In this document: positions 1-52,643 of the stretch, piece by piece
Layout: every line of letters starts with the position of its first letter
How positions within the stretch are numbered: position 1 is the first letter of the stretch
Assembly (NCBI GenBank): GCA_017514975.1
Contig: JAFWIF010000032.1
Coordinates: 1-52,643, forward strand
Length of the DNA stretch: 52,643 nucleotides
Origin: Candidatus Saccharimonadota bacterium
GTDB taxonomy: Bacteria; Patescibacteriota; Saccharimonadia; Saccharimonadales; Saccharimonadaceae
Direction of reading: 5' to 3'
Made by a program: the position numbers and the translations under genes
Notes under the pieces: model-generated
What the model saw: only the letters and a program-made list of their open reading frames with translations
What the model was told of the DNA's origin: nothing
Databases searched by the model: none

Positions 1-857
1 TCCTAAAGACTGAGACGGTTACCGAAGGTGGGGCGGCTACTGCTCCTGCTAATCCTTCTCGCACTGGTTACGAGTTTAAGGGTTGGGATAAAGCCTTCAA
101 CAATATTACTGCTAATACTACCGTTAATGCTACGTGGGATGAATATAGCTATACTATAAAATTCGACGCCAACACTGGCACCGGCAACATGCCAAACCAG
201 AGCTTTACCTACTCCGAACAAAAAGCCCTTACCAAAAACACTTTCACCAAAGACGGTTACAGTTTCAAGAATTGGAATACTATGCCAGACGGCTCCGGCA
301 TTAGTTACACGGACGCACAAACCCTTAAGAGCGTCTCCGCAATTAATAACCACACCATCACTCTCTACGCTCAGTGGCAAGCCAATGCCGCTCCCACGCC
401 AAGCTATACCATCCACTTCGACGCCAACACTGGCACCGGCAATATGTCCAATCAGACCTATAACCTCGATCAATCCACCGCTCTCCCTGCAAACGGCTTC
501 ACCAAAGACGGTTACAGTTTCAAAAACTGGAACACCATACCAGACGGCTCCGGCATTAGTTACGGCGATCGCCAAGAGATTAACAACCTCGCCTCTGCCA
601 ACCAAACCATCACGCTCTACGCCATCTGGGAGAAGAATCCTGATCCAGTTATCCCAGATGATCCCGCACCAGTTGACCCAGCTCCCGAAGAACCAACCAA
701 CCCAGCCAATCCCGAACCAACCGAAACTCCAGCCAATCCTAAGGCCATCGACAATCCTAAAACCGCCGCCGAGCACCTCCCCGCCATCATCGCCACTCCA
801 ACCATCCTCCTCGGCCTCACCGCTACCGGCTACCATTTCTTGAGGAAGCGCCGCTAA
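1..857 (+). CDS. InlB B-repeat surface protein, 3' end (5' truncated by window edge)
   Basis: The frame is open from the first base, so the start lies upstream. Three InlB B-type (Listeria-Bacteroides, Flg_new) repeats are visible: a partial one ending around FKGWDKAF, then two full 85-residue copies starting FDANTGTGNM and containing GYSFKNWNT and ITLYA.W. A Pro/Glu-rich spacer follows, probably spanning the cell wall. The C-terminus has a sorting signal: NPKTA, a hydrophobic stretch and an RKRR tail. The protein should be exported and covalently anchored by a sortase. NPKT resembles the NPQTN-type signal of class B sortases, and the only sortase in the window (41028-41975) is of that class. 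InlB repeats are typical of adhesins, but the ligand cannot be read from the sequence. Confidence 0.85.
   Translation, partial: LKTETVTEGGAATAPANPSRTGYEFKGWDKAFNNITANTTVNATWDEYSYTIKFDANTGTGNMPNQSFTYSEQKALTKNTFTKDGYSFKNWNTMPDGSGISYTDAQTLKSVSAINNHTITLYAQWQANAAPTPSYTIHFDANTGTGNMSNQTYNLDQSTALPANGFTKDGYSFKNWNTIPDGSGISYGDRQEINNLASANQTITLYAIWEKNPDPVIPDDPAPVDPAPEEPTNPANPEPTETPANPKAIDNPKTAAEHLPAIIATPTILLGLTATGYHFLRKRR
162..563 (+). repeat. 255-bp intragenic direct repeat (InlB repeat units)
   Basis: Two in-frame units start at 162 and 417, offset by 255 bp (85 codons). The best conserved block is 66 bp, at 243-308 and 498-563, with five silent or near-silent differences. Such identity could support unit gain or loss by recombination. 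Confidence 0.85.
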
Positions 858-986
858 CTTCACTCTCATAGTCATCGCTCCTTCAAAAACATCTCTAGCT
901 TCATTCTAACGACCTATCGCTTCCTCAAAAATCCCCTCTTTCAGTACTCGCTCTAAAAACCGCCGTTACTTGCCCAACTCTCCCTC

Positions 987-1142
987 TTATTTCATGTTCG
1001 CCATCAAAGTACTCACCGCACTTATCGAAATAAGTATTACCCAAAAAATAAACAAACCCAAGATTATAGATAGCCAATGTCCAGCCCCACCCTCCAACTT
1101 CTCTACACTCTTAATTTCCTTGCGAATGTTGACCCAAAAACC
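987..1142 (-). CDS. Possible small transmembrane protein downstream of pilB
   Basis: After the TAG stop of pilB the same frame stays open for 51 codons to a TAA at 987-989. The peptide has a charged start (NIRKEIKSVEKLEGG), then one strong hydrophobic helix (LSIILGLFIFWVILI) and a short tail ending MANMK. There is no ATG before the helix. A TTG (codon 16 of the extension) could start a 36-residue protein, coupled to pilB translation. It could be a small pilus-associated membrane protein, a product of stop readthrough, or chance. No family is recognised. Confidence 0.35.
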   Translation of the reverse strand, partial: GFWVNIRKEIKSVEKLEGGAGHWLSIILGLFIFWVILISISAVSTLMANMK

Positions 1143-2900
1143 CTACGCCAAGTCGCTCGCCACCCTGTTTACTTCCTCCATCGTCGTCATCCCAGACAAA
1201 ACTTTCAAAATCCCATCTTGACGCATCGTAACCGTACCTTTCATTTTTGCAACTCTCATAATATCACCAGATGTCGCATGCGCCACAATCAACTTCTGTA
1301 TGTCTTCATCAACCGCAATCGTTTCGTAAAGCCCCGCACGCCCCGCATAACCACCAGGCGCATCTTCCGTTTCTATTCCCTTTACTAGCGTATAGCTCTC
1401 CGCAGTCGCCAAAGGCAAGCTCGGGTAACCCAAAGACTCACTTACCTGCACTACGTCTTCTGCCGTTTGCGGTAAAATACCACCCACAATTTGCTTTATT
1501 GCGTTCGTCTCAAGTTCAGAAGTCTGAAAACTCTCTCGTCTCTCCGCCACTCGTCGCACCAACCTCTGCCCAATCACGGTGTTCAACGTCGAAGCAATCA
1601 AAAATGGCTCAATCCCCATATCTAAAAGACGCGGCAAAATCCCCGCCGCTGAGTTGGTGTGCAAAGTCGAGAACACCAGGTGCCCAGTTAACGCCGCCTG
1701 CACCGCCAAATTCGCAGTTTCTTCATCACGAATCTCTCCCACCATCACTACATCTGGATCTTGACGCAAAATCGAACGCAATCCTGAGGCAAAGGTCAGC
1801 CCAGCATCCGTATTAATCTGAATCTGATTTACGCCATCCATCTTATACTCAACCGGATCCTCGAGCGTCACAATATTTATCGAGTCATTTTTAATTTTCT
1901 TTATCAATGCATAAAGAGTAGTAGATTTTCCAGACCCAGTCGGTCCAGACGTCAAAATCATTCCATTCGGCCGCGAGATTCCCTCCAGTACATCTCTCAG
2001 CGCACGCCCCGTCATGCCCATCTTCTCAACCTCCATCGACGTTCCACTCTTGTCCAAAAGCCTAATCACCACTTGTTCACCCCAAACCACCGGCGACGTC
2101 GCGATACGCAAGTCGATTACATTATCACCAACCTGCACTGCAAACTGACCATCTTGCGGGACCCTATGCTCATCAATCTTCAACTTAGCCATAATCTTAA
2201 TACGCGATACTAACGCAGCCTCAATCGATTTTGACAATTCCATAGTTTTACGCAAAACACCATCAATTCTCATTCTAATCACCAAAGCATGCTCAAGCGG
2301 CTCAATATGGATATCGCTCGCTTTTGATTTTGCGGCATACTCAAGAATCGAAGTCAAAGCTTTCGAAATTGGCGAATCCTGCGTAATCGTCAAAACTTCC
2401 CCATCGCCATGACTACTACGCGCTTCTTCCTGCTGCGCAGCCTTATCAACGCTCCTCAGGTCAGCAACATACTGCATCAAAGCACTCTGAATACCAGCCT
2501 CCGACGTCATCATCGGTATCAACGGCATTTTTACTAACGTCGCAACATAATCCGTACGCTGGATATTTGTCGTATCCAACATCGCCACGATCAAACTTCC
2601 GTCTTTCTCGGCCAACGGGATTACTTTGGATCTCTGCGCCACATCTTGAGGTATCTTCAACAAAATCGCCCTATCAAGCCTCACATTTCGCAAATCTACG
2701 TAAGGAGTGTTTGTTGCTATTGCAGATGCATGCTGAATCGCGTCATCCGTCACTAAATTCTTACTCTTTAAAAAAGTCAAAATCGGCTGGCCACTTTGCT
2801 CGGCTTCCGCATACGCGCTCTGCACCAAGGCCGCATCAACAAGCCCATCTTCAACAAGTAGGCTTACGACCTTATCCTGCAATCCCTTACTTAGTAACAT
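1143..2900 (-). CDS. pilB: Type IV pilus assembly ATPase PilB/GspE family
   Basis: 585 residues, normal length for the GspE/PilB extension ATPase, which powers pilin polymerisation from the cytoplasmic face of the inner membrane. The N-terminal ~150 residues look like the MshEN/GspE-N domain. The motor domain has Walker A GPTGSGKSTT around residues 318-327 (Lys325), a Walker B region DPDVVMVGEIRD near 380-390 and the His box FSTLHTNSA. The tetracysteine zinc motif of many PilB proteins is absent. The ATG is preceded by GGAG at good spacing. It is the last large gene of a minus-strand operon with pilM, pilN and pilO. No PilC platform, prepilin peptidase or PilT gene lies in the window. Confidence 0.93.
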   Translation of the reverse strand: MLLSKGLQDKVVSLLVEDGLVDAALVQSAYAEAEQSGQPILTFLKSKNLVTDDAIQHASAIATNTPYVDLRNVRLDRAILLKIPQDVAQRSKVIPLAEKDGSLIVAMLDTTNIQRTDYVATLVKMPLIPMMTSEAGIQSALMQYVADLRSVDKAAQQEEARSSHGDGEVLTITQDSPISKALTSILEYAAKSKASDIHIEPLEHALVIRMRIDGVLRKTMELSKSIEAALVSRIKIMAKLKIDEHRVPQDGQFAVQVGDNVIDLRIATSPVVWGEQVVIRLLDKSGTSMEVEKMGMTGRALRDVLEGISRPNGMILTSGPTGSGKSTTLYALIKKIKNDSINIVTLEDPVEYKMDGVNQIQINTDAGLTFASGLRSILRQDPDVVMVGEIRDEETANLAVQAALTGHLVFSTLHTNSAAGILPRLLDMGIEPFLIASTLNTVIGQRLVRRVAERRESFQTSELETNAIKQIVGGILPQTAEDVVQVSESLGYPSLPLATAESYTLVKGIETEDAPGGYAGRAGLYETIAVDEDIQKLIVAHATSGDIMRVAKMKGTVTMRQDGILKVLSGMTTMEEVNRVASDLA

Positions 2901-2927
2901 TCCTTAACTCCGGCCACCCTTAATTAA

Positions 2928-3239
2928 CTACTCCTCGTTCTCTGTCGATTTTTGCGCCTCTTCCGTCTCTCTATTCGGGTCCACACAACTATTCAAGTCT
3001 TCGTCCCACGTATAACCACTTCTACACTGACCAACATAAACCTCAACCGTCGGATTAAGCATGTATGGATTAAACGCATCTTCATCCGGCTCTGCGAGCT
3101 CCGAGCTAATCGCATCCATATACTTTACTTCTTCGGTTTTATCTTTCGGATCCCCAAAGATAAGATTACCAAGGAAGAAAGACCCTACAATCGAAGCCGC
3201 CGCGATTACTATCACTAACGCTATATCGTTATTTTTCAT
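2928..3239 (-). CDS. Small membrane protein in the type IV pilus operon
   Basis: 103 residues with an N-terminal transmembrane helix (about residues 7-28) and an acidic extracytoplasmic part. It contains NPYMLNPTVEV and two cysteines (QCRSGYTWDEDLNSC) that could form a disulfide. Its ATG overlaps the stop of the PilO-like gene by one base (TAATG), which indicates translational coupling and a role with the pilus. Position and topology recall the alignment-complex protein PilP, but I see no PilP sequence match, so the function is open. Confidence 0.6.
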   Translation of the reverse strand: MKNNDIALVIVIAAASIVGSFFLGNLIFGDPKDKTEEVKYMDAISSELAEPDEDAFNPYMLNPTVEVYVGQCRSGYTWDEDLNSCVDPNRETEEAQKSTENEE

Positions 3240-4102
3240 TATTCTTCACTCCCTTCATCATCACTGCTACTCTCGCCGCTACATTTTTCGCTTGTCTTAT
3301 CAGCACATACTTGCTTAGACTTAAAATCTAGCGCTACTCTATCCGAATAATATGCCTTATAAGTCCCCGTATATTCTATTTCGTCAGTCCCCATACTTTC
3401 ACCACTCCAGCTTAACGAAAACGATTCTACGTCGAAATTCCTGATTGAGTGCTCTATCGCCGTCAACGCCAATGCAATCCTATCAGCCTTATCAGTTAAA
3501 GAAATTCCTACACCTGTTACATGAGTCGCGCTACTGCTGCTACCACCTCCTTCGCCTTCATCTTCGCTAAAATCCTCACTATCACTATCTTCAGAAGCTT
3601 CACCTCCGCTCAACGACTCAATATTTACCTCACTCACATTCAATAGCCAGTTCATACTAGCCAGCGTCGCATTCTTATTCAACGTTGAAGGCAAGGCGTC
3701 CGGAATCACCCTAAGCGAAGTACACATCGCAATCGCATCAATTCCAGCATTCTTATTATCCGACCCCTCTTCCTCTTTACCCTTATTTGTCTTACCAATA
3801 CATTTACGATCATCGCGCTCTCTTGCAACCACTTCCAAATTATCATTATCCGCCATCGTTCTTACTGACTGATCAAGGCTACTCAAATTTTCTTGGGATT
3901 CCTTAAATCCTTCAATTGCAGTCTTCTGCTCTTCGAGCACGTTCCCATTAAAAGCAATCAATTTAACTAGATAAATCGTCGCCACAATACTTATCCCAAT
4001 CGCCATCGAAGCCAGACACACTGCGATGAACATATTCTTCTGCGCCCTATCGATTTTTGCACGTTTTTCAATCGCCGCGCCTTCTTTCTTCTTATTTGCC
4101 AT
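3239..4102 (-). CDS. PilO-like type IV pilus assembly protein
   Basis: 287 residues: a basic cytoplasmic start (KKKEGAAIEKRAKIDRAQK), one transmembrane helix (about 28-48), a coiled-coil-prone segment (EEQKTAIEGFKESQENL), then an extracytoplasmic domain with an acidic/Ser-rich linker around residues 165-190. This architecture and its place directly after the PilN-like gene (11-bp overlap) fit PilO, which pairs with PilN to link PilM to the outer parts of the machine. Sequence similarity to classical PilO is weak, so the assignment rests mostly on topology and synteny. Confidence 0.65.
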   Translation of the reverse strand: MANKKKEGAAIEKRAKIDRAQKNMFIAVCLASMAIGISIVATIYLVKLIAFNGNVLEEQKTAIEGFKESQENLSSLDQSVRTMADNDNLEVVARERDDRKCIGKTNKGKEEEGSDNKNAGIDAIAMCTSLRVIPDALPSTLNKNATLASMNWLLNVSEVNIESLSGGEASEDSDSEDFSEDEGEGGGSSSSATHVTGVGISLTDKADRIALALTAIEHSIRNFDVESFSLSWSGESMGTDEIEYTGTYKAYYSDRVALDFKSKQVCADKTSEKCSGESSSDDEGSEE

Positions 4103-5306
4103 TTTCTACCTCCCCTTCAATTTTTTCAGCTTTTTGCGTAAACATATCCCTAATCTGAACATAGCTATCCGTTGCATTCTGTCTTGTCGGACCTTTAATC
4201 TGCAAATGCTTGTTTGACGCCAGAAATATCTCAGGATTAACCGGCACCGTCGCACTAAAGTTTACCACTCTCGCACCAGTATCTTCGTCTTTTCCATAGG
4301 TCGCCTCACCCGTTTCAATCTCCGATTCAGGTCTCAACATTGGACAAGCATTCTTCGTCTCTTCCTCATCCAATTCCCCGTTTTCATCATATTTCAAACA
4401 CTCACTCTCAAAATAATATCCTTTTTTGAGTGTTATCTCGTCACTACCAAAGTCTACTCCCTCGCTATTGAAAACCTCACATTCTTTACCGCCCTCACGC
4501 ATCGTACATTCACGATCCTTTTCATTTACATAGGTTCTCTTTATAGCGATCCATTCAACATTTTCTAATTCATTTTCGTCTTCTCCAAAAGTAACCTCTT
4601 CCTCTTCCCCTTCTTCCTTCTCGGTCGAGCTCTTCTCCTCTTTGAAATACGGTGCTTCGCACCCAGGCGCACCTTTTGCGTAAAGACCGTATATCTTGTC
4701 GTCGATAACGACCTCCCTAACAATGCACATTGACGGTATATCTACAAAAGATTCACCATCTACTCTTTTATAGGCTCCGTGATCATAGTACGACTTACCC
4801 GCATTCTTAATAAACGCATCAACCGCTCTAAACCCAATATTGTTCGATGACGACGCATTTGCCTCAAAAGAAATCGTCGATTCTCCCGTCAAATCTGTTG
4901 TTAATTCTGTAATTTTTACCGTATCATCAGGTCCGTCTGGCAACATCACGTCAAGCAACCCAAAAACTCTCCATATAGCCTTTCGTTTTTCATTAATCGA
5001 ATTTAATTTCGACATCTGATCTTGGATTGTCAACAAATCCTCAACGCTATCATACTTCGCAATAGCAATCCCGAACTTATTACTATCACATTTCACGTCA
5101 CCACTTGCCCCTTCCGAGCGACAGGTGATTTCGGTTTTATTATTCGCTATTGTCAGCTTCTGCGCACCAACTATCAGTCCTAGCGTCGCCAAAAGCCCAC
5201 CGCAAGCCGCCGCAACCACTACGCAGATAAATATAATTAAGTTTCGTAGCTTTTGCTTTTTCAGCAACTCGCTTTTTACATCAGGAACTAAACTAATTTC
5301 AAACAT
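4092..5306 (-). CDS. PilN-like type IV pilus assembly protein
   Basis: 404 residues, longer than typical PilN (~200). The start MFEISLVPDVKSELLKKQK resembles the PilN N-terminus (INLLP...), the segment that binds PilM, and is followed by a transmembrane helix at about residues 24-48. The outer part carries an acidic Glu/Lys insert (about 225-250) and ends in a PilN-like segment with an IKGPTRQNATDSYVQI motif. It starts four bases after pilM ends and overlaps the PilO-like gene. The enlarged outer domain with several Cys residues may be lineage-specific. Confidence 0.7.
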   Translation of the reverse strand: MFEISLVPDVKSELLKKQKLRNLIIFICVVVAAACGGLLATLGLIVGAQKLTIANNKTEITCRSEGASGDVKCDSNKFGIAIAKYDSVEDLLTIQDQMSKLNSINEKRKAIWRVFGLLDVMLPDGPDDTVKITELTTDLTGESTISFEANASSSNNIGFRAVDAFIKNAGKSYYDHGAYKRVDGESFVDIPSMCIVREVVIDDKIYGLYAKGAPGCEAPYFKEEKSSTEKEEGEEEEVTFGEDENELENVEWIAIKRTYVNEKDRECTMREGGKECEVFNSEGVDFGSDEITLKKGYYFESECLKYDENGELDEEETKNACPMLRPESEIETGEATYGKDEDTGARVVNFSATVPVNPEIFLASNKHLQIKGPTRQNATDSYVQIRDMFTQKAEKIEGEVENGK

Positions 5307-5310
5307 AATA

Positions 5311-6357
5311 CTACCTACTATTCGACCTTTCCGCTAAACCAATCGCTACCGAAAACTCCGCCGCAACTTGCGCCAACGCTTGCTGCTGCTGCTGCGTCAC
5401 TTGTACCATCTGCCACGGATTTCCCTGCACTGCCGGCACGCCAGTCTTTGTTTGCACATATTCAGCCATATGCGGAATCGCACCCGCAAAACCCGACAAT
5501 ACAATCTGCGTAATATAAATATTCGGATACTTTGTCTGGAAAAACTTCACAGATTTTGAGATTTCATTCGCAAAATTTTCCAACACTCTATCAAGCGCCT
5601 TAAATACTTGCCCCTCAAGCTTATCCTGCGCAAGTCCAAACTTCAGAATAAACTGTCTAGCCTGATCCTCTTTTACATTTAGCGAACTCGCTACCGTACG
5701 CGTCAGCACCGTCAATCCTCCAGGCAAGGTGCGCACCAATCTCGGCGCTCCATACACAACCGACAAATCCGCCGCATCTTCACCGAAATCTACGATCATC
5801 TGCGCGTCCGTCGACCCAGGCGTCGCTAGCGCTCTCGACATCGCAATCGGCTCTGGCTCCATTGCTACCAGATTAAAACCTATCGACTCAACACTCTCCA
5901 TGCGCTCTTCCGCATATTGAATTGCTGTCGATGACAACAAGACTTCCGTAATCTTCGGATCGTTGGGCGACGGGCCTAAGAATACATAATCAACTTTCGC
6001 ATCATCAATCGGCATCGGAATATACTGATCCGTATGATATTTTACGATCTTCTCCATCGATTTTTGGTCTTGCGTCGGCACCTCGATTACTGTCGTAAAC
6101 GTCTTTTCCGACGGCAAACCTAGCACGATATTTTTCGTCTTTATTCCAGCCTGTTCGGCTGCACTTGCGATTGTCTCGCCCAAGCGGCGTTTCCCCGCTT
6201 CGCTACTGTCTTGCAAGACCTTTCTGCTTACAGGTACGTATGCAAACTTATTCAAACTCCAGCCACGCTTCGCGTCGCCAGAAAGTTGCACCATCCTCAA
6301 AGCATCCGTCCCTATGTCCAGCGCAAAGAAGTCGCCCACACCATATCCTAATTTCAT
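5311..6357 (-). CDS. pilM: Type IV pilus assembly ATPase-fold protein PilM
   Basis: 348 residues, the usual PilM length. PilM is an FtsA/actin-fold cytoplasmic protein that binds ATP and the PilN tail. The first nucleotide-binding motif is visible (FALDIGTDALRMVQL, about residues 11-25), as are a second phosphate region (MIVDFGEDAADLSVV) and the adenosine region (ITQIVLSGFAGAIPHMAEY). A Gln-rich stretch (TQQQQQALAQ) lies near the C-terminus. It is the first gene of the pilM-N-O-x-B operon. Confidence 0.9.
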   Translation of the reverse strand: MKLGYGVGDFFALDIGTDALRMVQLSGDAKRGWSLNKFAYVPVSRKVLQDSSEAGKRRLGETIASAAEQAGIKTKNIVLGLPSEKTFTTVIEVPTQDQKSMEKIVKYHTDQYIPMPIDDAKVDYVFLGPSPNDPKITEVLLSSTAIQYAEERMESVESIGFNLVAMEPEPIAMSRALATPGSTDAQMIVDFGEDAADLSVVYGAPRLVRTLPGGLTVLTRTVASSLNVKEDQARQFILKFGLAQDKLEGQVFKALDRVLENFANEISKSVKFFQTKYPNIYITQIVLSGFAGAIPHMAEYVQTKTGVPAVQGNPWQMVQVTQQQQQALAQVAAEFSVAIGLAERSNSR

Positions 6358-6409
6358 AGCACCATTTTATCATAAGCGTTTAGAAACTTGCAAATCTTTT
6401 TTGACTTAT

Positions 6410-7468
6410 CTAGACATTAAACTTAAATTCCACCACATCGCCGTCTTGCATCACATAATCTTTCCCTTCCGTCCGCATCAAACCCGCCTCGCGCACTGCT
6501 TTTTCGCTTCCCAGCCGCACCAAATCATCATATTTACAAACCGTCGCCGCTATAAAACCTCTCTGAAAATCTGTATGAATTTCCCCAGCCGCCTCTGGCG
6601 CCGTTGCTCCTCGTCGAATCGTCCACGCCCTCGTCTCTTTCTTTCCAGCCGTCAGAAAACTCTGCAAGCCCAAAGTCTCATAAGCCACTTTTACTAACTG
6701 GCTCAATCCATCTTCAGCAACCCCGTAACTATCTAGAAACTCCTTCTTCTCTTCTGTCGACATTCCCGCCATCTCCGCCTCAAGCTTCGCATTTACAAAC
6801 ACCGCCTTTCTCGGCGCTACCATTTTCGCTAACTCCTCCCGATATTCAGCATCCCCAAGCTCTTCCTCGTCGAGATTAAACATGTAAAACATCGGCTTCG
6901 CCGACAATAAATCCAAACCTTCAACGCTATCGATTTGCGTTTTCCCGCTTTTCAATTCGTCAAGCGCCTTCTCCGCCTGCACAACGCGCTCTCCTGCCTC
7001 CTTCGTTCCTCCTTTCGCTTCTCTCTTCAACTTCGCCAAAGCTTTCTCTAGACTCTCAATATCTGCCAACGCCAGCTCCGTCTCTACTGTTTCGATATCA
7101 CGTTGCGCATCCGGCCCTCCAGATACGTGCGTCACATTCGCATCTTTAAATACTCTAACCACATGACAAATCACCTTGCATTCTCTAATATTCGCCAAAA
7201 ACTTATTACCCAGACCTTCCCCCTGCGACGCCCCCGAAATCAATCCCGCAATATCTACAAATTCTACCGTCGCTGGCACTACTTTTTCCGACTCATACAT
7301 CTCCCCCAAAACCTCCAGCCTTCCATCCGGCACTCCAACAATCCCCGTATTCGGCTCTATCGTCGCAAACGGATAATTTGCCGCCAGCGCCCCCGCATTC
7401 GTCAACGCATTAAACAGCGTGCTCTTCCCCACATTCGCCAATCCTACTATTCCTATTTTTAAATTCAT
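6410..7468 (-). CDS. ychF: Ribosome-binding ATPase YchF (Obg-like)
   Basis: 352 residues, standard for YchF/OLA1, a P-loop NTPase that prefers ATP and binds the ribosome. Visible are G1 GLANVGKST near the N-terminus, the switch and G3 region VDIAGLISGASQGEGLGNKFL, a central coiled coil, and the C-terminal TGS domain ending in the family tail QDGDVVEFKFNV. The start is the ATG at 7468 (MNLKIGIVG), not the TTG two codons upstream, because AGGTTGGTT precedes the ATG. The promoter, leader and first seven codons are present a second time upstream of fic (8824-8887). Confidence 0.96.
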   Translation of the reverse strand: MNLKIGIVGLANVGKSTLFNALTNAGALAANYPFATIEPNTGIVGVPDGRLEVLGEMYESEKVVPATVEFVDIAGLISGASQGEGLGNKFLANIRECKVICHVVRVFKDANVTHVSGGPDAQRDIETVETELALADIESLEKALAKLKREAKGGTKEAGERVVQAEKALDELKSGKTQIDSVEGLDLLSAKPMFYMFNLDEEELGDAEYREELAKMVAPRKAVFVNAKLEAEMAGMSTEEKKEFLDSYGVAEDGLSQLVKVAYETLGLQSFLTAGKKETRAWTIRRGATAPEAAGEIHTDFQRGFIAATVCKYDDLVRLGSEKAVREAGLMRTEGKDYVMQDGDVVEFKFNV

Positions 7469-7512
7469 AACCAACCTGTGATATCTGTTATTACTGGTAT
7501 AATTATAACATA
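7449..7512. repeat. Direct repeat copy A: ychF promoter, leader and first codons
   Basis: The 44 bp at 7449-7492 are identical to 8824-8867. With the next 20 bp the match extends to 64 bp (6 mismatches), ending in an identical block read TATGTTATAA on the minus strand, a likely -10 region. This copy drives the intact ychF. Confidence 0.9.
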
Positions 7513-7522
7513 TTTTGGGCGA

Positions 7523-8773
7523 TTATCTTTTGTTAGATTCCTTTTCTTTATAAAATTCTTGAGCGTTTGTTGCTACTTCTGCGATATTTTTATCAGAAAA
7601 TTTGTAGTCGTCTGGGTTAACAAAAATGTCTATACTGGTTTTTAGTACTTGTTCTTTTATAGACTCTGCTAACTCTGCGTAGTGCAAGAAATCTTCTTTA
7701 CTCCAATCTTCGCATTCACAATGACCGAAAAACTCTTTTTCTTCAGGATCTGGGTCTATATTTATCGTCCATGTATCATAATCGAAATCACTATTTTTCT
7801 TTTTCGTCCTTTCGAGAAACTCTTTTTGCTGACCTTTTTCTTGATAAAATTTTAGCATTGCTAGTCCAGATACGGAAACCCGACTGAGACCATCTCTTAG
7901 CGCACAACAAACCCGGTCTTTATCTTCTTCGTTAAGGGAACTAAATCCCTCGTTGTTTTTTAATGCCGGGATAGCGGTATCTCCTGGAGAATAATTTTGT
8001 AATCCACCATAGACCCTGAAAATATTACCACCATTTTCTTTTATTCTGGCTTCTAGACTACCTCTTAGTTCAGAAATAATATCATTACCTTCATTATCGG
8101 AGCTTATTTTTTCTAGATAGCCAAGCATAGCAAATTGATTAAAATCTTGTGTTCTAATTATATTCTTAGTTTCCTGAAACTCGTACGCACCGTGTTCGGC
8201 GGCACCAAGTTGGTCTCTATTATTTTCATGAGAGAAGAATTGTTGTTGCTCTGATATATTTGCCTCAGGGCTGTCCAGCAATTCAAAAACCGCTCTCGCA
8301 GTACGACCGTTTCCATCTGGGAACATGTGAAGGTCATTTATTATGTAATACGCAGATGTGGCTCGATATCTTGGGTTGTCCATTTGCGCCAATGCGTCAA
8401 TTTCGTAGTCTAATACTCTGGTTTGGGTTTCTCGGTTTGGCGATATTAGTTCGGCAACTACCATCCGTCCATCGTGAAACCCACGTTCTTTAGAAGAGAC
8501 TTCTCTCAGCTTTTGGTTGATATGGCTTAAATATCTATGCATATCTTGTTTGTCGGTTGTTTCTATAAAACTTTTGAATTCTTTATCATCCTTTTTTAAT
8601 TCACTAAACCCTACTCTATTTAAAAGTGCTTGCAATCTGTCTACATTGGTTTTTTGCTGTTTTCCCGCAAATTCTGGAAACTCACCAGGATTTTGCCAAG
8701 AGACTCCTTCTGGGGTTTCGCTACTAGCAATTTCGATTTCTTCGTTGTTATTTGGTTTTTTCGCACTCTTCAT
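7523..8773 (-). CDS. Fic domain protein (putative AMP transferase)
   Basis: 416 residues. The Fic signature HxFxDGNGRxxR is intact (HMFPDGNGRTAR, residues 149-160, catalytic His149), so nucleotidyl transfer (usually AMP from ATP onto a target hydroxyl) is plausible. An acidic, helical C-terminal region follows. No clear inhibitory (S/T)xxxE(G/N) helix is seen. It could be a toxin of a Fic/Doc type, a regulator or a secreted effector; no antitoxin-like gene is adjacent. The gene is noticeably more AT-rich than ychF and lies between two copies of the ychF 5' end, which suggests acquisition by insertion. Confidence 0.85.
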   Translation of the reverse strand: MKSAKKPNNNEEIEIASSETPEGVSWQNPGEFPEFAGKQQKTNVDRLQALLNRVGFSELKKDDKEFKSFIETTDKQDMHRYLSHINQKLREVSSKERGFHDGRMVVAELISPNRETQTRVLDYEIDALAQMDNPRYRATSAYYIINDLHMFPDGNGRTARAVFELLDSPEANISEQQQFFSHENNRDQLGAAEHGAYEFQETKNIIRTQDFNQFAMLGYLEKISSDNEGNDIISELRGSLEARIKENGGNIFRVYGGLQNYSPGDTAIPALKNNEGFSSLNEEDKDRVCCALRDGLSRVSVSGLAMLKFYQEKGQQKEFLERTKKKNSDFDYDTWTINIDPDPEEKEFFGHCECEDWSKEDFLHYAELAESIKEQVLKTSIDIFVNPDDYKFSDKNIAEVATNAQEFYKEKESNKR

Positions 8774-8801
8774 CCGATTCTTTCATAATCATTTTGGATT
8801 G

Positions 8802-8853
8802 CAGGTTGGTTTAGAGACTCGAGATTCCTATTTTTAAATTCATAACCAACCTG
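8802..8853 (-). promoter_or_regulatory. fic leader: 10-codon ORF with its ribosome-binding region in a hairpin
   Basis: On the minus strand the duplicated ychF start (8843-8841) opens a 10-codon peptide, MNLKIGISSL, ending in TAA at 8811-8813. The sequence just before this ATG, CAGGTTGGTT (8853-8844), is perfectly complementary to AACCAACCTG (8811-8802), giving a 10-bp stem that would bury the leader ribosome-binding site. The fic start lies about 28 bases further on. Confidence 0.5.
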
Positions 8854-8887
8854 TGATATCTGTTATTGTAGATATTCTTATAACATA
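8824..8887. repeat. Direct repeat copy B: orphan ychF promoter, leader and first codons
   Basis: This is the partner of 7449-7512. Its core is 44/44 identical and the remaining 20 bp match at 14 positions. It holds a ychF start that runs into a stop after ten codons, so it is a remnant left on the far side of fic. Confidence 0.9.
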
Positions 8888-8996
8888 AAAGAAGCTCTTG
8901 TGCTCGGCACATACTGCGCCCTGCAAGAACTTCGATATCTATATTATAATATATTCTATGCTATATTTTTCATATAATAAGAGGAAGAGCGCTCGA

Positions 8997-10157
8997 TTAC
9001 TCTTCTACTTTCTTCTCAGCGCCACTCGCAGCATCACGACAACTCTCCCCCTTAAACGCCTTCTTCAAATCCGCCGTCTTATATTCGTCGCATGACGCCC
9101 CATTCTGCGTTACCGTAAACAAATTCCACTCACTATCCTTATCTTTCCTCCAGAACACCCCCGCCGCATTGTCTACCGCACCAACTAATCTCTGATACTC
9201 CCCTGCACCATTCTCGATATCTTCCGCATCCGCACCAATATAAACCTCGCTAAACTGGCTTTCTTCCATCTTTCCGTAATCTTCATCTTTCTTCAACGCT
9301 TCCGCCAAAGCGTTCACTAGCTCTTTCCTCTCTTCCGAAATCCACGAAATATGCCCACAACTCATATTCCAACTAAACGATTGTCCATCAACGCTACACA
9401 AAATCTCACTCTCTTTATTGAAAAACTCGTCCGGACTTATAAATCCATCTTCCTCTTTCGCATACTCCGTAAAACCTTTTTCTTTCAAACTCTTCTTCAC
9501 GAACGCCCCAATTCCATCTTCCGCCATCGCAATTTGCTCCAATCTCGCATTATCCGCCATTAACCCATACGACCTCTCAAGCGAAGTCCTCACCGCCACG
9601 TCGTCAAACTTATAAACCGGCACCGTCTCATCAAAGGTCTTCGGTATCCAATAATTCAAACCCTTCTTCTCTAAAAACCCACTCAACTCTTCCGAAACCT
9701 CTTTCACGAGCGCCCTCACTTCCGCCCCTGCATCTGCATCAACGATTTTCTTTTGCTCCGCCTCACTAATCGTCGCAACTTCCTTTTCCGTCGCCACTCC
9801 GCTCCCCGAGCCTGCATTATTCATCTTAATCGACCCCGTCATCGCCAAAACTGCCAACGCACCCCCCAATCCCAAAGCCAAAATTCCAAACGCAATCGCC
9901 ATCACCTTAAACGCTCCCCCTTTCGTCTCGACGCTGCTCGCTTGCCCCGCCGCATTCGCCTCCTGATTATTATAGGTAACTCCGCCCCCATATCCGCCCC
10001 CATTCCCAGCAACACCCCCGTTCCCCGCAGCCACATTACCCCCCTGGACCTGAACTCCAGCTTGCGCCGCCCTACCCACGCTTTCCCGCGCCTGTTGCAC
10101 AGTTTCGTGCTTATGCAAAACATCCCATCCTTGCGGATCAAGATTTCTGTCGTCCAT
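8997..10157 (-). CDS. Membrane-anchored protein of unknown function
   Basis: 386 residues. A cytoplasmic Gly/Asn/Ala-rich N-terminus (about 1-80, with GNGG and GGGYGGG runs) is followed by one transmembrane helix (about 84-106) and an extracytoplasmic domain of about 280 residues. The domain has few Cys and motifs such as GLNYWIPKTFDE and VGAVDNAAGVFWRK. This topology, a disordered inner tail plus one helix and an outer domain, recurs in the window at 13784-14623. No family is recognised. Confidence 0.6.
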   Translation of the reverse strand: MDDRNLDPQGWDVLHKHETVQQARESVGRAAQAGVQVQGGNVAAGNGGVAGNGGGYGGGVTYNNQEANAAGQASSVETKGGAFKVMAIAFGILALGLGGALAVLAMTGSIKMNNAGSGSGVATEKEVATISEAEQKKIVDADAGAEVRALVKEVSEELSGFLEKKGLNYWIPKTFDETVPVYKFDDVAVRTSLERSYGLMADNARLEQIAMAEDGIGAFVKKSLKEKGFTEYAKEEDGFISPDEFFNKESEILCSVDGQSFSWNMSCGHISWISEERKELVNALAEALKKDEDYGKMEESQFSEVYIGADAEDIENGAGEYQRLVGAVDNAAGVFWRKDKDSEWNLFTVTQNGASCDEYKTADLKKAFKGESCRDAASGAEKKVEE

Positions 10158-10418
10158 TTTCCTCTCCTTATTCTTATCGCCTACGCCCTAGACGCCAGCA
10201 CTCTCAATTACCCACGCCAAAGCCATAAGCATATCTTCTACTGCCCACATTTTACTATAAGCATTAGAAATTTCGCAAGTAAATTAACTTCACCCCAGCC
10301 CCAAAAAACCATCTCTCTCAAAGCTAAGGCCATAACCCCAGCCCAAAAAACCATCTCGTCCACAACCAACGCCACGAAATCAACCCAAAAATCCGCCTCC
10401 CCCAAAAAGCCCCACCCC
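10158..10418. other. Intergenic region with a promoter for the minus-strand gene
   Basis: No convincing gene. A minus-strand promoter for the 8997-10157 gene is visible: TTGCGA (10278-10273), 18-bp spacer, TAAAAT (10254-10249). The rest is C/A-rich, with an imperfect direct repeat of about 23 bp (CCCCAGCCC plus AAAAAACCATCTC) near 10292 and 10334. Confidence 0.5.
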
Positions 10419-10457
10419 TGTCAAAACTTGACAAAACACCCCTCTCTGTGCTATAAT
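10419..10457 (+). promoter_or_regulatory. Promoter with palindromic operator for the GH13 gene
   Basis: TGTCAA-AAC-TTGACA (10419-10433) is a perfect 6-3-6 palindrome whose right arm is the -35 box. An 18-bp spacer and TATAAT (10452-10457, with TGC in front) follow. The same palindrome, with one arm base changed, overlaps the -35 boxes at 13648-13662 and 34898-34912. Confidence 0.75.
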
Positions 10458-10465
10458 AAAAAGAT

Positions 10466-10512
10466 AGCCTTGAAACCCCGTCAAAAGGCTCCGCTTTTTG
10501 ACATTCTTTTTT
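10466..10512 (+). promoter_or_regulatory. Candidate attenuator in the GH13 leader
   Basis: Two mutually exclusive hairpins can form. One pairs AGCCTT (10466-10471) with AAGGCT (10485-10490). The other pairs GTCAAAAG (10480-10487) with CTTTTTGAC (10494-10502, one bulge) and is followed by a T6 run (10507-10512), like an intrinsic terminator. The first hairpin would block the second, which is the usual logic of transcription attenuation. No known riboswitch or T-box core is seen. Confidence 0.4.
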
Positions 10513-10554
10513 ACAAGTTTTACAAGCTACGCATCTTAAAAGGAGGTGATATGC

Positions 10555-11925
10555 GTGCAAACTACAATAAAAACCAAAACCACAATCAAGACAGGAACCG
10601 AACCCAAAAACCCCAAAACCCCAACAACTCAGAAACCCAAAAAACCCAAACTCCAAAAAACCCTCATCTACCAGCTCTACCCCGCCTCTTGGGGCAGCTT
10701 AAAGGCAATGCAGGATTTTTTGCCGAAAATTAAAGCGCTCGACGTCGATTACGTCTGGCTCAGCCCTATCTTCCCCAGCCCTTGGGTCGACGGCGGCTAC
10801 GACGTCAGTGATTATAGGGCGATTAATCCCCGCTTCGGCACAATGCAAGATTTCGACGCTTTCGTCGCGCAGGCTCACAAGCTCGGCCTCAAGGTCTTGC
10901 TTGACCTCGTCCTCAATCATACCTCAACTGAGCACGAATGGTTCAAAAAGTCGCGCCAAAACGACTCCGAATATAAAGATTACTACCTTTGGTCTCGCTA
11001 CGATCTCCATTGGGACAATCTTTTCAACGGCGGCCGCGCTTTCGAATATTGCGAAGAACGCGAGGAGTATTACCTTCACCTCTTCGACACGACTCAGGCC
11101 GACTTAAACTGGGAAAATCCCGCCGTTATCGCGGAGTTCCAAGAAATCATCGATTTCTGGACAGAAGAACACGCCGTCGACGGCTTCCGCCTCGACGTCT
11201 GCCAGTTTCTCTCAAAAAATCTCCGCCCCGCGATTCTGAAAAAACCGATTACTATCGGACCTGCTGGCTTCCTCAACTATTTCGCAAAACCAGGCGCAGT
11301 CCAAGTTCTCCACCAACTTTTCGACCACCGCAACCTCTTCACCATCGGCGAAGCCGGTTCGCTCTTGCGACGCGACCTCAAAAAATTTACTCAGTCCCAC
11401 GGCGGCCCCCTAACGAAAATCTTCAACACCGCCATTCCCGAATCAATTGACACCATCGCATCATTCAAAGCTACTAAGATCGATCGCAAACGCTTCAGCC
11501 GCCTTTTTAGTCATTTCGAAACCATGGCCGATTACGTCCTCGCCCTCGAGTCACACGACACGCCCCGCTTCACATCGCGCGCCCGTCGCTCCGGCAAAAG
11601 CATCTTAAAATTTATGTTCAATGCCGACGTCCAAGCGATTTGCCTTTATCAGGGCCAAGAGCTCGGTCTCAAAAATCCCAAACTCCCCCTAAAAATCAGC
11701 GCTTTCAACGATCGCCAAACAATTCTCCAGTACGAAAAGGCTCTTCAAAAAGGCGAACACCCCAAATCCGCCCTCGCCCGCCTACGTCCACGCTCCCGCG
11801 ACAACGCTCGCCAGGCCCTAAACCTCGAGGATTACGCCCGCCAAGAGGCGGACCCAAACTCCTGCCTCACTCTCACGAAGCGCCTCATCTCGCAATGGAA
11901 AAACTGTTCATTCTTTGACAACTAA
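10555..11925 (+). CDS. Glycoside hydrolase family 13 (alpha-amylase/alpha-glucosidase type)
   Basis: 456 residues from the GTG at 10555. All four GH13 regions are present: DLVLNHT, GFRLDV with nucleophile Asp214, TIGEAG with acid/base Glu266, and ESHDTPR with Asp335. The NH2-terminal GIYQLYPASW-like start and YDVSDYRAINPRFGT resemble oligo-1,6-glucosidase and related alpha-glucosidases acting on short maltodextrins or trehalose-type sugars. There is no signal peptide; residues 1-30 are a Lys/Thr/Pro low-complexity tail, so it is probably cytoplasmic. A perfect Shine-Dalgarno AAAGGAGGTGAT sits before two starts: GTG 10555 in this frame and ATG 10551 in another frame. Confidence 0.9.
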   Translation: MQTTIKTKTTIKTGTEPKNPKTPTTQKPKKPKLQKTLIYQLYPASWGSLKAMQDFLPKIKALDVDYVWLSPIFPSPWVDGGYDVSDYRAINPRFGTMQDFDAFVAQAHKLGLKVLLDLVLNHTSTEHEWFKKSRQNDSEYKDYYLWSRYDLHWDNLFNGGRAFEYCEEREEYYLHLFDTTQADLNWENPAVIAEFQEIIDFWTEEHAVDGFRLDVCQFLSKNLRPAILKKPITIGPAGFLNYFAKPGAVQVLHQLFDHRNLFTIGEAGSLLRRDLKKFTQSHGGPLTKIFNTAIPESIDTIASFKATKIDRKRFSRLFSHFETMADYVLALESHDTPRFTSRARRSGKSILKFMFNADVQAICLYQGQELGLKNPKLPLKISAFNDRQTILQYEKALQKGEHPKSALARLRPRSRDNARQALNLEDYARQEADPNSCLTLTKRLISQWKNCSFFDN

Positions 11926-11970
11926 CACCCTCTCTCTAAAAATCACCTAAAGCACCACCACCCCTATCCA

Positions 11971-11993
11971 ACCCCTCACTTTGAGGGGTTTTT
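11971..11993 (+). terminator. Intrinsic terminator after the GH13 gene
   Basis: ACCCCTCA (11971-11978), loop CTT, TGAGGGGT (11982-11989), then TTTTC. Confidence 0.9.
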
Positions 11994-12070
11994 CATTCCC
12001 AACACTACTTCGCCATCATCTCAAACCAATATCACCGACAACCCCAATCATCTTAAATAATCCCCCGAGC

Positions 12071-13584
12071 CTAAACTCTCCTTCTCACCCCAATCATCGC
12101 CCCCAGCCCCGCAACCGCTCCCCCAATCACCATAAAGACAGTCGCATAATTCTCGCCTGCCGTCTTAGGATTTTTTACTACAGTCGCCGCTTTTGCGCTA
12201 TAAGTATTCACAAATTCCACCGCACCGCTAGAAACTTTCACCGCATTTGCCTCGTCCTTACCATAGCCCTCTCGCCCTGCACTGCTCTCAACATACGCCC
12301 CTTTGCCGCCTTTCGCGCTCACTAAACCGTTCTCCGTCTTCTCCCACGCGCGCCATATACTCCCGTCATTCGAAACTTCCACGCTCGCCATCCACGTATC
12401 GCCATTCTTCGCCCACTTCACCCCACTTCCGCCAATCGTAAACTCCTCGACCGCATCTTTCGTCTTCGTCACTACCGGCACGCTCCCCGCCAGAGGCGCA
12501 TCATCGGGTGTTAATGCGCCATCGCTATCCCAAGTACCGGACCGACTCGTAAAATTCGGCAAATTCCCATTTTCTAGCACGCCCGAAAGCCTAAACATAC
12601 CCAGAAATCTCCCTACCTCAATCTCGCCATCCATAGTCGGTGATGAGCCCATCTTCTGATACTCGTTCCCGACTCTCCTCAAATCCCACCCTTCAATTGC
12701 CGATGCATCTTCTAACGACGTTGTTCTATTGAACATTTGCTCAGCCATAACGAGATTTGAGACATTCCAACCCCCAATCGGCGCTAAAGTCGTGATCCTG
12801 CGCGCATTTTTAAATATACAAAACATATCAACCACGCTTTGCGTATTCCAATTCGCTAAAGGCGAAAGGTCTGTGTAGCTCATATAGTTTTTCTCGTCAT
12901 CCAAATCCGATCCGCTGCGCACAGTCCCAAACATATAACGCATACCCTTCACGTTCCCTGTATCCCAATTCGCCAAAGGCGAAAGATTGACAAGGCTCGT
13001 GTCATTTGCGAACATTCCGCCCATTACCTCTACGTATGTCGTATTTAGTGCACTTACCCCATCAATATCTGCAAGATTACGCATCCCCCTAAACATATGC
13101 GCAGAGTTGCTATTCATATAGATATTGTCCGCCTCGCTATAATAATAAATCGTACCGTTATCAAACCACATATAGACAGCTAAACCGCTTTCCGCCACGT
13201 TCTCCATCGTCGCCCCTCTCGCTACCGCTTCGTCGTATTTCGCTTTTTCTGCTTTCTTAAATGCATAGATGGTCGTATTAGGGCTTGCGTAATCCGATGC
13301 TCCACTATTTCCCGCCAACGTCTTCATCGCAATCGCTACTTCTAGCCCGGTTTTCAGTGTCGCCGACACCTTCTTTAAGTGTATCTCCGTATCTTCCGAT
13401 CGCACCGCTTCACTATCCCCCGCCCACTTCTTCGTCACCGTAATCCTGCGCGTCGTCGCACCGCTATTTGTTGCCGCCTGCACCGTCGCCATATTTCCCC
13501 CGCCAACCACAAATCCCGCCAAAAGCAGCAACGCTGACGCTAAGAATTTTCTCTTATACCCCCCCCCCGAATTCTATTTCTCAT
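12071..13584 (-). CDS. BspA-like (DUF285) sortase-anchored surface protein, out of frame at a G10 tract
   Basis: The body encodes a signal-peptide core (FLASALLLLAGFVVGGG), a CnaB-like start (RRITVTKKWAG), a DUF285/BspA-type repeat region (ANWDTGNVKGMRYMF, ANWNTQSVVDMF, GGWNVSNLVMAEQMF, EGWDLRR; roughly residues 170-290) and a sorting signal NPKTAG, hydrophobic helix, RRRV. BspA-like proteins are surface adhesins. The only ATG with a good ribosome-binding site (AGGA at 13598-13595) is at 13584, and ten G residues follow the fifth codon. With ten G the frame ends after 14 codons; with 11 or 8 it joins the body perfectly, giving MRNRIRGGGYKRKFLASA. As sequenced the gene is off, unless an internal TTG (13531) is used, or the count is a sequencing error. 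Confidence 0.8.
13559..13568 (-). repeat. Homopolymeric G10 tract (candidate phase-variation switch)
   Basis: Ten consecutive C on the plus strand, G on the coding strand, lie between codon 5 and the signal-peptide core of the surface protein gene. Slipped-strand changes by one base would switch the frame on or off. Confidence 0.75.
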
Positions 13585-13624
13585 TCTCAATTTTTCCTGT
13601 TTCTTTTGACCTTTTCTGTCTCCG

Positions 13625-13662
13625 ACTCTACCACGGCTCCCCCATTTCGTCAATGCTTGACA
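13625..13662 (-). promoter_or_regulatory. Promoter with palindromic operator for the BspA-like gene
   Basis: Read on the minus strand: TGTCAA-GCA-TTGACG (13662-13648), the right arm being the -35 box, a 17-bp spacer and TAGAGT (13630-13625). The 15-bp palindrome is identical to that upstream of the adhesin at 34990. The expected mRNA start is about 34 bases before the ATG at 13584. Confidence 0.7.
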
Positions 13663-13732
13663 TATCCCTGATTTCATATCATACCAACCCCCCAAACTCT
13701 CCTTCGTCGACTGCTACATAAAACACGCCATC

Positions 13733-13757
13733 AAAAAAAGTCGCCCCCCCAAGCGAC
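13733..13757 (-). terminator. Intrinsic terminator of the 13784-14623 gene
   Basis: On the minus strand GTCGC (13757-13753), a G-rich loop, GCGAC (13744-13740), then T7. Confidence 0.85.
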
Positions 13758-13783
13758 CATTTATTCGCAACACTACCAAAAAA

Positions 13784-14623
13784 TTAATACTCGCTATCTA
13801 CTTTCAACTTCTCTAACTCATCCGAACTGAGCGCTTTATTTGTTCCATCTCCAAACACCAACATCGCATCAAATCCATCACCACCATTCGTTTCAATCAC
13901 CGCTTTTACATCCGTATAATCGCCAAAATTCTTAAACAACTTTGCTCTCGCCACATTCGCACTCCCATAATTACCGGGCGCAACAATTAGCCAATGCACT
14001 CTCCCCTGCGAATCCACCAACTGATAATTCCAATATACCCTATTCTGACCATACCCAGCATCATAAATCGCCACAATATCCTCAACGTCTAACTTATAAT
14101 CCGCCTCTACCGTCTTTGCATCCCAGGCAAAATAATCGCCAATATTTTCCACCCTTATTTCATACTTTCCTTTTTCCCCTATCAATTCCGTCGCTCCAAA
14201 GTTCATATTCAAATTTTTAATATGTTCGCCAGCACTAAAACTACCCTCAACTGCCTTAAAATAAACTTCGCCATCTTTCGTAACATAAAACTCCCCTAAA
14301 TCCGTATCTTTCGCAAATCCATTTCTCGTCCCGCTCGCCACTTTCGCCGTCTCACCCCCATCAACCTCATTAACCTCTTCCTCAGCTTCCACACTCGTCG
14401 TCCCCGTACTACTCGTCTTCACGTCTTTCGCCACCAACTTATCATACGCCACATATCCGCCCAACCCCGCCAAACAAAACGCCAACACCGCACAAGCCAC
14501 TTTCAACCCATTCACTCCCCCCTGCTTCGCTCCCGTCCCTTGCGCCCGATTAACGCTCTGCGCTTGACCAACACCTTGCGCCTGTCCAATACCTTGCGCT
14601 TGACTAGCTTGTTCTTGCCCCAT
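13784..14623 (-). CDS. Membrane-anchored protein of unknown function with QAQG repeats
   Basis: 279 residues. The cytoplasmic N-terminus is a degenerate Gln/Ala/Gly repeat (SQAQGIGQAQGVGQAQ, about residues 7-30), followed by one transmembrane helix (about 44-65) and an outer domain of about 200 residues. The Shine-Dalgarno TAGGAGGT is strong. It shares its layout (disordered tail, helix, outer domain) with 8997-10157, but I see no sequence similarity. No family is recognised; an intrinsic terminator follows. Confidence 0.6.
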   Translation of the reverse strand: MGQEQASQAQGIGQAQGVGQAQSVNRAQGTGAKQGGVNGLKVACAVLAFCLAGLGGYVAYDKLVAKDVKTSSTGTTSVEAEEEVNEVDGGETAKVASGTRNGFAKDTDLGEFYVTKDGEVYFKAVEGSFSAGEHIKNLNMNFGATELIGEKGKYEIRVENIGDYFAWDAKTVEADYKLDVEDIVAIYDAGYGQNRVYWNYQLVDSQGRVHWLIVAPGNYGSANVARAKLFKNFGDYTDVKAVIETNGGDGFDAMLVFGDGTNKALSSDELEKLKVDSEY

Positions 14624-14805
14624 TTTTACCTCCTAAACATTTATGCTTATACTGCCCTTATTGTATCACACCAAAAACCTAACCCGCCAACCCACGCTCA
14701 AAATCCCAACACACGCCCCCACAACAACCCCTCCCAAAAAAGCCAAAATCCCCCACGACAACCTAATAAACCGCCCAACTCCCCCTCCGCTAAAACCTCT
14801 ACCCC

Positions 14806-15576
14806 CTACAGCTCACTCCCTCCCCACTCCACGACCGTAAACCCTCTACGCTCTGGCGCCACCTCAAGCTTCTGTTCCACCAATCCTTTCTTCGCCCGCC
14901 CAACTTCCCTCTCAGAAAGCCCTTCAAACACCATTAAAATCCTAATCATCGTCTCTGGTGCTGGCGAAACTATCAGCGCCATCTCTTTCTCAATCTCCTC
15001 AAGACTCAAAAATCTCACATACACATACGGCTCTGCTTCCATCTTCGGAATCCAATAGGTCATGAATTCTTCTTTTTCCTTATAATTTAGTCCCAAAATC
15101 TCTAATTTCTCTTCAAGAAAACTCTCAACCTCATCTTTCGCCACTACAAAGCCTTCTTTAGTTCGTTCTTTCCTTTCACCATGCGCTTCATAATACAATG
15201 CATACAACTCTCGCCCTGTTCCAACTTCCCGCAAATCGCCATTCGGTTTTGCTACTACTTTCCATCCGTCCGCATAATCCGGATAGTCCACTGTAATCTT
15301 TTCCGGACTCCCCAACTTCACCGCAACTTCCATCTCTTTTTCAGGATAAAGATAAATCATCGGTTTTTCTATCTGTCCAGGCGTAGAATGTCGAGGCGCA
15401 GAAGGCGATGGTCGGATACCCCGCATACGCTCCTCACTCATCTTATTCATACAAAAACCAGCTACTACCATCGCAGCGGCAACAGCCAAAAGCACCGCAA
15501 CAATTACATATTTTTTCTTGCCACCTTTGCCACCTTTTCTATCCTTTTCCACTATCTCGCTTTTTTGTCTATCCAT
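14806..15576 (-). CDS. Conserved membrane-anchored protein with IYLYP motif
   Basis: 256 residues: a Lys/Arg-rich inner tail, one transmembrane helix (about 23-43), a short Pro/Ser linker and an outer domain opening with EKPMIYLYPEKEMEVAVKL, then YPDYADGWKVVAKPNGDL and RELYALYYEA. Proteins with this KPxIYLYPE...DGWKV signature occur as uncharacterised proteins in many Gram-positive bacteria; no activity is known to me. The ATG overlaps the stop of thrS (TAATG), so the two are translationally coupled. Confidence 0.65.
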   Translation of the reverse strand: MDRQKSEIVEKDRKGGKGGKKKYVIVAVLLAVAAAMVVAGFCMNKMSEERMRGIRPSPSAPRHSTPGQIEKPMIYLYPEKEMEVAVKLGSPEKITVDYPDYADGWKVVAKPNGDLREVGTGRELYALYYEAHGERKERTKEGFVVAKDEVESFLEEKLEILGLNYKEKEEFMTYWIPKMEAEPYVYVRFLSLEEIEKEMALIVSPAPETMIRILMVFEGLSEREVGRAKKGLVEQKLEVAPERRGFTVVEWGGSEL

Positions 15577-17387
15577 TACCCACCAAACCCTCGCAAATAC
15601 TCCGCCAATTTACCAAGTTCTACCTTTTCCTCACCGCTCCTCGTCCGCACGCTCACCACTCTCTCCTCGGCATCCTTCGGTCCCACGATCAAAACCACGG
15701 GAATTTTCATCTTTGTCGCCTCTCGAATCTTCTTCCCCAAGCTCTCTCCTCTCTCGTCAACCGTAAACCTCACCCCCTCTTGAACAAATTTTTTATTCAA
15801 GTTTTCCGCAGCCCCACTATCCCCTCGCAAACTATACTCTACTCCTTCCAACGCCTCGGTAATCTCCCCCAAGTAATCTTTCACCGTATCGTTAACCGTT
15901 AAAACCCTCACCTGCTCCGGCGCACACCAAAACGGCAACCACCCCGCCGTATGCTCCAAGAAAATACTCATAAACCTCTCTATCGATCCTATCAGCGCAC
16001 AATGCACCATAACTGGCGTCTGCTTCGTTCCGTCCGCCGCCGTATATTCCAATCCAAATCGTCTCGGCAACGCATAGTCAAGCTGCACCGTCGCTAGCTG
16101 CCATTCTCGCCCCAACGCATCAACCGCCATAAAATCCATCTTCGGTCCATACATCGCCGCCTCGCCAATCCCTACTTCATAATCCATCTTAAACTTTTCC
16201 GCCATTTCACGAATCGCCCCCTCCGCCTTCTTCCACATTTCTAGCTCACCAATATAGCCATCACCGTCATCTCTAAACGACAACCTCAGCTTCAGCCCCA
16301 TCTCAACTCGCTTATATAGATCTTTCGCCGACTCTATCAATTCTCCAAAAATCTCCCCAACCTGCTCTTCCGTACAAAAAACGTGCGAATCGTCTTGCGT
16401 AATCGCGCGAACTCGACTCAGGCCTCCCAACTCTCCTTTTCTCTCGTCACGATACACCATCGTCGTCTCTAAATACTTCATCGGCAATTCCTTATACGAT
16501 CTCGGCATACTCGCAAAAATCTGCGCATGATGCGGACAGCTCACCGGTTTAAGCGCCAACTCATCTCCCGACTCCTCTGACACAAACTGCAACATCTCCG
16601 GAAACTTCTCATAATGTCCCGATGTTTTGTACAAATCTATATTCGCGATATGTGGAATACAAACCTTTTGATACCCTTTTGCTAACCGATAGCTTTGCGT
16701 GAAATCATTTAAGCAATCGCGCAAAATCGTTCCCCTCGGCGTAAATAACGGCAATCCTGAACCTACTAACTCTGAAAACGTAAACAAATCCAACTCTTTA
16801 CCCAATTTCCTATGATCACGCGCCTTTGCCTCTTCTTGACGCCGCAAATACTCATCCAACTCTTCCTGCGTCTCGAACGCTACCCCATAAATCCTTGTCA
16901 ACATTTCGCGCTTCTCATCACCCCTCCAATATGCGCCTGCAATCTTCCAAAGCTTAAATGCGCCAACCTGACCCGTATCCTCTACATGCGGCCCTCGACA
17001 TAAATCTTCAAAATTACCCAAAGTATAAAACGAAATCGTCTCGCCTGTCGGCAAATCCTCGATAATTTCGACCTTGTAATTCTGGTTATTCGCGCGCGCC
17101 CACGCTAACGCCTCATCACGCGTTTTTTCACCTCTCGTTATCGGCAACTTCCGCGCCACAATGCCTCGCATTTTTTTCTCAATACGCTTAAAGTCCGCCT
17201 CCGAAACCTTCACATCACCAAAATCAATATCGTAGTAAAAGCCATTATCGATTGCTGGCCCTATCCCAAACTTCACCGCATCCGCACCATATATTTCCTG
17301 CACCGCCGCCGCCATAATATGGCTCAAACTATGCCGCATCTTCTCAACATACGGCGCCTCCTCTTGTTTAAGCATTTCCGCCATCAT
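15576..17387 (-). CDS. thrS: Threonyl-tRNA synthetase lacking the TGS domain
   Basis: About 603 residues. The protein opens almost at once with the editing domain (HSLSHIMAAAV; CRGPHVEDTG), followed by the class II catalytic core: motif 2 region YRDERKGELGGLSRVRAITQDD, zinc-site CPHH, AMYGPKMDF in motif 3 surroundings, and a C-terminal anticodon-binding domain starting near PFWCAPEQVRVL. The N-terminal TGS (N1) domain of ~60 residues found in E. coli ThrRS is missing. The likely start is one of two consecutive ATGs (17387, 17384), not the TTG at 17396, because GGGAG lies just before them. Confidence 0.95.
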   Translation of the reverse strand: MMAEMLKQEEAPYVEKMRHSLSHIMAAAVQEIYGADAVKFGIGPAIDNGFYYDIDFGDVKVSEADFKRIEKKMRGIVARKLPITRGEKTRDEALAWARANNQNYKVEIIEDLPTGETISFYTLGNFEDLCRGPHVEDTGQVGAFKLWKIAGAYWRGDEKREMLTRIYGVAFETQEELDEYLRRQEEAKARDHRKLGKELDLFTFSELVGSGLPLFTPRGTILRDCLNDFTQSYRLAKGYQKVCIPHIANIDLYKTSGHYEKFPEMLQFVSEESGDELALKPVSCPHHAQIFASMPRSYKELPMKYLETTMVYRDERKGELGGLSRVRAITQDDSHVFCTEEQVGEIFGELIESAKDLYKRVEMGLKLRLSFRDDGDGYIGELEMWKKAEGAIREMAEKFKMDYEVGIGEAAMYGPKMDFMAVDALGREWQLATVQLDYALPRRFGLEYTAADGTKQTPVMVHCALIGSIERFMSIFLEHTAGWLPFWCAPEQVRVLTVNDTVKDYLGEITEALEGVEYSLRGDSGAAENLNKKFVQEGVRFTVDERGESLGKKIREATKMKIPVVLIVGPKDAEERVVSVRTRSGEEKVELGKLAEYLRGFGG

Positions 17388-17414
17388 TTCTCCCAATCAT
17401 ATTCTTTTCACTAT

Positions 17415-17443
17415 TTTACCACATCTCTTCTTCGTGGTATAAT
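17415..17443 (+). promoter_or_regulatory. Promoter of the tRNA-Val/tRNA-Ala operon
   Basis: TTTACC (17415-17420), 17-bp spacer, TATAAT (17438-17443). Transcription should begin about 20 bases before tRNA-Val. Confidence 0.65.
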
Positions 17444-17468
17444 ACCATCTGTAGCATTTGCTCACCAA

Positions 17469-17545
17469 GGGTCGCTAGCTCAGCTGGCTAGAGCGTCTCG
17501 TTTACACCGAGAAGGTCGGGGGTTCGAGCCCCTCGCGACCCACCA
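17469..17545 (+). tRNA. tRNA-Val (UAC)
   Basis: Acceptor GGGTCGC pairs with GCGACCC, anticodon stem TCTCG/CGAGA, loop TTTACAC with anticodon TAC, TTCGAGC T loop, discriminator A and encoded CCA. Confidence 0.96.
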
Positions 17546-17553
17546 CGGTCTTT

Positions 17554-17629
17554 GGGGTGTTAGCTCAGTTGGTAGAGCGACTGGTTCGCAATCAGTAGGT
17601 CAGGAGTTCGAATCTCCTACACTCCACCA
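17554..17629 (+). tRNA. tRNA-Ala (CGC)
   Basis: Acceptor GGGGTGT/ACACTCC with one G-T pair, anticodon loop TTCGCAA with anticodon CGC, TTCGAAT T loop, encoded CCA. It lies eight bases after tRNA-Val and is probably cotranscribed with it. Confidence 0.95.
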
Positions 17630-17638
17630 ATCATTTTC

Positions 17639-17658
17639 ACCACGTTCGTGGTTTTTTT
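17639..17658 (+). terminator. Intrinsic terminator of the tRNA-Val/Ala operon
   Basis: ACCAC (17639-17643), loop GTTC, GTGGT (17648-17652), then T6. Confidence 0.9.
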
Positions 17659-17672
17659 GTTGATTGTATTAT

Positions 17673-18785
17673 TCAGCCATACTTCATTCTTTTCCCACTG
17701 ACTACTAATAGACCTCCGCTCGCCAATCCTGCCGCACCAATCAGTTCTATCGCCCCATTCGCAACCCCAGTTTCAACAGTCTCTGCTTTCGTATTCACGA
17801 ATTTCGTCACATTTCCCAACAAAAACGTCTCCTCTTCTGCTGCCTCTTCTGAGCTTAGCGGCTCCGGAAACGTCACCTTTGACACTATTTTACAAGCACA
17901 TTCTCGCCACGTTCCTTTATCTACAACTATCGAATATGTATCCGCCCCCTCCTCACGCACATCATACGTAAACAAAATTGGCACCTGCCGCAGCCCATCT
18001 GCTCTTTTCCCTATTGTCGCCACCTGTCCATGCTTTAAATAAATGTAATTTTTTTGTCCAGCAATATACTCCGTCTGCGTCCGCACTACTTCTCCTAAAT
18101 ATACTACCGTCTCATCTTGTCCGTGAATCTCGTACCTATCTCCCACATTTTCTTCCTGTATTTCAACTAAAAATTTAAAATATTCACCCGCGTCCGCCAT
18201 ACTCCCCTCAACCTCTTTTGCAACTTCAATATATGTCATCTTTTGCGTAGTCTCAAAAACTATTTCCGCCTTCGCTCCATTACTCCCTTTTGTCGCCAAG
18301 CTCGCAATCTCGGCAACTAATCCCCCAGTCATCTTTCCGCTTTCATCTATCTTATTCTTCACTGTAATCAGCACTTCGTACGTTTCGCGGTCTTTCGGCA
18401 TCATAATTGGCGCATTTGAGCTTCTTTCCCGAATTACGAATCTATATTGTCCTGCTCTCGAAAATTTCAATTCCGACAAATCTAACTCCTTCGTCACCGT
18501 CGCAACGTGGCGCACGTCCGGAACTACTCTTACGAAATCAACCGAAAAACTATTCATGAGCCCCACTATCGGTTCAGGATTTCCTGCACTTTCCGCTACG
18601 CCATATAAAAAACTCTCATTCAGCGGATTCGTCACTCCCGCCACTTTCTTTGTTATCTTAATCTTTGCTTCTTTGTCCACTATATCTCCCAGCCTAAAAG
18701 TCGCAGCATATCCATTGTCGCCACACAACAACCCTAATCCTATAACAACCCCCATCAAAAACCCACCCAAAATCATTTTCCCCAT
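17673..18785 (-). CDS. FctA-like pilin-type surface protein (stand-alone paralogue)
   Basis: 370 residues: signal peptide (about 1-28), two pilin domains of the streptococcal Spy0128/FctA type and a C-terminal sorting signal AETVETGV, hydrophobic helix, KRMKYG. Domain 1 opens with KIKITKKVAGVTNPLNESF and contains the typical LDLSELKFSRAGQYRFVIRE strand pair; domain 2 opens with MTYIEVAKEVEG. The order and spacing match the two pilins at 41956-43014 and 43587-44678 (both have MTY.E/LTY.E and DEYFK-type segments). Such domains normally carry Lys-Asn isopeptide bonds. It sits outside the pilus operon, alone between tRNAs and a glycosyltransferase, so it may be a tip or alternative subunit. Confidence 0.75.
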   Translation of the reverse strand: MGKMILGGFLMGVVIGLGLLCGDNGYAATFRLGDIVDKEAKIKITKKVAGVTNPLNESFLYGVAESAGNPEPIVGLMNSFSVDFVRVVPDVRHVATVTKELDLSELKFSRAGQYRFVIRERSSNAPIMMPKDRETYEVLITVKNKIDESGKMTGGLVAEIASLATKGSNGAKAEIVFETTQKMTYIEVAKEVEGSMADAGEYFKFLVEIQEENVGDRYEIHGQDETVVYLGEVVRTQTEYIAGQKNYIYLKHGQVATIGKRADGLRQVPILFTYDVREEGADTYSIVVDKGTWRECACKIVSKVTFPEPLSSEEAAEEETFLLGNVTKFVNTKAETVETGVANGAIELIGAAGLASGGLLVVSGKRMKYG

Positions 18786-18867
18786 AGCACCTCACTTTCT
18801 ATTTTTTGCGCGCGTAGCTCTATCTAACCACTTCTCCGCTACAAAACAAAGCATAAGCATAAAATAA

Positions 18868-18940
18868 TTGACTTTTATGTAAATCTGTGCTATAATAAAA
18901 GAATTGGCGCCAACATTTACGTCGGTCGCCCTATTTTTTC
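18868..18940 (+). ncRNA. Orphan promoter followed at once by a terminator: possible ~38-nt RNA
   Basis: A near-consensus promoter, TTGACT (18868-18873), 17 bp, TATAAT (18891-18896), points to the plus strand where no gene follows. About ten bases after the -10 a hairpin begins (GGCG 18906-18909 with CGCC 18927-18930, inner CC/GG pairs) and ends in a T6 run. The product would be very short and antisense to the end of the glycosyltransferase mRNA. On the minus strand the same hairpin probably ends that mRNA. Confidence 0.4.
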
Positions 18941-20553
18941 ACTACCTTCTTTGTCACATCAAATTTTTCCATATATCTACCAACCATCAATCTAGTCTGC
19001 GAATAAAAAGCGCAAAATGAAGAATACACAATCGCAATCATCGGCGACATTACCCATTGCAACACCATCCAAACATTTTTAATCTTCGCGTATTTTTTTG
19101 GTCTTGGCGGTAACAGCTTCAAAGAAAACAAGATCGACACACATAATCCAATCGACGCCGCCGTTTGAATATACCCCACCACTCTCGGTAAATTATGTGC
19201 CAATAAATCTCTCGACTCTAAGCTAAACAATAATGGCACCCACCCCCCAAACGCCACGATTGGCGCCATCGCCGCCAAAGTTACATGTCCATCCAATAGT
19301 CGTACGAATTTCGGAAGTAAACTCGCGCACTTTATTGTCCTCTCCTTTGAAAACATATAACTCCCCACATACGCCACGTCGCTTGCGCCATAGTCCCAGC
19401 GCCTTAGTTGCACCCATTGTGCTTTCAATGTCGCCCACAAGGTATCAGACAATACCGCATCCTGATAAATCGGCGCTCGGATTGGCAAAACCTCGTAATT
19501 CCCATCAAAATAAAACAAACTTCTCCAATACTGATGACCGTCTTCAACAATTGTTCGCGTACTCCAAAACTTCATTTCTACCAACGCATCAAGCGGCTGT
19601 GAATGTGACGCAAAATTACGCAATAAGTGAGGACGCATTGCGCAAATAATATTCCAAAACGAATTCATGCACGCCACCACGCGCGACACCGCTGGCGCAT
19701 CCCAGATGTTATTTGTAAATAACGAAACCGGCTGAAAGCTCAGCCTCTTTCTTTCCTCGTGTACTATATACTCATACGCCACCTGATCAAAATAACATTC
19801 ATGCGGCTTATTATCGCAATCCAACGTTGTCACAATTACGTTACTATATTTCACCCCTTGCTCTTTCACATAATCTCTAAGTACTTTCCCCGCATATGTG
19901 ATATTCCCTCCCTTTCCAATCACTTCACCCTTCAAGCCATCAGGATGCTTCGACAAAATCAACTTTCCAAACTTCTTTCGATATTTTTTCTCCAAAACCC
20001 TAACCATCTCCTCTGTTTCCACGCCACCTCTCTCCTCGTACGCCAACACAACAATCATCTGCTCCACCGGAAAACTCGACCGCATCAAGCAGTCTAATGT
20101 AGGCTCCAAAACATCTATCGTTTCATTGTAAATTGTTACAATTATCCCGTGATATATTTCGCTTGGCTTCGGGAAGAATCCCTCTTCAGCCGCCGCCACC
20201 ATACGCAAGTTTCTTACATGTTGCTCAAAATCATACTCACCTCGCGTCGTCCCCGCCAATCTTTCATACGCAACCTGCGCATGTTCAAGCTCCTCAACTC
20301 TTTTTCGCCAATCCACCTGCACTCCTTTCTGCAACACTCCATACCCTTGCACCGTCCGAAAGATAATACCAATTGCTTTCACAAAATTCATTACTACCAA
20401 AATCAAAACATACACCGCCCCCAAAATAGGCGATATCGCCGACAGAACAAACAACGCAACCACCATCCCATAACCAAGCGCTCCAGGTAGTATCTCAAAA
20501 AAACGGTATAATCGCCCCCGTTTCCCCACAGGCAGCTCAATTACCTTCCCCAT
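18931..20553 (-). CDS. Membrane glycosyltransferase family 2 (processive type)
   Basis: 540 residues from the ATG at 20553 (MGKVIELPVGKR). Two N-terminal transmembrane helices, a cytoplasmic GT-A domain and several C-terminal helices. Motifs in order: VTIYNE, TTLDCDNKP (sugar-nucleotide/metal Asp), IVEDGHQYW (base) and QLRRW (QxxRW, residues near 395). The D, D, ED, QxxRW set is that of processive beta-glycosyltransferases such as cellulose or hyaluronan synthases, so it likely makes or exports a surface polysaccharide; the sugar is unknown. The longer start at 20598 would overlap the preceding gene by 41 bp and is less likely. Confidence 0.85.
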   Translation of the reverse strand: MGKVIELPVGKRGRLYRFFEILPGALGYGMVVALFVLSAISPILGAVYVLILVVMNFVKAIGIIFRTVQGYGVLQKGVQVDWRKRVEELEHAQVAYERLAGTTRGEYDFEQHVRNLRMVAAAEEGFFPKPSEIYHGIIVTIYNETIDVLEPTLDCLMRSSFPVEQMIVVLAYEERGGVETEEMVRVLEKKYRKKFGKLILSKHPDGLKGEVIGKGGNITYAGKVLRDYVKEQGVKYSNVIVTTLDCDNKPHECYFDQVAYEYIVHEERKRLSFQPVSLFTNNIWDAPAVSRVVACMNSFWNIICAMRPHLLRNFASHSQPLDALVEMKFWSTRTIVEDGHQYWRSLFYFDGNYEVLPIRAPIYQDAVLSDTLWATLKAQWVQLRRWDYGASDVAYVGSYMFSKERTIKCASLLPKFVRLLDGHVTLAAMAPIVAFGGWVPLLFSLESRDLLAHNLPRVVGYIQTAASIGLCVSILFSLKLLPPRPKKYAKIKNVWMVLQWVMSPMIAIVYSSFCAFYSQTRLMVGRYMEKFDVTKKVVKK

Positions 20554-20557
20554 TTTC

Positions 20558-20923
20558 CTAACGTTCTCCAAAAATACTCGCCAAAAAATGTATCGCAATA
20601 ATCGTCGTCAAAATACTTATCCCCATAAACAGCCTCGCCACATCTCTTCCGCGCTTTGTGTATACTCGCGCCCCCAATAAGTTATGCCCTATCCCTAACG
20701 CTAGCGCAACCACGCTAAACGCTATCAAATACCACCAATCATTTTGCATATAACCATTCCCGATATCCGAATACCGAATCCAAGTTTTCGCCTTCGAAGG
20801 ATTCAAATTCAACAACGGCAACAAAAACAACCACGCCCCCAGCCCAAACTGCACTATCATCCACCCCAATAATCCTCGATCTTTCTTAAAAATCGTCTTA
20901 AAATCTTCGCCTATCTCTTTCAT
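20558..20923 (-). CDS. Small membrane protein of unknown function
   Basis: 121 residues with three predicted transmembrane helices (about 20-40, 66-86, 97-117) and a tryptophan-rich loop (YMQNDWWYL). It is the first gene of a two-gene unit with the glycosyltransferase, whose start lies four bases after this stop, so the two may work together. No family is recognised. Confidence 0.6.
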   Translation of the reverse strand: MKEIGEDFKTIFKKDRGLLGWMIVQFGLGAWLFLLPLLNLNPSKAKTWIRYSDIGNGYMQNDWWYLIAFSVVALALGIGHNLLGARVYTKRGRDVARLFMGISILTTIIAIHFLASIFGER

Positions 20924-21042
20924 TGTTCTCTCCTCATTCTAGCATACTTTCCAATATCTTCAGTTTTTTCACCACAACCACCTCGACTACGCTTACGTTT
21001 TTACCTATCGTGCCATACTGCCTTTCTGTTATACTACACTCT

Positions 21043-22275
21043 ATGCGACCCCGTCTTTTTTTACAACATTTAAAATCCGAACCGAACGTCATTATCGCCA
21101 TCATGGCTTTCCATCAAATCATCAATCTATTTCGCGGCCCTTTTCTTGCCGCCTACTTTATTAAAACCTCCGCCGACAGCCTACCCGATTTATCCTTATA
21201 TTACATTTTCTCATTCGCCGCAATCGCTGTCATCCACTACTTTATTTCACGCATCGGCAAAACTCGCCATCGCATTGCTATCTTTCGCTTCGGCGTCATT
21301 ATGAACTTTTTCTATTTTCTCGCCCTCGTATTCATCAAGTCTGCCATGATTCGCTACCTCGCCTTCTTTGCTCTCATTCATGGTTTCGCCTCAAGCTCTT
21401 ACTGGATGCCTCTCAATCTTTTCATCGCCAATAAAGTCGATAACTCTCACCGCACCAAATTTACCGTTCGCCAAAAAATCCTCACCTCGACCATTAGCGT
21501 CGTTGTTCCTCTCCTTCTCGGTTCTATCATCACCGCTACCGATTATCGACGCACCGCCATTATCATTCTTATCATCTCTTTCATCCAAATCATTCTTTCC
21601 TTTTTCATTACGCCCGAACCCACCCACCATCTCTCCAGATTTAATCTAAAACAAACCCTCCGCCAACTCCTCAAAAAGTCTCAAGTTAGACGCATGGCTC
21701 TGGTCGAATTCGCTTCTGGTCTCTGCGAAGGTCACAGCGCCCTTGACGCACTTGTTTCGGTTCTTATTTTTCAATCCTTCCGCACCGACGTCAACCTCGG
21801 TCTCTTCACCTCCCTCTCAACCGTTATTTCAATGTTCGCTCTCCACATTTACGGCAAATATTACAAAAAACGTTCCGACCATAAACTCGTCCTCATCACC
21901 AGTTTCATTCCTATTTTTGCACTCCTTTTACTCTTTGTCATACGCAACAACTTCACCCTTGTCTTCTTCCAAATCTGTTACATCACTTTTGCCTCTCTTA
22001 TTCTCCTCGCTCGCGACATTCGCCTCTACAATCTCGCCGACAGCAAGCTAGTTTCTCGCGATAACCAATGCGAATTTCTCGTCCTTCGCGAAATCAGCCT
22101 CGACGCAGGCCGCGTCTTCGGCTACCTAATTCTTTTTGTCGCCGCCTCCTTCGGCGGACGAACCATTCTCAATCTCAGTATGATCCTCTTCTCCTGCTCT
22201 ATGCCATTTATCGCCTCTCAGTTACGCAAAATTCACAAATTCGACCGAACAATCAGCCCCAATGAGAGTAAATAG
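21043..22275 (+). CDS. MFS-like transporter
   Basis: 410 residues, almost entirely hydrophobic helices, about 12, with a basic central loop (LKQTLRQLLKKSQVRR) dividing two halves as in the major facilitator superfamily. The substrate is not evident. The frame is open further upstream, but the ATG at 21043 is preferred: it starts the protein with MRPRLFLQHLK, and a TATACT -10 box (21030-21035) sits only seven bases before it. This would give an mRNA with practically no leader and no ribosome-binding site. Confidence 0.75.
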   Translation: MRPRLFLQHLKSEPNVIIAIMAFHQIINLFRGPFLAAYFIKTSADSLPDLSLYYIFSFAAIAVIHYFISRIGKTRHRIAIFRFGVIMNFFYFLALVFIKSAMIRYLAFFALIHGFASSSYWMPLNLFIANKVDNSHRTKFTVRQKILTSTISVVVPLLLGSIITATDYRRTAIIILIISFIQIILSFFITPEPTHHLSRFNLKQTLRQLLKKSQVRRMALVEFASGLCEGHSALDALVSVLIFQSFRTDVNLGLFTSLSTVISMFALHIYGKYYKKRSDHKLVLITSFIPIFALLLLFVIRNNFTLVFFQICYITFASLILLARDIRLYNLADSKLVSRDNQCEFLVLREISLDAGRVFGYLILFVAASFGGRTILNLSMILFSCSMPFIASQLRKIHKFDRTISPNESK

Positions 22276-22397
22276 AAGTTTTGCTCTGTAAAATTATGTT
22301 ACAAGTTTAATTGAATAGGTCGGCATTATATTCAAACGCGTAGGCAATGCTCTTGATTTTCCTGATAAACTTAAGATATTAATGGAGGCAAAATTTA

Positions 22398-22895
22398 ATG
22401 AATGTAATATTAAATGATAGAATTATTCATGAAACTAAAAATTTTATAGTATGCGCTCCAAAAACACCACATATTCCAAGAGAAGATGGTGGACATATTT
22501 GGATAAGAGGAAGAAAAAATAATTTTTGTAGCAGATTAGATTTAGATTCTAATGAAGCAATAGAAGTAATGAGACTAACAATGTTAATCAGTGAAGCAAT
22601 GATAAACGGAATGAAAAATAGGAACATTAATATAGGGAGAATAAATTATCAAGACAATGGTAATTGGGCGTATCGTAAAGGAAAAAATCCAATTTTTCAT
22701 ATACATTTATATGGAAGAACAATAAATTCAAAAACCCAAGTTTGGGGAGAAGCACTAGTGTTTCCAAACGAGGAAACGGGGTTTTATGATGAATTTGAAC
22801 CATTTAATGATGACGATATAAAGGAAATAAAAAAACAGATTGCAATATTAGAAAATACTGAAAAGTATAGTCTTAAAACTTGGAACTTGAAATAG
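22398..22895 (+). CDS. HIT-like (histidine triad) protein in an AT-rich island
   Basis: 165 residues. PIFHIHLYGR (about residues 101-110) resembles the HxHxH-type triad of HIT nucleotide hydrolases/transferases, although the third His is replaced by Tyr (HIHLY), so activity is uncertain. The preceding GRINYQDNGNWAYRKGKNP is consistent with the fold. Shine-Dalgarno GGAGG is well placed. GC content is far below the neighbours and codons end in A/T, which points to recent acquisition. Remnants of a histidine phosphatase gene follow directly. Confidence 0.6.
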   Translation: MNVILNDRIIHETKNFIVCAPKTPHIPREDGGHIWIRGRKNNFCSRLDLDSNEAIEVMRLTMLISEAMINGMKNRNINIGRINYQDNGNWAYRKGKNPIFHIHLYGRTINSKTQVWGEALVFPNEETGFYDEFEPFNDDDIKEIKKQIAILENTEKYSLKTWNLK

Positions 22896-23064
22896 TAGAT
22901 ATAAATGATACTGGAATAGAACAAGTAAAAAAGTAAGAGACTTTTTAAAAGCAATTAATATAGACTTGATTGTATATTCTCCTATGAAAAGAACAGTACA
23001 TGCAGCAGAGATTATAAAATATTGGAATCGTTATTCTAGCAAATATAAAAATGTTCTTCATTAA
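22896..23064 (+). pseudogene. Histidine phosphatase family remnant (frameshifted, N-terminus missing)
   Basis: Reading across one frameshift gives NDTGIEQVKK, then VRDFLKAINIDLIVYSP and MKRTVHAAEII. This matches the region of phosphoglycerate-mutase-like phosphatases around (T)xxGxxQAxxxxxxL and the SPLxRAxxTAE motif. The shift is at a run of six A (22927-22932); seven would restore the frame. The catalytic RHG motif and the C-terminal half are absent. Confidence 0.6.
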
Positions 23065-23454
23065 ATCAATATAGTTATTTAATTCTTCTTCGGAATATTG
23101 ATTATTTTCCATTTTTACTAATGACATAATGGTATAATCTTTTGTGCTTTTTGAGATACATTCTTCTGTGAATTTAATATTTTTAATCTCAATATTGTAG
23201 TTATCGTCTCTTGTTATTTCTATTGATCTTTTTGTGTATTTTTCTATTTAGTTAGTTTATCAATTTCTTTTTTTAATAACATCATTTTTATGATTAATAG
23301 TTTCAACATCTAAGGTAGAACTTAAATATAAATCTACCAATCTTTTTTCTTGAACTTTAACTTTTCCTTTTTTAGTTTTATAAGTAAAGTCCTTAATTAG
23401 TTCTAAAAGTTTAGGATTAGGTTTAAGTTCTTGGGTAATTTTAAATTCGAGCAT
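23050..23454 (-). pseudogene. Degenerate AT-rich gene of unknown function
   Basis: It starts at ATG 23454 behind AGGAGGA and reads MLEFKITQELKPNPKLLELI for about 64 codons to a stop at 23260. Continuation in other frames (EIDKLTK, then IEKYTKRSIEITRDDNYNIE and MSLVKMENNQYSEEELNNYI) extends to about 23055, where it runs into the opposing phosphatase remnant. A run of seven A (23284-23278, coding strand) marks the first shift. The pieces look like one broken gene. No family is recognised. Confidence 0.5.
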
Positions 23455-23541
23455 AAAAAATGTCCTCCTTCCTAGAAAGAGAACATTATCTTTATATTTG
23501 GTAAAACAAACCTTCCCAAGCCTGACTACGGACAAAATAAA

Positions 23542-23571
23542 AACTTACGAACTTTAATTAGTCCGTAAGTT
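23542..23571 (-). terminator. Intrinsic terminator of tRNA-Thr
   Basis: On the minus strand AACTTACG (23571-23564), a 14-base loop and CGTAAGTT (23549-23542), then a T-rich stretch (TTTATTTTG). Confidence 0.8.
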
Positions 23572-23580
23572 GCCTTCAAA

Positions 23581-23656
23581 TGGAGCCGTTGACTGGGATC
23601 GAACCAGCGACCTGCTCGTTACGAATGAGCTGCTCTGCCAGCTGAGCTACAACGGC
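23581..23656 (-). tRNA. tRNA-Thr (CGU)
   Basis: Read on the minus strand: acceptor GCCGTTG/CAACGGC, loop TTCGTAA with anticodon CGT, TTCGATC T loop, discriminator T, encoded CCA. Confidence 0.95.
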
Positions 23657-23679
23657 ATTTTCGTCTATTATACAACATC

Positions 23680-23708
23680 TTGCATTTTTTAGAAACTTTT
23701 GCTATAAT
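23680..23708 (+). promoter_or_regulatory. Promoter of tRNA-Asp
   Basis: TTGCAT (23680-23685), 17-bp spacer, TATAAT (23703-23708) with extended -10 TGC. Confidence 0.8.
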
Positions 23709-23716
23709 AGAGTAGA

Positions 23717-23737
23717 GGTAATTCTTTACGAATTACC
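23717..23737 (+). other. Hairpin at the 5' end of the tRNA-Asp transcript
   Basis: Perfect 8-bp stem GGTAATTC/GAATTACC with loop TTTAC, eight bases after the -10. About 78 bases of unassigned leader separate it from the tRNA. It could be a processing signal or part of a small leader RNA. Confidence 0.5.
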
Positions 23738-23815
23738 CTGTGCTAAAGTTTTTGTGTCTCTAAATTTTGTCAAAAAATTCTTGAACGGCACGAAAATTCA
23801 CCGACAATCCAAAAC

Positions 23816-23892
23816 GGGCTCGTGGTATAGTGGTCTAGTACGCCTCCCTGTCACGGAGGAGATCGCCAGTTCGACTCTGGTCGGGCCCGCCA
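23816..23892 (+). tRNA. tRNA-Asp (GUC)
   Basis: Acceptor GGGCTCG/CGGGCCC, anticodon stem CCTCC/GGAGG, loop CTGTCAC with anticodon GTC, T loop TTCGACT, discriminator G, encoded CCA. Confidence 0.96.
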
Positions 23893-23904
23893 TTTATTGT
23901 TTAT

Positions 23905-23923
23905 CTCCCTCATGGGAGTTTTT
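23905..23923 (+). terminator. Intrinsic terminator of tRNA-Asp
   Basis: CTCCC (23905-23909), loop TCAT, GGGAG (23914-23918), then T5. Confidence 0.85.
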
Positions 23924-23984
23924 ATTTTACAAAAAACCACCCTCAAATTCCCCATTCCGCCCTTCCATGCTATACTATACCTAC

Positions 23985-24059
23985 GCGGGTGTCGTATAAC
24001 GGCTATTATATTTCCTTCCCAAGGAAGAGACGAGAGTTCGACTCTCTCCACCCGCACCA
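23985..24059 (+). tRNA. tRNA-Gly (CCC)
   Basis: Acceptor GCGGGTG/CACCCGC, anticodon loop TTCCCAA with anticodon CCC, T loop TTCGACT, discriminator A, encoded CCA. It has its own extended -10 promoter, TGC-TATACT (23971-23976). Confidence 0.95.
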
Positions 24060-24094
24060 TAGTAATTTTTTGGTCAAACTAATCGACTTTATAT

Positions 24095-24122
24095 AAAAAG
24101 GTTAATTTCGGTTAACCTTTTT
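24095..24122 (+). terminator. Intrinsic terminator of tRNA-Gly
   Basis: Perfect 11-bp stem AAAAAGGTTAA/TTAACCTTTTT with a six-base loop. Its last base is shared with TATAAT (24122-24127), a possible -10 box for the next gene. Confidence 0.85.
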
Positions 24123-24140
24123 ATAATATACCCCATAAAA

Positions 24141-24665
24141 ATGATGCAAACTCTTCTCCTCGCCAATTTTATCGCCCTCGCCGCCGCCATTATCATGGCG
24201 CTATCCGGTCTCGCCAAAAGCCCCAAAAAACTCGTCGCCATTCAAAGCATCAACGTCATCCTTTCAATCATCAGCAACCTCCTACTCCAAAGCTATCCAG
24301 GTGCCATCATCAACACAATCTCTCTTCTCCGCAACCTCATCTTTCTCAAAACCGGCCAAATCTCGGCCATCACCAAAATACTGCTCTCTTGCATGATCCT
24401 CTACTTCGGCCTCACCTTTAACAATCTCGCCCTTATCGGTATTCTCCCAATCCTCTCTTCTCTCTCCTATCTCTGGCTCATCGATACCAAAAACAAAATC
24501 ACTTTCCGTCGCCTCAACATCATCTCGTCTCTTCTCTGGTTCGTCCACGACCTCTATGTCCTCGCCTTTACTGCCGCTATTTTTGACTTTGCCGCAGTCC
24601 TCACCAACAGCTACACTCTCAGTCGCCTCCCCTCACCAAAAAGTCCTCACTCTCACAAACCATAA
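24141..24665 (+). CDS. YgjV-like inner membrane protein
   Basis: 174 residues, four or more transmembrane helices. The first half (LSGLAKSPKKLVAIQSINVI, then YPGAIINTISLLRNL) and SSLLWFVHDLYVLAFTAAIFD near the end match the YgjV (Imp-YgjV) family of bacterial inner membrane proteins, whose function is unknown. No ribosome-binding site precedes the ATG, and a TATAAT lies only 13 bases before it, so translation may be leaderless. Confidence 0.7.
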   Translation: MMQTLLLANFIALAAAIIMALSGLAKSPKKLVAIQSINVILSIISNLLLQSYPGAIINTISLLRNLIFLKTGQISAITKILLSCMILYFGLTFNNLALIGILPILSSLSYLWLIDTKNKITFRRLNIISSLLWFVHDLYVLAFTAAIFDFAAVLTNSYTLSRLPSPKSPHSHKP

Positions 24666-24675
24666 TTACACCCCC

Positions 24676-26037
24676 CTACGCATATCTCCATCTCACCCCG
24701 TCTTTCCCATCAAGAAGCTCCACCCCTTCTTCTAAAATCTCCTCTCTCAACTTATCTGCCAACTTATAGTCTTTTTTCCCCTTCGCTCGCGCCCTCTCCA
24801 AAATCTTCGCCTTAATCTCTTCGCTAATATCCCCCGTCGTCTCCGCTAGCCCTAGCCCAAACACTCTATCTAAAAACTCCACAAAATCCTCCGTCGGCGC
24901 AATTTCCCCACCCGCCACTCTATCAAGCTCCGCTAACGCCCCGGCCGAGTTGAGATTATTGTTCAAATACTTAAGCATTCTCTCGCGGACTTCTCGAAAG
25001 TCTCCCCGCTCAACACCTTGCCAACGCAAAGCCGCAAAGTTCTTGTAATTTTTTAACCGCACTTGCGCCGCTTGTAAATCCTGAAACGAAAAATTTCTCT
25101 CGCTCTGATAATGTCCTTGCAATACCCACATCTTATAATCGAGCGGCGAAAACCCTTTCTCCTTCAAATCTTTAAAACTATAAACATTCCCCAAAGATTT
25201 TGATATTTTCTGACCATCTATCGTAATAAAATTATTATGCACCCAAAAATTTGCCATCTTCGTGCCATACGCCCCTTCTAGCTCTGCAATCTCATTCGTA
25301 TGATGCACTGGAATATGGTCAATTCCCCCACAATGAATATCTATCGTTTCCCCTAATCGCTCATGAATAATCGTCGCACACTCAAGATGCCAACCAGGAT
25401 ACCCCATCTTTCCACGATATTCCCATTGCATCGCATGATCTTCGCCATCACGCACCCATTTCCACACCGCAAAATCTGCCACATTCCGTTTTTCTTCGTT
25501 ATACTCCACGCGCGCTCCTGCACGCAAATTTTCTAAATCTAGTCTCGCCAAGTCCGCGTAATCCGGAAATTTTGCCGTATCATAATACAAACCATCACTC
25601 GTTTCGTATATCAATCCCTTTTTATCAAGCGCTTCGACCAACTCTAGGTCCTCTTTGATAAAATCCGTCGCTCGACAAATTTGCGTCGGCTCAATCAAGC
25701 CCAACGCTCGAAAGTCCGCCAGAAATCCCTCCATATATTTCTCTGCTATTTGCCAAACCGTTACTCCTTCCCGCTTCGCCCCCTTCTCCATCTTATCTTC
25801 TCCGTCGTCCGCATCTGACGCCAAATGCCCCACGTCCGTAATATTCAAAACTCTATCCTCAACAAATCCATTCATCCTCAAAACCCTAACCAACAAGTCC
25901 CAATACACGTACGCCGTAAAATTCCCCACATGCGCTTCGCTATAAACCGTCGGTCCGCACGTATAAATTTTTACCCTCTTCTTATCAATAGGTTCAAATT
26001 CTTCAACCTTCCTACTCAACGTATTGTATAGCTTCAT
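24676..26037 (-). CDS. cysS: Cysteinyl-tRNA synthetase
   Basis: 453 residues, standard length. It charges tRNA-Cys in the cytoplasm. Class I signatures are clear: TCGPTVYSEAHVGN (HIGH motif as HVGN), zinc ligands Cys28 and the GWHLECATIIHERLGETIDIH region with HCGGIDHIPVHHTNE, and KISKSLGN as the KMSKS loop. The C-terminal DALR-type and anticodon regions are present. It converges on the plus-strand YgjV-like gene, ten bases away. Confidence 0.97.
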   Translation of the reverse strand: MKLYNTLSRKVEEFEPIDKKRVKIYTCGPTVYSEAHVGNFTAYVYWDLLVRVLRMNGFVEDRVLNITDVGHLASDADDGEDKMEKGAKREGVTVWQIAEKYMEGFLADFRALGLIEPTQICRATDFIKEDLELVEALDKKGLIYETSDGLYYDTAKFPDYADLARLDLENLRAGARVEYNEEKRNVADFAVWKWVRDGEDHAMQWEYRGKMGYPGWHLECATIIHERLGETIDIHCGGIDHIPVHHTNEIAELEGAYGTKMANFWVHNNFITIDGQKISKSLGNVYSFKDLKEKGFSPLDYKMWVLQGHYQSERNFSFQDLQAAQVRLKNYKNFAALRWQGVERGDFREVRERMLKYLNNNLNSAGALAELDRVAGGEIAPTEDFVEFLDRVFGLGLAETTGDISEEIKAKILERARAKGKKDYKLADKLREEILEEGVELLDGKDGVRWRYA

Positions 26038-26056
26038 GCCCCTATCTTACCATACT

Positions 26057-27538
26057 CTATTTCTTTCCCCATATCAGCTTATCGAACCCAAAAAACTCAA
26101 GACACGCCAAGGCCCCCTCGAAAGCACTTTCTTCATGGCTATCCATCACGTTTGCAAGGTTCCCCCGCACCATCGCTGCATTCTCTCCTTCAATCCTCGC
26201 GTTCGACTGCCCACCCCTTTTCGCGCGATAATGATCCCAACTCTTCAGATTATCAACTTTCATATGCGTGTCGTATTCGTGTCTATGTCTCGTGCTAATA
26301 AAATTATACCTTTCTCTCACTAAATTGATTCCAACACCATACAAAACTGACCCCAAAAGCATAACAGGTATCACAAGCATTAATAGCTCACGCTTGCCCG
26401 TCATAGCAACAGACCAAAACAGCAGCACAATCATCAAAATCGTTATCGCCCAAGCTATCGTCATAATCCACACCCTCGAACTCGGCACACTACCCGCAAT
26501 CTCCCCTGTTCTTCCATTTACGGCGATAATATGCACCTTTTCTCCTCCCCCTTTCGTCTTCTCTGTATAACTATAAATCCACACCGGCAAATACGCCGCA
26601 CGCCACCTTTCACCTTTTGCTTCTATATTCGTCGCTTCCCAACATACACCTCTGTTATATTTCTTCAACGTACCCAGCATCGCGTATCTCGCAACATCCC
26701 CAATTTGCATTTTTGCAATCGGCATTATCTTCTCAACATCCATATCCCTATACTCACACGCATATCCTTTCAAATATCTCGCATCCCATTTAACGCAATT
26801 CTCCGTATCAAACGGCATTACCGCATTCAAAACATGGTTAGTATTTTTTTGAATATCTTGATTCATTTTCTCAAGCGATGCCTCTATCACTAAATCATCT
26901 ACCAGCAAATCAAATTCTCTCGCCACATCAAATACCTTCGCTCTATATCTTAACTCAAAACCATCGCCTTTTTTGCTCGGTACAAAATACGCAAATGACA
27001 TCTTTTCCGCTTCGCCATTCAATCTAACGCTCATATTCGCGTCAATAATCATATACGGCAAATACACCCCTCTCACTTCTTCAAGATTAAAATCCTTCTT
27101 AAACCATCTTTTTGCAAAAAATTTTCTCTTCCCCACGAATTCACCAATTTTCCTCTTCGCCTCATCTCTACCAATCTGAAACGGTAACACCAAGTCCGGC
27201 ACCGCTCCGTTCGGCACTTGCTCATTTACGGACAACACATGCCTACACCAATGACATTTAGCGCTTAAGGCCTCATTTGTGTCTATTATTACCTTTGCCC
27301 CACACGATGAGCATTGTAGCGTCAATACGGTCTCTGCATTCTGCACAATCTTATGCGCCCCCTCCCCAATCACAACCTGCGATAATTCCTCTACACCGCC
27401 TAGTTCATTCGCCTTCTCCCCCTCAAACACCCTTTTACAAGATTTACATCTTAACTTCCCCTGATCCGCCAAAAAATCAACCTCACTCGCCCCACAAAAC
27501 GGACATCTTCTCACTAAATTTTCACCCGTCGGTACCAT
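26057..27538 (-). CDS. Zinc-ribbon membrane protein, YdjG-like (paralogue 2)
   Basis: 493 residues. Two N-terminal zinc ribbons (CPFCGA...CKSCK; CSSCGA...CHWCRH), the conserved hinge PNGAVPDLVLPFQIGRDEA, a large middle domain with PYMIIDANMSVRLNGEAE and AVMPFDTENCVKWDARYLKG, and two or three transmembrane helices near 345-400 before a polar tail. It is ~45% identical by eye to its neighbour at 27551-29029, so the pair arose by tandem duplication. TFIIB-type zinc-ribbon membrane proteins of this kind (B. subtilis YdjG) act with an SPFH protein (YdjI) in envelope-stress (Psp-like) complexes; the SPFH gene is two genes upstream. The exact role here is inferred. Confidence 0.75.
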   Translation of the reverse strand: MVPTGENLVRRCPFCGASEVDFLADQGKLRCKSCKRVFEGEKANELGGVEELSQVVIGEGAHKIVQNAETVLTLQCSSCGAKVIIDTNEALSAKCHWCRHVLSVNEQVPNGAVPDLVLPFQIGRDEAKRKIGEFVGKRKFFAKRWFKKDFNLEEVRGVYLPYMIIDANMSVRLNGEAEKMSFAYFVPSKKGDGFELRYRAKVFDVAREFDLLVDDLVIEASLEKMNQDIQKNTNHVLNAVMPFDTENCVKWDARYLKGYACEYRDMDVEKIMPIAKMQIGDVARYAMLGTLKKYNRGVCWEATNIEAKGERWRAAYLPVWIYSYTEKTKGGGEKVHIIAVNGRTGEIAGSVPSSRVWIMTIAWAITILMIVLLFWSVAMTGKRELLMLVIPVMLLGSVLYGVGINLVRERYNFISTRHRHEYDTHMKVDNLKSWDHYRAKRGGQSNARIEGENAAMVRGNLANVMDSHEESAFEGALACLEFFGFDKLIWGKK

Positions 27539-27550
27539 ACACCTTCTCCA

Positions 27551-29029
27551 TCACTTTTTCTCCATATTCCCAGATTCATCTCCGAACATCTTTCCAACCC
27601 CCAAAATATCCGCCATCTTCTCGCCCATCATCGAATGCGCTCCTTGTACTAGACTTCCCCTGACCAAGTTCCCGTTCTCTCCTTCAATTCGCCTATTTCT
27701 CAATCTCTTCCGCACTTCCCACTGCACGTCCTTTGCCTTCATGTTTTTCACCGTCGTTTTCGTTTCTGCCTCATGCTTATGCCTCGCGCTCAAATTCCGA
27801 TACCGATTCGTCATCACCCAATAATATATAAATCCAGGCGTCAACCCCAGCGCCCCCAAAAACGCCGGATTACTATCGTCAACATCAATCCCTATCCAAT
27901 ACGAAAACCATTTCCATCCCAAAAATATTCCAATCAATTCCACCATCATCGCCGCCCCTAGCAGCCTCTTCTTATTTATCGGCACGCTACCCATCGTCTC
28001 ACCTGTCCTCGCGTTCACCGCCACATAATGCAAGAGTTTTTTGTTGCCGGTCTTTTCCATATAACTATACAGCCAAATCGGTAAATACGCTGCCTTCCAA
28101 CCCTCGCCTTTTATCTGTAAATCTTCTTTTATCCATCTGACCCCCCTATCGTATTGGCTCGTCGTTTCTCGCGCCTCATGTCTCGCCACATCTTCAACCT
28201 GCAGCTTTAGCTGCGACCTCAACGCTTCCACGTTCGTATCTCGCCTCTCGCTCGCAAACCCCCTCAAATACCGCGCATCCCAAGCTACGCAATTCTCCGT
28301 ATCAAACGGCATAATCGCGTTAATAATATTATTCGTATTCACCGTCACATTCTGCGCTAATCTTTCCGCCGACGCCTCAATCGTTAAGTCATCTACTAAT
28401 AGGTCAAACTCCCGTCCAATCTCAAACACATACGCATCATAATACCTCGTATTATTTTTGTATCCCCCATTATATGCCATTTTTAAAATCTCCCCCTCCC
28501 CCAGCAATCTTACATGCGCATTTACATCCACCACCATATACGGCAAATACACTCCTAAAATATTCTCTGTCGTGAACTCTTTTTTAAAAACTGGATGTGC
28601 AAAAAATTTTCGCTTCTCTACAAATTCCCGTATTTTTCTTTCTGCTGCCGTCTTCGCCATCTCAAACGGCAACACCAAGTCCGGCACCGCTCCGTTCGGC
28701 ATCTTCTCGTTCACCGACAAATTATGACGACACCAATGACACCTCGCATTCACCGTCTCATCCGTATTAATCACCACTTCTGCTCCACAGCTTGAACATT
28801 TTAACGTCAAAATCACACTCTCGTCAGGTACAATATCTTCTGCTCCACTTCCCACTTTCACCCCCTCCAAATGCTCCACCCCTCCAAGCTCATTCGCGCT
28901 CACATTGTCAAATACTGTTCGACAAAAATTACACTTCAATTTCCCTTCAATAACATCTAGTACAACGTCCGTCGCCCCACAATTCGGACACCTTTTTGCC
29001 CCATTCTTTGGCCGTCCCTTCTCAGCCAT
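27551..29029 (-). CDS. Zinc-ribbon membrane protein, YdjG-like (paralogue 1)
   Basis: 492 residues with the same plan as its neighbour: zinc ribbons CPNCGA...CNFCR and CSSCGA...CHWCRH, hinge PNGAVPDLVLPFEMAKTAAE, middle domain with AIMPFDTENCVAWDARYLRG, membrane helices near 350-400 and a C-terminal RIEGENGNLVRGSLVQG segment. The shared RIEGEN-NLVRG tail suggests both bind the same partner. It lies six bases after the SPFH gene and ends in TGA, which confirms that TGA is a stop here. Confidence 0.75.
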   Translation of the reverse strand: MAEKGRPKNGAKRCPNCGATDVVLDVIEGKLKCNFCRTVFDNVSANELGGVEHLEGVKVGSGAEDIVPDESVILTLKCSSCGAEVVINTDETVNARCHWCRHNLSVNEKMPNGAVPDLVLPFEMAKTAAERKIREFVEKRKFFAHPVFKKEFTTENILGVYLPYMVVDVNAHVRLLGEGEILKMAYNGGYKNNTRYYDAYVFEIGREFDLLVDDLTIEASAERLAQNVTVNTNNIINAIMPFDTENCVAWDARYLRGFASERRDTNVEALRSQLKLQVEDVARHEARETTSQYDRGVRWIKEDLQIKGEGWKAAYLPIWLYSYMEKTGNKKLLHYVAVNARTGETMGSVPINKKRLLGAAMMVELIGIFLGWKWFSYWIGIDVDDSNPAFLGALGLTPGFIYYWVMTNRYRNLSARHKHEAETKTTVKNMKAKDVQWEVRKRLRNRRIEGENGNLVRGSLVQGAHSMMGEKMADILGVGKMFGDESGNMEKK

Positions 29030-29035
29030 CTTTCA

Positions 29036-30214
29036 CTATTCCGCATTATTCGCTTCAGGACTCTGCTCTGCTTCTCCACTCGCGACACTATCACCAGTTG
29101 AAGCACCATTCGCTACGCCGCCAGCCGAGGTCGCTCCTCCATTCCCAGGAGCAGGCGTTGGCTGCGCAGGCGCTACAGGGTTCACGCCCATCGCGCCAGT
29201 CACCCCAGCTACTCCACCCATCATTCCTACACCCATCGCCATGCCATTCATACCAGCACCATTTTGCCCCGCCGCATTGAATCCTTCCGCAATTTGCGTT
29301 TGCGCATAGGCCGCCCCTACCGTACCTTGCATCAAATTGCCAGTATTAAACTTATTAATCAAATCAACCGACGCCGCATCCCAATCAAGCCCCATTGGTT
29401 GCACATTCACAATCTCTAGACCATACTTTGACCCCCACTGATAATTTGCCTCTACTGACTCGTTTAAAGCTTTTGCAAATTCTACTGTTCCTCCTTGTAT
29501 CTCATCGATCGACTTTCCGCCCTTCGTATATGCCGACAACGCCGCCGCAAGCGACCCCACAAAGCCGGCAAACAACGAATCCTCCACTCCGCCATCATTT
29601 CCATCTCCTAGAGCAAACACATCTCTTCCCTGTCCAGAAGTAATATCCAGAGGCACCAAATTCTTATACAACAAAATCGGATCCACAACTTTTATCGTGT
29701 ATGTACCATTACTCGTTACGGCTAGCATCGTATTTGCATAATTTGCATCTTTGTAGCGAATCGGATTTTGCGTTCCATATCGTAATCCTGCAATGTCCTT
29801 TAAGTTAACATAAAACGCCATCTGCTGATTGCCGGGTTGTCCTCCAAACTTAAACTGATTCCAGCTCTGCCCAAATGTCGACGCAAAAAAGCCATCACCA
29901 GAAAACATACTTTTTGCTTCAGGAATATTTTCCGTTGTATAAGTATAGCCACCAGGCTCCGCCACAACCGAAACAATCCCTCCATTCTCTACCGTAATCA
30001 AACAAGCCCCTTCTGGCACCAAAAACCTACTCCCATTTGTAATCACTCCCACGTTCTCTTCACCGTCATTGTTCTCGCTACCCTTACTTTTTACCGCAAC
30101 CGCTCTAGCCATCAGCACATGATCTCTCATCGTCGCAGGCGGCGCCATATATTCCAACCATTGATTCGCAAAACTCCCCGATAACGCTCCCGCAAATGCC
30201 TTAATAAACCCCAT
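29036..30214 (-). CDS. SPFH/virion-core-like protein, YdjI-like
   Basis: 392 residues. The start MGFIKAFAGALSGSFANQWLEY resembles the YdjI/Band_7_1 family, followed by the SPFH core (LVPEGACLITVENGGIVSVV; EPGGYTYTTENIPEAKSM; FVGSLAAALSAYTKGGKSID) and a coiled-coil part. The C-terminus is Gly/Ala/Met/Pro-rich and disordered. In B. subtilis YdjI, with YdjG/H, recruits PspA to stressed membrane; here it heads an operon with two YdjG-like genes but no pspA in view. The ribosome-binding site GGAGGAAAAT is strong. Confidence 0.8.
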   Translation of the reverse strand: MGFIKAFAGALSGSFANQWLEYMAPPATMRDHVLMARAVAVKSKGSENNDGEENVGVITNGSRFLVPEGACLITVENGGIVSVVAEPGGYTYTTENIPEAKSMFSGDGFFASTFGQSWNQFKFGGQPGNQQMAFYVNLKDIAGLRYGTQNPIRYKDANYANTMLAVTSNGTYTIKVVDPILLYKNLVPLDITSGQGRDVFALGDGNDGGVEDSLFAGFVGSLAAALSAYTKGGKSIDEIQGGTVEFAKALNESVEANYQWGSKYGLEIVNVQPMGLDWDAASVDLINKFNTGNLMQGTVGAAYAQTQIAEGFNAAGQNGAGMNGMAMGVGMMGGVAGVTGAMGVNPVAPAQPTPAPGNGGATSAGGVANGASTGDSVASGEAEQSPEANNAE

Positions 30215-30277
30215 ATTTTCCTCCTTTTTTCTTATTACAAATTATACCAAACTTTTCCGCATCTTCAAACTACCCAA

Positions 30278-30300
30278 AAACCCGCCACTATGGCGGGTTT
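30278..30300 (-). terminator. Intrinsic terminator of the pyrophosphatase gene
   Basis: On the minus strand AAACCCGCCA (30300-30291), loop TAG, TGGCGGGTTT (30287-30278) continuing into more T. Confidence 0.9.
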
Positions 30301-30347
30301 CAAATCAAAATATTCCTAGCGCCAAACCATCCCGTATTTGCGCTTGC

Positions 30348-30869
30348 CTAAAACCTCTTGATTGCTTCTTCGATTACTTTTTGCGCTTCCTCCACGCCAA
30401 AGAAACCCTTTACTTTCGTCGTACCCGCTTTTTTCAAATCTTTGTAGTGGTTAAAATGAAACTCTATCTGCTCAATTGTACGCTTAGGCAAGTCGTCCAG
30501 ACTCTGGATTGCGTCCCCGCTATTTCTATCATCATCTACCACCGCAATAATCTTATCGTCAACCTCCCCGTCATCGACAAACTTCATCACACCAAGTATG
30601 CGCGCCTTGAGGTAAATACCTGTCGTGAGCGGTTGATCTGTAATTACCAAGACGTCTAACTCATCTCCGTCTTCGTCAAGCGTTTGCGGGATAAAACCAT
30701 AATTACATGGCTTTGCAAATGCAATCGGCTCAATTCTATCGAGCATAAAACACGCCTTATTTCTGTCCCACTCAATCTTTTGATTACTTCCTGTCGGAAT
30801 CTCAATCACTACATTGATCGTTCCGTTCCTATAATCACCAGGCTCTAAAATCATATTAAAATCAGCCAT
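30348..30869 (-). CDS. ppa: Inorganic pyrophosphatase (family I)
   Basis: 173 residues from ATG 30869, the usual bacterial length. It hydrolyses the pyrophosphate released by polymerases and synthetases. The metal-binding signature DEDGDELDVLV is intact, as are IEIPTGSNQKIEWD, YGFIPQTL and KTIxQIEFHFNHYKDLK-like C-terminal residues (TIEQIEFHFNHYKDLKK). The GTG one codon earlier is unlikely because it would sit on the AGGAG. It is divergent to gap. Confidence 0.96.
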   Translation of the reverse strand: MADFNMILEPGDYRNGTINVVIEIPTGSNQKIEWDRNKACFMLDRIEPIAFAKPCNYGFIPQTLDEDGDELDVLVITDQPLTTGIYLKARILGVMKFVDDGEVDDKIIAVVDDDRNSGDAIQSLDDLPKRTIEQIEFHFNHYKDLKKAGTTKVKGFFGVEEAQKVIEEAIKRF

Positions 30870-30911
30870 CACGCTCCTTTCTTAGTTTTCTTCATCATAC
30901 CACATTACATG

Positions 30912-30939
30912 TGCTATAATAAGCATAAGTAAATTAGGA
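30912..30939 (+). promoter_or_regulatory. Promoter and ribosome-binding site of the gap operon
   Basis: Extended -10 TGC-TATAAT (30912-30920) with a poor -35, then a 22-base leader carrying AGGAG before the ATG at 30949. Confidence 0.7.
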
Positions 30940-30948
30940 GAAACAAAT

Positions 30949-31959
30949 ATGATAAAAATAGCAATCAACGGTTTTGGAAGAATTGGTCGCAATGCTTTTA
31001 AAATCGCTTTTGGACGCGGTGATGTCGAAATCGTCGCGATTAACGATTTAACCGACGCAAAAACTCTCGCCCACCTTCTTAAGTATGACTCCAACTACGG
31101 CATTTACGATAAGCCTGTTTCTAGCGACGAGCAAAATATTATCGTCGACGGAAAGTCTATTCGTGTTCTCGCCGAAAAGGATCCCGCTTCCCTTCCTTGG
31201 CGCGACCTTGGCGTCGATGTCGTCATTGAATCAACCGGTCTCTTCACCGATCCCGAAAAAGCCAAGGCCCATCTCACCGCTGGCGCTCGCAAAGTCGTTA
31301 TTTCTGCTCCTGCCAAAGGCGAAGGCGCAAAAACCGTCGTCCTTGGCGTTAACGAAGATATCGTCACTGCCGACGATCAAATCGTCTCAAACGCCTCTTG
31401 CACCACAAACTGTATCGCCCCTGTTATGAAGGTCCTCGAAACCGAAATTGGCATCGAAAAAGCCATGATGACTACTGTTCACTCCTATACAGCTAGTCAA
31501 AAACTCCAAGATGCTCCCGCAAAAGATATACGCGAAGCTCGTGCCGCCGCCGAAAATATCGTACCGACTACCACTGGCGCCAGCAAAGCCGCCGCTAAAA
31601 CTATCCCCAGCCTCCAAGGCAAATTCAACGGCTTATCCGTACGCGTTCCAACCCCAGTCGTCTCTCTCGCCGATATTACCGCCGTCACTAAGCGCGACAC
31701 AAGCATCGAAGAAATTAACAATCTCTTCAAAAAAGCCATTGCCGAGCCATACTACCAAGGCATTCTCGACGCTACCGAAGAAGAGCTTGTTTCAATCGAT
31801 TATCGCGGCAACTCCCACTCCTCTATCGTCGATCTCAAGCTTACTGATGTCATTGGCGGCAACCTTATTAAGGTCGTTGCTTGGTACGACAACGAATGGG
31901 GTTATTCTAATCGCCTCGTCGAACTCGCCGTCGACCTCGGCAAAATATCATCAAATTAA
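30949..31959 (+). CDS. gap: Glyceraldehyde-3-phosphate dehydrogenase
   Basis: 336 residues, normal length. It oxidises glyceraldehyde 3-phosphate to 1,3-bisphosphoglycerate with NAD(P)+ and phosphate. The Rossmann start NGFGRIGRNAFK, catalytic SNASCTTNC (Cys151) and partner TTVHSYTASQ (His178) are intact, as is WYDNEWGYSNR at the C-terminus. It is the first gene of a run with rpiB, rpe, a PfkB kinase and a LOG protein (gaps -1 to 23 bases), so it is probably cotranscribed with pentose-phosphate functions. Confidence 0.98.
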   Translation: MIKIAINGFGRIGRNAFKIAFGRGDVEIVAINDLTDAKTLAHLLKYDSNYGIYDKPVSSDEQNIIVDGKSIRVLAEKDPASLPWRDLGVDVVIESTGLFTDPEKAKAHLTAGARKVVISAPAKGEGAKTVVLGVNEDIVTADDQIVSNASCTTNCIAPVMKVLETEIGIEKAMMTTVHSYTASQKLQDAPAKDIREARAAAENIVPTTTGASKAAAKTIPSLQGKFNGLSVRVPTPVVSLADITAVTKRDTSIEEINNLFKKAIAEPYYQGILDATEEELVSIDYRGNSHSSIVDLKLTDVIGGNLIKVVAWYDNEWGYSNRLVELAVDLGKISSN

Positions 31960-31973
31960 TCAAGGAACCAATT

Positions 31974-32414
31974 ATGCATATCTATCTTGGCGCTGACCAC
32001 CGTGGCTTCCAGCTCAAAACCGACGTCATCAACTGGCTAACCAGTCGTCAAATTACCTTTACCGATTTTGGCGCCGATCATTTCGACGCCGAAGACGACT
32101 ACAACGATTTCGCCAAAAAAGTCGCAACCGCCCTACTCTCCGATAATCGCCCCGATTCATTTGGCATTCTTCTGTGCGGCTCCGGCCAAGGTATGTGTAT
32201 GCAAGCAAACCGCTTCAAAGGTATTCGCGCCGTTATTTGCGCCGATTCGACCGACGCCGTAGAGACCCGCGGCCACAACGACGCTAACGTCCTCTGTATT
32301 TCTGCCGATAAAAGTTACCACAATTACACCAACATTCTCGACGCATTTATCAACGCCTCCCCTCTAACCGAAGAAAAATATCAACGTCGCAACGAAAAAC
32401 TCGATCAAAATTAA
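31974..32414 (+). CDS. rpiB: Ribose-5-phosphate isomerase B
   Basis: 146 residues, typical of RpiB. It interconverts ribose 5-phosphate and ribulose 5-phosphate. The family start YLGADHRGFQLK, catalytic CGSGQGMCMQANRFKGIRA (the Cys that opens the base role) and RGHNDANVLCISADK are present. An AAGGA precedes the start. The substrate could come from nucleotide breakdown, given the LOG gene three genes further on. Confidence 0.96.
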   Translation: MHIYLGADHRGFQLKTDVINWLTSRQITFTDFGADHFDAEDDYNDFAKKVATALLSDNRPDSFGILLCGSGQGMCMQANRFKGIRAVICADSTDAVETRGHNDANVLCISADKSYHNYTNILDAFINASPLTEEKYQRRNEKLDQN

Positions 32415-32437
32415 AAGAAAGGGTTCAAAGAAGATTC

Positions 32438-33088
32438 ATGGCACTCAAAATCGTCGCCCCAACCATCTTAACTAGTAGTCCTGCCGAATACAAAGAAATC
32501 ATCAAACGCTACTATCCTTTCGCCAAGCGTGTCCATATCGACATCTCCGATGCCACTCTCGCGCCTACAACCACTATTACTCCTGCCCACATCTGGTGGC
32601 CAAAAGGCTGGACTGTCGACGTTCACATGATGACCGCCACTCCGTCCAAATACCTCGAAGTTCTCCTCAAACTCCACCCAAACTTAGTCATCTTCCACGC
32701 CGAAGCCAAAGAAGATTTACTACCTACCATGGAAAAGCTTCAACAATCCGGCATCAAAGTCGGCGTATGTATCATCAAAAACATCTATCCAGGCAATATC
32801 AAGACAATCTTAGACGCAGCCGATCACGCCCTCATCTTCTCTGGTTCCCTCGGTCAATATGGCGGCGAGGCCGATTTACTCTTACTCGAAAAAGCCGACC
32901 TGATACAGCAAGGTCATCCCGACATCGAGATTGGCTGGGACGGCGGCGCCAATGTCGATAATATCCGCCACATTGCGCAAGGCGGCGTGAGCGTAGTCAA
33001 TGTCGGCAGTGCCCTTGCCAAAGCCGACAATCCCCAAGCCGTGTTCGAAAAACTCAGCACCGAAATCGACAACGAGGAGCCGTTCTAA
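32438..33088 (+). CDS. rpe: Ribulose-phosphate 3-epimerase (divergent)
   Basis: 216 residues, TIM-barrel length. It converts ribulose 5-phosphate to xylulose 5-phosphate. Expected metal and catalytic positions are kept: HIDISDATLAP (His and Asp; normally HxDVMDGxFVP), VDVHMM (His) and GWDGGANVDNI (Asp; normally VDGGV). The MDG-to-SDA change in the first motif and the missing flexible-loop GFxGQ (here GSLGQYGG) make it divergent, so another ketopentose-phosphate substrate is possible. Its stop overlaps the next ATG by one base. Confidence 0.85.
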   Translation: MALKIVAPTILTSSPAEYKEIIKRYYPFAKRVHIDISDATLAPTTTITPAHIWWPKGWTVDVHMMTATPSKYLEVLLKLHPNLVIFHAEAKEDLLPTMEKLQQSGIKVGVCIIKNIYPGNIKTILDAADHALIFSGSLGQYGGEADLLLLEKADLIQQGHPDIEIGWDGGANVDNIRHIAQGGVSVVNVGSALAKADNPQAVFEKLSTEIDNEEPF

Positions 33089-34041
33089 TGGCGCGCATTG
33101 TCACTTTAGGTGCCGCCCTACAGGACGTCTACCTCATTGACCACAATGATTTCGGCACTAATAGCCGCGGATTTCTCAACCAGATCGAACTTGGTGCGAA
33201 AATAGACATCGACCGTGTCAAATTCAGCACTGGCGGCGGTGCTTCCAATGCTGCCACTACTTTCGCTCGCAACAATCATGAAACCATCTTTCTCGGCTGT
33301 ATTGCCAACGATCCTGCCGGCTCCGCCATTCTCACGTCTTTCGACGAAGAAGGCATCGATTCCAGCTACATTACCTACGTCGACAACACCCAAACAGGCT
33401 ACTCAGTCCTTCTTCTCTCTCCTGTCGGCGAACGCACTATCCTAACGTGTCGCGGTGCTTCCGCAAAATTCAATCTTTTAAATCCTGACGATCTCGACTC
33501 AATTTACCCCGACTGGCTTTATGTTACTACTCTGCGCGGCGATTTTGATACCCTTGAAGCTTTTTTCACGAAAGCCAAATCCCTCGGTGTAAAAATCATG
33601 TTCAACCCAGGCAATCTTGAACTCGCCCACCCCCGCAAACTACTCGGCCTCCTAAAATATGTCGACGTTCTGCTCGTCAACAAATCCGAAGCCAAAAAAA
33701 TCGTTCCAGGAACTGTTCTAACTGAACTTATTTCCCACCTAAAAAACCATCTCCCCGCCGCCATCATCACCGCCGGCTACCAAGGCGCTATTGCCGCTAA
33801 CGACGAGGAAACCTATCGCATTGGACTCTATGAAAGCGTCAAAATCAAAGATTCCACTGGCGCCGGCGACGCTTTCGGTTCCGGCGTCTGCTCCGCCCTT
33901 GCACACGGCAAATCTTTCCGCGACGCCCTCATCTTTGGCTCCGCCAACTCCACCTCCGTCATCCAAAAGATCGGCAGCAAGACTGGCATCATCGGGCCAA
34001 ACCCTCGCCTCCACGACATGCACATACAGGAGATTCGCTAA
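33088..34041 (+). CDS. PfkB-family carbohydrate kinase
   Basis: 317 residues, ribokinase-like fold. The N-terminal signature GGGASNAATTFARN and the C-terminal ATP/anion-hole motif DSTGAGDAFGSG (catalytic Asp261) are intact. Substrates in the family include ribose, adenosine, fructose and 2-keto-3-deoxygluconate; the sequence alone does not decide. Placed between rpe and the LOG gene, a pentose or nucleoside substrate is the best guess. Confidence 0.9.
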   Translation: MARIVTLGAALQDVYLIDHNDFGTNSRGFLNQIELGAKIDIDRVKFSTGGGASNAATTFARNNHETIFLGCIANDPAGSAILTSFDEEGIDSSYITYVDNTQTGYSVLLLSPVGERTILTCRGASAKFNLLNPDDLDSIYPDWLYVTTLRGDFDTLEAFFTKAKSLGVKIMFNPGNLELAHPRKLLGLLKYVDVLLVNKSEAKKIVPGTVLTELISHLKNHLPAAIITAGYQGAIAANDEETYRIGLYESVKIKDSTGAGDAFGSGVCSALAHGKSFRDALIFGSANSTSVIQKIGSKTGIIGPNPRLHDMHIQEIR

Positions 34042-34043
34042 AT

Positions 34044-34802
34044 ATGGCCTCGCACCCAATCGATGCAAACTCCTCCGCTAGCCACGAAGCTGCCGAACGC
34101 AATCTCATTATCCATTCCATTATCCAAGAACGCATCAACCACGAAGACACCGATCGTATTAAACGTTACGTTGACGACCTCGAGCAGGGTCTCCGCAAAA
34201 TTCGTACTTTTGCGCAAGGCGTCTCTGTTTTTGGCTCTGCGCGCATTCCAGACGACAACAAATACATCCTGCTTGCCGAACAACTCGGCTTTCTTCTTGC
34301 TCAAAACGGCCATGCCGTTATAACTGGTGGCGGGCCCAGCATTATGCAAGCCGCCAACAAAGGCGCTTATGAGGCTGGCGGTCGCAGCATCGGCCTCAAT
34401 ATCACCTTGCCGCACGAACAACACCTCAACCCTTACGTCACCGATTCTATCACATTTCATCATTTTTTCGCCCGCAAAGTCATGCTCACCTTCGCTAGCA
34501 AAGTCTATGTTTTCTTCCCTGGCGGCTTTGGTACTTTGGACGAATTTACCGAAATCCTCTGCCTAATCCAAGAAAAAAAGATGCCCAAAATGCCCATGTT
34601 TCTTATCGGTAAATCTTTCTGGAAGCCGCTCGACCGCTTCTTCGAATCAAAACTCCAGAAAAGCTTCCACACCATCAACCCTGCCGACCGCAAACTCTAC
34701 AAAATCACCGACGATATAACTGATGTTGTCAAAGCCGCCAATAAAATCGGCCACCCCAGCATTTACGATAATTTATACAACGACACCACCAAACACACAT
34801 AA
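34044..34802 (+). CDS. LOG-family nucleoside 5'-monophosphate phosphoribohydrolase
   Basis: 252 residues, with an N-terminal helical extension of about 50 residues, then a Rossmann-type LOG domain: SVFGSARIPDDNKY, ITGGGPSIMQAANKGAYEAGG and the signature PGGFGTLDEFTE (from residue 159). LOG proteins cleave the N-glycosidic bond of nucleoside monophosphates, releasing base and ribose 5-phosphate; they are often mislabelled lysine decarboxylases. In this operon ribose 5-phosphate would feed RpiB directly. Confidence 0.88.
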   Translation: MASHPIDANSSASHEAAERNLIIHSIIQERINHEDTDRIKRYVDDLEQGLRKIRTFAQGVSVFGSARIPDDNKYILLAEQLGFLLAQNGHAVITGGGPSIMQAANKGAYEAGGRSIGLNITLPHEQHLNPYVTDSITFHHFFARKVMLTFASKVYVFFPGGFGTLDEFTEILCLIQEKKMPKMPMFLIGKSFWKPLDRFFESKLQKSFHTINPADRKLYKITDDITDVVKAANKIGHPSIYDNLYNDTTKHT

Positions 34803-34820
34803 TAAACTACCACCCCACAA

Positions 34821-34844
34821 GACGCTCAGACGCTCAGACACTCA
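34821..34844 (+). repeat. Short tandem repeat, three 8-bp units
   Basis: GACGCTCA, GACGCTCA, GACACTCA in the intergenic region before the adhesin promoter. Function unknown. Confidence 0.6.
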
Positions 34845-34897
34845 AAATCAAAGCCGCATTCAAGCGATACTTCCATTATATCACATAAGACGTAAAA

Positions 34898-34935
34898 TGT
34901 CAAGCATTGACGGAATCGTCACCTAGTGCTAAAAT
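34898..34935 (+). promoter_or_regulatory. Promoter with palindromic operator for the adhesin gene
   Basis: TGTCAA-GCA-TTGACG (34898-34912), right arm as -35 box, 17-bp spacer, TAAAAT (34930-34935) with extended TGC. The 15-bp palindrome is identical to that of the BspA-like gene at 13648-13662. AAGGAG precedes the ATG at 34990. Confidence 0.75.
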
Positions 34936-34989
34936 ACAGCCATACAAGGTCAAAAATAAAAACAAACAATACAAACAAGGAGAAATCAA

Positions 34990-37206
34990 ATGTCTACTTT
35001 TGACGCAGAATGGCGCAACGGTCACTATACCCCCTCTAACCGTCAAATCAACATCTCACCCTACGGACAGACCTACACGCACTCCCCTTCCCCAAAAAAC
35101 CGCAAAAACCACAAGCTCCGTCTTGGCATCGTCATTGTTCTTGCTATCCTCGCTTTAGCCGGCGGCACTACTGCCATCATGCAATTTCACTCCAATCAAC
35201 AGACCAATGCCGCTACTACCCAAACTACTGATTTTGACACTGCTCTTGCTAACGCTAAAAAGCTCAACGGTCTTACCGTCACCACTACCAAACAAACTAA
35301 AGCCGTCAAAAACAGCGCCGAGGCTCAAGCGCTAATCGACGCCGAGACTCAAAAACTCACCCAAGCCATCGCTACGCAAACCGCCAACAATAAAACCTAT
35401 GAAAACCGCTCCAAAGATCCAAATTATATCTTCCATAAACTTACCGATCAAAACAAAGCCGACGGCTACACCCCTGAAATACTCTGGAAATTCCTCAATG
35501 ACAACGGCATCACAAATGTAAAAGATTTATATCCTATCGAGCTTCCCAATATCTACGAAACAAAAGTCGCTCCAATTACCAATGCTACCCGCATTACAAG
35601 CACTCGCCAAAAAGACCTACTAAACTGGGGCCTCGAAGCTGGCGCCATCATCTATAATATCCGGCAAGGCGATTACTATATCTTCCCCAACGCCCTGAAA
35701 GATAACAATAATAAATCCGTCGATATTAAATTCACTATCAAAAACTTTACCGTATATGAAGACGCACTCCAGCCGATGATGGTACGAGACACTATGGGCT
35801 TCTCTATTGGCGGCGGCGTCTCAAGCGTCACTTGGGATATCTCGTTCTTATATCACGACACCCAGCAACCTTTTACCGCTAATTTTATCTGGCTCAACCA
35901 CGACCTCGACGGCGGCGGCTGGGGCCTACTCAAACATTGGGGCGGCGACTTCAGCTGGCCCGCCGTAACAGGTGCCCACGGCCAAGCTTTCAAATCTCCT
36001 AACACCGCCCAATTTACGCCCTCCAAATCTGCCGTCAAAGCCATACCTTACCAAGGTAGCACTATTTATGCTGGCTCCCTCCTCACCGAAGGCGGCGAAA
36101 TATATAACATTGATCCACCTCACGTCCAAGGACAAGTCCTGTCCCTGCTTAAAAACAAAAATTCCTTTGAATACACTTTCTATTCCGATGTCAGCATGGA
36201 CCTCACGCGCTCAAGTAAGCTCGGAGACGCCGATTATTCGCAATTAGTCGACAACGGCGTTACTCTCCCTGCCACTCCGCTATCTCAAGCAACTATCGAC
36301 GCTTGGGCTGCGCGCAATCGCCAAGCCGTCGCCAACAATGAACTTTTCTATCGTACCGCATCTGGATGGGACGCCGATTACGATCATTTAGTCGACTCAT
36401 GGGCCTACGTTGGCTTTGCTGGCGACATGCTAAATATGCAATTACCCAACCTTACCACGTCTTCCGTCTCGGTTACCGAGTACACCTTCACTCAGAAAAC
36501 CACCGTCAACTATGTCGACATAACAACCAATAAAACTCTCACCTCAACGACCGCTACCGGCAATCCAAACGCCACTTTTACTTGCAAAGACGATACAAAA
36601 GTTACAAACTACATCAATACCGGCTATGACTTTGTCAGCACTAACTGTCCTACCACGCCAAAATTTGACTCTAATCTCGACTCTGATCAAAGTTATATCG
36701 TTTACCTAACTCCCCATATCGAAGAAATCCCACACGACAACCCAAAAGAAGGAGGAACGCCCACTGATCGCCCCAAAGTCAAATATCCAGACGGTGTCGA
36801 CGAGGCTGACCTAATCAAAGAAGTCACTCGTACTATCTATTACGTCTACCACGATGGTCGCACCGCTTCAGAACCAGTCGTCCAAAAAACTATCCTCACC
36901 AGAGATGCCGTCTTTAATTACGTTACCAAAGAAGTCGAATACAGCGACTGGACTGTTGCAAAACTCGACTCAGTCAAATCTCCAACAATCGCCGGTCACA
37001 CCGTCGACATCAACAATGTTGATGGCATTGACATCTCCATCAAAGACGAACCCGAAAACGTCACCGTTACCTATACCCCCGAACAACTAACTGTCGCAAA
37101 CCCAAAAACCAAAGACACATCTAACCTCCCCTTAATTCTCGCAATCTCCATACCCGCCACCTCTGCCATGTTCGCCTCTCTGTTCTTCTTCCTCCGCCGC
37201 CGCTAA
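34990..37206 (+). CDS. Mucin-binding-type (MucBP/Mub) sortase-anchored adhesin
   Basis: 738 residues. A 45-residue polar basic N-terminus precedes one hydrophobic segment (about 45-66), which may be an unusually long signal peptide or a membrane anchor. A helical region and a large beta-rich domain follow (about 200-490; GGGVSSVTWDISFLYHD, HDLDGGGWGLLKHWGGDFSW), then a MucBP-like domain (TVNYVDITTNKTL, about 500-575) and a Mub B2-like domain (TRTIYYVYHDGRTA, VTKEVEYSDWTV, VKSPTIAGHTVD; about 610-700). The end is a sorting signal: NPKTKD, hydrophobic helix, RRR. MucBP and Mub domains bind mucins or glycans, consistent with adhesion to a host surface or host bacterium. Confidence 0.85.
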   Translation: MSTFDAEWRNGHYTPSNRQINISPYGQTYTHSPSPKNRKNHKLRLGIVIVLAILALAGGTTAIMQFHSNQQTNAATTQTTDFDTALANAKKLNGLTVTTTKQTKAVKNSAEAQALIDAETQKLTQAIATQTANNKTYENRSKDPNYIFHKLTDQNKADGYTPEILWKFLNDNGITNVKDLYPIELPNIYETKVAPITNATRITSTRQKDLLNWGLEAGAIIYNIRQGDYYIFPNALKDNNNKSVDIKFTIKNFTVYEDALQPMMVRDTMGFSIGGGVSSVTWDISFLYHDTQQPFTANFIWLNHDLDGGGWGLLKHWGGDFSWPAVTGAHGQAFKSPNTAQFTPSKSAVKAIPYQGSTIYAGSLLTEGGEIYNIDPPHVQGQVLSLLKNKNSFEYTFYSDVSMDLTRSSKLGDADYSQLVDNGVTLPATPLSQATIDAWAARNRQAVANNELFYRTASGWDADYDHLVDSWAYVGFAGDMLNMQLPNLTTSSVSVTEYTFTQKTTVNYVDITTNKTLTSTTATGNPNATFTCKDDTKVTNYINTGYDFVSTNCPTTPKFDSNLDSDQSYIVYLTPHIEEIPHDNPKEGGTPTDRPKVKYPDGVDEADLIKEVTRTIYYVYHDGRTASEPVVQKTILTRDAVFNYVTKEVEYSDWTVAKLDSVKSPTIAGHTVDINNVDGIDISIKDEPENVTVTYTPEQLTVANPKTKDTSNLPLILAISIPATSAMFASLFFFLRRR

Positions 37207-37229
37207 TCAAGAGCACACCCAATTCGCAC

Positions 37230-37264
37230 ATCACGGCATTTCTCGATTCGAGATTTGCCGTGAT
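37230..37264. terminator. Bidirectional terminator between the adhesin gene and dnaE
   Basis: ATCACGGCA (37230-37238) pairs with TGCCGTGAT (37256-37264) around an inner TCTCG/CGAGA stem, with T-rich sequence on the plus side. The convergent dnaE stop overlaps its right end. Confidence 0.85.
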
Positions 37265-40200
37265 TATTTTGCTACTACGTTCTCTTCCCCAAAAATCTCC
37301 GCCAACCCCACCGCCAACTCGTCGCCAATCTCACATTTAAACGGCATCCGCATAGCCTTTTTCTCGTCACCTTCACCAATAACCAAAATTACCTCCGAAA
37401 GCCCAGGAAACCTTCCGCATGTCTCCTTCAGCCTCACTAACGCTTTCTGGTCCGACGGATCCAATATCTTTACAAACATTTTTTTCATTTTTACTGGTTG
37501 CGCCATCACATCACTCTCCGTCGTTCTAAAATGCGTCACTGGCTTTTCCGACCCTCGTCGACCTCCCCTAATAGCGCTATTTTGACCACCGCTCGCCACT
37601 CCTTCCGCCGAAGTCCGTCCTCGCCTGGTCGCGGCAACTCCCTTCGTCGGCACTTTCAGTTTTGCTCCCGATGCCACATAATTTTTTAGCTCATCATCCG
37701 TCACGATACTGATTTCTTCAACATTCACCTTTGCTTCGTCTGTCAACACCCCGTCCCTATCTTTCGCATTCACTTTCCCTGTCACCTTTACGACCGCATC
37801 TTGCACCAATTTCGCCCCAAATTGCTCATAAACCGACGGAAATACAATTGCCTCTATCTCGGTTGCCTTATCTTCAATTTTAATAAATGCCATTTTCGAA
37901 CCGCTCTTCGTCACTAGAGACCGCACATCAGTTATGATACCGCCAACAATCACCGTCGCCCCGTCAATTTGCGGTTTTATTTCCGCTATCGGCATCGTCT
38001 GCTCTTCAAAATATACTTCGTATTTATCTAGCGGATGCGCCGAAATATATAACCCCATCAATTCTCTTTCCCACATCAACTGTTCTTTTTCCGTATATTG
38101 CGACGGTGCTTTCTGGATTTCAACCTCCGGAATTTCCGCTACCGCCCCCATCGCTCCAAACAAATCCGTCTGTCCACTCGCCATGTCTTTCTGCAATTTT
38201 GCCCCATACGCCTGCACTTTCTCAAGATTGAACAACAAATCGCTCCTATCACCAAATTTATCAAATGCACCCGTCTTAATCGCTGCTTCCCAACTCTTTT
38301 TATTAAATTTTGTACCGTTTACCCTTTTCGCAAAATCACAAACCGATTTAAACTTCCCGTTCTTATCTCTCTCCTCAATCACTTCCTCCGCCAACGCCTT
38401 CCCCATCCCCTTAATCGCCGCCAGACCAAAACGAATCGTTTTCGATTTTCCAACCGTCGCAAAATCCGCATAACTCTCATTAATATCCGGCCCCAACACT
38501 TTCATTCCCATTCTTTTACATTCCGTCATCTCAATCGCCAACCTGTCCGTCCACCTCATGTCCGCCGTCATCAACGCCGCCATAAACGCTTCTGGATAAT
38601 ACGCCTTTAGATACGCCGTCCAATACGCCACCATCGCATAACACGCCGCATGACTTTTATTAAAACAGTAATTTGCAAAATCTAACAGTTGATCCCAAAA
38701 TTTATTCGCAATTTCTTCCGTCGCCCCGCCAACCTTTACCGCACCTTCAATAAATTGCGGCTTCACCTGCTCCATAAGTTTAATTTTTTTCTTACCGACA
38801 GCCTTACGCAAAGTGTCCGCCTGCCCACCAGTAAACCCGCACCATTCCTTCGACGCCTGCATGAACTGTTCCTGATAAATCAAAATCCCATACGTACTCT
38901 TCAAAGAATTTTCCAAACCAGGATGCAGATAGGTAATTTTTTCTTCACCATGCTTGCGTTTTATAAAGCTCTCAATAAACTGCATCGGCCCAGGCCTATA
39001 CAGTGCGTTCATCGCAATCAAATCATCAAACTGCGTCGGCTTCAATTCCCGCAAATACCGCTTCATTCCTGCCGATTCAAATTGGAACACTCCAGTCGTA
39101 TCACCTCTCTGGAAAAGCTTATAGACTTCCGGATCATCAAGCGGCAGTTCTCCCATCACTATTTTCTTGCCATGAACTTTTTTGATAATCCTTAACGCCT
39201 GCTGAATTACGGACAAATTAGATAAACCCAAAAAATCCATCTTCAAAAGCCCCAACTCCTCAACTTGCGTCATTGGAAATTGCGTCGCTAGCGGCCCTTT
39301 CGCCGATACTTCTAACGGCAAAAACTTCACCAAATCGTCCGGAGCAATCACCACACCACACGCGTGTACCCCATGACTCCGAATCGTCCCCTCAAGCCGC
39401 ATCGCAAAATCAATCACCTCTTTACTCGTTGGGTTCGTCTCGTACTCCTTTTTAAGGTCCGGTTCTTCCCTAATTGCATCCTTCAACTTCACGTGCCTAC
39501 CCATTATCGGGTCTGGCACTAACTTCGCTAGCCTATCCGCTTCCGCATACGGCACCTCTAACACTCTCGCCACATCTCGCACCGCATTCTTTGCCATCAT
39601 TTTTCCAAACGTTACAATATTACTTACGCGCGCATCGCCATATTTTTTCGTACAGTATTCAATTACCTCATCGCGCCTAGTATCCTGAATATCCGTGTCG
39701 ATATCTGGCATCGAAATACGGTCCGGATTCAGAAATCGCTCAAAAAGCAAATCATATTCCAAGGGGTTCAAATCAGTAATATGAATCGCATACGCCAACA
39801 ACGAACCCGCCGCAGAACCACGCCCGGGCCCATAAATAATTCCTTGCCCTTTCCCCCAGTTAATAAAATCCTGCACAATCAAAAAGTACCCATTGTAACC
39901 CATTTTATCTACAATCGACAATTCGTAGTCAATTCGTTCTAAAACTTCTTTGTCTAATAGCGGCCGTATTTCCTCAACCGTCTTCTTTTTTGACTCTTCC
40001 TTCGTTAAAATACCATATCGCTCCGCCAGCCCCTGAAACACAATCCTATCAAGGTACTCCTTCTCAGTTTCCCCAGTTTCTATTGGAAATTTCGGAATTA
40101 AAATCCTCCCCAAGTCCAATTCCACACAGCACGAATCTGCAATCTTTTTCGTATTTCGCACCGCTTCCGGACAGGTCTTTTCCCAACGCGCAATCAATTC

Positions 40201-40989
40201 GTCTGGCGGAATTACGTGCAATTCAAATTCCTTCAAGCTCATTCGATTTTCTTCGGATATTTTACTTCCCGTTCCAACACACAACAAAACCTCGTGCGTA
40301 TCTCTATCTTCGTGTTTTAAATAATGCGCATCGCACGTTACAACTAGCGGCAGCTTCATCTCTTTCGCCAGCTTCATAAAGGCATTGTTTATTTTTTCTT
40401 GCACGTCCCAATGCGTATTCGATTCTGGATGACCATGATCCTGCATTTCTAGATAAAATCTATCCTTAAACGTTGTCGCGTACCATTCAATTAATTTTTT
40501 TGCTCTATCTAAATCATCATTCCGCACCGCCGTTGAAATTTCACTCCCCGCACACCCAGACAGACAAATTATCCCCTCGTTATATTTTTCCATCACTTCA
40601 TGATCGATGCGTGGCTTATAGTACTTCCCTCTCATTTCAGCCTCGGTCATCAATCGACATAAATTCTCAAAACCAACATTATTCTGCGCTAACAACGTCA
40701 CATGGAAACGTTCTTTATCATGCGCCGGATCCCTATCCTCCATTCGCCGCGCCGCCACATACGCTTCGAGACCCAAAATCGGCTTTATTCCTTCGTTCTT
40801 ACATTCTTTATATAACTCAATCAATCCCGACATTGTGCCATGATCTGTTACTGCCACTGCTTCCATCCCCGTTTCCTTCACGAAAGCTACTAGCTCGTCA
40901 ATCTTCGTCAAACCGTCAAGTAAAGAATAGTGGGTATGGTTATGCAAGTGCACATAATCGCACGGTTTTAATTTTTCCTCCTTAGCCAT
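37264..40989 (-). CDS. dnaE: DNA polymerase III subunit alpha
   Basis: 1241 residues, DnaE1 length. It is the replicative polymerase. The PHP domain opens with HLHNHTHYSLLDG; the polymerase active site has PDIDTDIQDTRRDEVIEY and the GPGRGSAAGSLLAYA finger region; FNKSHAACYAMVAYWTAYLKAYYPEAF leads into the HhH and OB domains (VIVGGIITDVRSLVTKSGSKMAFIKIED). An Arg/Gly-rich linker separates a small C-terminal domain. No intein or frameshift is seen. Confidence 0.97.
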   Translation of the reverse strand: MAKEEKLKPCDYVHLHNHTHYSLLDGLTKIDELVAFVKETGMEAVAVTDHGTMSGLIELYKECKNEGIKPILGLEAYVAARRMEDRDPAHDKERFHVTLLAQNNVGFENLCRLMTEAEMRGKYYKPRIDHEVMEKYNEGIICLSGCAGSEISTAVRNDDLDRAKKLIEWYATTFKDRFYLEMQDHGHPESNTHWDVQEKINNAFMKLAKEMKLPLVVTCDAHYLKHEDRDTHEVLLCVGTGSKISEENRMSLKEFELHVIPPDELIARWEKTCPEAVRNTKKIADSCCVELDLGRILIPKFPIETGETEKEYLDRIVFQGLAERYGILTKEESKKKTVEEIRPLLDKEVLERIDYELSIVDKMGYNGYFLIVQDFINWGKGQGIIYGPGRGSAAGSLLAYAIHITDLNPLEYDLLFERFLNPDRISMPDIDTDIQDTRRDEVIEYCTKKYGDARVSNIVTFGKMMAKNAVRDVARVLEVPYAEADRLAKLVPDPIMGRHVKLKDAIREEPDLKKEYETNPTSKEVIDFAMRLEGTIRSHGVHACGVVIAPDDLVKFLPLEVSAKGPLATQFPMTQVEELGLLKMDFLGLSNLSVIQQALRIIKKVHGKKIVMGELPLDDPEVYKLFQRGDTTGVFQFESAGMKRYLRELKPTQFDDLIAMNALYRPGPMQFIESFIKRKHGEEKITYLHPGLENSLKSTYGILIYQEQFMQASKEWCGFTGGQADTLRKAVGKKKIKLMEQVKPQFIEGAVKVGGATEEIANKFWDQLLDFANYCFNKSHAACYAMVAYWTAYLKAYYPEAFMAALMTADMRWTDRLAIEMTECKRMGMKVLGPDINESYADFATVGKSKTIRFGLAAIKGMGKALAEEVIEERDKNGKFKSVCDFAKRVNGTKFNKKSWEAAIKTGAFDKFGDRSDLLFNLEKVQAYGAKLQKDMASGQTDLFGAMGAVAEIPEVEIQKAPSQYTEKEQLMWERELMGLYISAHPLDKYEVYFEEQTMPIAEIKPQIDGATVIVGGIITDVRSLVTKSGSKMAFIKIEDKATEIEAIVFPSVYEQFGAKLVQDAVVKVTGKVNAKDRDGVLTDEAKVNVEEISIVTDDELKNYVASGAKLKVPTKGVAATRRGRTSAEGVASGGQNSAIRGGRRGSEKPVTHFRTTESDVMAQPVKMKKMFVKILDPSDQKALVRLKETCGRFPGLSEVILVIGEGDEKKAMRMPFKCEIGDELAVGLAEIFGEENVVAK

Positions 40990-41027
40990 ACCTATATTCT
41001 ACCACGGATACTCGGCCCGTTGTTTCT

Positions 41028-41975
41028 CTATCTCAGCTTGTCGACCACTAGCTTAATAAAAATACCAACCACTCCTATAAACATTATTGTCAGAGCAACT
41101 TTTTTCACCGGAAACGCTCTCGCCTCCTTTTCATGCGAACTCTCCGCTTCCACAACCTGATTCGACGCAGAATCACCATCACTTTCACTCTCTATATCTT
41201 TATCTATCGCTCCATCTATCTCGGCCTCTCCGTCCGAAATTAATTCCAACGCACCCAGCGCAACATCTCTATTCGCCTTAACACTATCATCGCAAGTCGA
41301 TAGAATAACTATTTTATCTACAGCGCCTATATCACTCCGAACTCTTTTAGCCTTGCTCTGAAAATATTGCACAATCGCATCATTCTCACCCTTCGCCAAC
41401 GCCGATAGCCCATAAACCTTCAAATCAAATGCACTCACTTCCGCATACGCTAAAATTTTCAGCCGATATACACCCTCTTCTGCGTATACTCTTCCTTCAC
41501 CATTATTCTCAAAAAAATCCGCGTCCTCAAATCTCGCCACATCTGAAAACATGCGATTTTTACTCATATGATGCCCATATAGAATACTATAGTCATCCAA
41601 AAAACTTCTATTTCTGTAGTCGAGTATGATACTACCCGCCGCCGCATACTCCTTTTTATAATCCAAATTCAAATATTCTGAATTGTCCGTACTTTGTAAA
41701 ATGGGATAATCAATATTAGTATTATCGACTTTTATCCAGCCAACTATATCCCCATTAATCTGTTTCAAATCTTTCAACGAAAAATCCCCACCATCATCTC
41801 TACTCGGCCTCAATCTCAGCACGTCATCTCCAAGATTCGCACTATCAACCACAGATACCGCATCATACAGCGCAAATCCGCCCAACGCAATCACGCCCAA
41901 AAACACCAAACTCGCAATGATCGTAATCGCGACATCTATTACCGAAATTACCTGACTAAGAATTTTTTTCAGCAT
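41028..41975 (-). CDS. Class B-type sortase (pilus operon)
   Basis: 315 residues. N-terminal membrane helix (about 12-38), then a sortase domain with the class B features INGDIVGWIKVDNTNIDYPI, GSIILDYRN, YGHHM (catalytic His135), ILSTCDD (Cys228) and ANRDV (Arg236). A second C-terminal helix (about 290-310) after an acidic linker is unusual for SrtB and more like pilin-polymerising sortases. In the Streptococcus pyogenes FCT region a class B sortase polymerises FctA pilin. This one overlaps the minor pilin gene by 20 bp, so pilus assembly is its likely job. It may also anchor the NPKT proteins, since it is the only sortase in view. Confidence 0.92.
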   Translation of the reverse strand: MLKKILSQVISVIDVAITIIASLVFLGVIALGGFALYDAVSVVDSANLGDDVLRLRPSRDDGGDFSLKDLKQINGDIVGWIKVDNTNIDYPILQSTDNSEYLNLDYKKEYAAAGSIILDYRNRSFLDDYSILYGHHMSKNRMFSDVARFEDADFFENNGEGRVYAEEGVYRLKILAYAEVSAFDLKVYGLSALAKGENDAIVQYFQSKAKRVRSDIGAVDKIVILSTCDDSVKANRDVALGALELISDGEAEIDGAIDKDIESESDGDSASNQVVEAESSHEKEARAFPVKKVALTIMFIGVVGIFIKLVVDKLR

Positions 41976-43014
41976 TCCGCTTTTTTGTCTTCATCAGTAA
42001 TCCAATCCCCGCACCACCGATACCAACCAACACTACAAACGGCCAAAAATTCATTAATATTCCAGTCAGCGCCACATCAAAATTCTTTTTATGCACAACT
42101 AGGATCATATTTTCAGCCCCATTCTCCGCTAAGCCAATCTTGCCAGAAAATATCACTTCTCTTCCATTAATTGTCGTCTGCCATTTTCTTGATCCAATTT
42201 TCTCCACCGACACATTTGTTCCGATTGGAATTTGCCCAAATCCACCATCGGCACAGGTCGGACAGCCGAGCCCAATTTTAGCCACTTGATCCGCCTTCAG
42301 ATATACATATACGTAATTATCGCCGCCTTCTTTGACCTCATAGAAATTCGTCGTCTCCACCTCTTCACCGTCAAACACCACTTTTGCATCTTGCCCAGAT
42401 ATTACGAATTTATCTCCAGGTTTTCCGTCAATAACTACCTTGTACTTAAAATATTCATCTTTATCAGCCTGAGCACCTTCAGTGCGCGTTTCGATCGCAA
42501 AATAAGTCATTTTCGTCACATTATCAAAAACAAGATTGGCCTTCTCTCCCTTATCATAATCCCAGCCCAAACCGTATACTGTTTTTACTAATTCGCCCAT
42601 CTTATATTTCATCTCAACAGAAATACGATATTTTTTCGCACTAACCGGATAATTAGTAGCATCACTCGAGAAAACCTCCTCTACATCATATTCGTACACG
42701 CCTTTTTCTCTATAAGTCGTGTCACTAAAGTCAATCACCACATCTTTTTCTACTTTACCGCTCTCATCGCTTTGCGCCCCACTAAAATCCACTATTACCT
42801 CAGATGGTTCATTCGCTGCCCCAGCAGGATTCGAGCTCTTTGGACTAATTCTCAACTTATAAGTATTCGTCATCGGATTTGCTACATTATTTACTAGCAC
42901 CTTAACATTTACCTTATCTGCACTGTCGGCATAGACAGCATAATTCGCAAAAATCCCCAGCCCTAAAGCTAGAAATAAACTCATTATATATAGTTTCCAA
43001 TTCGCTCTTTTCAT
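41956..43014 (-). CDS. FctA-like pilin, second subunit
   Basis: 352 residues: signal peptide (about 1-29, NYAVYADSADK), two Spy0128/FctA-type domains and a sorting signal with NFDVALTGI, hydrophobic helix and a KKRNAEKNS tail. Domain 1: VNNVANPMTNTYKLRI and VVIDFSDTTYREKGVYEYDV; domain 2 from MTYFAIETRTEG with DEYFKYKVVIDG. A pair of cysteines (GCPTCADGG) in domain 2 could form a disulfide. It follows the SipA-like gene by one base and may be the minor or base subunit. Lys/Asn/Glu positions suggest isopeptide bonds, not proven here. Confidence 0.85.
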   Translation of the reverse strand: MKRANWKLYIMSLFLALGLGIFANYAVYADSADKVNVKVLVNNVANPMTNTYKLRISPKSSNPAGAANEPSEVIVDFSGAQSDESGKVEKDVVIDFSDTTYREKGVYEYDVEEVFSSDATNYPVSAKKYRISVEMKYKMGELVKTVYGLGWDYDKGEKANLVFDNVTKMTYFAIETRTEGAQADKDEYFKYKVVIDGKPGDKFVISGQDAKVVFDGEEVETTNFYEVKEGGDNYVYVYLKADQVAKIGLGCPTCADGGFGQIPIGTNVSVEKIGSRKWQTTINGREVIFSGKIGLAENGAENMILVVHKKNFDVALTGILMNFWPFVVLVGIGGAGIGLLMKTKKRNAEKNS

Positions 43015-43015
43015 T

Positions 43016-43573
43016 TTATATATTTCTCACTTGAATTTTACCTATTACTTTTCCTGATATTTTACTAATCTCAACCCCTCCAAAACTCCTCGAATCCCCT
43101 AGATTGCTTCTCGCATCATTAAGCGTAAATACTGAACCATCCTCAACTCTGTACGGAAATTGAATAGCCGCCTTCTCATCTTTAATCGTCTCATAATAAA
43201 CAGTTTCTTCCTCGACATTCCCATCTATCAGCACTTCACCATCCTCATTAATATCAACCGTCTGCCCGCCCTCAGCCACTACTCTCTGTACCACCAGCTT
43301 TCCATCCTTCTCAAAGACCACTACATCCCCTCTCTTAAAACTATGTTCTATTCTTGAATAAATCAATAGCGCACCGTCTGCAATATTTGGTTTCATTCCT
43401 ACACCAGACATCGTCGTCAAGCCTATGATGAAACCAAAAATTACCACAAACAAACCAGCAATTACGCAAATTTTGACTAATAGCCGTATTGCTTTCCTTT
43501 TTAAAGAATCGTTAGACTCGCGTGGACGAACGGTCTTCTTACTAATTTTAAGTTCATTCGACCCTTCGTCCAC
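43016..43573 (-). CDS. SipA-like pilus assembly protein (signal peptidase I fold, catalytic residues lost)
   Basis: 185 residues from GTG 43573. An N-terminal helix (about 33-57) is followed by the type I signal peptidase fold: GMKPNIADGALL (box B), RGDVVVFEKDGK, QRVVAEGGQTVDI (box D) and FTLNDARSNLGDSRSFG (box E). The nucleophile Ser of SMxPT is Gly59, and the Lys of the KRV motif is Gln96, so it cannot act as a peptidase. Streptococcal SipA, encoded next to FctA, has also lost both residues and is needed for pilus polymerisation; the same chaperone-like role fits here. A TTG start at 43615 is possible but less likely: GTG has AAAGGA nine bases before it and begins just after the pilin stop. 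Confidence 0.88.
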   Translation of the reverse strand: MDEGSNELKISKKTVRPRESNDSLKRKAIRLLVKICVIAGLFVVIFGFIIGLTTMSGVGMKPNIADGALLIYSRIEHSFKRGDVVVFEKDGKLVVQRVVAEGGQTVDINEDGEVLIDGNVEEETVYYETIKDEKAAIQFPYRVEDGSVFTLNDARSNLGDSRSFGGVEISKISGKVIGKIQVRNI

Positions 43574-43586
43574 TTTGCCCGTTCCT

Positions 43587-44678
43587 TTAACGCTTGCGTT
43601 CGCCCTTAGCGCCAAACTTCAGTGCAACAATACCAACACCACCCAAAATCGCCAACACTATAAATGGCCAATAATTTACAAAAATACCAGTCAGCACATC
43701 TTCATTTTTTTCATTTACATACGTTGCTTTATTCTTTGTCGCAAAATCATTAGCACCAGTTGCCACTACGGTAGTCTCTGCCAATGTCGCGTTGCTAGCG
43801 CCATTTACTGTCACGGTATAGTCATCATCAGCCGCTTCCGTTACGGTCCACTTTGCCCCAACCGGAATCTGATTTTTACCATCACTTGTCTGACCAATTT
43901 TTATCGTCTGGCTCCCCTTAATGTAAACTACGCAGTCCACATTAAAAGAACACTGAGTCGCCGATCCATGACCAGAATCCGCACCTGTCACTGTATATTT
44001 ATCCGTCGCAAGACCAGTACCGTTAATTTTCACTGTAAACTTAAAATATTCATCGGTATTCGCCGTGGTACCTTTTAGCTGTTTTGCAATTTCAACATAT
44101 GTCAAATTTGCGTTTTCTTCAAACACGATCTCAGCCTTTCCGGCTACAGTCCCGTTATTCGCCGTCACTACGCTAGTCGTTCCGGTCGCTGTCGCAGACG
44201 CTGTTAAGGCACCCGTAGGAGTATTATTCGCATCAACCACATTGCGAACCGAAACATAGAAATACCAGCTCGCATCACTATCGACTGGGTATGCCGTACT
44301 ATTGCTCGATGCGGTTTCTGTTATCTTAAAGACATAATCCCCGACCTCTGTAAATTTAAATGCCGACAAATCTACAGTTTTTGTCGCCGTAGCCGTTCCA
44401 CTTGTTGGCGCAACGTTCTCAAACGGAATCGTAAATGTCGTTGGTGAAATCGTCGCCGCTGTCGTTGAATATCCAGACCCCGAGGCTCGTTCAATTTTAT
44501 ACGTAAACGTATTCGTCACGTTATTTTGCGCGTTGTCCACTTCGCGCTTAACTACAATTGACTTTTTGCTATTATCCCACGTCGCTTCTGCGGCCGCACC
44601 CGCATCCATCGCCCCAATAGCGAAACCCCCAAACAGAGTTGCCACTAAGGCTAGTAATATTTTATTTATTTTCCCCAT
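43587..44678 (-). CDS. FctA-like major pilin, first gene of the pilus operon
   Basis: 363 residues: signal peptide (about 1-30, ending DAGAAAEA), domain 1 starting SIVVKREVDNAQNNVTNTF (Lys44 in the position of the isopeptide Lys of Spy0128), VDLSAFKFTEVGDYVFKITE, domain 2 from LTYVEIAKQLKGTTANTDEY to ATYVNEKNEDV (candidate Lys/Asn pair) and sorting signal DVLTGI, hydrophobic helix, KGERKR. In Spy0128 the equivalent signal is EVPTG directly after the last isopeptide Asn; spacing is the same here. Its strong promoter and first position suggest the shaft subunit. Confidence 0.88.
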   Translation of the reverse strand: MGKINKILLALVATLFGGFAIGAMDAGAAAEATWDNSKKSIVVKREVDNAQNNVTNTFTYKIERASGSGYSTTAATISPTTFTIPFENVAPTSGTATATKTVDLSAFKFTEVGDYVFKITETASSNSTAYPVDSDASWYFYVSVRNVVDANNTPTGALTASATATGTTSVVTANNGTVAGKAEIVFEENANLTYVEIAKQLKGTTANTDEYFKFTVKINGTGLATDKYTVTGADSGHGSATQCSFNVDCVVYIKGSQTIKIGQTSDGKNQIPVGAKWTVTEAADDDYTVTVNGASNATLAETTVVATGANDFATKNKATYVNEKNEDVLTGIFVNYWPFIVLAILGGVGIVALKFGAKGERKR

Positions 44679-44686
44679 TAACTAAC

Positions 44687-44713
44687 TCCTCCTTTAATTG
44701 TTCCTTGATTATA
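44687..44713 (-). promoter_or_regulatory. Promoter and ribosome-binding site of the pilus operon
   Basis: On the minus strand TATAAT (44713-44708) and, after a short leader, AAAGGAGGAG (AGGAGG at 44692-44687) before the ATG at 44678. No good -35 box is seen, so an activator may be needed. Confidence 0.6.
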
Positions 44714-44771
44714 ATTTATCACATTTACACAAAAAAGCATAATAGTAATCATTCAGCGATTCATCATATAA

Positions 44772-45326
44772 TCACTTTTGTTCTAGCTTCAGCCAATAAA
44801 ACCTTTCTACGTTTCCATGCCTCCCGGCCGTCTCATTATCATGTTTCCCAAGCACTAAAAAATGCTCCTTTCCGAGCCATCCCTCAAATTCCCTTAATAT
44901 ATCTCTGCGTATTTTATTATTCTTCACTACCCCTTTTTCAAGCTGCCACGGCTTAGCCTCAAATTGCGGTTTGCACATCACAAGAAAGTCCGTATCACTA
45001 CGCGCTATATGCATTTTAGCATAAGCTAATACTTTTGTCAAGCTAACAAAACTCACATCCGCCATAATCACCTCTATTTTTTCTCGACTCCTAAACTTAA
45101 AGATATCCGTCTTTTCGTGTAACTCTACCCTCTCGTCATACCTCAAAGGCGCCACCATCTGACCTGTACCTTTTTCTACCGCTATTACTTTTTTTGCCCC
45201 ACACTTCAACGCCACTTCAGTAAATCCCCCTGTCGATGATCCGATATCTATAACCGTCTTTCCCTTAAAATCAACCCGCAACTTCGTTAATGCGCCTAAT
45301 ATTTTATCTTTGCCTCTCGTATTCAT
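44772..45326 (-). CDS. TlyA-like rRNA 2'-O-methyltransferase without S4 domain
   Basis: 184 residues. FtsJ/RrmJ-type SAM fold as in TlyA: VIDIGSSTGGFTEVALKCGA (SAM binding), GTGQMVAPLRYDERV, MADVSFVSL (catalytic Asp) and VMCKPQFEA (catalytic Lys). TlyA methylates C1409 of 16S and C1920 of 23S rRNA and normally carries an N-terminal S4 RNA-binding domain of ~60 residues; here only a short NTRGKDKILGAL stub remains. Third gene of a run with the coiled-coil and DUF3152 genes. Confidence 0.85.
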   Translation of the reverse strand: MNTRGKDKILGALTKLRVDFKGKTVIDIGSSTGGFTEVALKCGAKKVIAVEKGTGQMVAPLRYDERVELHEKTDIFKFRSREKIEVIMADVSFVSLTKVLAYAKMHIARSDTDFLVMCKPQFEAKPWQLEKGVVKNNKIRRDILREFEGWLGKEHFLVLGKHDNETAGRHGNVERFYWLKLEQK

Positions 45327-45339
45327 GCGACCACAGACC

Positions 45340-45993
45340 TTATTTCAATTCTTTGATTACTTCAAATGCCTCCCCCATCTCACTCTTCCTATTTTCTAAT
45401 AATTCCCCCAATCCTATACCCTCATATTTTCTCTTCAATGCTTCCCCTTCGGCTCTCAACTTACTATACTCTATCAGCATTGCGTCTTTCTTCTCCCCGT
45501 CTTGACTCGCATATTTCGCCTCAAACTCCACCGCTCTATTTAGAAAATTTTTCATCTCTTCACCTACTTGTCGCAGCTTCTCATTTGAGCTCTCCGCCCA
45601 CGCTTCAAACTTTCCTTCCTTCACCATCTTCACAAGCTTCTCCAGTTCCTCCCATCTTAGAAACGCTTTTTCTGCCCTTTCTACTATTTCACCTCTGTCA
45701 CCTCTTTTTGCTGCCCTGTTATCGCGCAGCCTCTGTAAACGTTCTTTATTTTCTCGTACAAGCTCCGTTAACTCTGCCTCATTACTCTGCTCGCTCTCCA
45801 ATAACCCCATCATACTCGCCTCGGTCGCAACAAACTCTTCCGCTACTGTCAAAAATTTACGCTCCTCCGCTTTCTCCATAAAAAACAGGCTCAAAAACAC
45901 TATCACTCCAACCCCAACACCAGCAACTAGTGCAATCATCAGCCGATTTCGACCTCTCCTCGTTCTCACCTCTTCTGTCATCGTTTTACCCAT
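45340..45993 (-). CDS. Membrane-anchored coiled-coil protein of unknown function
   Basis: 217 residues: basic start, one transmembrane helix (about 19-38), then nearly continuous Glu/Lys/Arg-rich helices (TELVRENKERLQRLRDNRAA; EELEKLVKMVKEGKFEAWAE) typical of coiled coils, located outside the membrane. Its start overlaps the end of the DUF3152 gene by 16 bp, so they are coexpressed. A second ATG (45981) could also serve. No family is recognised. Confidence 0.6.
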   Translation of the reverse strand: MGKTMTEEVRTRRGRNRLMIALVAGVGVGVIVFLSLFFMEKAEERKFLTVAEEFVATEASMMGLLESEQSNEAELTELVRENKERLQRLRDNRAAKRGDRGEIVERAEKAFLRWEELEKLVKMVKEGKFEAWAESSNEKLRQVGEEMKNFLNRAVEFEAKYASQDGEKKDAMLIEYSKLRAEGEALKRKYEGIGLGELLENRKSEMGEAFEVIKELK

Positions 45994-46562
45994 AATTCAT
46001 TAGGCATCGGCCACACGCCAGGCTGACATCCTCTCAACCCCGTCGATTGCTGCAGCATAATCGGCGCCGTACCGTTTTCAATCTCACACTTCGCAATATG
46101 ATCATGTCCCAAAAAATGACCAACTTCGTGATTTATCACCATTTGTCTATATTCTGCAACTTTCACGCCAAGCTGGTTATAACTGTCCGAACCTCCCATC
46201 CACCTATCGTCATTAATCAAAACGTCTGATTTCACCGTGCAGCTCAACTTATCCGAACAACCCGCACTCGCCTCTGCTACTTTTTTCGGAGAAGCCAATA
46301 TCATTTTCAGCTCACCCCCTTTTTCAACTTCCTCAAACTTCACTCCAGCCCTTGCCCAACCCTTTTCGTCGCGCAAGGTTTCCGCTACTACCTTCCGAAA
46401 TTCCTCCTTATCGCCTTTTATATCGCCTCTCGTTTCTATTCTGTATTTAACTACCCTTTCTGAAATATTTTTTGTGTAAAAACCGTCAGCAATCTTCTGC
46501 ATATTCAACTCTACTCTTGCCACCTCTGTCGCAATTGCTACCCCTATTAGCCCCTCAATCAT
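45978..46562 (-). CDS. DUF3152-type zinc metalloprotease-like protein
   Basis: 194 residues. The C-terminal half has [13 protein letters not shown], a full HExGHxxGxxH metzincin zinc site, and the DUF3152 continuation [20 protein letters not shown]; upstream are [17 protein letters not shown] and [11 protein letters not shown], also typical of DUF3152. I know that family mainly from Actinobacteria, where members are secreted or lipid-anchored. The N-terminus ([19 protein letters not shown]) is only weakly hydrophobic, so export is uncertain. GGAGGTG precedes the ATG and the gene ends in TGA. Four Cys may form disulfides. Confidence 0.85.
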
Positions 46563-46588
46563 TTATCAAACACCTCCAAAAATCAATC

Positions 46589-46678
46589 TGGCGGAGAGAT
46601 GGGGATTCGAACCCCAGATACGGTTTCCCGCATACACGCTTTCCAAGCGTGCTCCTTCAACCACTCGGACACCTCTCC
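46589..46678 (-). tRNA. tRNA-Ser (GGA)
   Basis: Minus strand: acceptor GGAGAGG/TCTCTCC, anticodon stem CACGC/GCGTG with loop TTGGAAA (anticodon GGA), long variable arm (TGCGGGAAACCGTA), T loop TTCGAAT, discriminator G, encoded CCA. Confidence 0.95.
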
Positions 46679-46770
46679 GACTACCCTCATTCTACCACAT
46701 CTCGCCTCTTTCCCAAAACCACCTTTTTCTAGCGCTAAACCGATGTGCCACCCACTTTCATTGCTCATGC

Positions 46771-46853
46771 TTGACTTTTCAAAAAATCTATGATATACTA
46801 GAAAATGCGCCTCGAGCGCACTTGTAACTTACAATTCGCGCCCCTCAGGAGGT
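46771..46853 (+). promoter_or_regulatory. Promoter and leader of the DAGK-like gene
   Basis: TTGACT (46771-46776), 17-bp spacer, TATACT (46794-46799). The leader forms a small hairpin TGCGC/GCGCA and carries AGGAGGTGAT seven bases before the ATG at 46860, almost the same Shine-Dalgarno as the GH13 gene. Confidence 0.8.
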
Positions 46854-46859
46854 GATTGG

Positions 46860-47819
46860 ATGAAATGCACCGAAAAATGGACGGCCGAGCGTATTATTTT
46901 AGTCTTCAACCCAAATAGCTCGCGCGCAAAGACGGCCATCCAAAAACTTAAGCCGGAAGTCGAGAGTCTTCGTGCAAGCGGAACGCAAGTTTACCTGCAC
47001 GAAACGAGCAGCCCCGACTTTGACCTTAATGTCCTTGAATTGCTCGACATAATCGAGGAAAATGACTTACTGGTCGCTGTCGGTGGTGACGCAACGGCAA
47101 GCATGGTATTTAATAGCGCCATACGCGCAAGCGAGGCGTTCGACACCAGCTGCTATGTCGCCGCTTTGCCTTTTGGCAACTTTAGCGACATTGCAGCGAA
47201 CTTCAAGTGCCGCAATCTTCACGACGTAGTCAACGGCCACGTTGAAGAGTTCTGGCCACTTGAGTGCCGAGTTGACGGTGAACTCTGGCGACATGCTGTC
47301 GAGTACGTCTCGACCGGTATGTATGCCGAGGCCTGCAAATTGTTCGACGAAAAAGACGTTCGAAGAACAATCAAGCAGCATCCGTCGGCACGACTCGCTA
47401 TCAGTCTTGCTACTCTGGCAAATTGGTGGTACGTCGCGCGCTCTAAAAAAATGCTGCCTAGTTTTAAAATGCGCGAAGTCACGCGCAAAAAAAACAGACG
47501 GCAGCGCTATTCTCATGGAGCGACCAACTATCTTGCAGTAAATGGTCGCTCTGTGGCGAAAATTCTACATGGTCGCAAAAACCATAGCAGGATTTTTGCC
47601 AGATGGGTCAGTAGGCCCGATCGCCTCATTGAGATTTTAGGGCAAATGCTCGAAGGTCTACTCTTCAGGCTTCCGAGCAAAAGCGTCGAGTCTAATAGGC
47701 TCATCTTCGTCAAATCTGCTCGCATTACTCTGCAAGCAGACGGCGAATATAGCCCTTTTACCGCACGAACTATCGACGTGCGGAAAAGTGCAACGCCTGT
47801 TCAGGCTATCGCGCGCTAA
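46860..47819 (+). CDS. Diacylglycerol/sphingosine kinase-like protein with altered GGDGT motif
   Basis: 319 residues. The N-terminal half matches the DAGK catalytic fold: NPNSSRAKTAIQKL, LLVAVGGDATASM (normally GGDGT) and ALPFGNFSDIA (normally LPxGTxND); LQADGEYSP near the end recalls the conserved DGE(P) motif. Bacterial members (YegS, BmrU, DgkB) phosphorylate lipid substrates at the membrane. The Gly-to-Ala and Thr-Asn to Phe-Ser changes in both nucleotide loops may alter or abolish activity. Single-gene unit with its own promoter and terminator. Confidence 0.75.
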   Translation: MKCTEKWTAERIILVFNPNSSRAKTAIQKLKPEVESLRASGTQVYLHETSSPDFDLNVLELLDIIEENDLLVAVGGDATASMVFNSAIRASEAFDTSCYVAALPFGNFSDIAANFKCRNLHDVVNGHVEEFWPLECRVDGELWRHAVEYVSTGMYAEACKLFDEKDVRRTIKQHPSARLAISLATLANWWYVARSKKMLPSFKMREVTRKKNRRQRYSHGATNYLAVNGRSVAKILHGRKNHSRIFARWVSRPDRLIEILGQMLEGLLFRLPSKSVESNRLIFVKSARITLQADGEYSPFTARTIDVRKSATPVQAIAR

Positions 47820-47824
47820 TACGC

Positions 47825-47849
47825 AGCGGCTCCAACGAGCCGCTATTTT
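47825..47849 (+). terminator. Intrinsic terminator of the DAGK-like gene
   Basis: AGCGGCTC (47825-47832), loop CAAC, GAGCCGCT (47837-47844), then ATTTTT. Confidence 0.92.
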
Positions 47850-47886
47850 TCTACATTTTTAATCTGAAAAAACTCCACATAAGCAT

Positions 47887-47915
47887 TTTACAAAACCGCT
47901 TAGCTTCATTAAAAT
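47887..47915 (+). promoter_or_regulatory. Promoter of the ABC exporter operon
   Basis: TTTACA (47887-47892), 17-bp spacer, TAAAAT (47910-47915). The ATG at 47929 lies about 13 bases after the -10 and no Shine-Dalgarno is seen, so the leader is at most a few bases long. Confidence 0.65.
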
Positions 47916-47928
47916 AAAAGTACTAACT

Positions 47929-48897
47929 ATGCCAAAAACTAACGAAACTATTATTGAGCTAAAGTCAGTCTCAAAGATTTATGGTATTGGCGACGCCGAG
48001 TCGTACGCCTTGCGCGATTTTGATTTATCTGTCAAGCGTGGCGAATTTATCATGATTATGGGGCCATCAGGTTGCGGCAAAACTACCTTATTAAACATTA
48101 TTGGACTTCTCGACAAAGCCTCAACTGGCGAGTATTATCTTGACGGCAAATCAGTTGATCATATTTCCGCTCGCAAAAAAGCCCGTTTCCGCGCCAACGA
48201 GATCGGCATCATTTTCCAAAGTTTTAATCTTATCCCTAACCTTCCAATTATCGAAAACGTCTCGCTACCACTTGTTTATGCTGGCTACCATAAAACACGC
48301 CGTCTCAAACGTGCCGACGATATCCTCGAACGCTTCCATCTCCGCGAACGCGAATACTATATGCCACATCAGCTTTCTGGCGGCCAACAGCAACGCGTCG
48401 CAATCGCTCGTAGCCTTATTTCTAATCCCTCCATCATCCTCGCCGACGAGCCTACCGGAAACCTCGACAGCCGCTCATCTCACATCATCATGGAAGAACT
48501 GCGCGACATCCATTCTCGAGGAAATACAATTATTATGGTAACGCACAACCCTTCGCTCACGACCTACGCTACACGCGTCATCAATATGCTCGACGGCGAA
48601 ATTGACACCGACATCAAGACCGTCGCTGATCGCGATCTTCCTCGCCCAGGCGACCCAGAGCGTATCTCTGTTCGTGTTCTTACAAAAAAGCGCCAACTAA
48701 CACCTACCGAAGATACTCCGCAAAACGATACCAGCCAAACCGCCGCAGCTACCAAAAAAGCTTCTTCAAATAAACCAAGCGCCACCATCATCAAGTCCGC
48801 TAAATCCGCTAAATCCGCCGAAAAAGCCGCAAAAGGCAAGCAGATAGTCCATTCGCTAACCAAAAAAACATCAAAAAATAAACAGAAAGAATTATAG
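47929..48897 (+). CDS. MacB/LolD-type ABC transporter ATPase with basic C-terminal tail
   Basis: 322 residues. The ATPase core (about 1-228) has Walker [11 protein letters not shown] loop [10 protein letters not shown], signature [14 protein letters not shown], Walker [13 protein letters not shown] and the switch His in VTHNPS. The start ([20 protein letters not shown]) is that of MacB/LolD ATPases. About 90 extra residues follow, rich in Lys, Ser, Ala and Thr ([15 protein letters not shown]), with no known domain; they are presumably disordered and may bind nucleic acid, membrane or the partner. The permease gene starts two bases after the stop. Confidence 0.93.
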
Positions 48898-48899
48898 TT

Positions 48900-50129
48900 A
48901 TGCCATTACTTTTCAATATTCATTTCGGTCTCGCAATCGACAACCTACGCCAAAATCGTGGACGCACCTTTCTCTCTGCTCTCGGTATCGCAATTGGCGT
49001 CGCCTCAATTATCCTGATTCTCTCCCTCACCGGCGGCATCAACAAGTTGATTGGCGTCAATTCCGATAAGAATAACGCCAACCTTCTTCTTGTTCGCCCC
49101 TCTAGCGGCAAAGAAGCCTCTAGCAATATTATCGACGAACTCGCCTCAACCAACCAGTACGCCAAGTCAAATCTCGCCTTGACCGACGTCGAACTAATCT
49201 CGAAAGTTGAGCACGTCTCCGCTGTCGCTCCTCTTGCCTCATCCAGCGCCGCTATCAGCGTCAATAATAAAACCCATCAAGCTATCAATCTTGTCGCAAC
49301 CACCTCCGCATTACCAAAAATCATCTCTCTCCCAATGAAAAACGGCCAATTTCTTGACAACAATCAAAACAAAAACATCGCAGTTGTCGGCTACAACCTC
49401 GCCGAGCAACTCTTCGGCGGACCCGAGGCTATCGCCAAAACTTTTATTTACAACGAGCAGACATTCATGATCGTCGGCGTCCTTGAAAAAACCGACAACC
49501 CAATCAATTACAACGGCATCGATTTCGATACGTCGATACTTATCGATATTAATTTTGCCTCAAAATTCGAATCATCAATTCAGATCCAACAAATCAACAT
49601 TCGCACCGACACAACCGACTCAGTTCAGTCCGTCTCCGACACAATCAAAGCAAAACTCATTGCCGCAAAACACGGCGACGAAAATCTCCAAGTTATCACC
49701 AGCAACGATAACCTTCACCCCGCCGATTCCCTTCTTTCTATCATCTCAACTATGCTCACTCTCGTCGCCTCTATTTCCCTTCTTGTCGGCGGCGTTGGCA
49801 TCATGAATATTATGCTCGTATCAGTATCTGAACGCACCCGCGAAATCGGCATTCGCAAAGCCGTTGGCGCCGCTCCGAGCCATATCCTCCTCCAATTCCT
49901 ATTCGAGTCAATAATCTTAAGTATCGTCGGTGGTCTTATGGGCTTCGCACTAGGCTACCTCTTCGCCTTTCTCATTTCCCTTGTCACGCCTTTTGCGCCT
50001 CACATCTCGTGGCAAATCCTCACCATTACTGGCCTCACTTCTCTTACAGCCGGTATCGTCTTTGGCGTATATCCTGCCATTAAGGCCGCCCGCAAAGACC
50101 CCATCACGTCTCTGAAATACTACCGATAA
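48900..50129 (+). CDS. MacB-type ABC transporter permease (FtsX fold)
   Basis: 409 residues: one N-terminal helix (LSALGIAIGVASIILILSL), a large extracytoplasmic MacB-PCD domain (about 45-270), then three C-terminal helices of the FtsX domain (LTLVASISLLVGGVGIMNIM; SERTREIGIRKAVGA is the coupling motif). With the adjacent ATPase it forms a mechanotransmission-type transporter, which uses ATP to drive outer-domain movements for export of peptides, antibiotics or lipoproteins. No membrane-fusion gene is in the window. The final KAARKDPITSLKY is the usual family end. Confidence 0.93.
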   Translation: MPLLFNIHFGLAIDNLRQNRGRTFLSALGIAIGVASIILILSLTGGINKLIGVNSDKNNANLLLVRPSSGKEASSNIIDELASTNQYAKSNLALTDVELISKVEHVSAVAPLASSSAAISVNNKTHQAINLVATTSALPKIISLPMKNGQFLDNNQNKNIAVVGYNLAEQLFGGPEAIAKTFIYNEQTFMIVGVLEKTDNPINYNGIDFDTSILIDINFASKFESSIQIQQINIRTDTTDSVQSVSDTIKAKLIAAKHGDENLQVITSNDNLHPADSLLSIISTMLTLVASISLLVGGVGIMNIMLVSVSERTREIGIRKAVGAAPSHILLQFLFESIILSIVGGLMGFALGYLFAFLISLVTPFAPHISWQILTITGLTSLTAGIVFGVYPAIKAARKDPITSLKYYR

Positions 50130-50185
50130 TCCAGAGAGCCACCAGCCCAGTTAGGCCTAAGACTCTCCACTCAAACATTCTCTAC

Positions 50186-52643
50186 TTAAGCCGCGCTAGC
50201 CCCTTCATTTTCATTAGAAGTAGCATTGCTATCTAAAATTCTCCTTCTGGCAATTTCTCGAATCTTCTTTGGATCCGTACTATCATATGGCTCGCCCGTT
50301 CGATTAAGGCCTTCGCGTCCATACAACGGCACAAAGAATCCAGTTCCTACCGGGCCAGTCACAATTCTCTCTTCTTCCCCAGCTATTATTCTCACAGCAT
50401 CATATACCGTTTCTTCATTAATCACTTCTTGCGCACCCACTATAGTACCAGCAGTTCCGCTCCCTACCTCAGTTCCAAACGAAACAAAACTTCCATCATC
50501 TCTAAAGAACCCTGCAGACGCAGTCGCAAACTCACCCTTTGCAATTACATCAGCCAATGCAGCATCTGATAATTGAGATTGTCCATTAGCTAAAAGCGTG
50601 CCCGGTACTAAAATAAACTTATCAGTTCCCTTCGTCAGACCAATCTTCCACACAATCTCACCATTCCTTGCCAATTCCTCCACATTATACGATATGCCAT
50701 CAACCGTACTCGTACCATGAAAATCAGTCACTAATGATCCGTCTCTCATGAACAGCTTCAATTCGTTCCCATCCGCTACTTCGGTTCCATTATTTGCAAA
50801 AATCGTATTCACCTCAACGCCGTTTATCTTTTCAAATTCCTCTGCACTCATATCTACAGATTGCACTACCTCACGACCATCGATTCTTTCTGTAATTTCA
50901 TACCCCTCCGCACGCAAACGCTCAGCATCATCCGCCGAAAGCCCAGTTTTAACATCAACCTGATCATTCTTCTTAATCAGCTCTTCCGCATTACCTCCTA
51001 TTGCCCTCATAACTAAGCCAGACACAATGGCCGTACCAGCCGCAATCGCACCAGCCTTTACTCCCGCTACCGCCATACTTCTCCTCTTTATCTTTCTCCA
51101 CGCTTCTTCCTTCTCCTTAATATCTCCGGTAAATTGCTGATTATACTTATCCGTGCAGCTGGCATATTTTTTATCAGAAGATAAATCTATACCCATGTCA
51201 CGTAACTTATTCCTTATTTTTGCTATCTCTATATCCAAATCTCTACGAGATTGCTCAATCAGATGTTGCGAATACAGCTCATTTTGCACCGCGTCTTCAA
51301 TATCCACGTCCGCACCACTCTTATTATCTTCTGTAATCGCGCTATAACGTAATAAGCCCACACCTTGTTCGTCACTAATCTTCACTAACGTCACCGCCTT
51401 AGCCAACACATCCTTCATTATTTCCGGATTTTCTGTTTCCCTCGCTCCTTGCAGAGAACCAATTATATAATCGATATGATATCTCTCTATCTGTACTTTT
51501 TCGTCTTTCAATTTTTTATCGTATTTACTGTCACTAGAAGACTCAAACTCAACCCTTTCTCCTTTTTCTATTCGCGTACCCAGTGCCGTCAGGTCATCTT
51601 CCATACGATTTCCTTCTTTAAGAGCAGCAACGGCACCACTAACTGCCGCTCCTCCAATAACTGGCGCTAAAAACGACGCCCCTTTTTTTGCTGCCGTTAT
51701 GCCTACTGAAGCTGCAATACTAGCAACACTCGCAACAAGTTCTGGCGGCACCCATCTAAAGAATCGCGAATTAGTTATTTTATCAACAACCTTTTCAAGC
51801 GCATTTCTATGTGCTTCTGTTCTCGTTCCATTGCGTGTTTCCGCTTGAATAAATTTAAAACCTTCCATTACCGTCGAAATGTCTTTTTTGTAGTCATAAT
51901 TCCTCTTTGCGGCTTCCGCAACAGCCTCAAAGTTCTCAACTTGTATCGCCTTTTTCTCATCAAAACCTAAGAATTGCTCAGAAATGTCGGCCATCTCAGC
52001 CCTAAAAGTCTCTAAATCTATTTTTCCACGCGCATATTGGCTAATTGCGTTACGCATATTAATTGTCGCTTTCGCTTCGTCGTCGTTCTCGTCAACAGCT
52101 TTCTTTTCCCTTTTGCCAGTCTTTTCATTCTTAACATATTCAACAACTACATCTTTACCATCTTTGTTTTTCTCTACTCCAAACGACCGCATCTTTTCCC
52201 CCGCTCCTTCGTGCACTAATTGATCTTCGTATCCATCCATAAACGCCTCTACGAAACGCCCTACCCCCAAATTGCTAGTTTCTGGATCTAATCCCTTCGC
52301 TTGCCGCTGCACTTCTGCAAAAGCTTTCTCTTCATATCGTTTTAACACACCTTCTCGACACAGTTGACCTACAAAAATTCTCTTAAAGAACCTTTTAATC
52401 TTTCCGCCCTTACTCAGGTAGTTATCAAACATCAACCTCGCCACTTCTTTCGCTGTTTTTCTACCGTCAATCGTGCTGTTTTGCGATACAGCTATTAGTG
52501 ACTCATCTCTAAAATCATCATCGTTAAAGAATCCGTACGGGTCCTCATCCTTCGATTTTTTCTCAGGATCCTTCTTGCCTTTTTTCATATCTTCAGACTT
52601 GAAAATATTATACTGGTCCTCATTCTCCGGTTTTTTCTCAGGA
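50186..52643 (-). CDS. Large membrane protein of unknown function (5' end beyond window)
   Basis: An ATG at 52588 gives 800 residues, but the frame stays open to the window edge, and the extra 18 codons (EKKPENEDQYNIFKSED) resemble the stretch that follows the ATG (EKKSKDEDPYGFFNDDD). The true start therefore probably lies outside. Two hydrophobic regions (LVASVASIAASVGITAA; AGVKAGAIAAGTAIVSGLVM) suggest membrane segments about 240 residues apart, with charged helical stretches around them. The C-terminal 250 residues look globular (EGYEITERIDGREVVQSVD; TGPVGTGFFVPLYGREGLN). No family is recognised. Confidence 0.65.
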   Translation of the reverse strand, partial: PEKKPENEDQYNIFKSEDMKKGKKDPEKKSKDEDPYGFFNDDDFRDESLIAVSQNSTIDGRKTAKEVARLMFDNYLSKGGKIKRFFKRIFVGQLCREGVLKRYEEKAFAEVQRQAKGLDPETSNLGVGRFVEAFMDGYEDQLVHEGAGEKMRSFGVEKNKDGKDVVVEYVKNEKTGKREKKAVDENDDEAKATINMRNAISQYARGKIDLETFRAEMADISEQFLGFDEKKAIQVENFEAVAEAAKRNYDYKKDISTVMEGFKFIQAETRNGTRTEAHRNALEKVVDKITNSRFFRWVPPELVASVASIAASVGITAAKKGASFLAPVIGGAAVSGAVAALKEGNRMEDDLTALGTRIEKGERVEFESSSDSKYDKKLKDEKVQIERYHIDYIIGSLQGARETENPEIMKDVLAKAVTLVKISDEQGVGLLRYSAITEDNKSGADVDIEDAVQNELYSQHLIEQSRRDLDIEIAKIRNKLRDMGIDLSSDKKYASCTDKYNQQFTGDIKEKEEAWRKIKRRSMAVAGVKAGAIAAGTAIVSGLVMRAIGGNAEELIKKNDQVDVKTGLSADDAERLRAEGYEITERIDGREVVQSVDMSAEEFEKINGVEVNTIFANNGTEVADGNELKLFMRDGSLVTDFHGTSTVDGISYNVEELARNGEIVWKIGLTKGTDKFILVPGTLLANGQSQLSDAALADVIAKGEFATASAGFFRDDGSFVSFGTEVGSGTAGTIVGAQEVINEETVYDAVRIIAGEEERIVTGPVGTGFFVPLYGREGLNRTGEPYDSTDPKKIREIARRRILDSNATSNENEGASAA

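What the first reader, a model, noticed from the sequence alone, without database searches (positions are those of the whole stretch)
41028..44678. FCT-like sortase pilus locus in a Saccharibacteria-like genome
Four contiguous genes (FctA-like pilin, SipA-like protein, second FctA-like pilin, class B sortase) reproduce the core of the Streptococcus pyogenes FCT pilus region. Covalent isopeptide pili are classically described from Firmicutes and Actinobacteria; an episymbiotic CPR cell could use one to hold its host. Together with the type IV pilus operon this gives two unrelated pilus systems within 45 kb.
Basis: partly seen in the sequence, partly recalled or inferred. Interest (0 to 1): 0.8.

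Follow-up and report, generated by a model that had tools for sequence, protein, structure and literature searches.

The report
Covalent-pilus operon in an episymbiotic Saccharibacterium
A gut or rumen Saccharibacterium, a tiny bacterium thought to live on other bacteria, carries a set of genes for the covalently linked pili known from streptococci; most sampled members of its genus carry this operon, so the lineage may use such fibres to hold its hosts.

Summary
Four overlapping or abutting minus-strand genes (44678-41028) encode an FctA-type pilin, a SipA-like protein, a second FctA-type pilin and a class B sortase. Both pilin models match Spy0128 (Z 19.0 and 17.2). The SipA-like protein is closest to S. 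pyogenes SipA (7e-20) and lacks the signal-peptidase Ser/Lys dyad. The sortase keeps His, Cys and Arg. It is not contamination: at least 27 of 45 genomes of the genus carry the operon, several between dnaE and ftsJ, often behind a large adhesin gene. In samples of the order and phylum, strong hits outside the genus were limited to two genomes of the same family. The nearest outside relatives are gut Clostridia with the classic adhesin-sipA-pilin-sortase order. Both pilins keep the inter-subunit lysine and a sorting signal, so covalent polymerisation is the best reading. The isopeptide claim is only partly right: one of four pilin domains keeps the Lys-Glu-Asn triad. Host attachment is inferred. 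I found no published sortase pilus in Saccharibacteria. Noticed in passing: a second pilus locus of the genus (only its pilin remains in the window) has in-frame TGA codons, several at tryptophan positions, in most relatives.

The parts
43587..44678 (-). pilA: FctA/Spy0128-type two-domain pilin (363 aa) with a hydrophobic N-terminal signal segment, sorting signal VLTG, C-terminal TM helix and basic tail; likely shaft pilin
   Evidence: DUF7601 E 1e-9; pLDDT 84; Spy0128 Z 19.0, 259 residues; closest of the two to the pilins of relatives
44136..44138 (-). pilA K181: aligned exactly with Spy0128 K161, the inter-subunit lysine
44082..44084 (-). pilA K199 of the domain-2 isopeptide triad (Spy0128 K179)
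   Evidence: alignment; lies in the first strand of domain 2 in the model (195-202)
43836..43838 (-). pilA E281 of the domain-2 isopeptide triad (Spy0128 E258)
43713..43715 (-). pilA N322 of the domain-2 isopeptide triad (Spy0128 N303)
   Evidence: last strand of domain 2 (317-323)
43686..43697 (-). pilA sorting motif V328-L-T-G331; T330 and G331 invariant across 29 pilins
43016..43615 (-). sipA: signal-peptidase-I-like assembly protein (199 aa, TTG start) without the catalytic dyad: Ser to G73 (43397-43399), Lys to Q110 (43286-43288)
   Evidence: SipA 4n31 E 7e-20; active SPase I 1e-5; alignment; SipA paper PMC4049620
41956..43014 (-). pilB: second FctA/Spy0128-type pilin (352 aa), sorting motif ALTG (315-318, at 42061-42072), both isopeptide triads lost
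   Evidence: pLDDT 85; Spy0128 Z 17.2, 249 residues
42541..42543 (-). pilB K158: aligned exactly with Spy0128 K161, the inter-subunit lysine
41028..41975 (-). srtB: class B sortase (315 aa); H135, C228, R236 invariant; C-terminal extension with a second hydrophobic segment not seen in most relatives
   Evidence: tree
17673..18785 (-). pilC: third FctA-type pilin (370 aa), remnant of a second pilus locus of the genus whose sipA and srtB are absent here

Best explanation
This is a sortase-assembled covalent pilus operon of the FCT type (class B sortase plus SipA), established in one Saccharibacterial genus known from gut and rumen samples. Sec exports PilA and PilB, and their C-terminal sorting signals hold them in the membrane. 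SrtB cleaves the xLTG motif between T and G and joins the threonine to a lysine of the next subunit (PilA K181 or PilB K158), aided by the catalytically dead SipA, as in S. pyogenes. PilA is the likely shaft subunit, stapled internally by one isopeptide bond in domain 2. PilB is a second shaft, tip or basal subunit. A tip adhesin is probably supplied in trans, since the genome has further adhesins with FctA-like domains and TG-type signals, and the chain is probably anchored by another of its sortases. The fibre most likely serves adhesion, plausibly to the host bacterium. Shown here: genes, homology, predicted folds, residues, conservation in the genus, purifying selection on relatives' genes. 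Inferred: polymerisation, anchoring, adhesion, host binding.
For: Fold and family. Residues: sortase H/C/R invariant in 20 sequences; SipA dyad lost; pilin lysine exact in both window pilins and near the same place in 40 of 49 Saccharibacterial pilins; TG of the sorting signal invariant in 29 pilins. Operon: gene overlaps; pilin(s)-sipA-srtB conserved across the genus, often behind a sorted adhesin, several at the dnaE/ftsJ site; the window's pilA-sipA-pilB-srtB layout recurs in L074/L206 and L207 of another genus of the family. Not contamination: dnaE and ftsJ flank it in relatives too, relatives are named Saccharibacteria, contigs up to 463 kb. Purifying selection: pN/pS 0.03-0.24 for srtB and sipA between close relatives. 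Gut Clostridia carry adhesin-sipA-FctA-srtB operons. Three other sortases in the genome could anchor.
Against: No expression, filament or cross-link data exist. The isopeptide triad is lost in three of the four pilin domains, so the shaft may be less rigid than the GAS pilus. No adhesin or FctB-like basal pilin lies in the operon. The anchoring step and the host are unknown. Promoter and terminator scans found no more than chance.
Confidence: 0.78

Rival explanations
1. SrtB does not polymerise the pilins. It anchors PilA and PilB singly, or as short heterodimers, to the cell surface, so they are two-domain adhesins or a coat rather than a fibre.
For: Many class B sortases are anchoring rather than polymerising enzymes (general knowledge; PMC7900414 names both roles). 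The isopeptide staples are mostly lost, and there is no in-operon adhesin in this window.
Against: SipA is tied to polymerising class B systems (PMC4049620, PMC7900414). The inter-subunit lysine is kept exactly in both pilins. The genome has a separate class B sortase and NPKT-type surface proteins in the window, so anchoring alone would not need this operon.
Confidence: 0.12
2. The window's operon is a decaying or reassorted copy: it has lost its adhesin and gained a diverged pilin, and no longer makes a working pilus.
For: No adhesin gene. pilB has lost both isopeptide triads. The window's second pilus locus is visibly reduced to pilC. Long end branch of the window's SrtB (0.85).
Against: All four frames are open, the catalytic and cross-linking residues are kept, and the same layout exists in two genomes of another genus. 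L042 also lacks an adjacent adhesin with an otherwise normal operon.
Confidence: 0.07
3. Assembly or binning artefact: a Firmicute contig joined to a Saccharibacterial one.
For: Nearest non-Saccharibacterial relatives are gut Clostridia.
Against: The same operon sits at the same dnaE/ftsJ site in independent genomes. In the SrtB tree 43 Firmicute rows form one clade (100/96) apart from the Saccharibacterial ones; the exception is one Clostridia MAG row, L124. G+C of the operon genes is 40-45%, against 45% for the window.
Confidence: 0.02

Closest known systems
Streptococcus pyogenes FCT-2/3/4 pilus region (Cpa, SipA/LepA, FctA/Spy0128, class B SrtC, FctB)
   Same: Same pilin fold, same catalytically dead SipA, same sortase class, same inter-subunit lysine, LPXTG-like xxxTG sorting signals
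   Different: Order pilA-sipA-pilB-srtB with no adhesin or FctB gene in the operon; domain-1 isopeptide triad lost; sortase with a C-terminal hydrophobic extension; found in a CPR bacterium
Adhesin-sipA-pilin-srtB operons of gut Clostridia (Lachnospiraceae, Anaerococcus, Gemmiger; among L079-L153)
   Same: Homologous genes; nearest relatives outside Saccharibacteria
   Different: Pilin after sipA and often a further small pilin after srtB; isopeptide triads intact in most; SrtB forms its own clade
Streptococcus pneumoniae/oralis pilus islet-2 shaft pilin PitB
   Same: Related pilin fold (Z 13-15)
   Different: More distant in fold and sequence; larger pilin
Type IV pili of Saccharibacteria (PMC12206443)
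   Same: Surface fibres of the same phylum, used for host binding in N. lyticus
   Different: Non-covalent, ATPase-driven; genes at 1143-6357 of this window; unrelated to the sortase pilus

Membership tests
FCT-type (class B sortase/SipA) covalent pilus operon | Pilin of the two-domain Spy0128/FctA fold | tested here: met
FCT-type (class B sortase/SipA) covalent pilus operon | SipA/LepA-like protein without the Ser-Lys dyad | tested here: met
   G73 and Q110
FCT-type (class B sortase/SipA) covalent pilus operon | Dedicated class B sortase with catalytic His, Cys, Arg | tested here: met
FCT-type (class B sortase/SipA) covalent pilus operon | LPXTG-like sorting signals on the pilins | tested here: met
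FCT-type (class B sortase/SipA) covalent pilus operon | Inter-subunit acceptor lysine (Spy0128 K161) | tested here: met
   K181 and K158
FCT-type (class B sortase/SipA) covalent pilus operon | Intramolecular isopeptide triads in both pilin domains | tested here: not met
   by alignment present in one of four domains only (pilA domain 2); bond geometry not measured, as no coordinates were returned. The bond is separate from the sortase-made link between subunits, so I treat it as a variable trait, not as a bar to the operon type
FCT-type (class B sortase/SipA) covalent pilus operon | Tip adhesin (Cpa) and basal pilin (FctB) in the operon | tested here: not met
   none in the window operon; adhesin present in many relatives' operons and candidates elsewhere in the genome. 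Variable even within the genus
FCT-type (class B sortase/SipA) covalent pilus operon | SDS-resistant pilin polymers | not testable with these tools
   Needs expression. The claim made here is therefore that it works like an FCT pilus and is homologous in its core, not that it is an S. pyogenes FCT region
Class C (SrtC/SpaA) sortase pili | Class C pilus sortase | tested here: not met
   class B model TIGR03064 over its cut-off

The most novel reading that the evidence does not exclude
One Saccharibacterial genus carries two paralogous FCT-type covalent pilus operons for holding its bacterial hosts, and the second operon (pilin, about 100-aa mini-SipA, SrtB2; reduced to pilC in this window) is gated by reading in-frame UGA codons as tryptophan without a UCA-anticodon tRNA.
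Probability: 0.25. Interest if true: 0.88.

Novelty: new variant of a known kind. Interest (0 to 1): 0.62.

Why it matters
How CPR episymbionts hold their hosts is an open question, so far answered in Saccharibacteria with type IV pili. A covalent, sortase-built fibre would be a second, mechanically different tether, assembled by an enzyme class that can be inhibited and tested genetically. It also extends class B/SipA pili beyond Firmicutes and gives a natural set of pilins in which the domain-1 isopeptide staple has been lost, useful for asking what that bond is for. The unexplained in-frame UGA codons in the sister locus would, if translated, be an unusual gene-restricted recoding.

Tried and rejected
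Contamination: rejected (see rival 3). Spread across Patescibacteria: not found; in samples of 393 (order) and 380 (phylum) genomes, strong pilus-type sortase hits were limited to the window's genus and two genomes of another genus of its family; these are samples, and the search was by sortase profile. SipA profile A3 and the wide sortase profile A2 could not be used to scan the named genome collection (too little contiguous conservation); a narrower sortase alignment worked. Direction of transfer: the SrtB tree separates Firmicutes from Saccharibacteria but does not root reliably (outgroup branch 1.7), so donor and recipient are left open; streptococcal sortases were not in the sample. Promoters and terminators: no more than expected by chance. 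Selenocysteine as the reading of TGA in locus 2: tRNA-Sec model hits were weak and the model also rings in all 14 control genomes; the best hit in G067 is tRNA-Ser(UGA); and the most shared TGA columns are tryptophan columns. Four-base-pair anticodon-stem tRNA-Trp (PMC13092985): the one tRNA-Trp(CCA) of G067 has a five-pair stem by eye. Literature: no paper on sortase pili in Saccharibacteria or CPR in the held library; sortases themselves are reported in CPR (PMC6744442).
Full report
Observation. Sequence searches identify each. The SipA-like protein's best solved relative is S. pyogenes SipA (7e-20; true signal peptidase I only 1e-5). The sortase passes the curated class B cut-off and its relatives include 3psq, which from my own knowledge is the S. 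pyogenes pilus sortase Spy0129. Pilin B matches Spy0128 directly. The family profile matches Spy0128 at 4e-39 and other T-antigen pilins comparably.

Structure. AlphaFold models of both window pilins, built on alignments of their relatives, have mean pLDDT 84 and 85. Foldseek ranks S. pyogenes FctA pilins first for both (E 5e-15 and 2e-16), and VIA-align gives Z 19.0 over 259 residues and Z 17.2 over 249.

Key residues. Mapped on Spy0128, the inter-subunit lysine K161 is K181 in PilA and K158 in PilB. A lysine lies at about that place in 40 of 49 Saccharibacterial pilins (the set includes some sequences twice), and several of the others have one a little further upstream in a longer loop. The sorting-signal TG is invariant in 29 pilins. 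The isopeptide triads are mostly gone: domain 1 is R45/E121/E188 in PilA and V39/E113/N165 in PilB; domain 2 is K199/E281/N322 (intact) in PilA and T176/K272/H308 in PilB. In nearly all Saccharibacterial pilins the domain-1 lysine is arginine or another residue and the asparagine is mostly serine; domain 2 keeps the triad in a subset. Coordinates of the models were not available, so the triad rests on alignment and strand placement, not on measured distances. SipA has Gly73 and Gln110 where signal peptidases have Ser and Lys, matching the Asp48/Gly85 situation described for S. pyogenes SipA, which is needed for polymerisation (PMC4049620, PMC7900414). SrtB keeps H135, C228 and R236, invariant in 20 relatives.

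Distribution and neighbourhood. SipA searches of 61 genomes hit most of the genus and little else. 43 of 45 genomes of the genus have a class B sortase match. At least 27 carry the pilin-sipA-srtB operon, often with a 500-940 aa sorted adhesin in front (Cna_B, MucBP, SHIRT, InlB-type and FctA-like domains). Several sit near dnaE and ftsJ, as here. In samples of the order (393) and phylum (380), strong pilus-type sortases occurred only in this genus and in two genomes of another genus of the family. Those two share the window's pilA-sipA-pilB-srtB layout. Named relatives are Candidatus Saccharibacteria, among them MAGs from goat, sheep, yak and buffalo gut; the nearest outsiders are gut Clostridia with adhesin-sipA-pilin-srtB operons. 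In the SrtB tree 43 Firmicute rows form one clade (100/96) apart from the Saccharibacteria; one Clostridia MAG row (L124) nests among Saccharibacteria, perhaps a misbinned contig (my inference). Root and direction are unresolved. srtB and sipA of close relatives are under purifying selection (pN/pS 0.03-0.24).

Mechanism. The evidence supports a class B sortase/SipA covalent pilus, with PilA (closer than PilB to other species' pilins) as the probable shaft. PilB's place is unknown. The window operon lacks an adhesin; other sorted adhesins exist in the genome, one (C24) 50% identical over about 520 residues to a relative's operon adhesin. Anchoring could be by the separate class B sortase on C23. 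Adhesion to the host is inferred from the lifestyle of the phylum only.

Known or new. No paper in the held library describes sortase pili in Saccharibacteria or CPR; most subscription papers are not in that library. CPR sortases (PMC6744442) and Saccharibacterial type IV pili (PMC12206443) are known. I call it a new variant of a known kind: the FCT core, rearranged, with the domain-1 staple lost, in a CPR genus.

Second locus. The genus has another pilus locus: a 540-aa protein gene, pilin, about 100-aa SipA, SrtB2, near thrS. In the window only its pilin remains (17673-18785). In 17 of 25 relatives SrtB2 holds in-frame TGA, with 29 TGA and no TAA or TAG over SrtB2, SipA2 and pilin. At one invariant tryptophan column the codon is TGG in 20 and TGA in 5. 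Locus-1 sortases (33) and pilins (40) have no TGA. pN/pS between close SrtB2 pairs, most of them TGA-bearing, is 0.09-0.21. G067 has one tRNA-Trp(CCA) and no UCA tRNA among those found. TGA is a true stop for ftsJ and pilC in this window. This fits UGA read as tryptophan in this locus, but some TGA columns are not tryptophan columns in relatives, several lie near gene starts where the start may be misplaced, the events are not all independent, and no protein data exist.

Noticed in passing
L201, L203, L205, L208, L217-L226, L231, L232, L234 (second pilus locus of the genus): In-frame TGA codons (29, never TAA or TAG) in SrtB2, mini-SipA and pilin, at an invariant Trp column in 5 genomes and a second shared column in 6; genes under purifying selection; no UCA tRNA found in G067. 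Possible UGA=Trp readthrough confined to one operon.
   Followed up: partly
window 17673-18785 (-): Third FctA-type pilin in the window, remnant of the second pilus locus (between a 555-aa protein gene and thrS), without its sipA and srtB.
   Followed up: partly
window 189-857 (+), 12071-13531 (-), 34990-37206 (+): Three surface proteins with NPKT-type sorting signals and Listeria-Bacteroides repeat, DUF285 and MucBP domains: a second sorting-motif class beside the xLTG pilins, perhaps for another sortase.
   Followed up: partly
L213:321-4946 (genome contig C24): One 1541-aa open frame joins an adhesin with FctA-like domain, sorting signal and TM to a second secreted-looking protein (VWA, Fib_succ_major): an in-frame fusion with an internal sorting signal.
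   Followed up: no
Saccharibacterial pilins, e.g. L075, L081, L089, L092, L095: Several pilins of the genus that lost the domain-2 isopeptide residues carry two conserved cysteines in domain 2: a disulfide may replace the isopeptide.
   Followed up: no
L124: SrtB from a 'Clostridia' MAG contig groups inside the Saccharibacterial sortases, next to L035/L041: perhaps a misbinned Saccharibacterial contig.
   Followed up: no

What the first reader, a model, noticed from the sequence alone, without database searches (positions are those of the whole stretch)
43016..43573. Signal-peptidase homologue with both catalytic residues lost, inside a pilus operon
The SPase I boxes are present, but the nucleophile Ser is Gly59 (GVGMKPN) and the general-base Lys is Gln96 (VVQRVV). 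Streptococcal SipA, encoded beside FctA, has independently or ancestrally lost the same two positions and works as a pilus assembly factor. Finding the same combination in a CPR-like genome suggests either transfer of a whole pilus system or convergent loss, and predicts a non-proteolytic chaperone.
Basis: partly seen in the sequence, partly recalled or inferred. Interest (0 to 1): 0.8.

Follow-up and report, generated by a model that had tools for sequence, protein, structure and literature searches.

The report
Inactive signal-peptidase chaperone in CPR pilus operon
A tiny-genome bacterium of the candidate phyla radiation carries a four-gene covalent pilus operon like that of Streptococcus pyogenes, including the pilus-assembly factor SipA, a signal-peptidase look-alike without its catalytic residues; the set was probably acquired as a unit and may let the cell stick to its surroundings or its host.

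Summary
It encodes a 185-aa type I signal-peptidase homologue with Gly59 where the catalytic Ser should be and Gln96 where the catalytic Lys should be. It is a SipA by sequence (best PDB match S. pyogenes SipA, E 6e-20), by predicted fold (SipA ranks first) and by context. Its operon is FctA-like pilin, SipA, FctA-like pilin, class B sortase, the same kinds of gene as the streptococcal FCT pilus region.

All 66 dyad-less SipA proteins (Streptococcus, Lachnospiraceae, one actinobacterium, 32 CPR) fall on one side of a branch (99/93), away from the genome's own intact signal peptidase. Grouping CPR SipA with CPR signal peptidases is rejected (p-AU 0.0002). SipA and sortase trees share 37 of 54 splits (shuffled: at most 2). 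So the loss of the Lys is old and shared, and the operon travelled as a unit. Other CPR copies are under purifying selection (dN/dS 0.05-0.17) while both catalytic positions drift.

Most likely role: a non-proteolytic membrane assembly factor for sortase-built pili. A new member of a known kind, in a new phylum.

The parts
43587..44678 (-). FctA-like pilin 1 (363 aa): signal peptide, two Ig-like domains, sorting signal VLTGIFVNYWPFIVL; probable shaft pilin, first gene of the operon
   Evidence: Pfam DUF7601 1.3e-9; family profile A3 hits streptococcal FctA T-antigens 8f70 1.3e-31 and 3b2m 7.8e-20; predicted model's best Foldseek matches are FctA 3gle/3gld/3b2m at 1e-14 to 1e-15
44686..44693 (-). 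strong ribosome-binding site (AAAGGAGG) of pilin 1
   Evidence: sequence AAAGGAGGAGTTAGTTAATG
43016..43573 (-). SipA-like protein (185 aa, GTG start): one N-terminal TM helix (about 21-49) and an SPase-I beta fold without the Ser/Lys dyad (Gly59, Gln96; Asn152 in place of the SPase invariant Gly)
41956..43014 (-). FctA-like pilin 2 (352 aa), sorting signal ALTGILMNFWPFVVL; probable minor or basal pilin; starts 1 nt after the SipA stop
   Evidence: TIGR03786 pilin isopeptide domain 0.006 (weak); FctA-family profile 351 bits, but this protein is itself a row of that profile
41028..41975 (-). class B sortase (315 aa) with catalytic LSTC motif and C-terminal TM segment; overlaps the pilin 2 end by 20 nt
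   Evidence: TIGR03064 4e-50 above cut-off; PDB SrtB family 4y4q 4.9e-35
17673..18785 (-). third FctA-like pilin, unlinked to the operon (VETGV sorting signal)
   Evidence: FctA-family profile 225.8 bits

Best explanation
The gene encodes a SipA/LepA-type pilus assembly factor: a membrane-anchored type I signal-peptidase homologue whose Ser/Lys dyad was lost in a common ancestor shared with streptococcal and Lachnospiraceae SipA. It works without proteolysis. Anchored by one TM helix on the outer face of the membrane, its SPase-like peptide groove probably holds or presents the membrane-tethered pilins (their sorting-signal or membrane-proximal segment) to the adjacent class B sortase, which polymerises FctA-like pilins through (V/A)LTG motifs into a covalent pilus. 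Real signal-peptide removal is left to the genome's separate, intact SPase I. The operon entered this CPR lineage as a unit, most likely from a Bacillota-type donor, and persists under purifying selection. Shown here: homology, lost dyad, operon, shared ancestry, co-inheritance with sortase, selection in relatives. Inferred: pilus formation, chaperone/presentation role, direction of transfer.
For: SipA is the best PDB match, 14 orders of magnitude ahead of active SPases, and the top fold match (Z 13.7 over 119 residues, next E. coli SPase 10.3). The dyad is absent; among 66 SipAs none has Lys at the general-base column (G29, S22, R6, L4, A2, Q, D, Y) and the nucleophile column holds ten residues, while M60, D160-S161-R162 and G165 stay invariant or nearly so. 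The third diagnostic, SPase Gly272 replaced by Asn in SipA, is also met (Asn152). All dyad-less SipAs lie on one side of a branch, 99/93; the alternative of CPR SipA plus CPR SPases is rejected. SrtB of CPR forms one group (100/99) beside Lachnospiraceae SrtBs, and SipA and SrtB trees share 37 of 54 splits. The operon is conserved: nearly every CPR SipA locus with enough sequence has pilin-SipA-SrtB; 28 of 44 congeners carry the gene. dN/dS is 0.05-0.17 between close CPR SipAs. The genome has an intact SPase I elsewhere (G000:C23; S/K dyad). In S. pyogenes SipA is essential for pilus polymerisation, shows no peptidase activity, and mutating Asp at the nucleophile position (alone or with the nearby Lys) has no effect (PMC4049620).
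Against: No pilus or protein has been observed. In S. pyogenes no binding of SipA to pilin, sortase or peptides could be shown (PMC7900414), so the presentation mechanism is unproven even in the model system. The window's own SipA has no close relative (best 43% identity), so selection on this particular copy could not be measured. The predicted model is only moderate (pLDDT 69; residues 54-63 around Gly59 below 50). CPR SipA monophyly is modest (90/76), and placement of the window's SrtB beside genus 2 depends on the taxon set.
Confidence: 0.82

Rival explanations
1. Convergent loss: a CPR signal peptidase lost its dyad independently and was recruited next to pilin genes.
For: Some other CPR-order SPase-like proteins have altered dyads (L084 Ala/Lys, L096 Ala/His), so loss does occur there.
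Against: The tree holding CPR SipA with CPR-order SPases is 41 log units worse, p-AU 0.0002; the dyad-less SipAs are one side of a branch, 99/93. The class B sortase shows a matching history.
Confidence: 0.04
2. It is an active pilus-dedicated peptidase using other residues (as ER-type signal peptidases use His, or with a nearby Lys).
For: Fold and groove are retained; D160, S161 and R162 are invariant; 16 of 32 CPR copies still have Ser at the nucleophile position.
Against: The window copy has neither Ser nor Lys/His at the site. No Lys or His is conserved within 6 columns of the general base across CPR SipAs or among well-conserved SipA columns. S. pyogenes SipA has no peptidase activity, and D61A/K98A had no effect.
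Confidence: 0.06
3. A decaying relic: the pilus system was acquired and SipA is now degenerating without function.
For: One congener (G038, L064) has a shortened 105-aa SipA, 16 of 44 congeners show no such gene, and catalytic residues are gone.
Against: Intact ORF with RBS in a tightly packed operon; invariant structural residues; dN/dS 0.05-0.17 in relatives; pilin and sortase intact.
Confidence: 0.05
4. SipA's main task is not with the polymerising sortase but in signal-peptide handling: a decoy SPase that delays or steers pilin signal-peptide cleavage by LepB.
For: The fold is that of a signal-peptide binder, and the groove is retained in S. pyogenes SipA. The gene sits directly beside or between pilin genes.
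Against: SipA goes with class B sortase operons and its tree matches SrtB's, which suggests a sortase-linked task; a groove mutation in S. pyogenes SipA had no effect.
Confidence: 0.15

Closest known systems
SipA/LepA of Streptococcus pyogenes FCT-2/3/4 pilus regions (PDB 4n31, 4k8w)
   Same: SPase-I fold, N-terminal TM, loss of Ser and Lys, Asn in place of SPase Gly272, operon with FctA pilins and class B sortase
   Different: Gly/Gln instead of Asp/Gly at the two positions; about a third identical; CPR genome; SipA lies between two FctA-like pilins and no Cpa-like adhesin adjoins the operon
Lachnospiraceae SipA-SrtB pilus operons (e.g. L003, L004, L005)
   Same: Same gene kinds, dyad-less SipA (mostly Asp/Gly), class B sortase, large anchored adhesin
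   Different: Order adhesin-SipA-pilin-SrtB-pilin in the Lachnospiraceae; pilin-SipA-(pilin)-SrtB in CPR
SipA operons of another CPR genus of the same family, g2 (L117, L118)
   Same: Identical order pilin-SipA-pilin-SrtB; closest SipA (43% identity, 98/93 with the window)
   Different: L117 has a 1090-aa adhesin directly upstream; the window does not; different dyad residues (S/Y, V/L)
Type I signal peptidase (LepB/SpsB)
   Same: Fold and the conserved boxes apart from the catalytic positions
   Different: Catalytic Ser and Lys and the adjacent Gly absent; separate branch; the genome has its own intact copy

Membership tests
SipA/LepA pilus assembly factor | SPase-I homologue closer to SipA than to active SPases | tested here: met
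   PDB sequence 5.9e-20 versus 8.4e-6; fold Z 13.7 versus 10.3; 99/93 branch with S. pyogenes SipA
SipA/LepA pilus assembly factor | Catalytic Ser and Lys absent; SPase Gly272 replaced | tested here: met
   Gly59, Gln96, Asn152
SipA/LepA pilus assembly factor | Encoded in a pilus operon with FctA pilin and class B sortase | tested here: met
SipA/LepA pilus assembly factor | Required for pilus polymerisation | not testable with these tools
   Shown in S. pyogenes only (PMC4049620)
Type I signal peptidase (active enzyme) | Ser/Lys catalytic dyad | tested here: not met
   Gly59/Gln96; no conserved substitute Lys or His
FctA-type backbone pilin (neighbours) | Two Ig-like domains homologous to T-antigen, sorting signal xxTG plus TM | tested here: met
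   Profile 1.3e-31 to 8f70 and 7.8e-20 to 3b2m; fold 3.5e-15 to 3gle; VLTGI/ALTGI C-termini
FctA-type backbone pilin (neighbours) | Intramolecular Lys-Asn isopeptide bonds | tested here: inconclusive
   By alignment pilin 1 appears to keep Lys, Glu and Asn in its second domain and Glu121 in its first; the first-domain Lys is unclear and pilin 2 lacks the second-domain set
Class B sortase | TIGR03064 above cut-off with catalytic Cys motif | tested here: met
   170.3 bits versus cut-off 153.75; LSTC in the sequence
Candidate phyla radiation (Patescibacteria) | Small genome lacking ribosomal protein uL30 | tested here: met
   0.89 Mb, uL30 absent here and in 112 of 116 phylum genomes, present in 13 of 14 controls; no 16S in the assembly, so class (Saccharibacteria suspected) is not shown

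The most novel reading that the evidence does not exclude
A genus of episymbiotic CPR bacteria captured a complete streptococcal-type covalent pilus (FctA, SipA, class B sortase) and uses it as the tether to its host cell, making it a host-attachment organelle distinct from the type IV pili usually credited with that role.
Probability: 0.35. Interest if true: 0.7.

Novelty: new member of a known kind. Interest (0 to 1): 0.5.

Why it matters
No paper found in the held library describes SipA or FctA/SipA/class-B-sortase pili in CPR bacteria; CPR attachment is usually discussed in terms of type IV pili, with sortases noted as enriched (PMC6744442). A covalent pilus carried by 28 of 44 congeners is a candidate host-contact structure. 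For the open question of what SipA does and why only class B sortase pili need it (PMC7900414), the CPR and Lachnospiraceae families give a natural mutation series: catalytic positions drift freely, structural positions are fixed, and SipA tracks SrtB. That points to SipA-sortase or SipA-pilin contacts rather than the old active site.

Tried and rejected
Plasmid hits of the protein (Geobacillus, Collinsella and others) are nearly all annotated lepB; the two opened lie outside pilus operons, so all were left out as SipA donors. The actinobacterial locus L010 encodes ordinary S/K signal peptidases. Hungatella hits (L007, L111) keep the dyad and were used as near outgroup. 16S typing failed because the assembly has no 16S; TM7 primer papers were not found. 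Promoter and terminator scans around the operon gave no more than chance. The fraction of SipA genomes in Lachnospiraceae was not counted because that list also holds intact-dyad relatives. Placement of the window's SrtB beside genus 2 was 96/84 in one data set but not recovered in another, so a genus-2-to-genus-1 transfer is not claimed; genus 1 SipA monophyly is borderline (p-AU 0.051).

Full report
Observation. The ORF at the stated coordinates is on the minus strand: GTG at 43573, stop at 43016, 185 aa, with a ribosome-binding-like AAAGGA about 9 nt upstream of the GTG. The plus strand of the same interval, read in frame 1, is full of stops. The protein scores as Peptidase_S26 (3.8e-22) and bacterial signal peptidase I (7e-25). 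Position 59 (GVGMKPN) is Gly where the nucleophilic Ser should be and position 96 (VVQRVV) is Gln where the general-base Lys should be, checked against PDB chains and an alignment with intact enzymes.

What it is. The closest solved structure by sequence is S. pyogenes SipA (4n31, 5.9e-20; 4k8w, 4.3e-19); the first active SPase follows at 8.4e-6. An AlphaFold model (pLDDT 69; helix 21-49, then the SPase beta fold) matches SipA first by Foldseek (7e-8) and by VIA-align (Z 13.7, 2.4 A over 119 residues; E. coli SPase 10.3). The loop 54-63 around Gly59 is poorly predicted, so active-site geometry is not claimed from the model. A third SipA hallmark is met: the invariant SPase Gly next to the catalytic Lys is Asn152 (28 of 28 intact enzymes have Gly; 24 of 32 CPR SipAs have Asn).

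Operon. Going with the minus strand: FctA-like pilin 1 (44678-43587), 13 nt, SipA (43573-43016), 1 nt, FctA-like pilin 2 (43014-41956), 20-nt overlap, class B sortase (41975-41028). Pilin 1 has a strong RBS. A profile of these pilins and their CPR relatives hits streptococcal FctA T-antigens at 1.3e-31 and 7.8e-20, and the pilin 1 model's best matches are all FctA backbone pilins (3.5e-15). The sortase passes the class B cut-off and matches SrtB structures. These are the gene kinds of the streptococcal FCT region, where SipA is required for FCT-2/3/4 pili and goes with a class B sortase (PMC7900414). A third FctA-like pilin lies apart at 17673-18785, and several very long proteins elsewhere in the genome carry the C-terminal pilin domain and are candidate tip adhesins. 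The window has no adhesin adjoining the operon. The genome has a separate intact signal peptidase (G000:C23).

Genome. The window's genome is 0.89 Mb, 94% complete, and lacks uL30, as do 112 of 116 sampled genomes of its phylum, while 13 of 14 control genomes have it. That fits CPR/Patescibacteria. There is no 16S in the assembly, so the class is not named.

Distribution. SipA-like genes occur in 28 of 44 sampled congeners (counting E below 1e-10) and in two species of one other genus of the same family (G317, G417); elsewhere in 392 genomes of the order the best matches drop from about 177 bits to 75 and below, ordinary signal peptidases. Nearly every CPR locus with enough sequence shows pilin-SipA-SrtB, and the two genus-2 loci show the window's order pilin-SipA-pilin-SrtB. 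Outside CPR the family occurs in Lachnospiraceae and one sampled actinobacterium (L157/L172), commonly with the order adhesin-SipA-pilin-SrtB-pilin.

Ancestry. In a 96-protein tree with the two catalytic columns removed, all 66 dyad-less SipAs are one side of a branch (99/93), with intact-dyad Lachnospiraceae proteins nearest outside. Forcing CPR SipA together with the CPR order's own SPases costs 41 log units (p-AU 0.0002), so recruitment of a local SPase is rejected. CPR SipA is one group at 90/76. The sortase tree places CPR SrtB as one group (100/99) next to a Lachnospiraceae group (90/89), which suggests a Bacillota-type source. SipA and SrtB trees of 57 loci share 37 of 54 splits against a shuffled mean of 0.18 and maximum of 2: the two genes travel together.

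Constraint. Among 66 SipAs none has Lys at the general-base column and the nucleophile column has ten different residues, whereas D160, S161, R162, G165 and F149 never vary. No Lys or His is conserved within six columns of the base position in CPR. Close CPR pairs have dN/dS 0.05-0.17. The protein is therefore kept, but not for Ser/Lys chemistry. This extends to a new phylum what S. pyogenes mutants showed: changing the Asp at the nucleophile position, alone or with the nearby Lys, leaves pilus assembly intact (PMC4049620).

Mechanism. Best supported: a membrane-anchored, non-proteolytic assembly factor that helps the class B sortase handle FctA-type pilins, perhaps by holding the pilin's sorting or membrane-proximal segment. 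Identity, operon, shared origin and constraint are shown; pilus formation and the mode of action are inferred, and even in S. pyogenes no binding partner has been demonstrated.

Verdict. It is a new member of a known kind in an unexpected phylum. Literature searches of the held library found no earlier description in CPR, with the limits of that library.

Noticed in passing
window 17673-18785 (-): Isolated third FctA-like pilin gene near a threonyl-tRNA synthetase-like ORF and tRNA genes, away from the pilus operon (225.8 bits).
   Followed up: partly
window 1-857 (+), 12071-13531 (-), 34990-37206 (+): Three surface-protein ORFs with NPKT-type C-terminal sorting signals, unlike the xxTG signals of the pilins, which suggests a second sortase pathway; all 100 relatives have at least one sortase.
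   Followed up: no
G000 C24 and C2 (L195-L199): Very long ORFs (709 to 1624 aa) carrying the FctA C-terminal domain, candidate tip adhesins.
   Followed up: no
L007, genome G426 (Hungatella hathewayi WAL-18680): About 34 signal-peptidase-like paralogues in one genome; the two examined keep the Ser/Lys dyad, and L007 sits beside a very large secreted-looking protein.
   Followed up: no
L186 4399-8497 (G577): One pilus operon holds both a dyad-less SipA and an intact-dyad SPase-like protein (L123), possibly a duplication that separated the two roles.
   Followed up: partly
L084, L096: Other CPR-order SPase-like proteins with altered dyads (Ala/Lys, Ala/His), outside the SipA group.
   Followed up: no
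L064 2078-2395 (G038): A 105-aa shortened SipA beside an intact SrtB in a congener.
   Followed up: no
window 45978-46562 (-): DUF3152 protein with a zinc-protease-like [11 protein letters not shown] motif near the pilus operon; a similar ORF lies near the operon in congener L037 as well.
   Followed up: no
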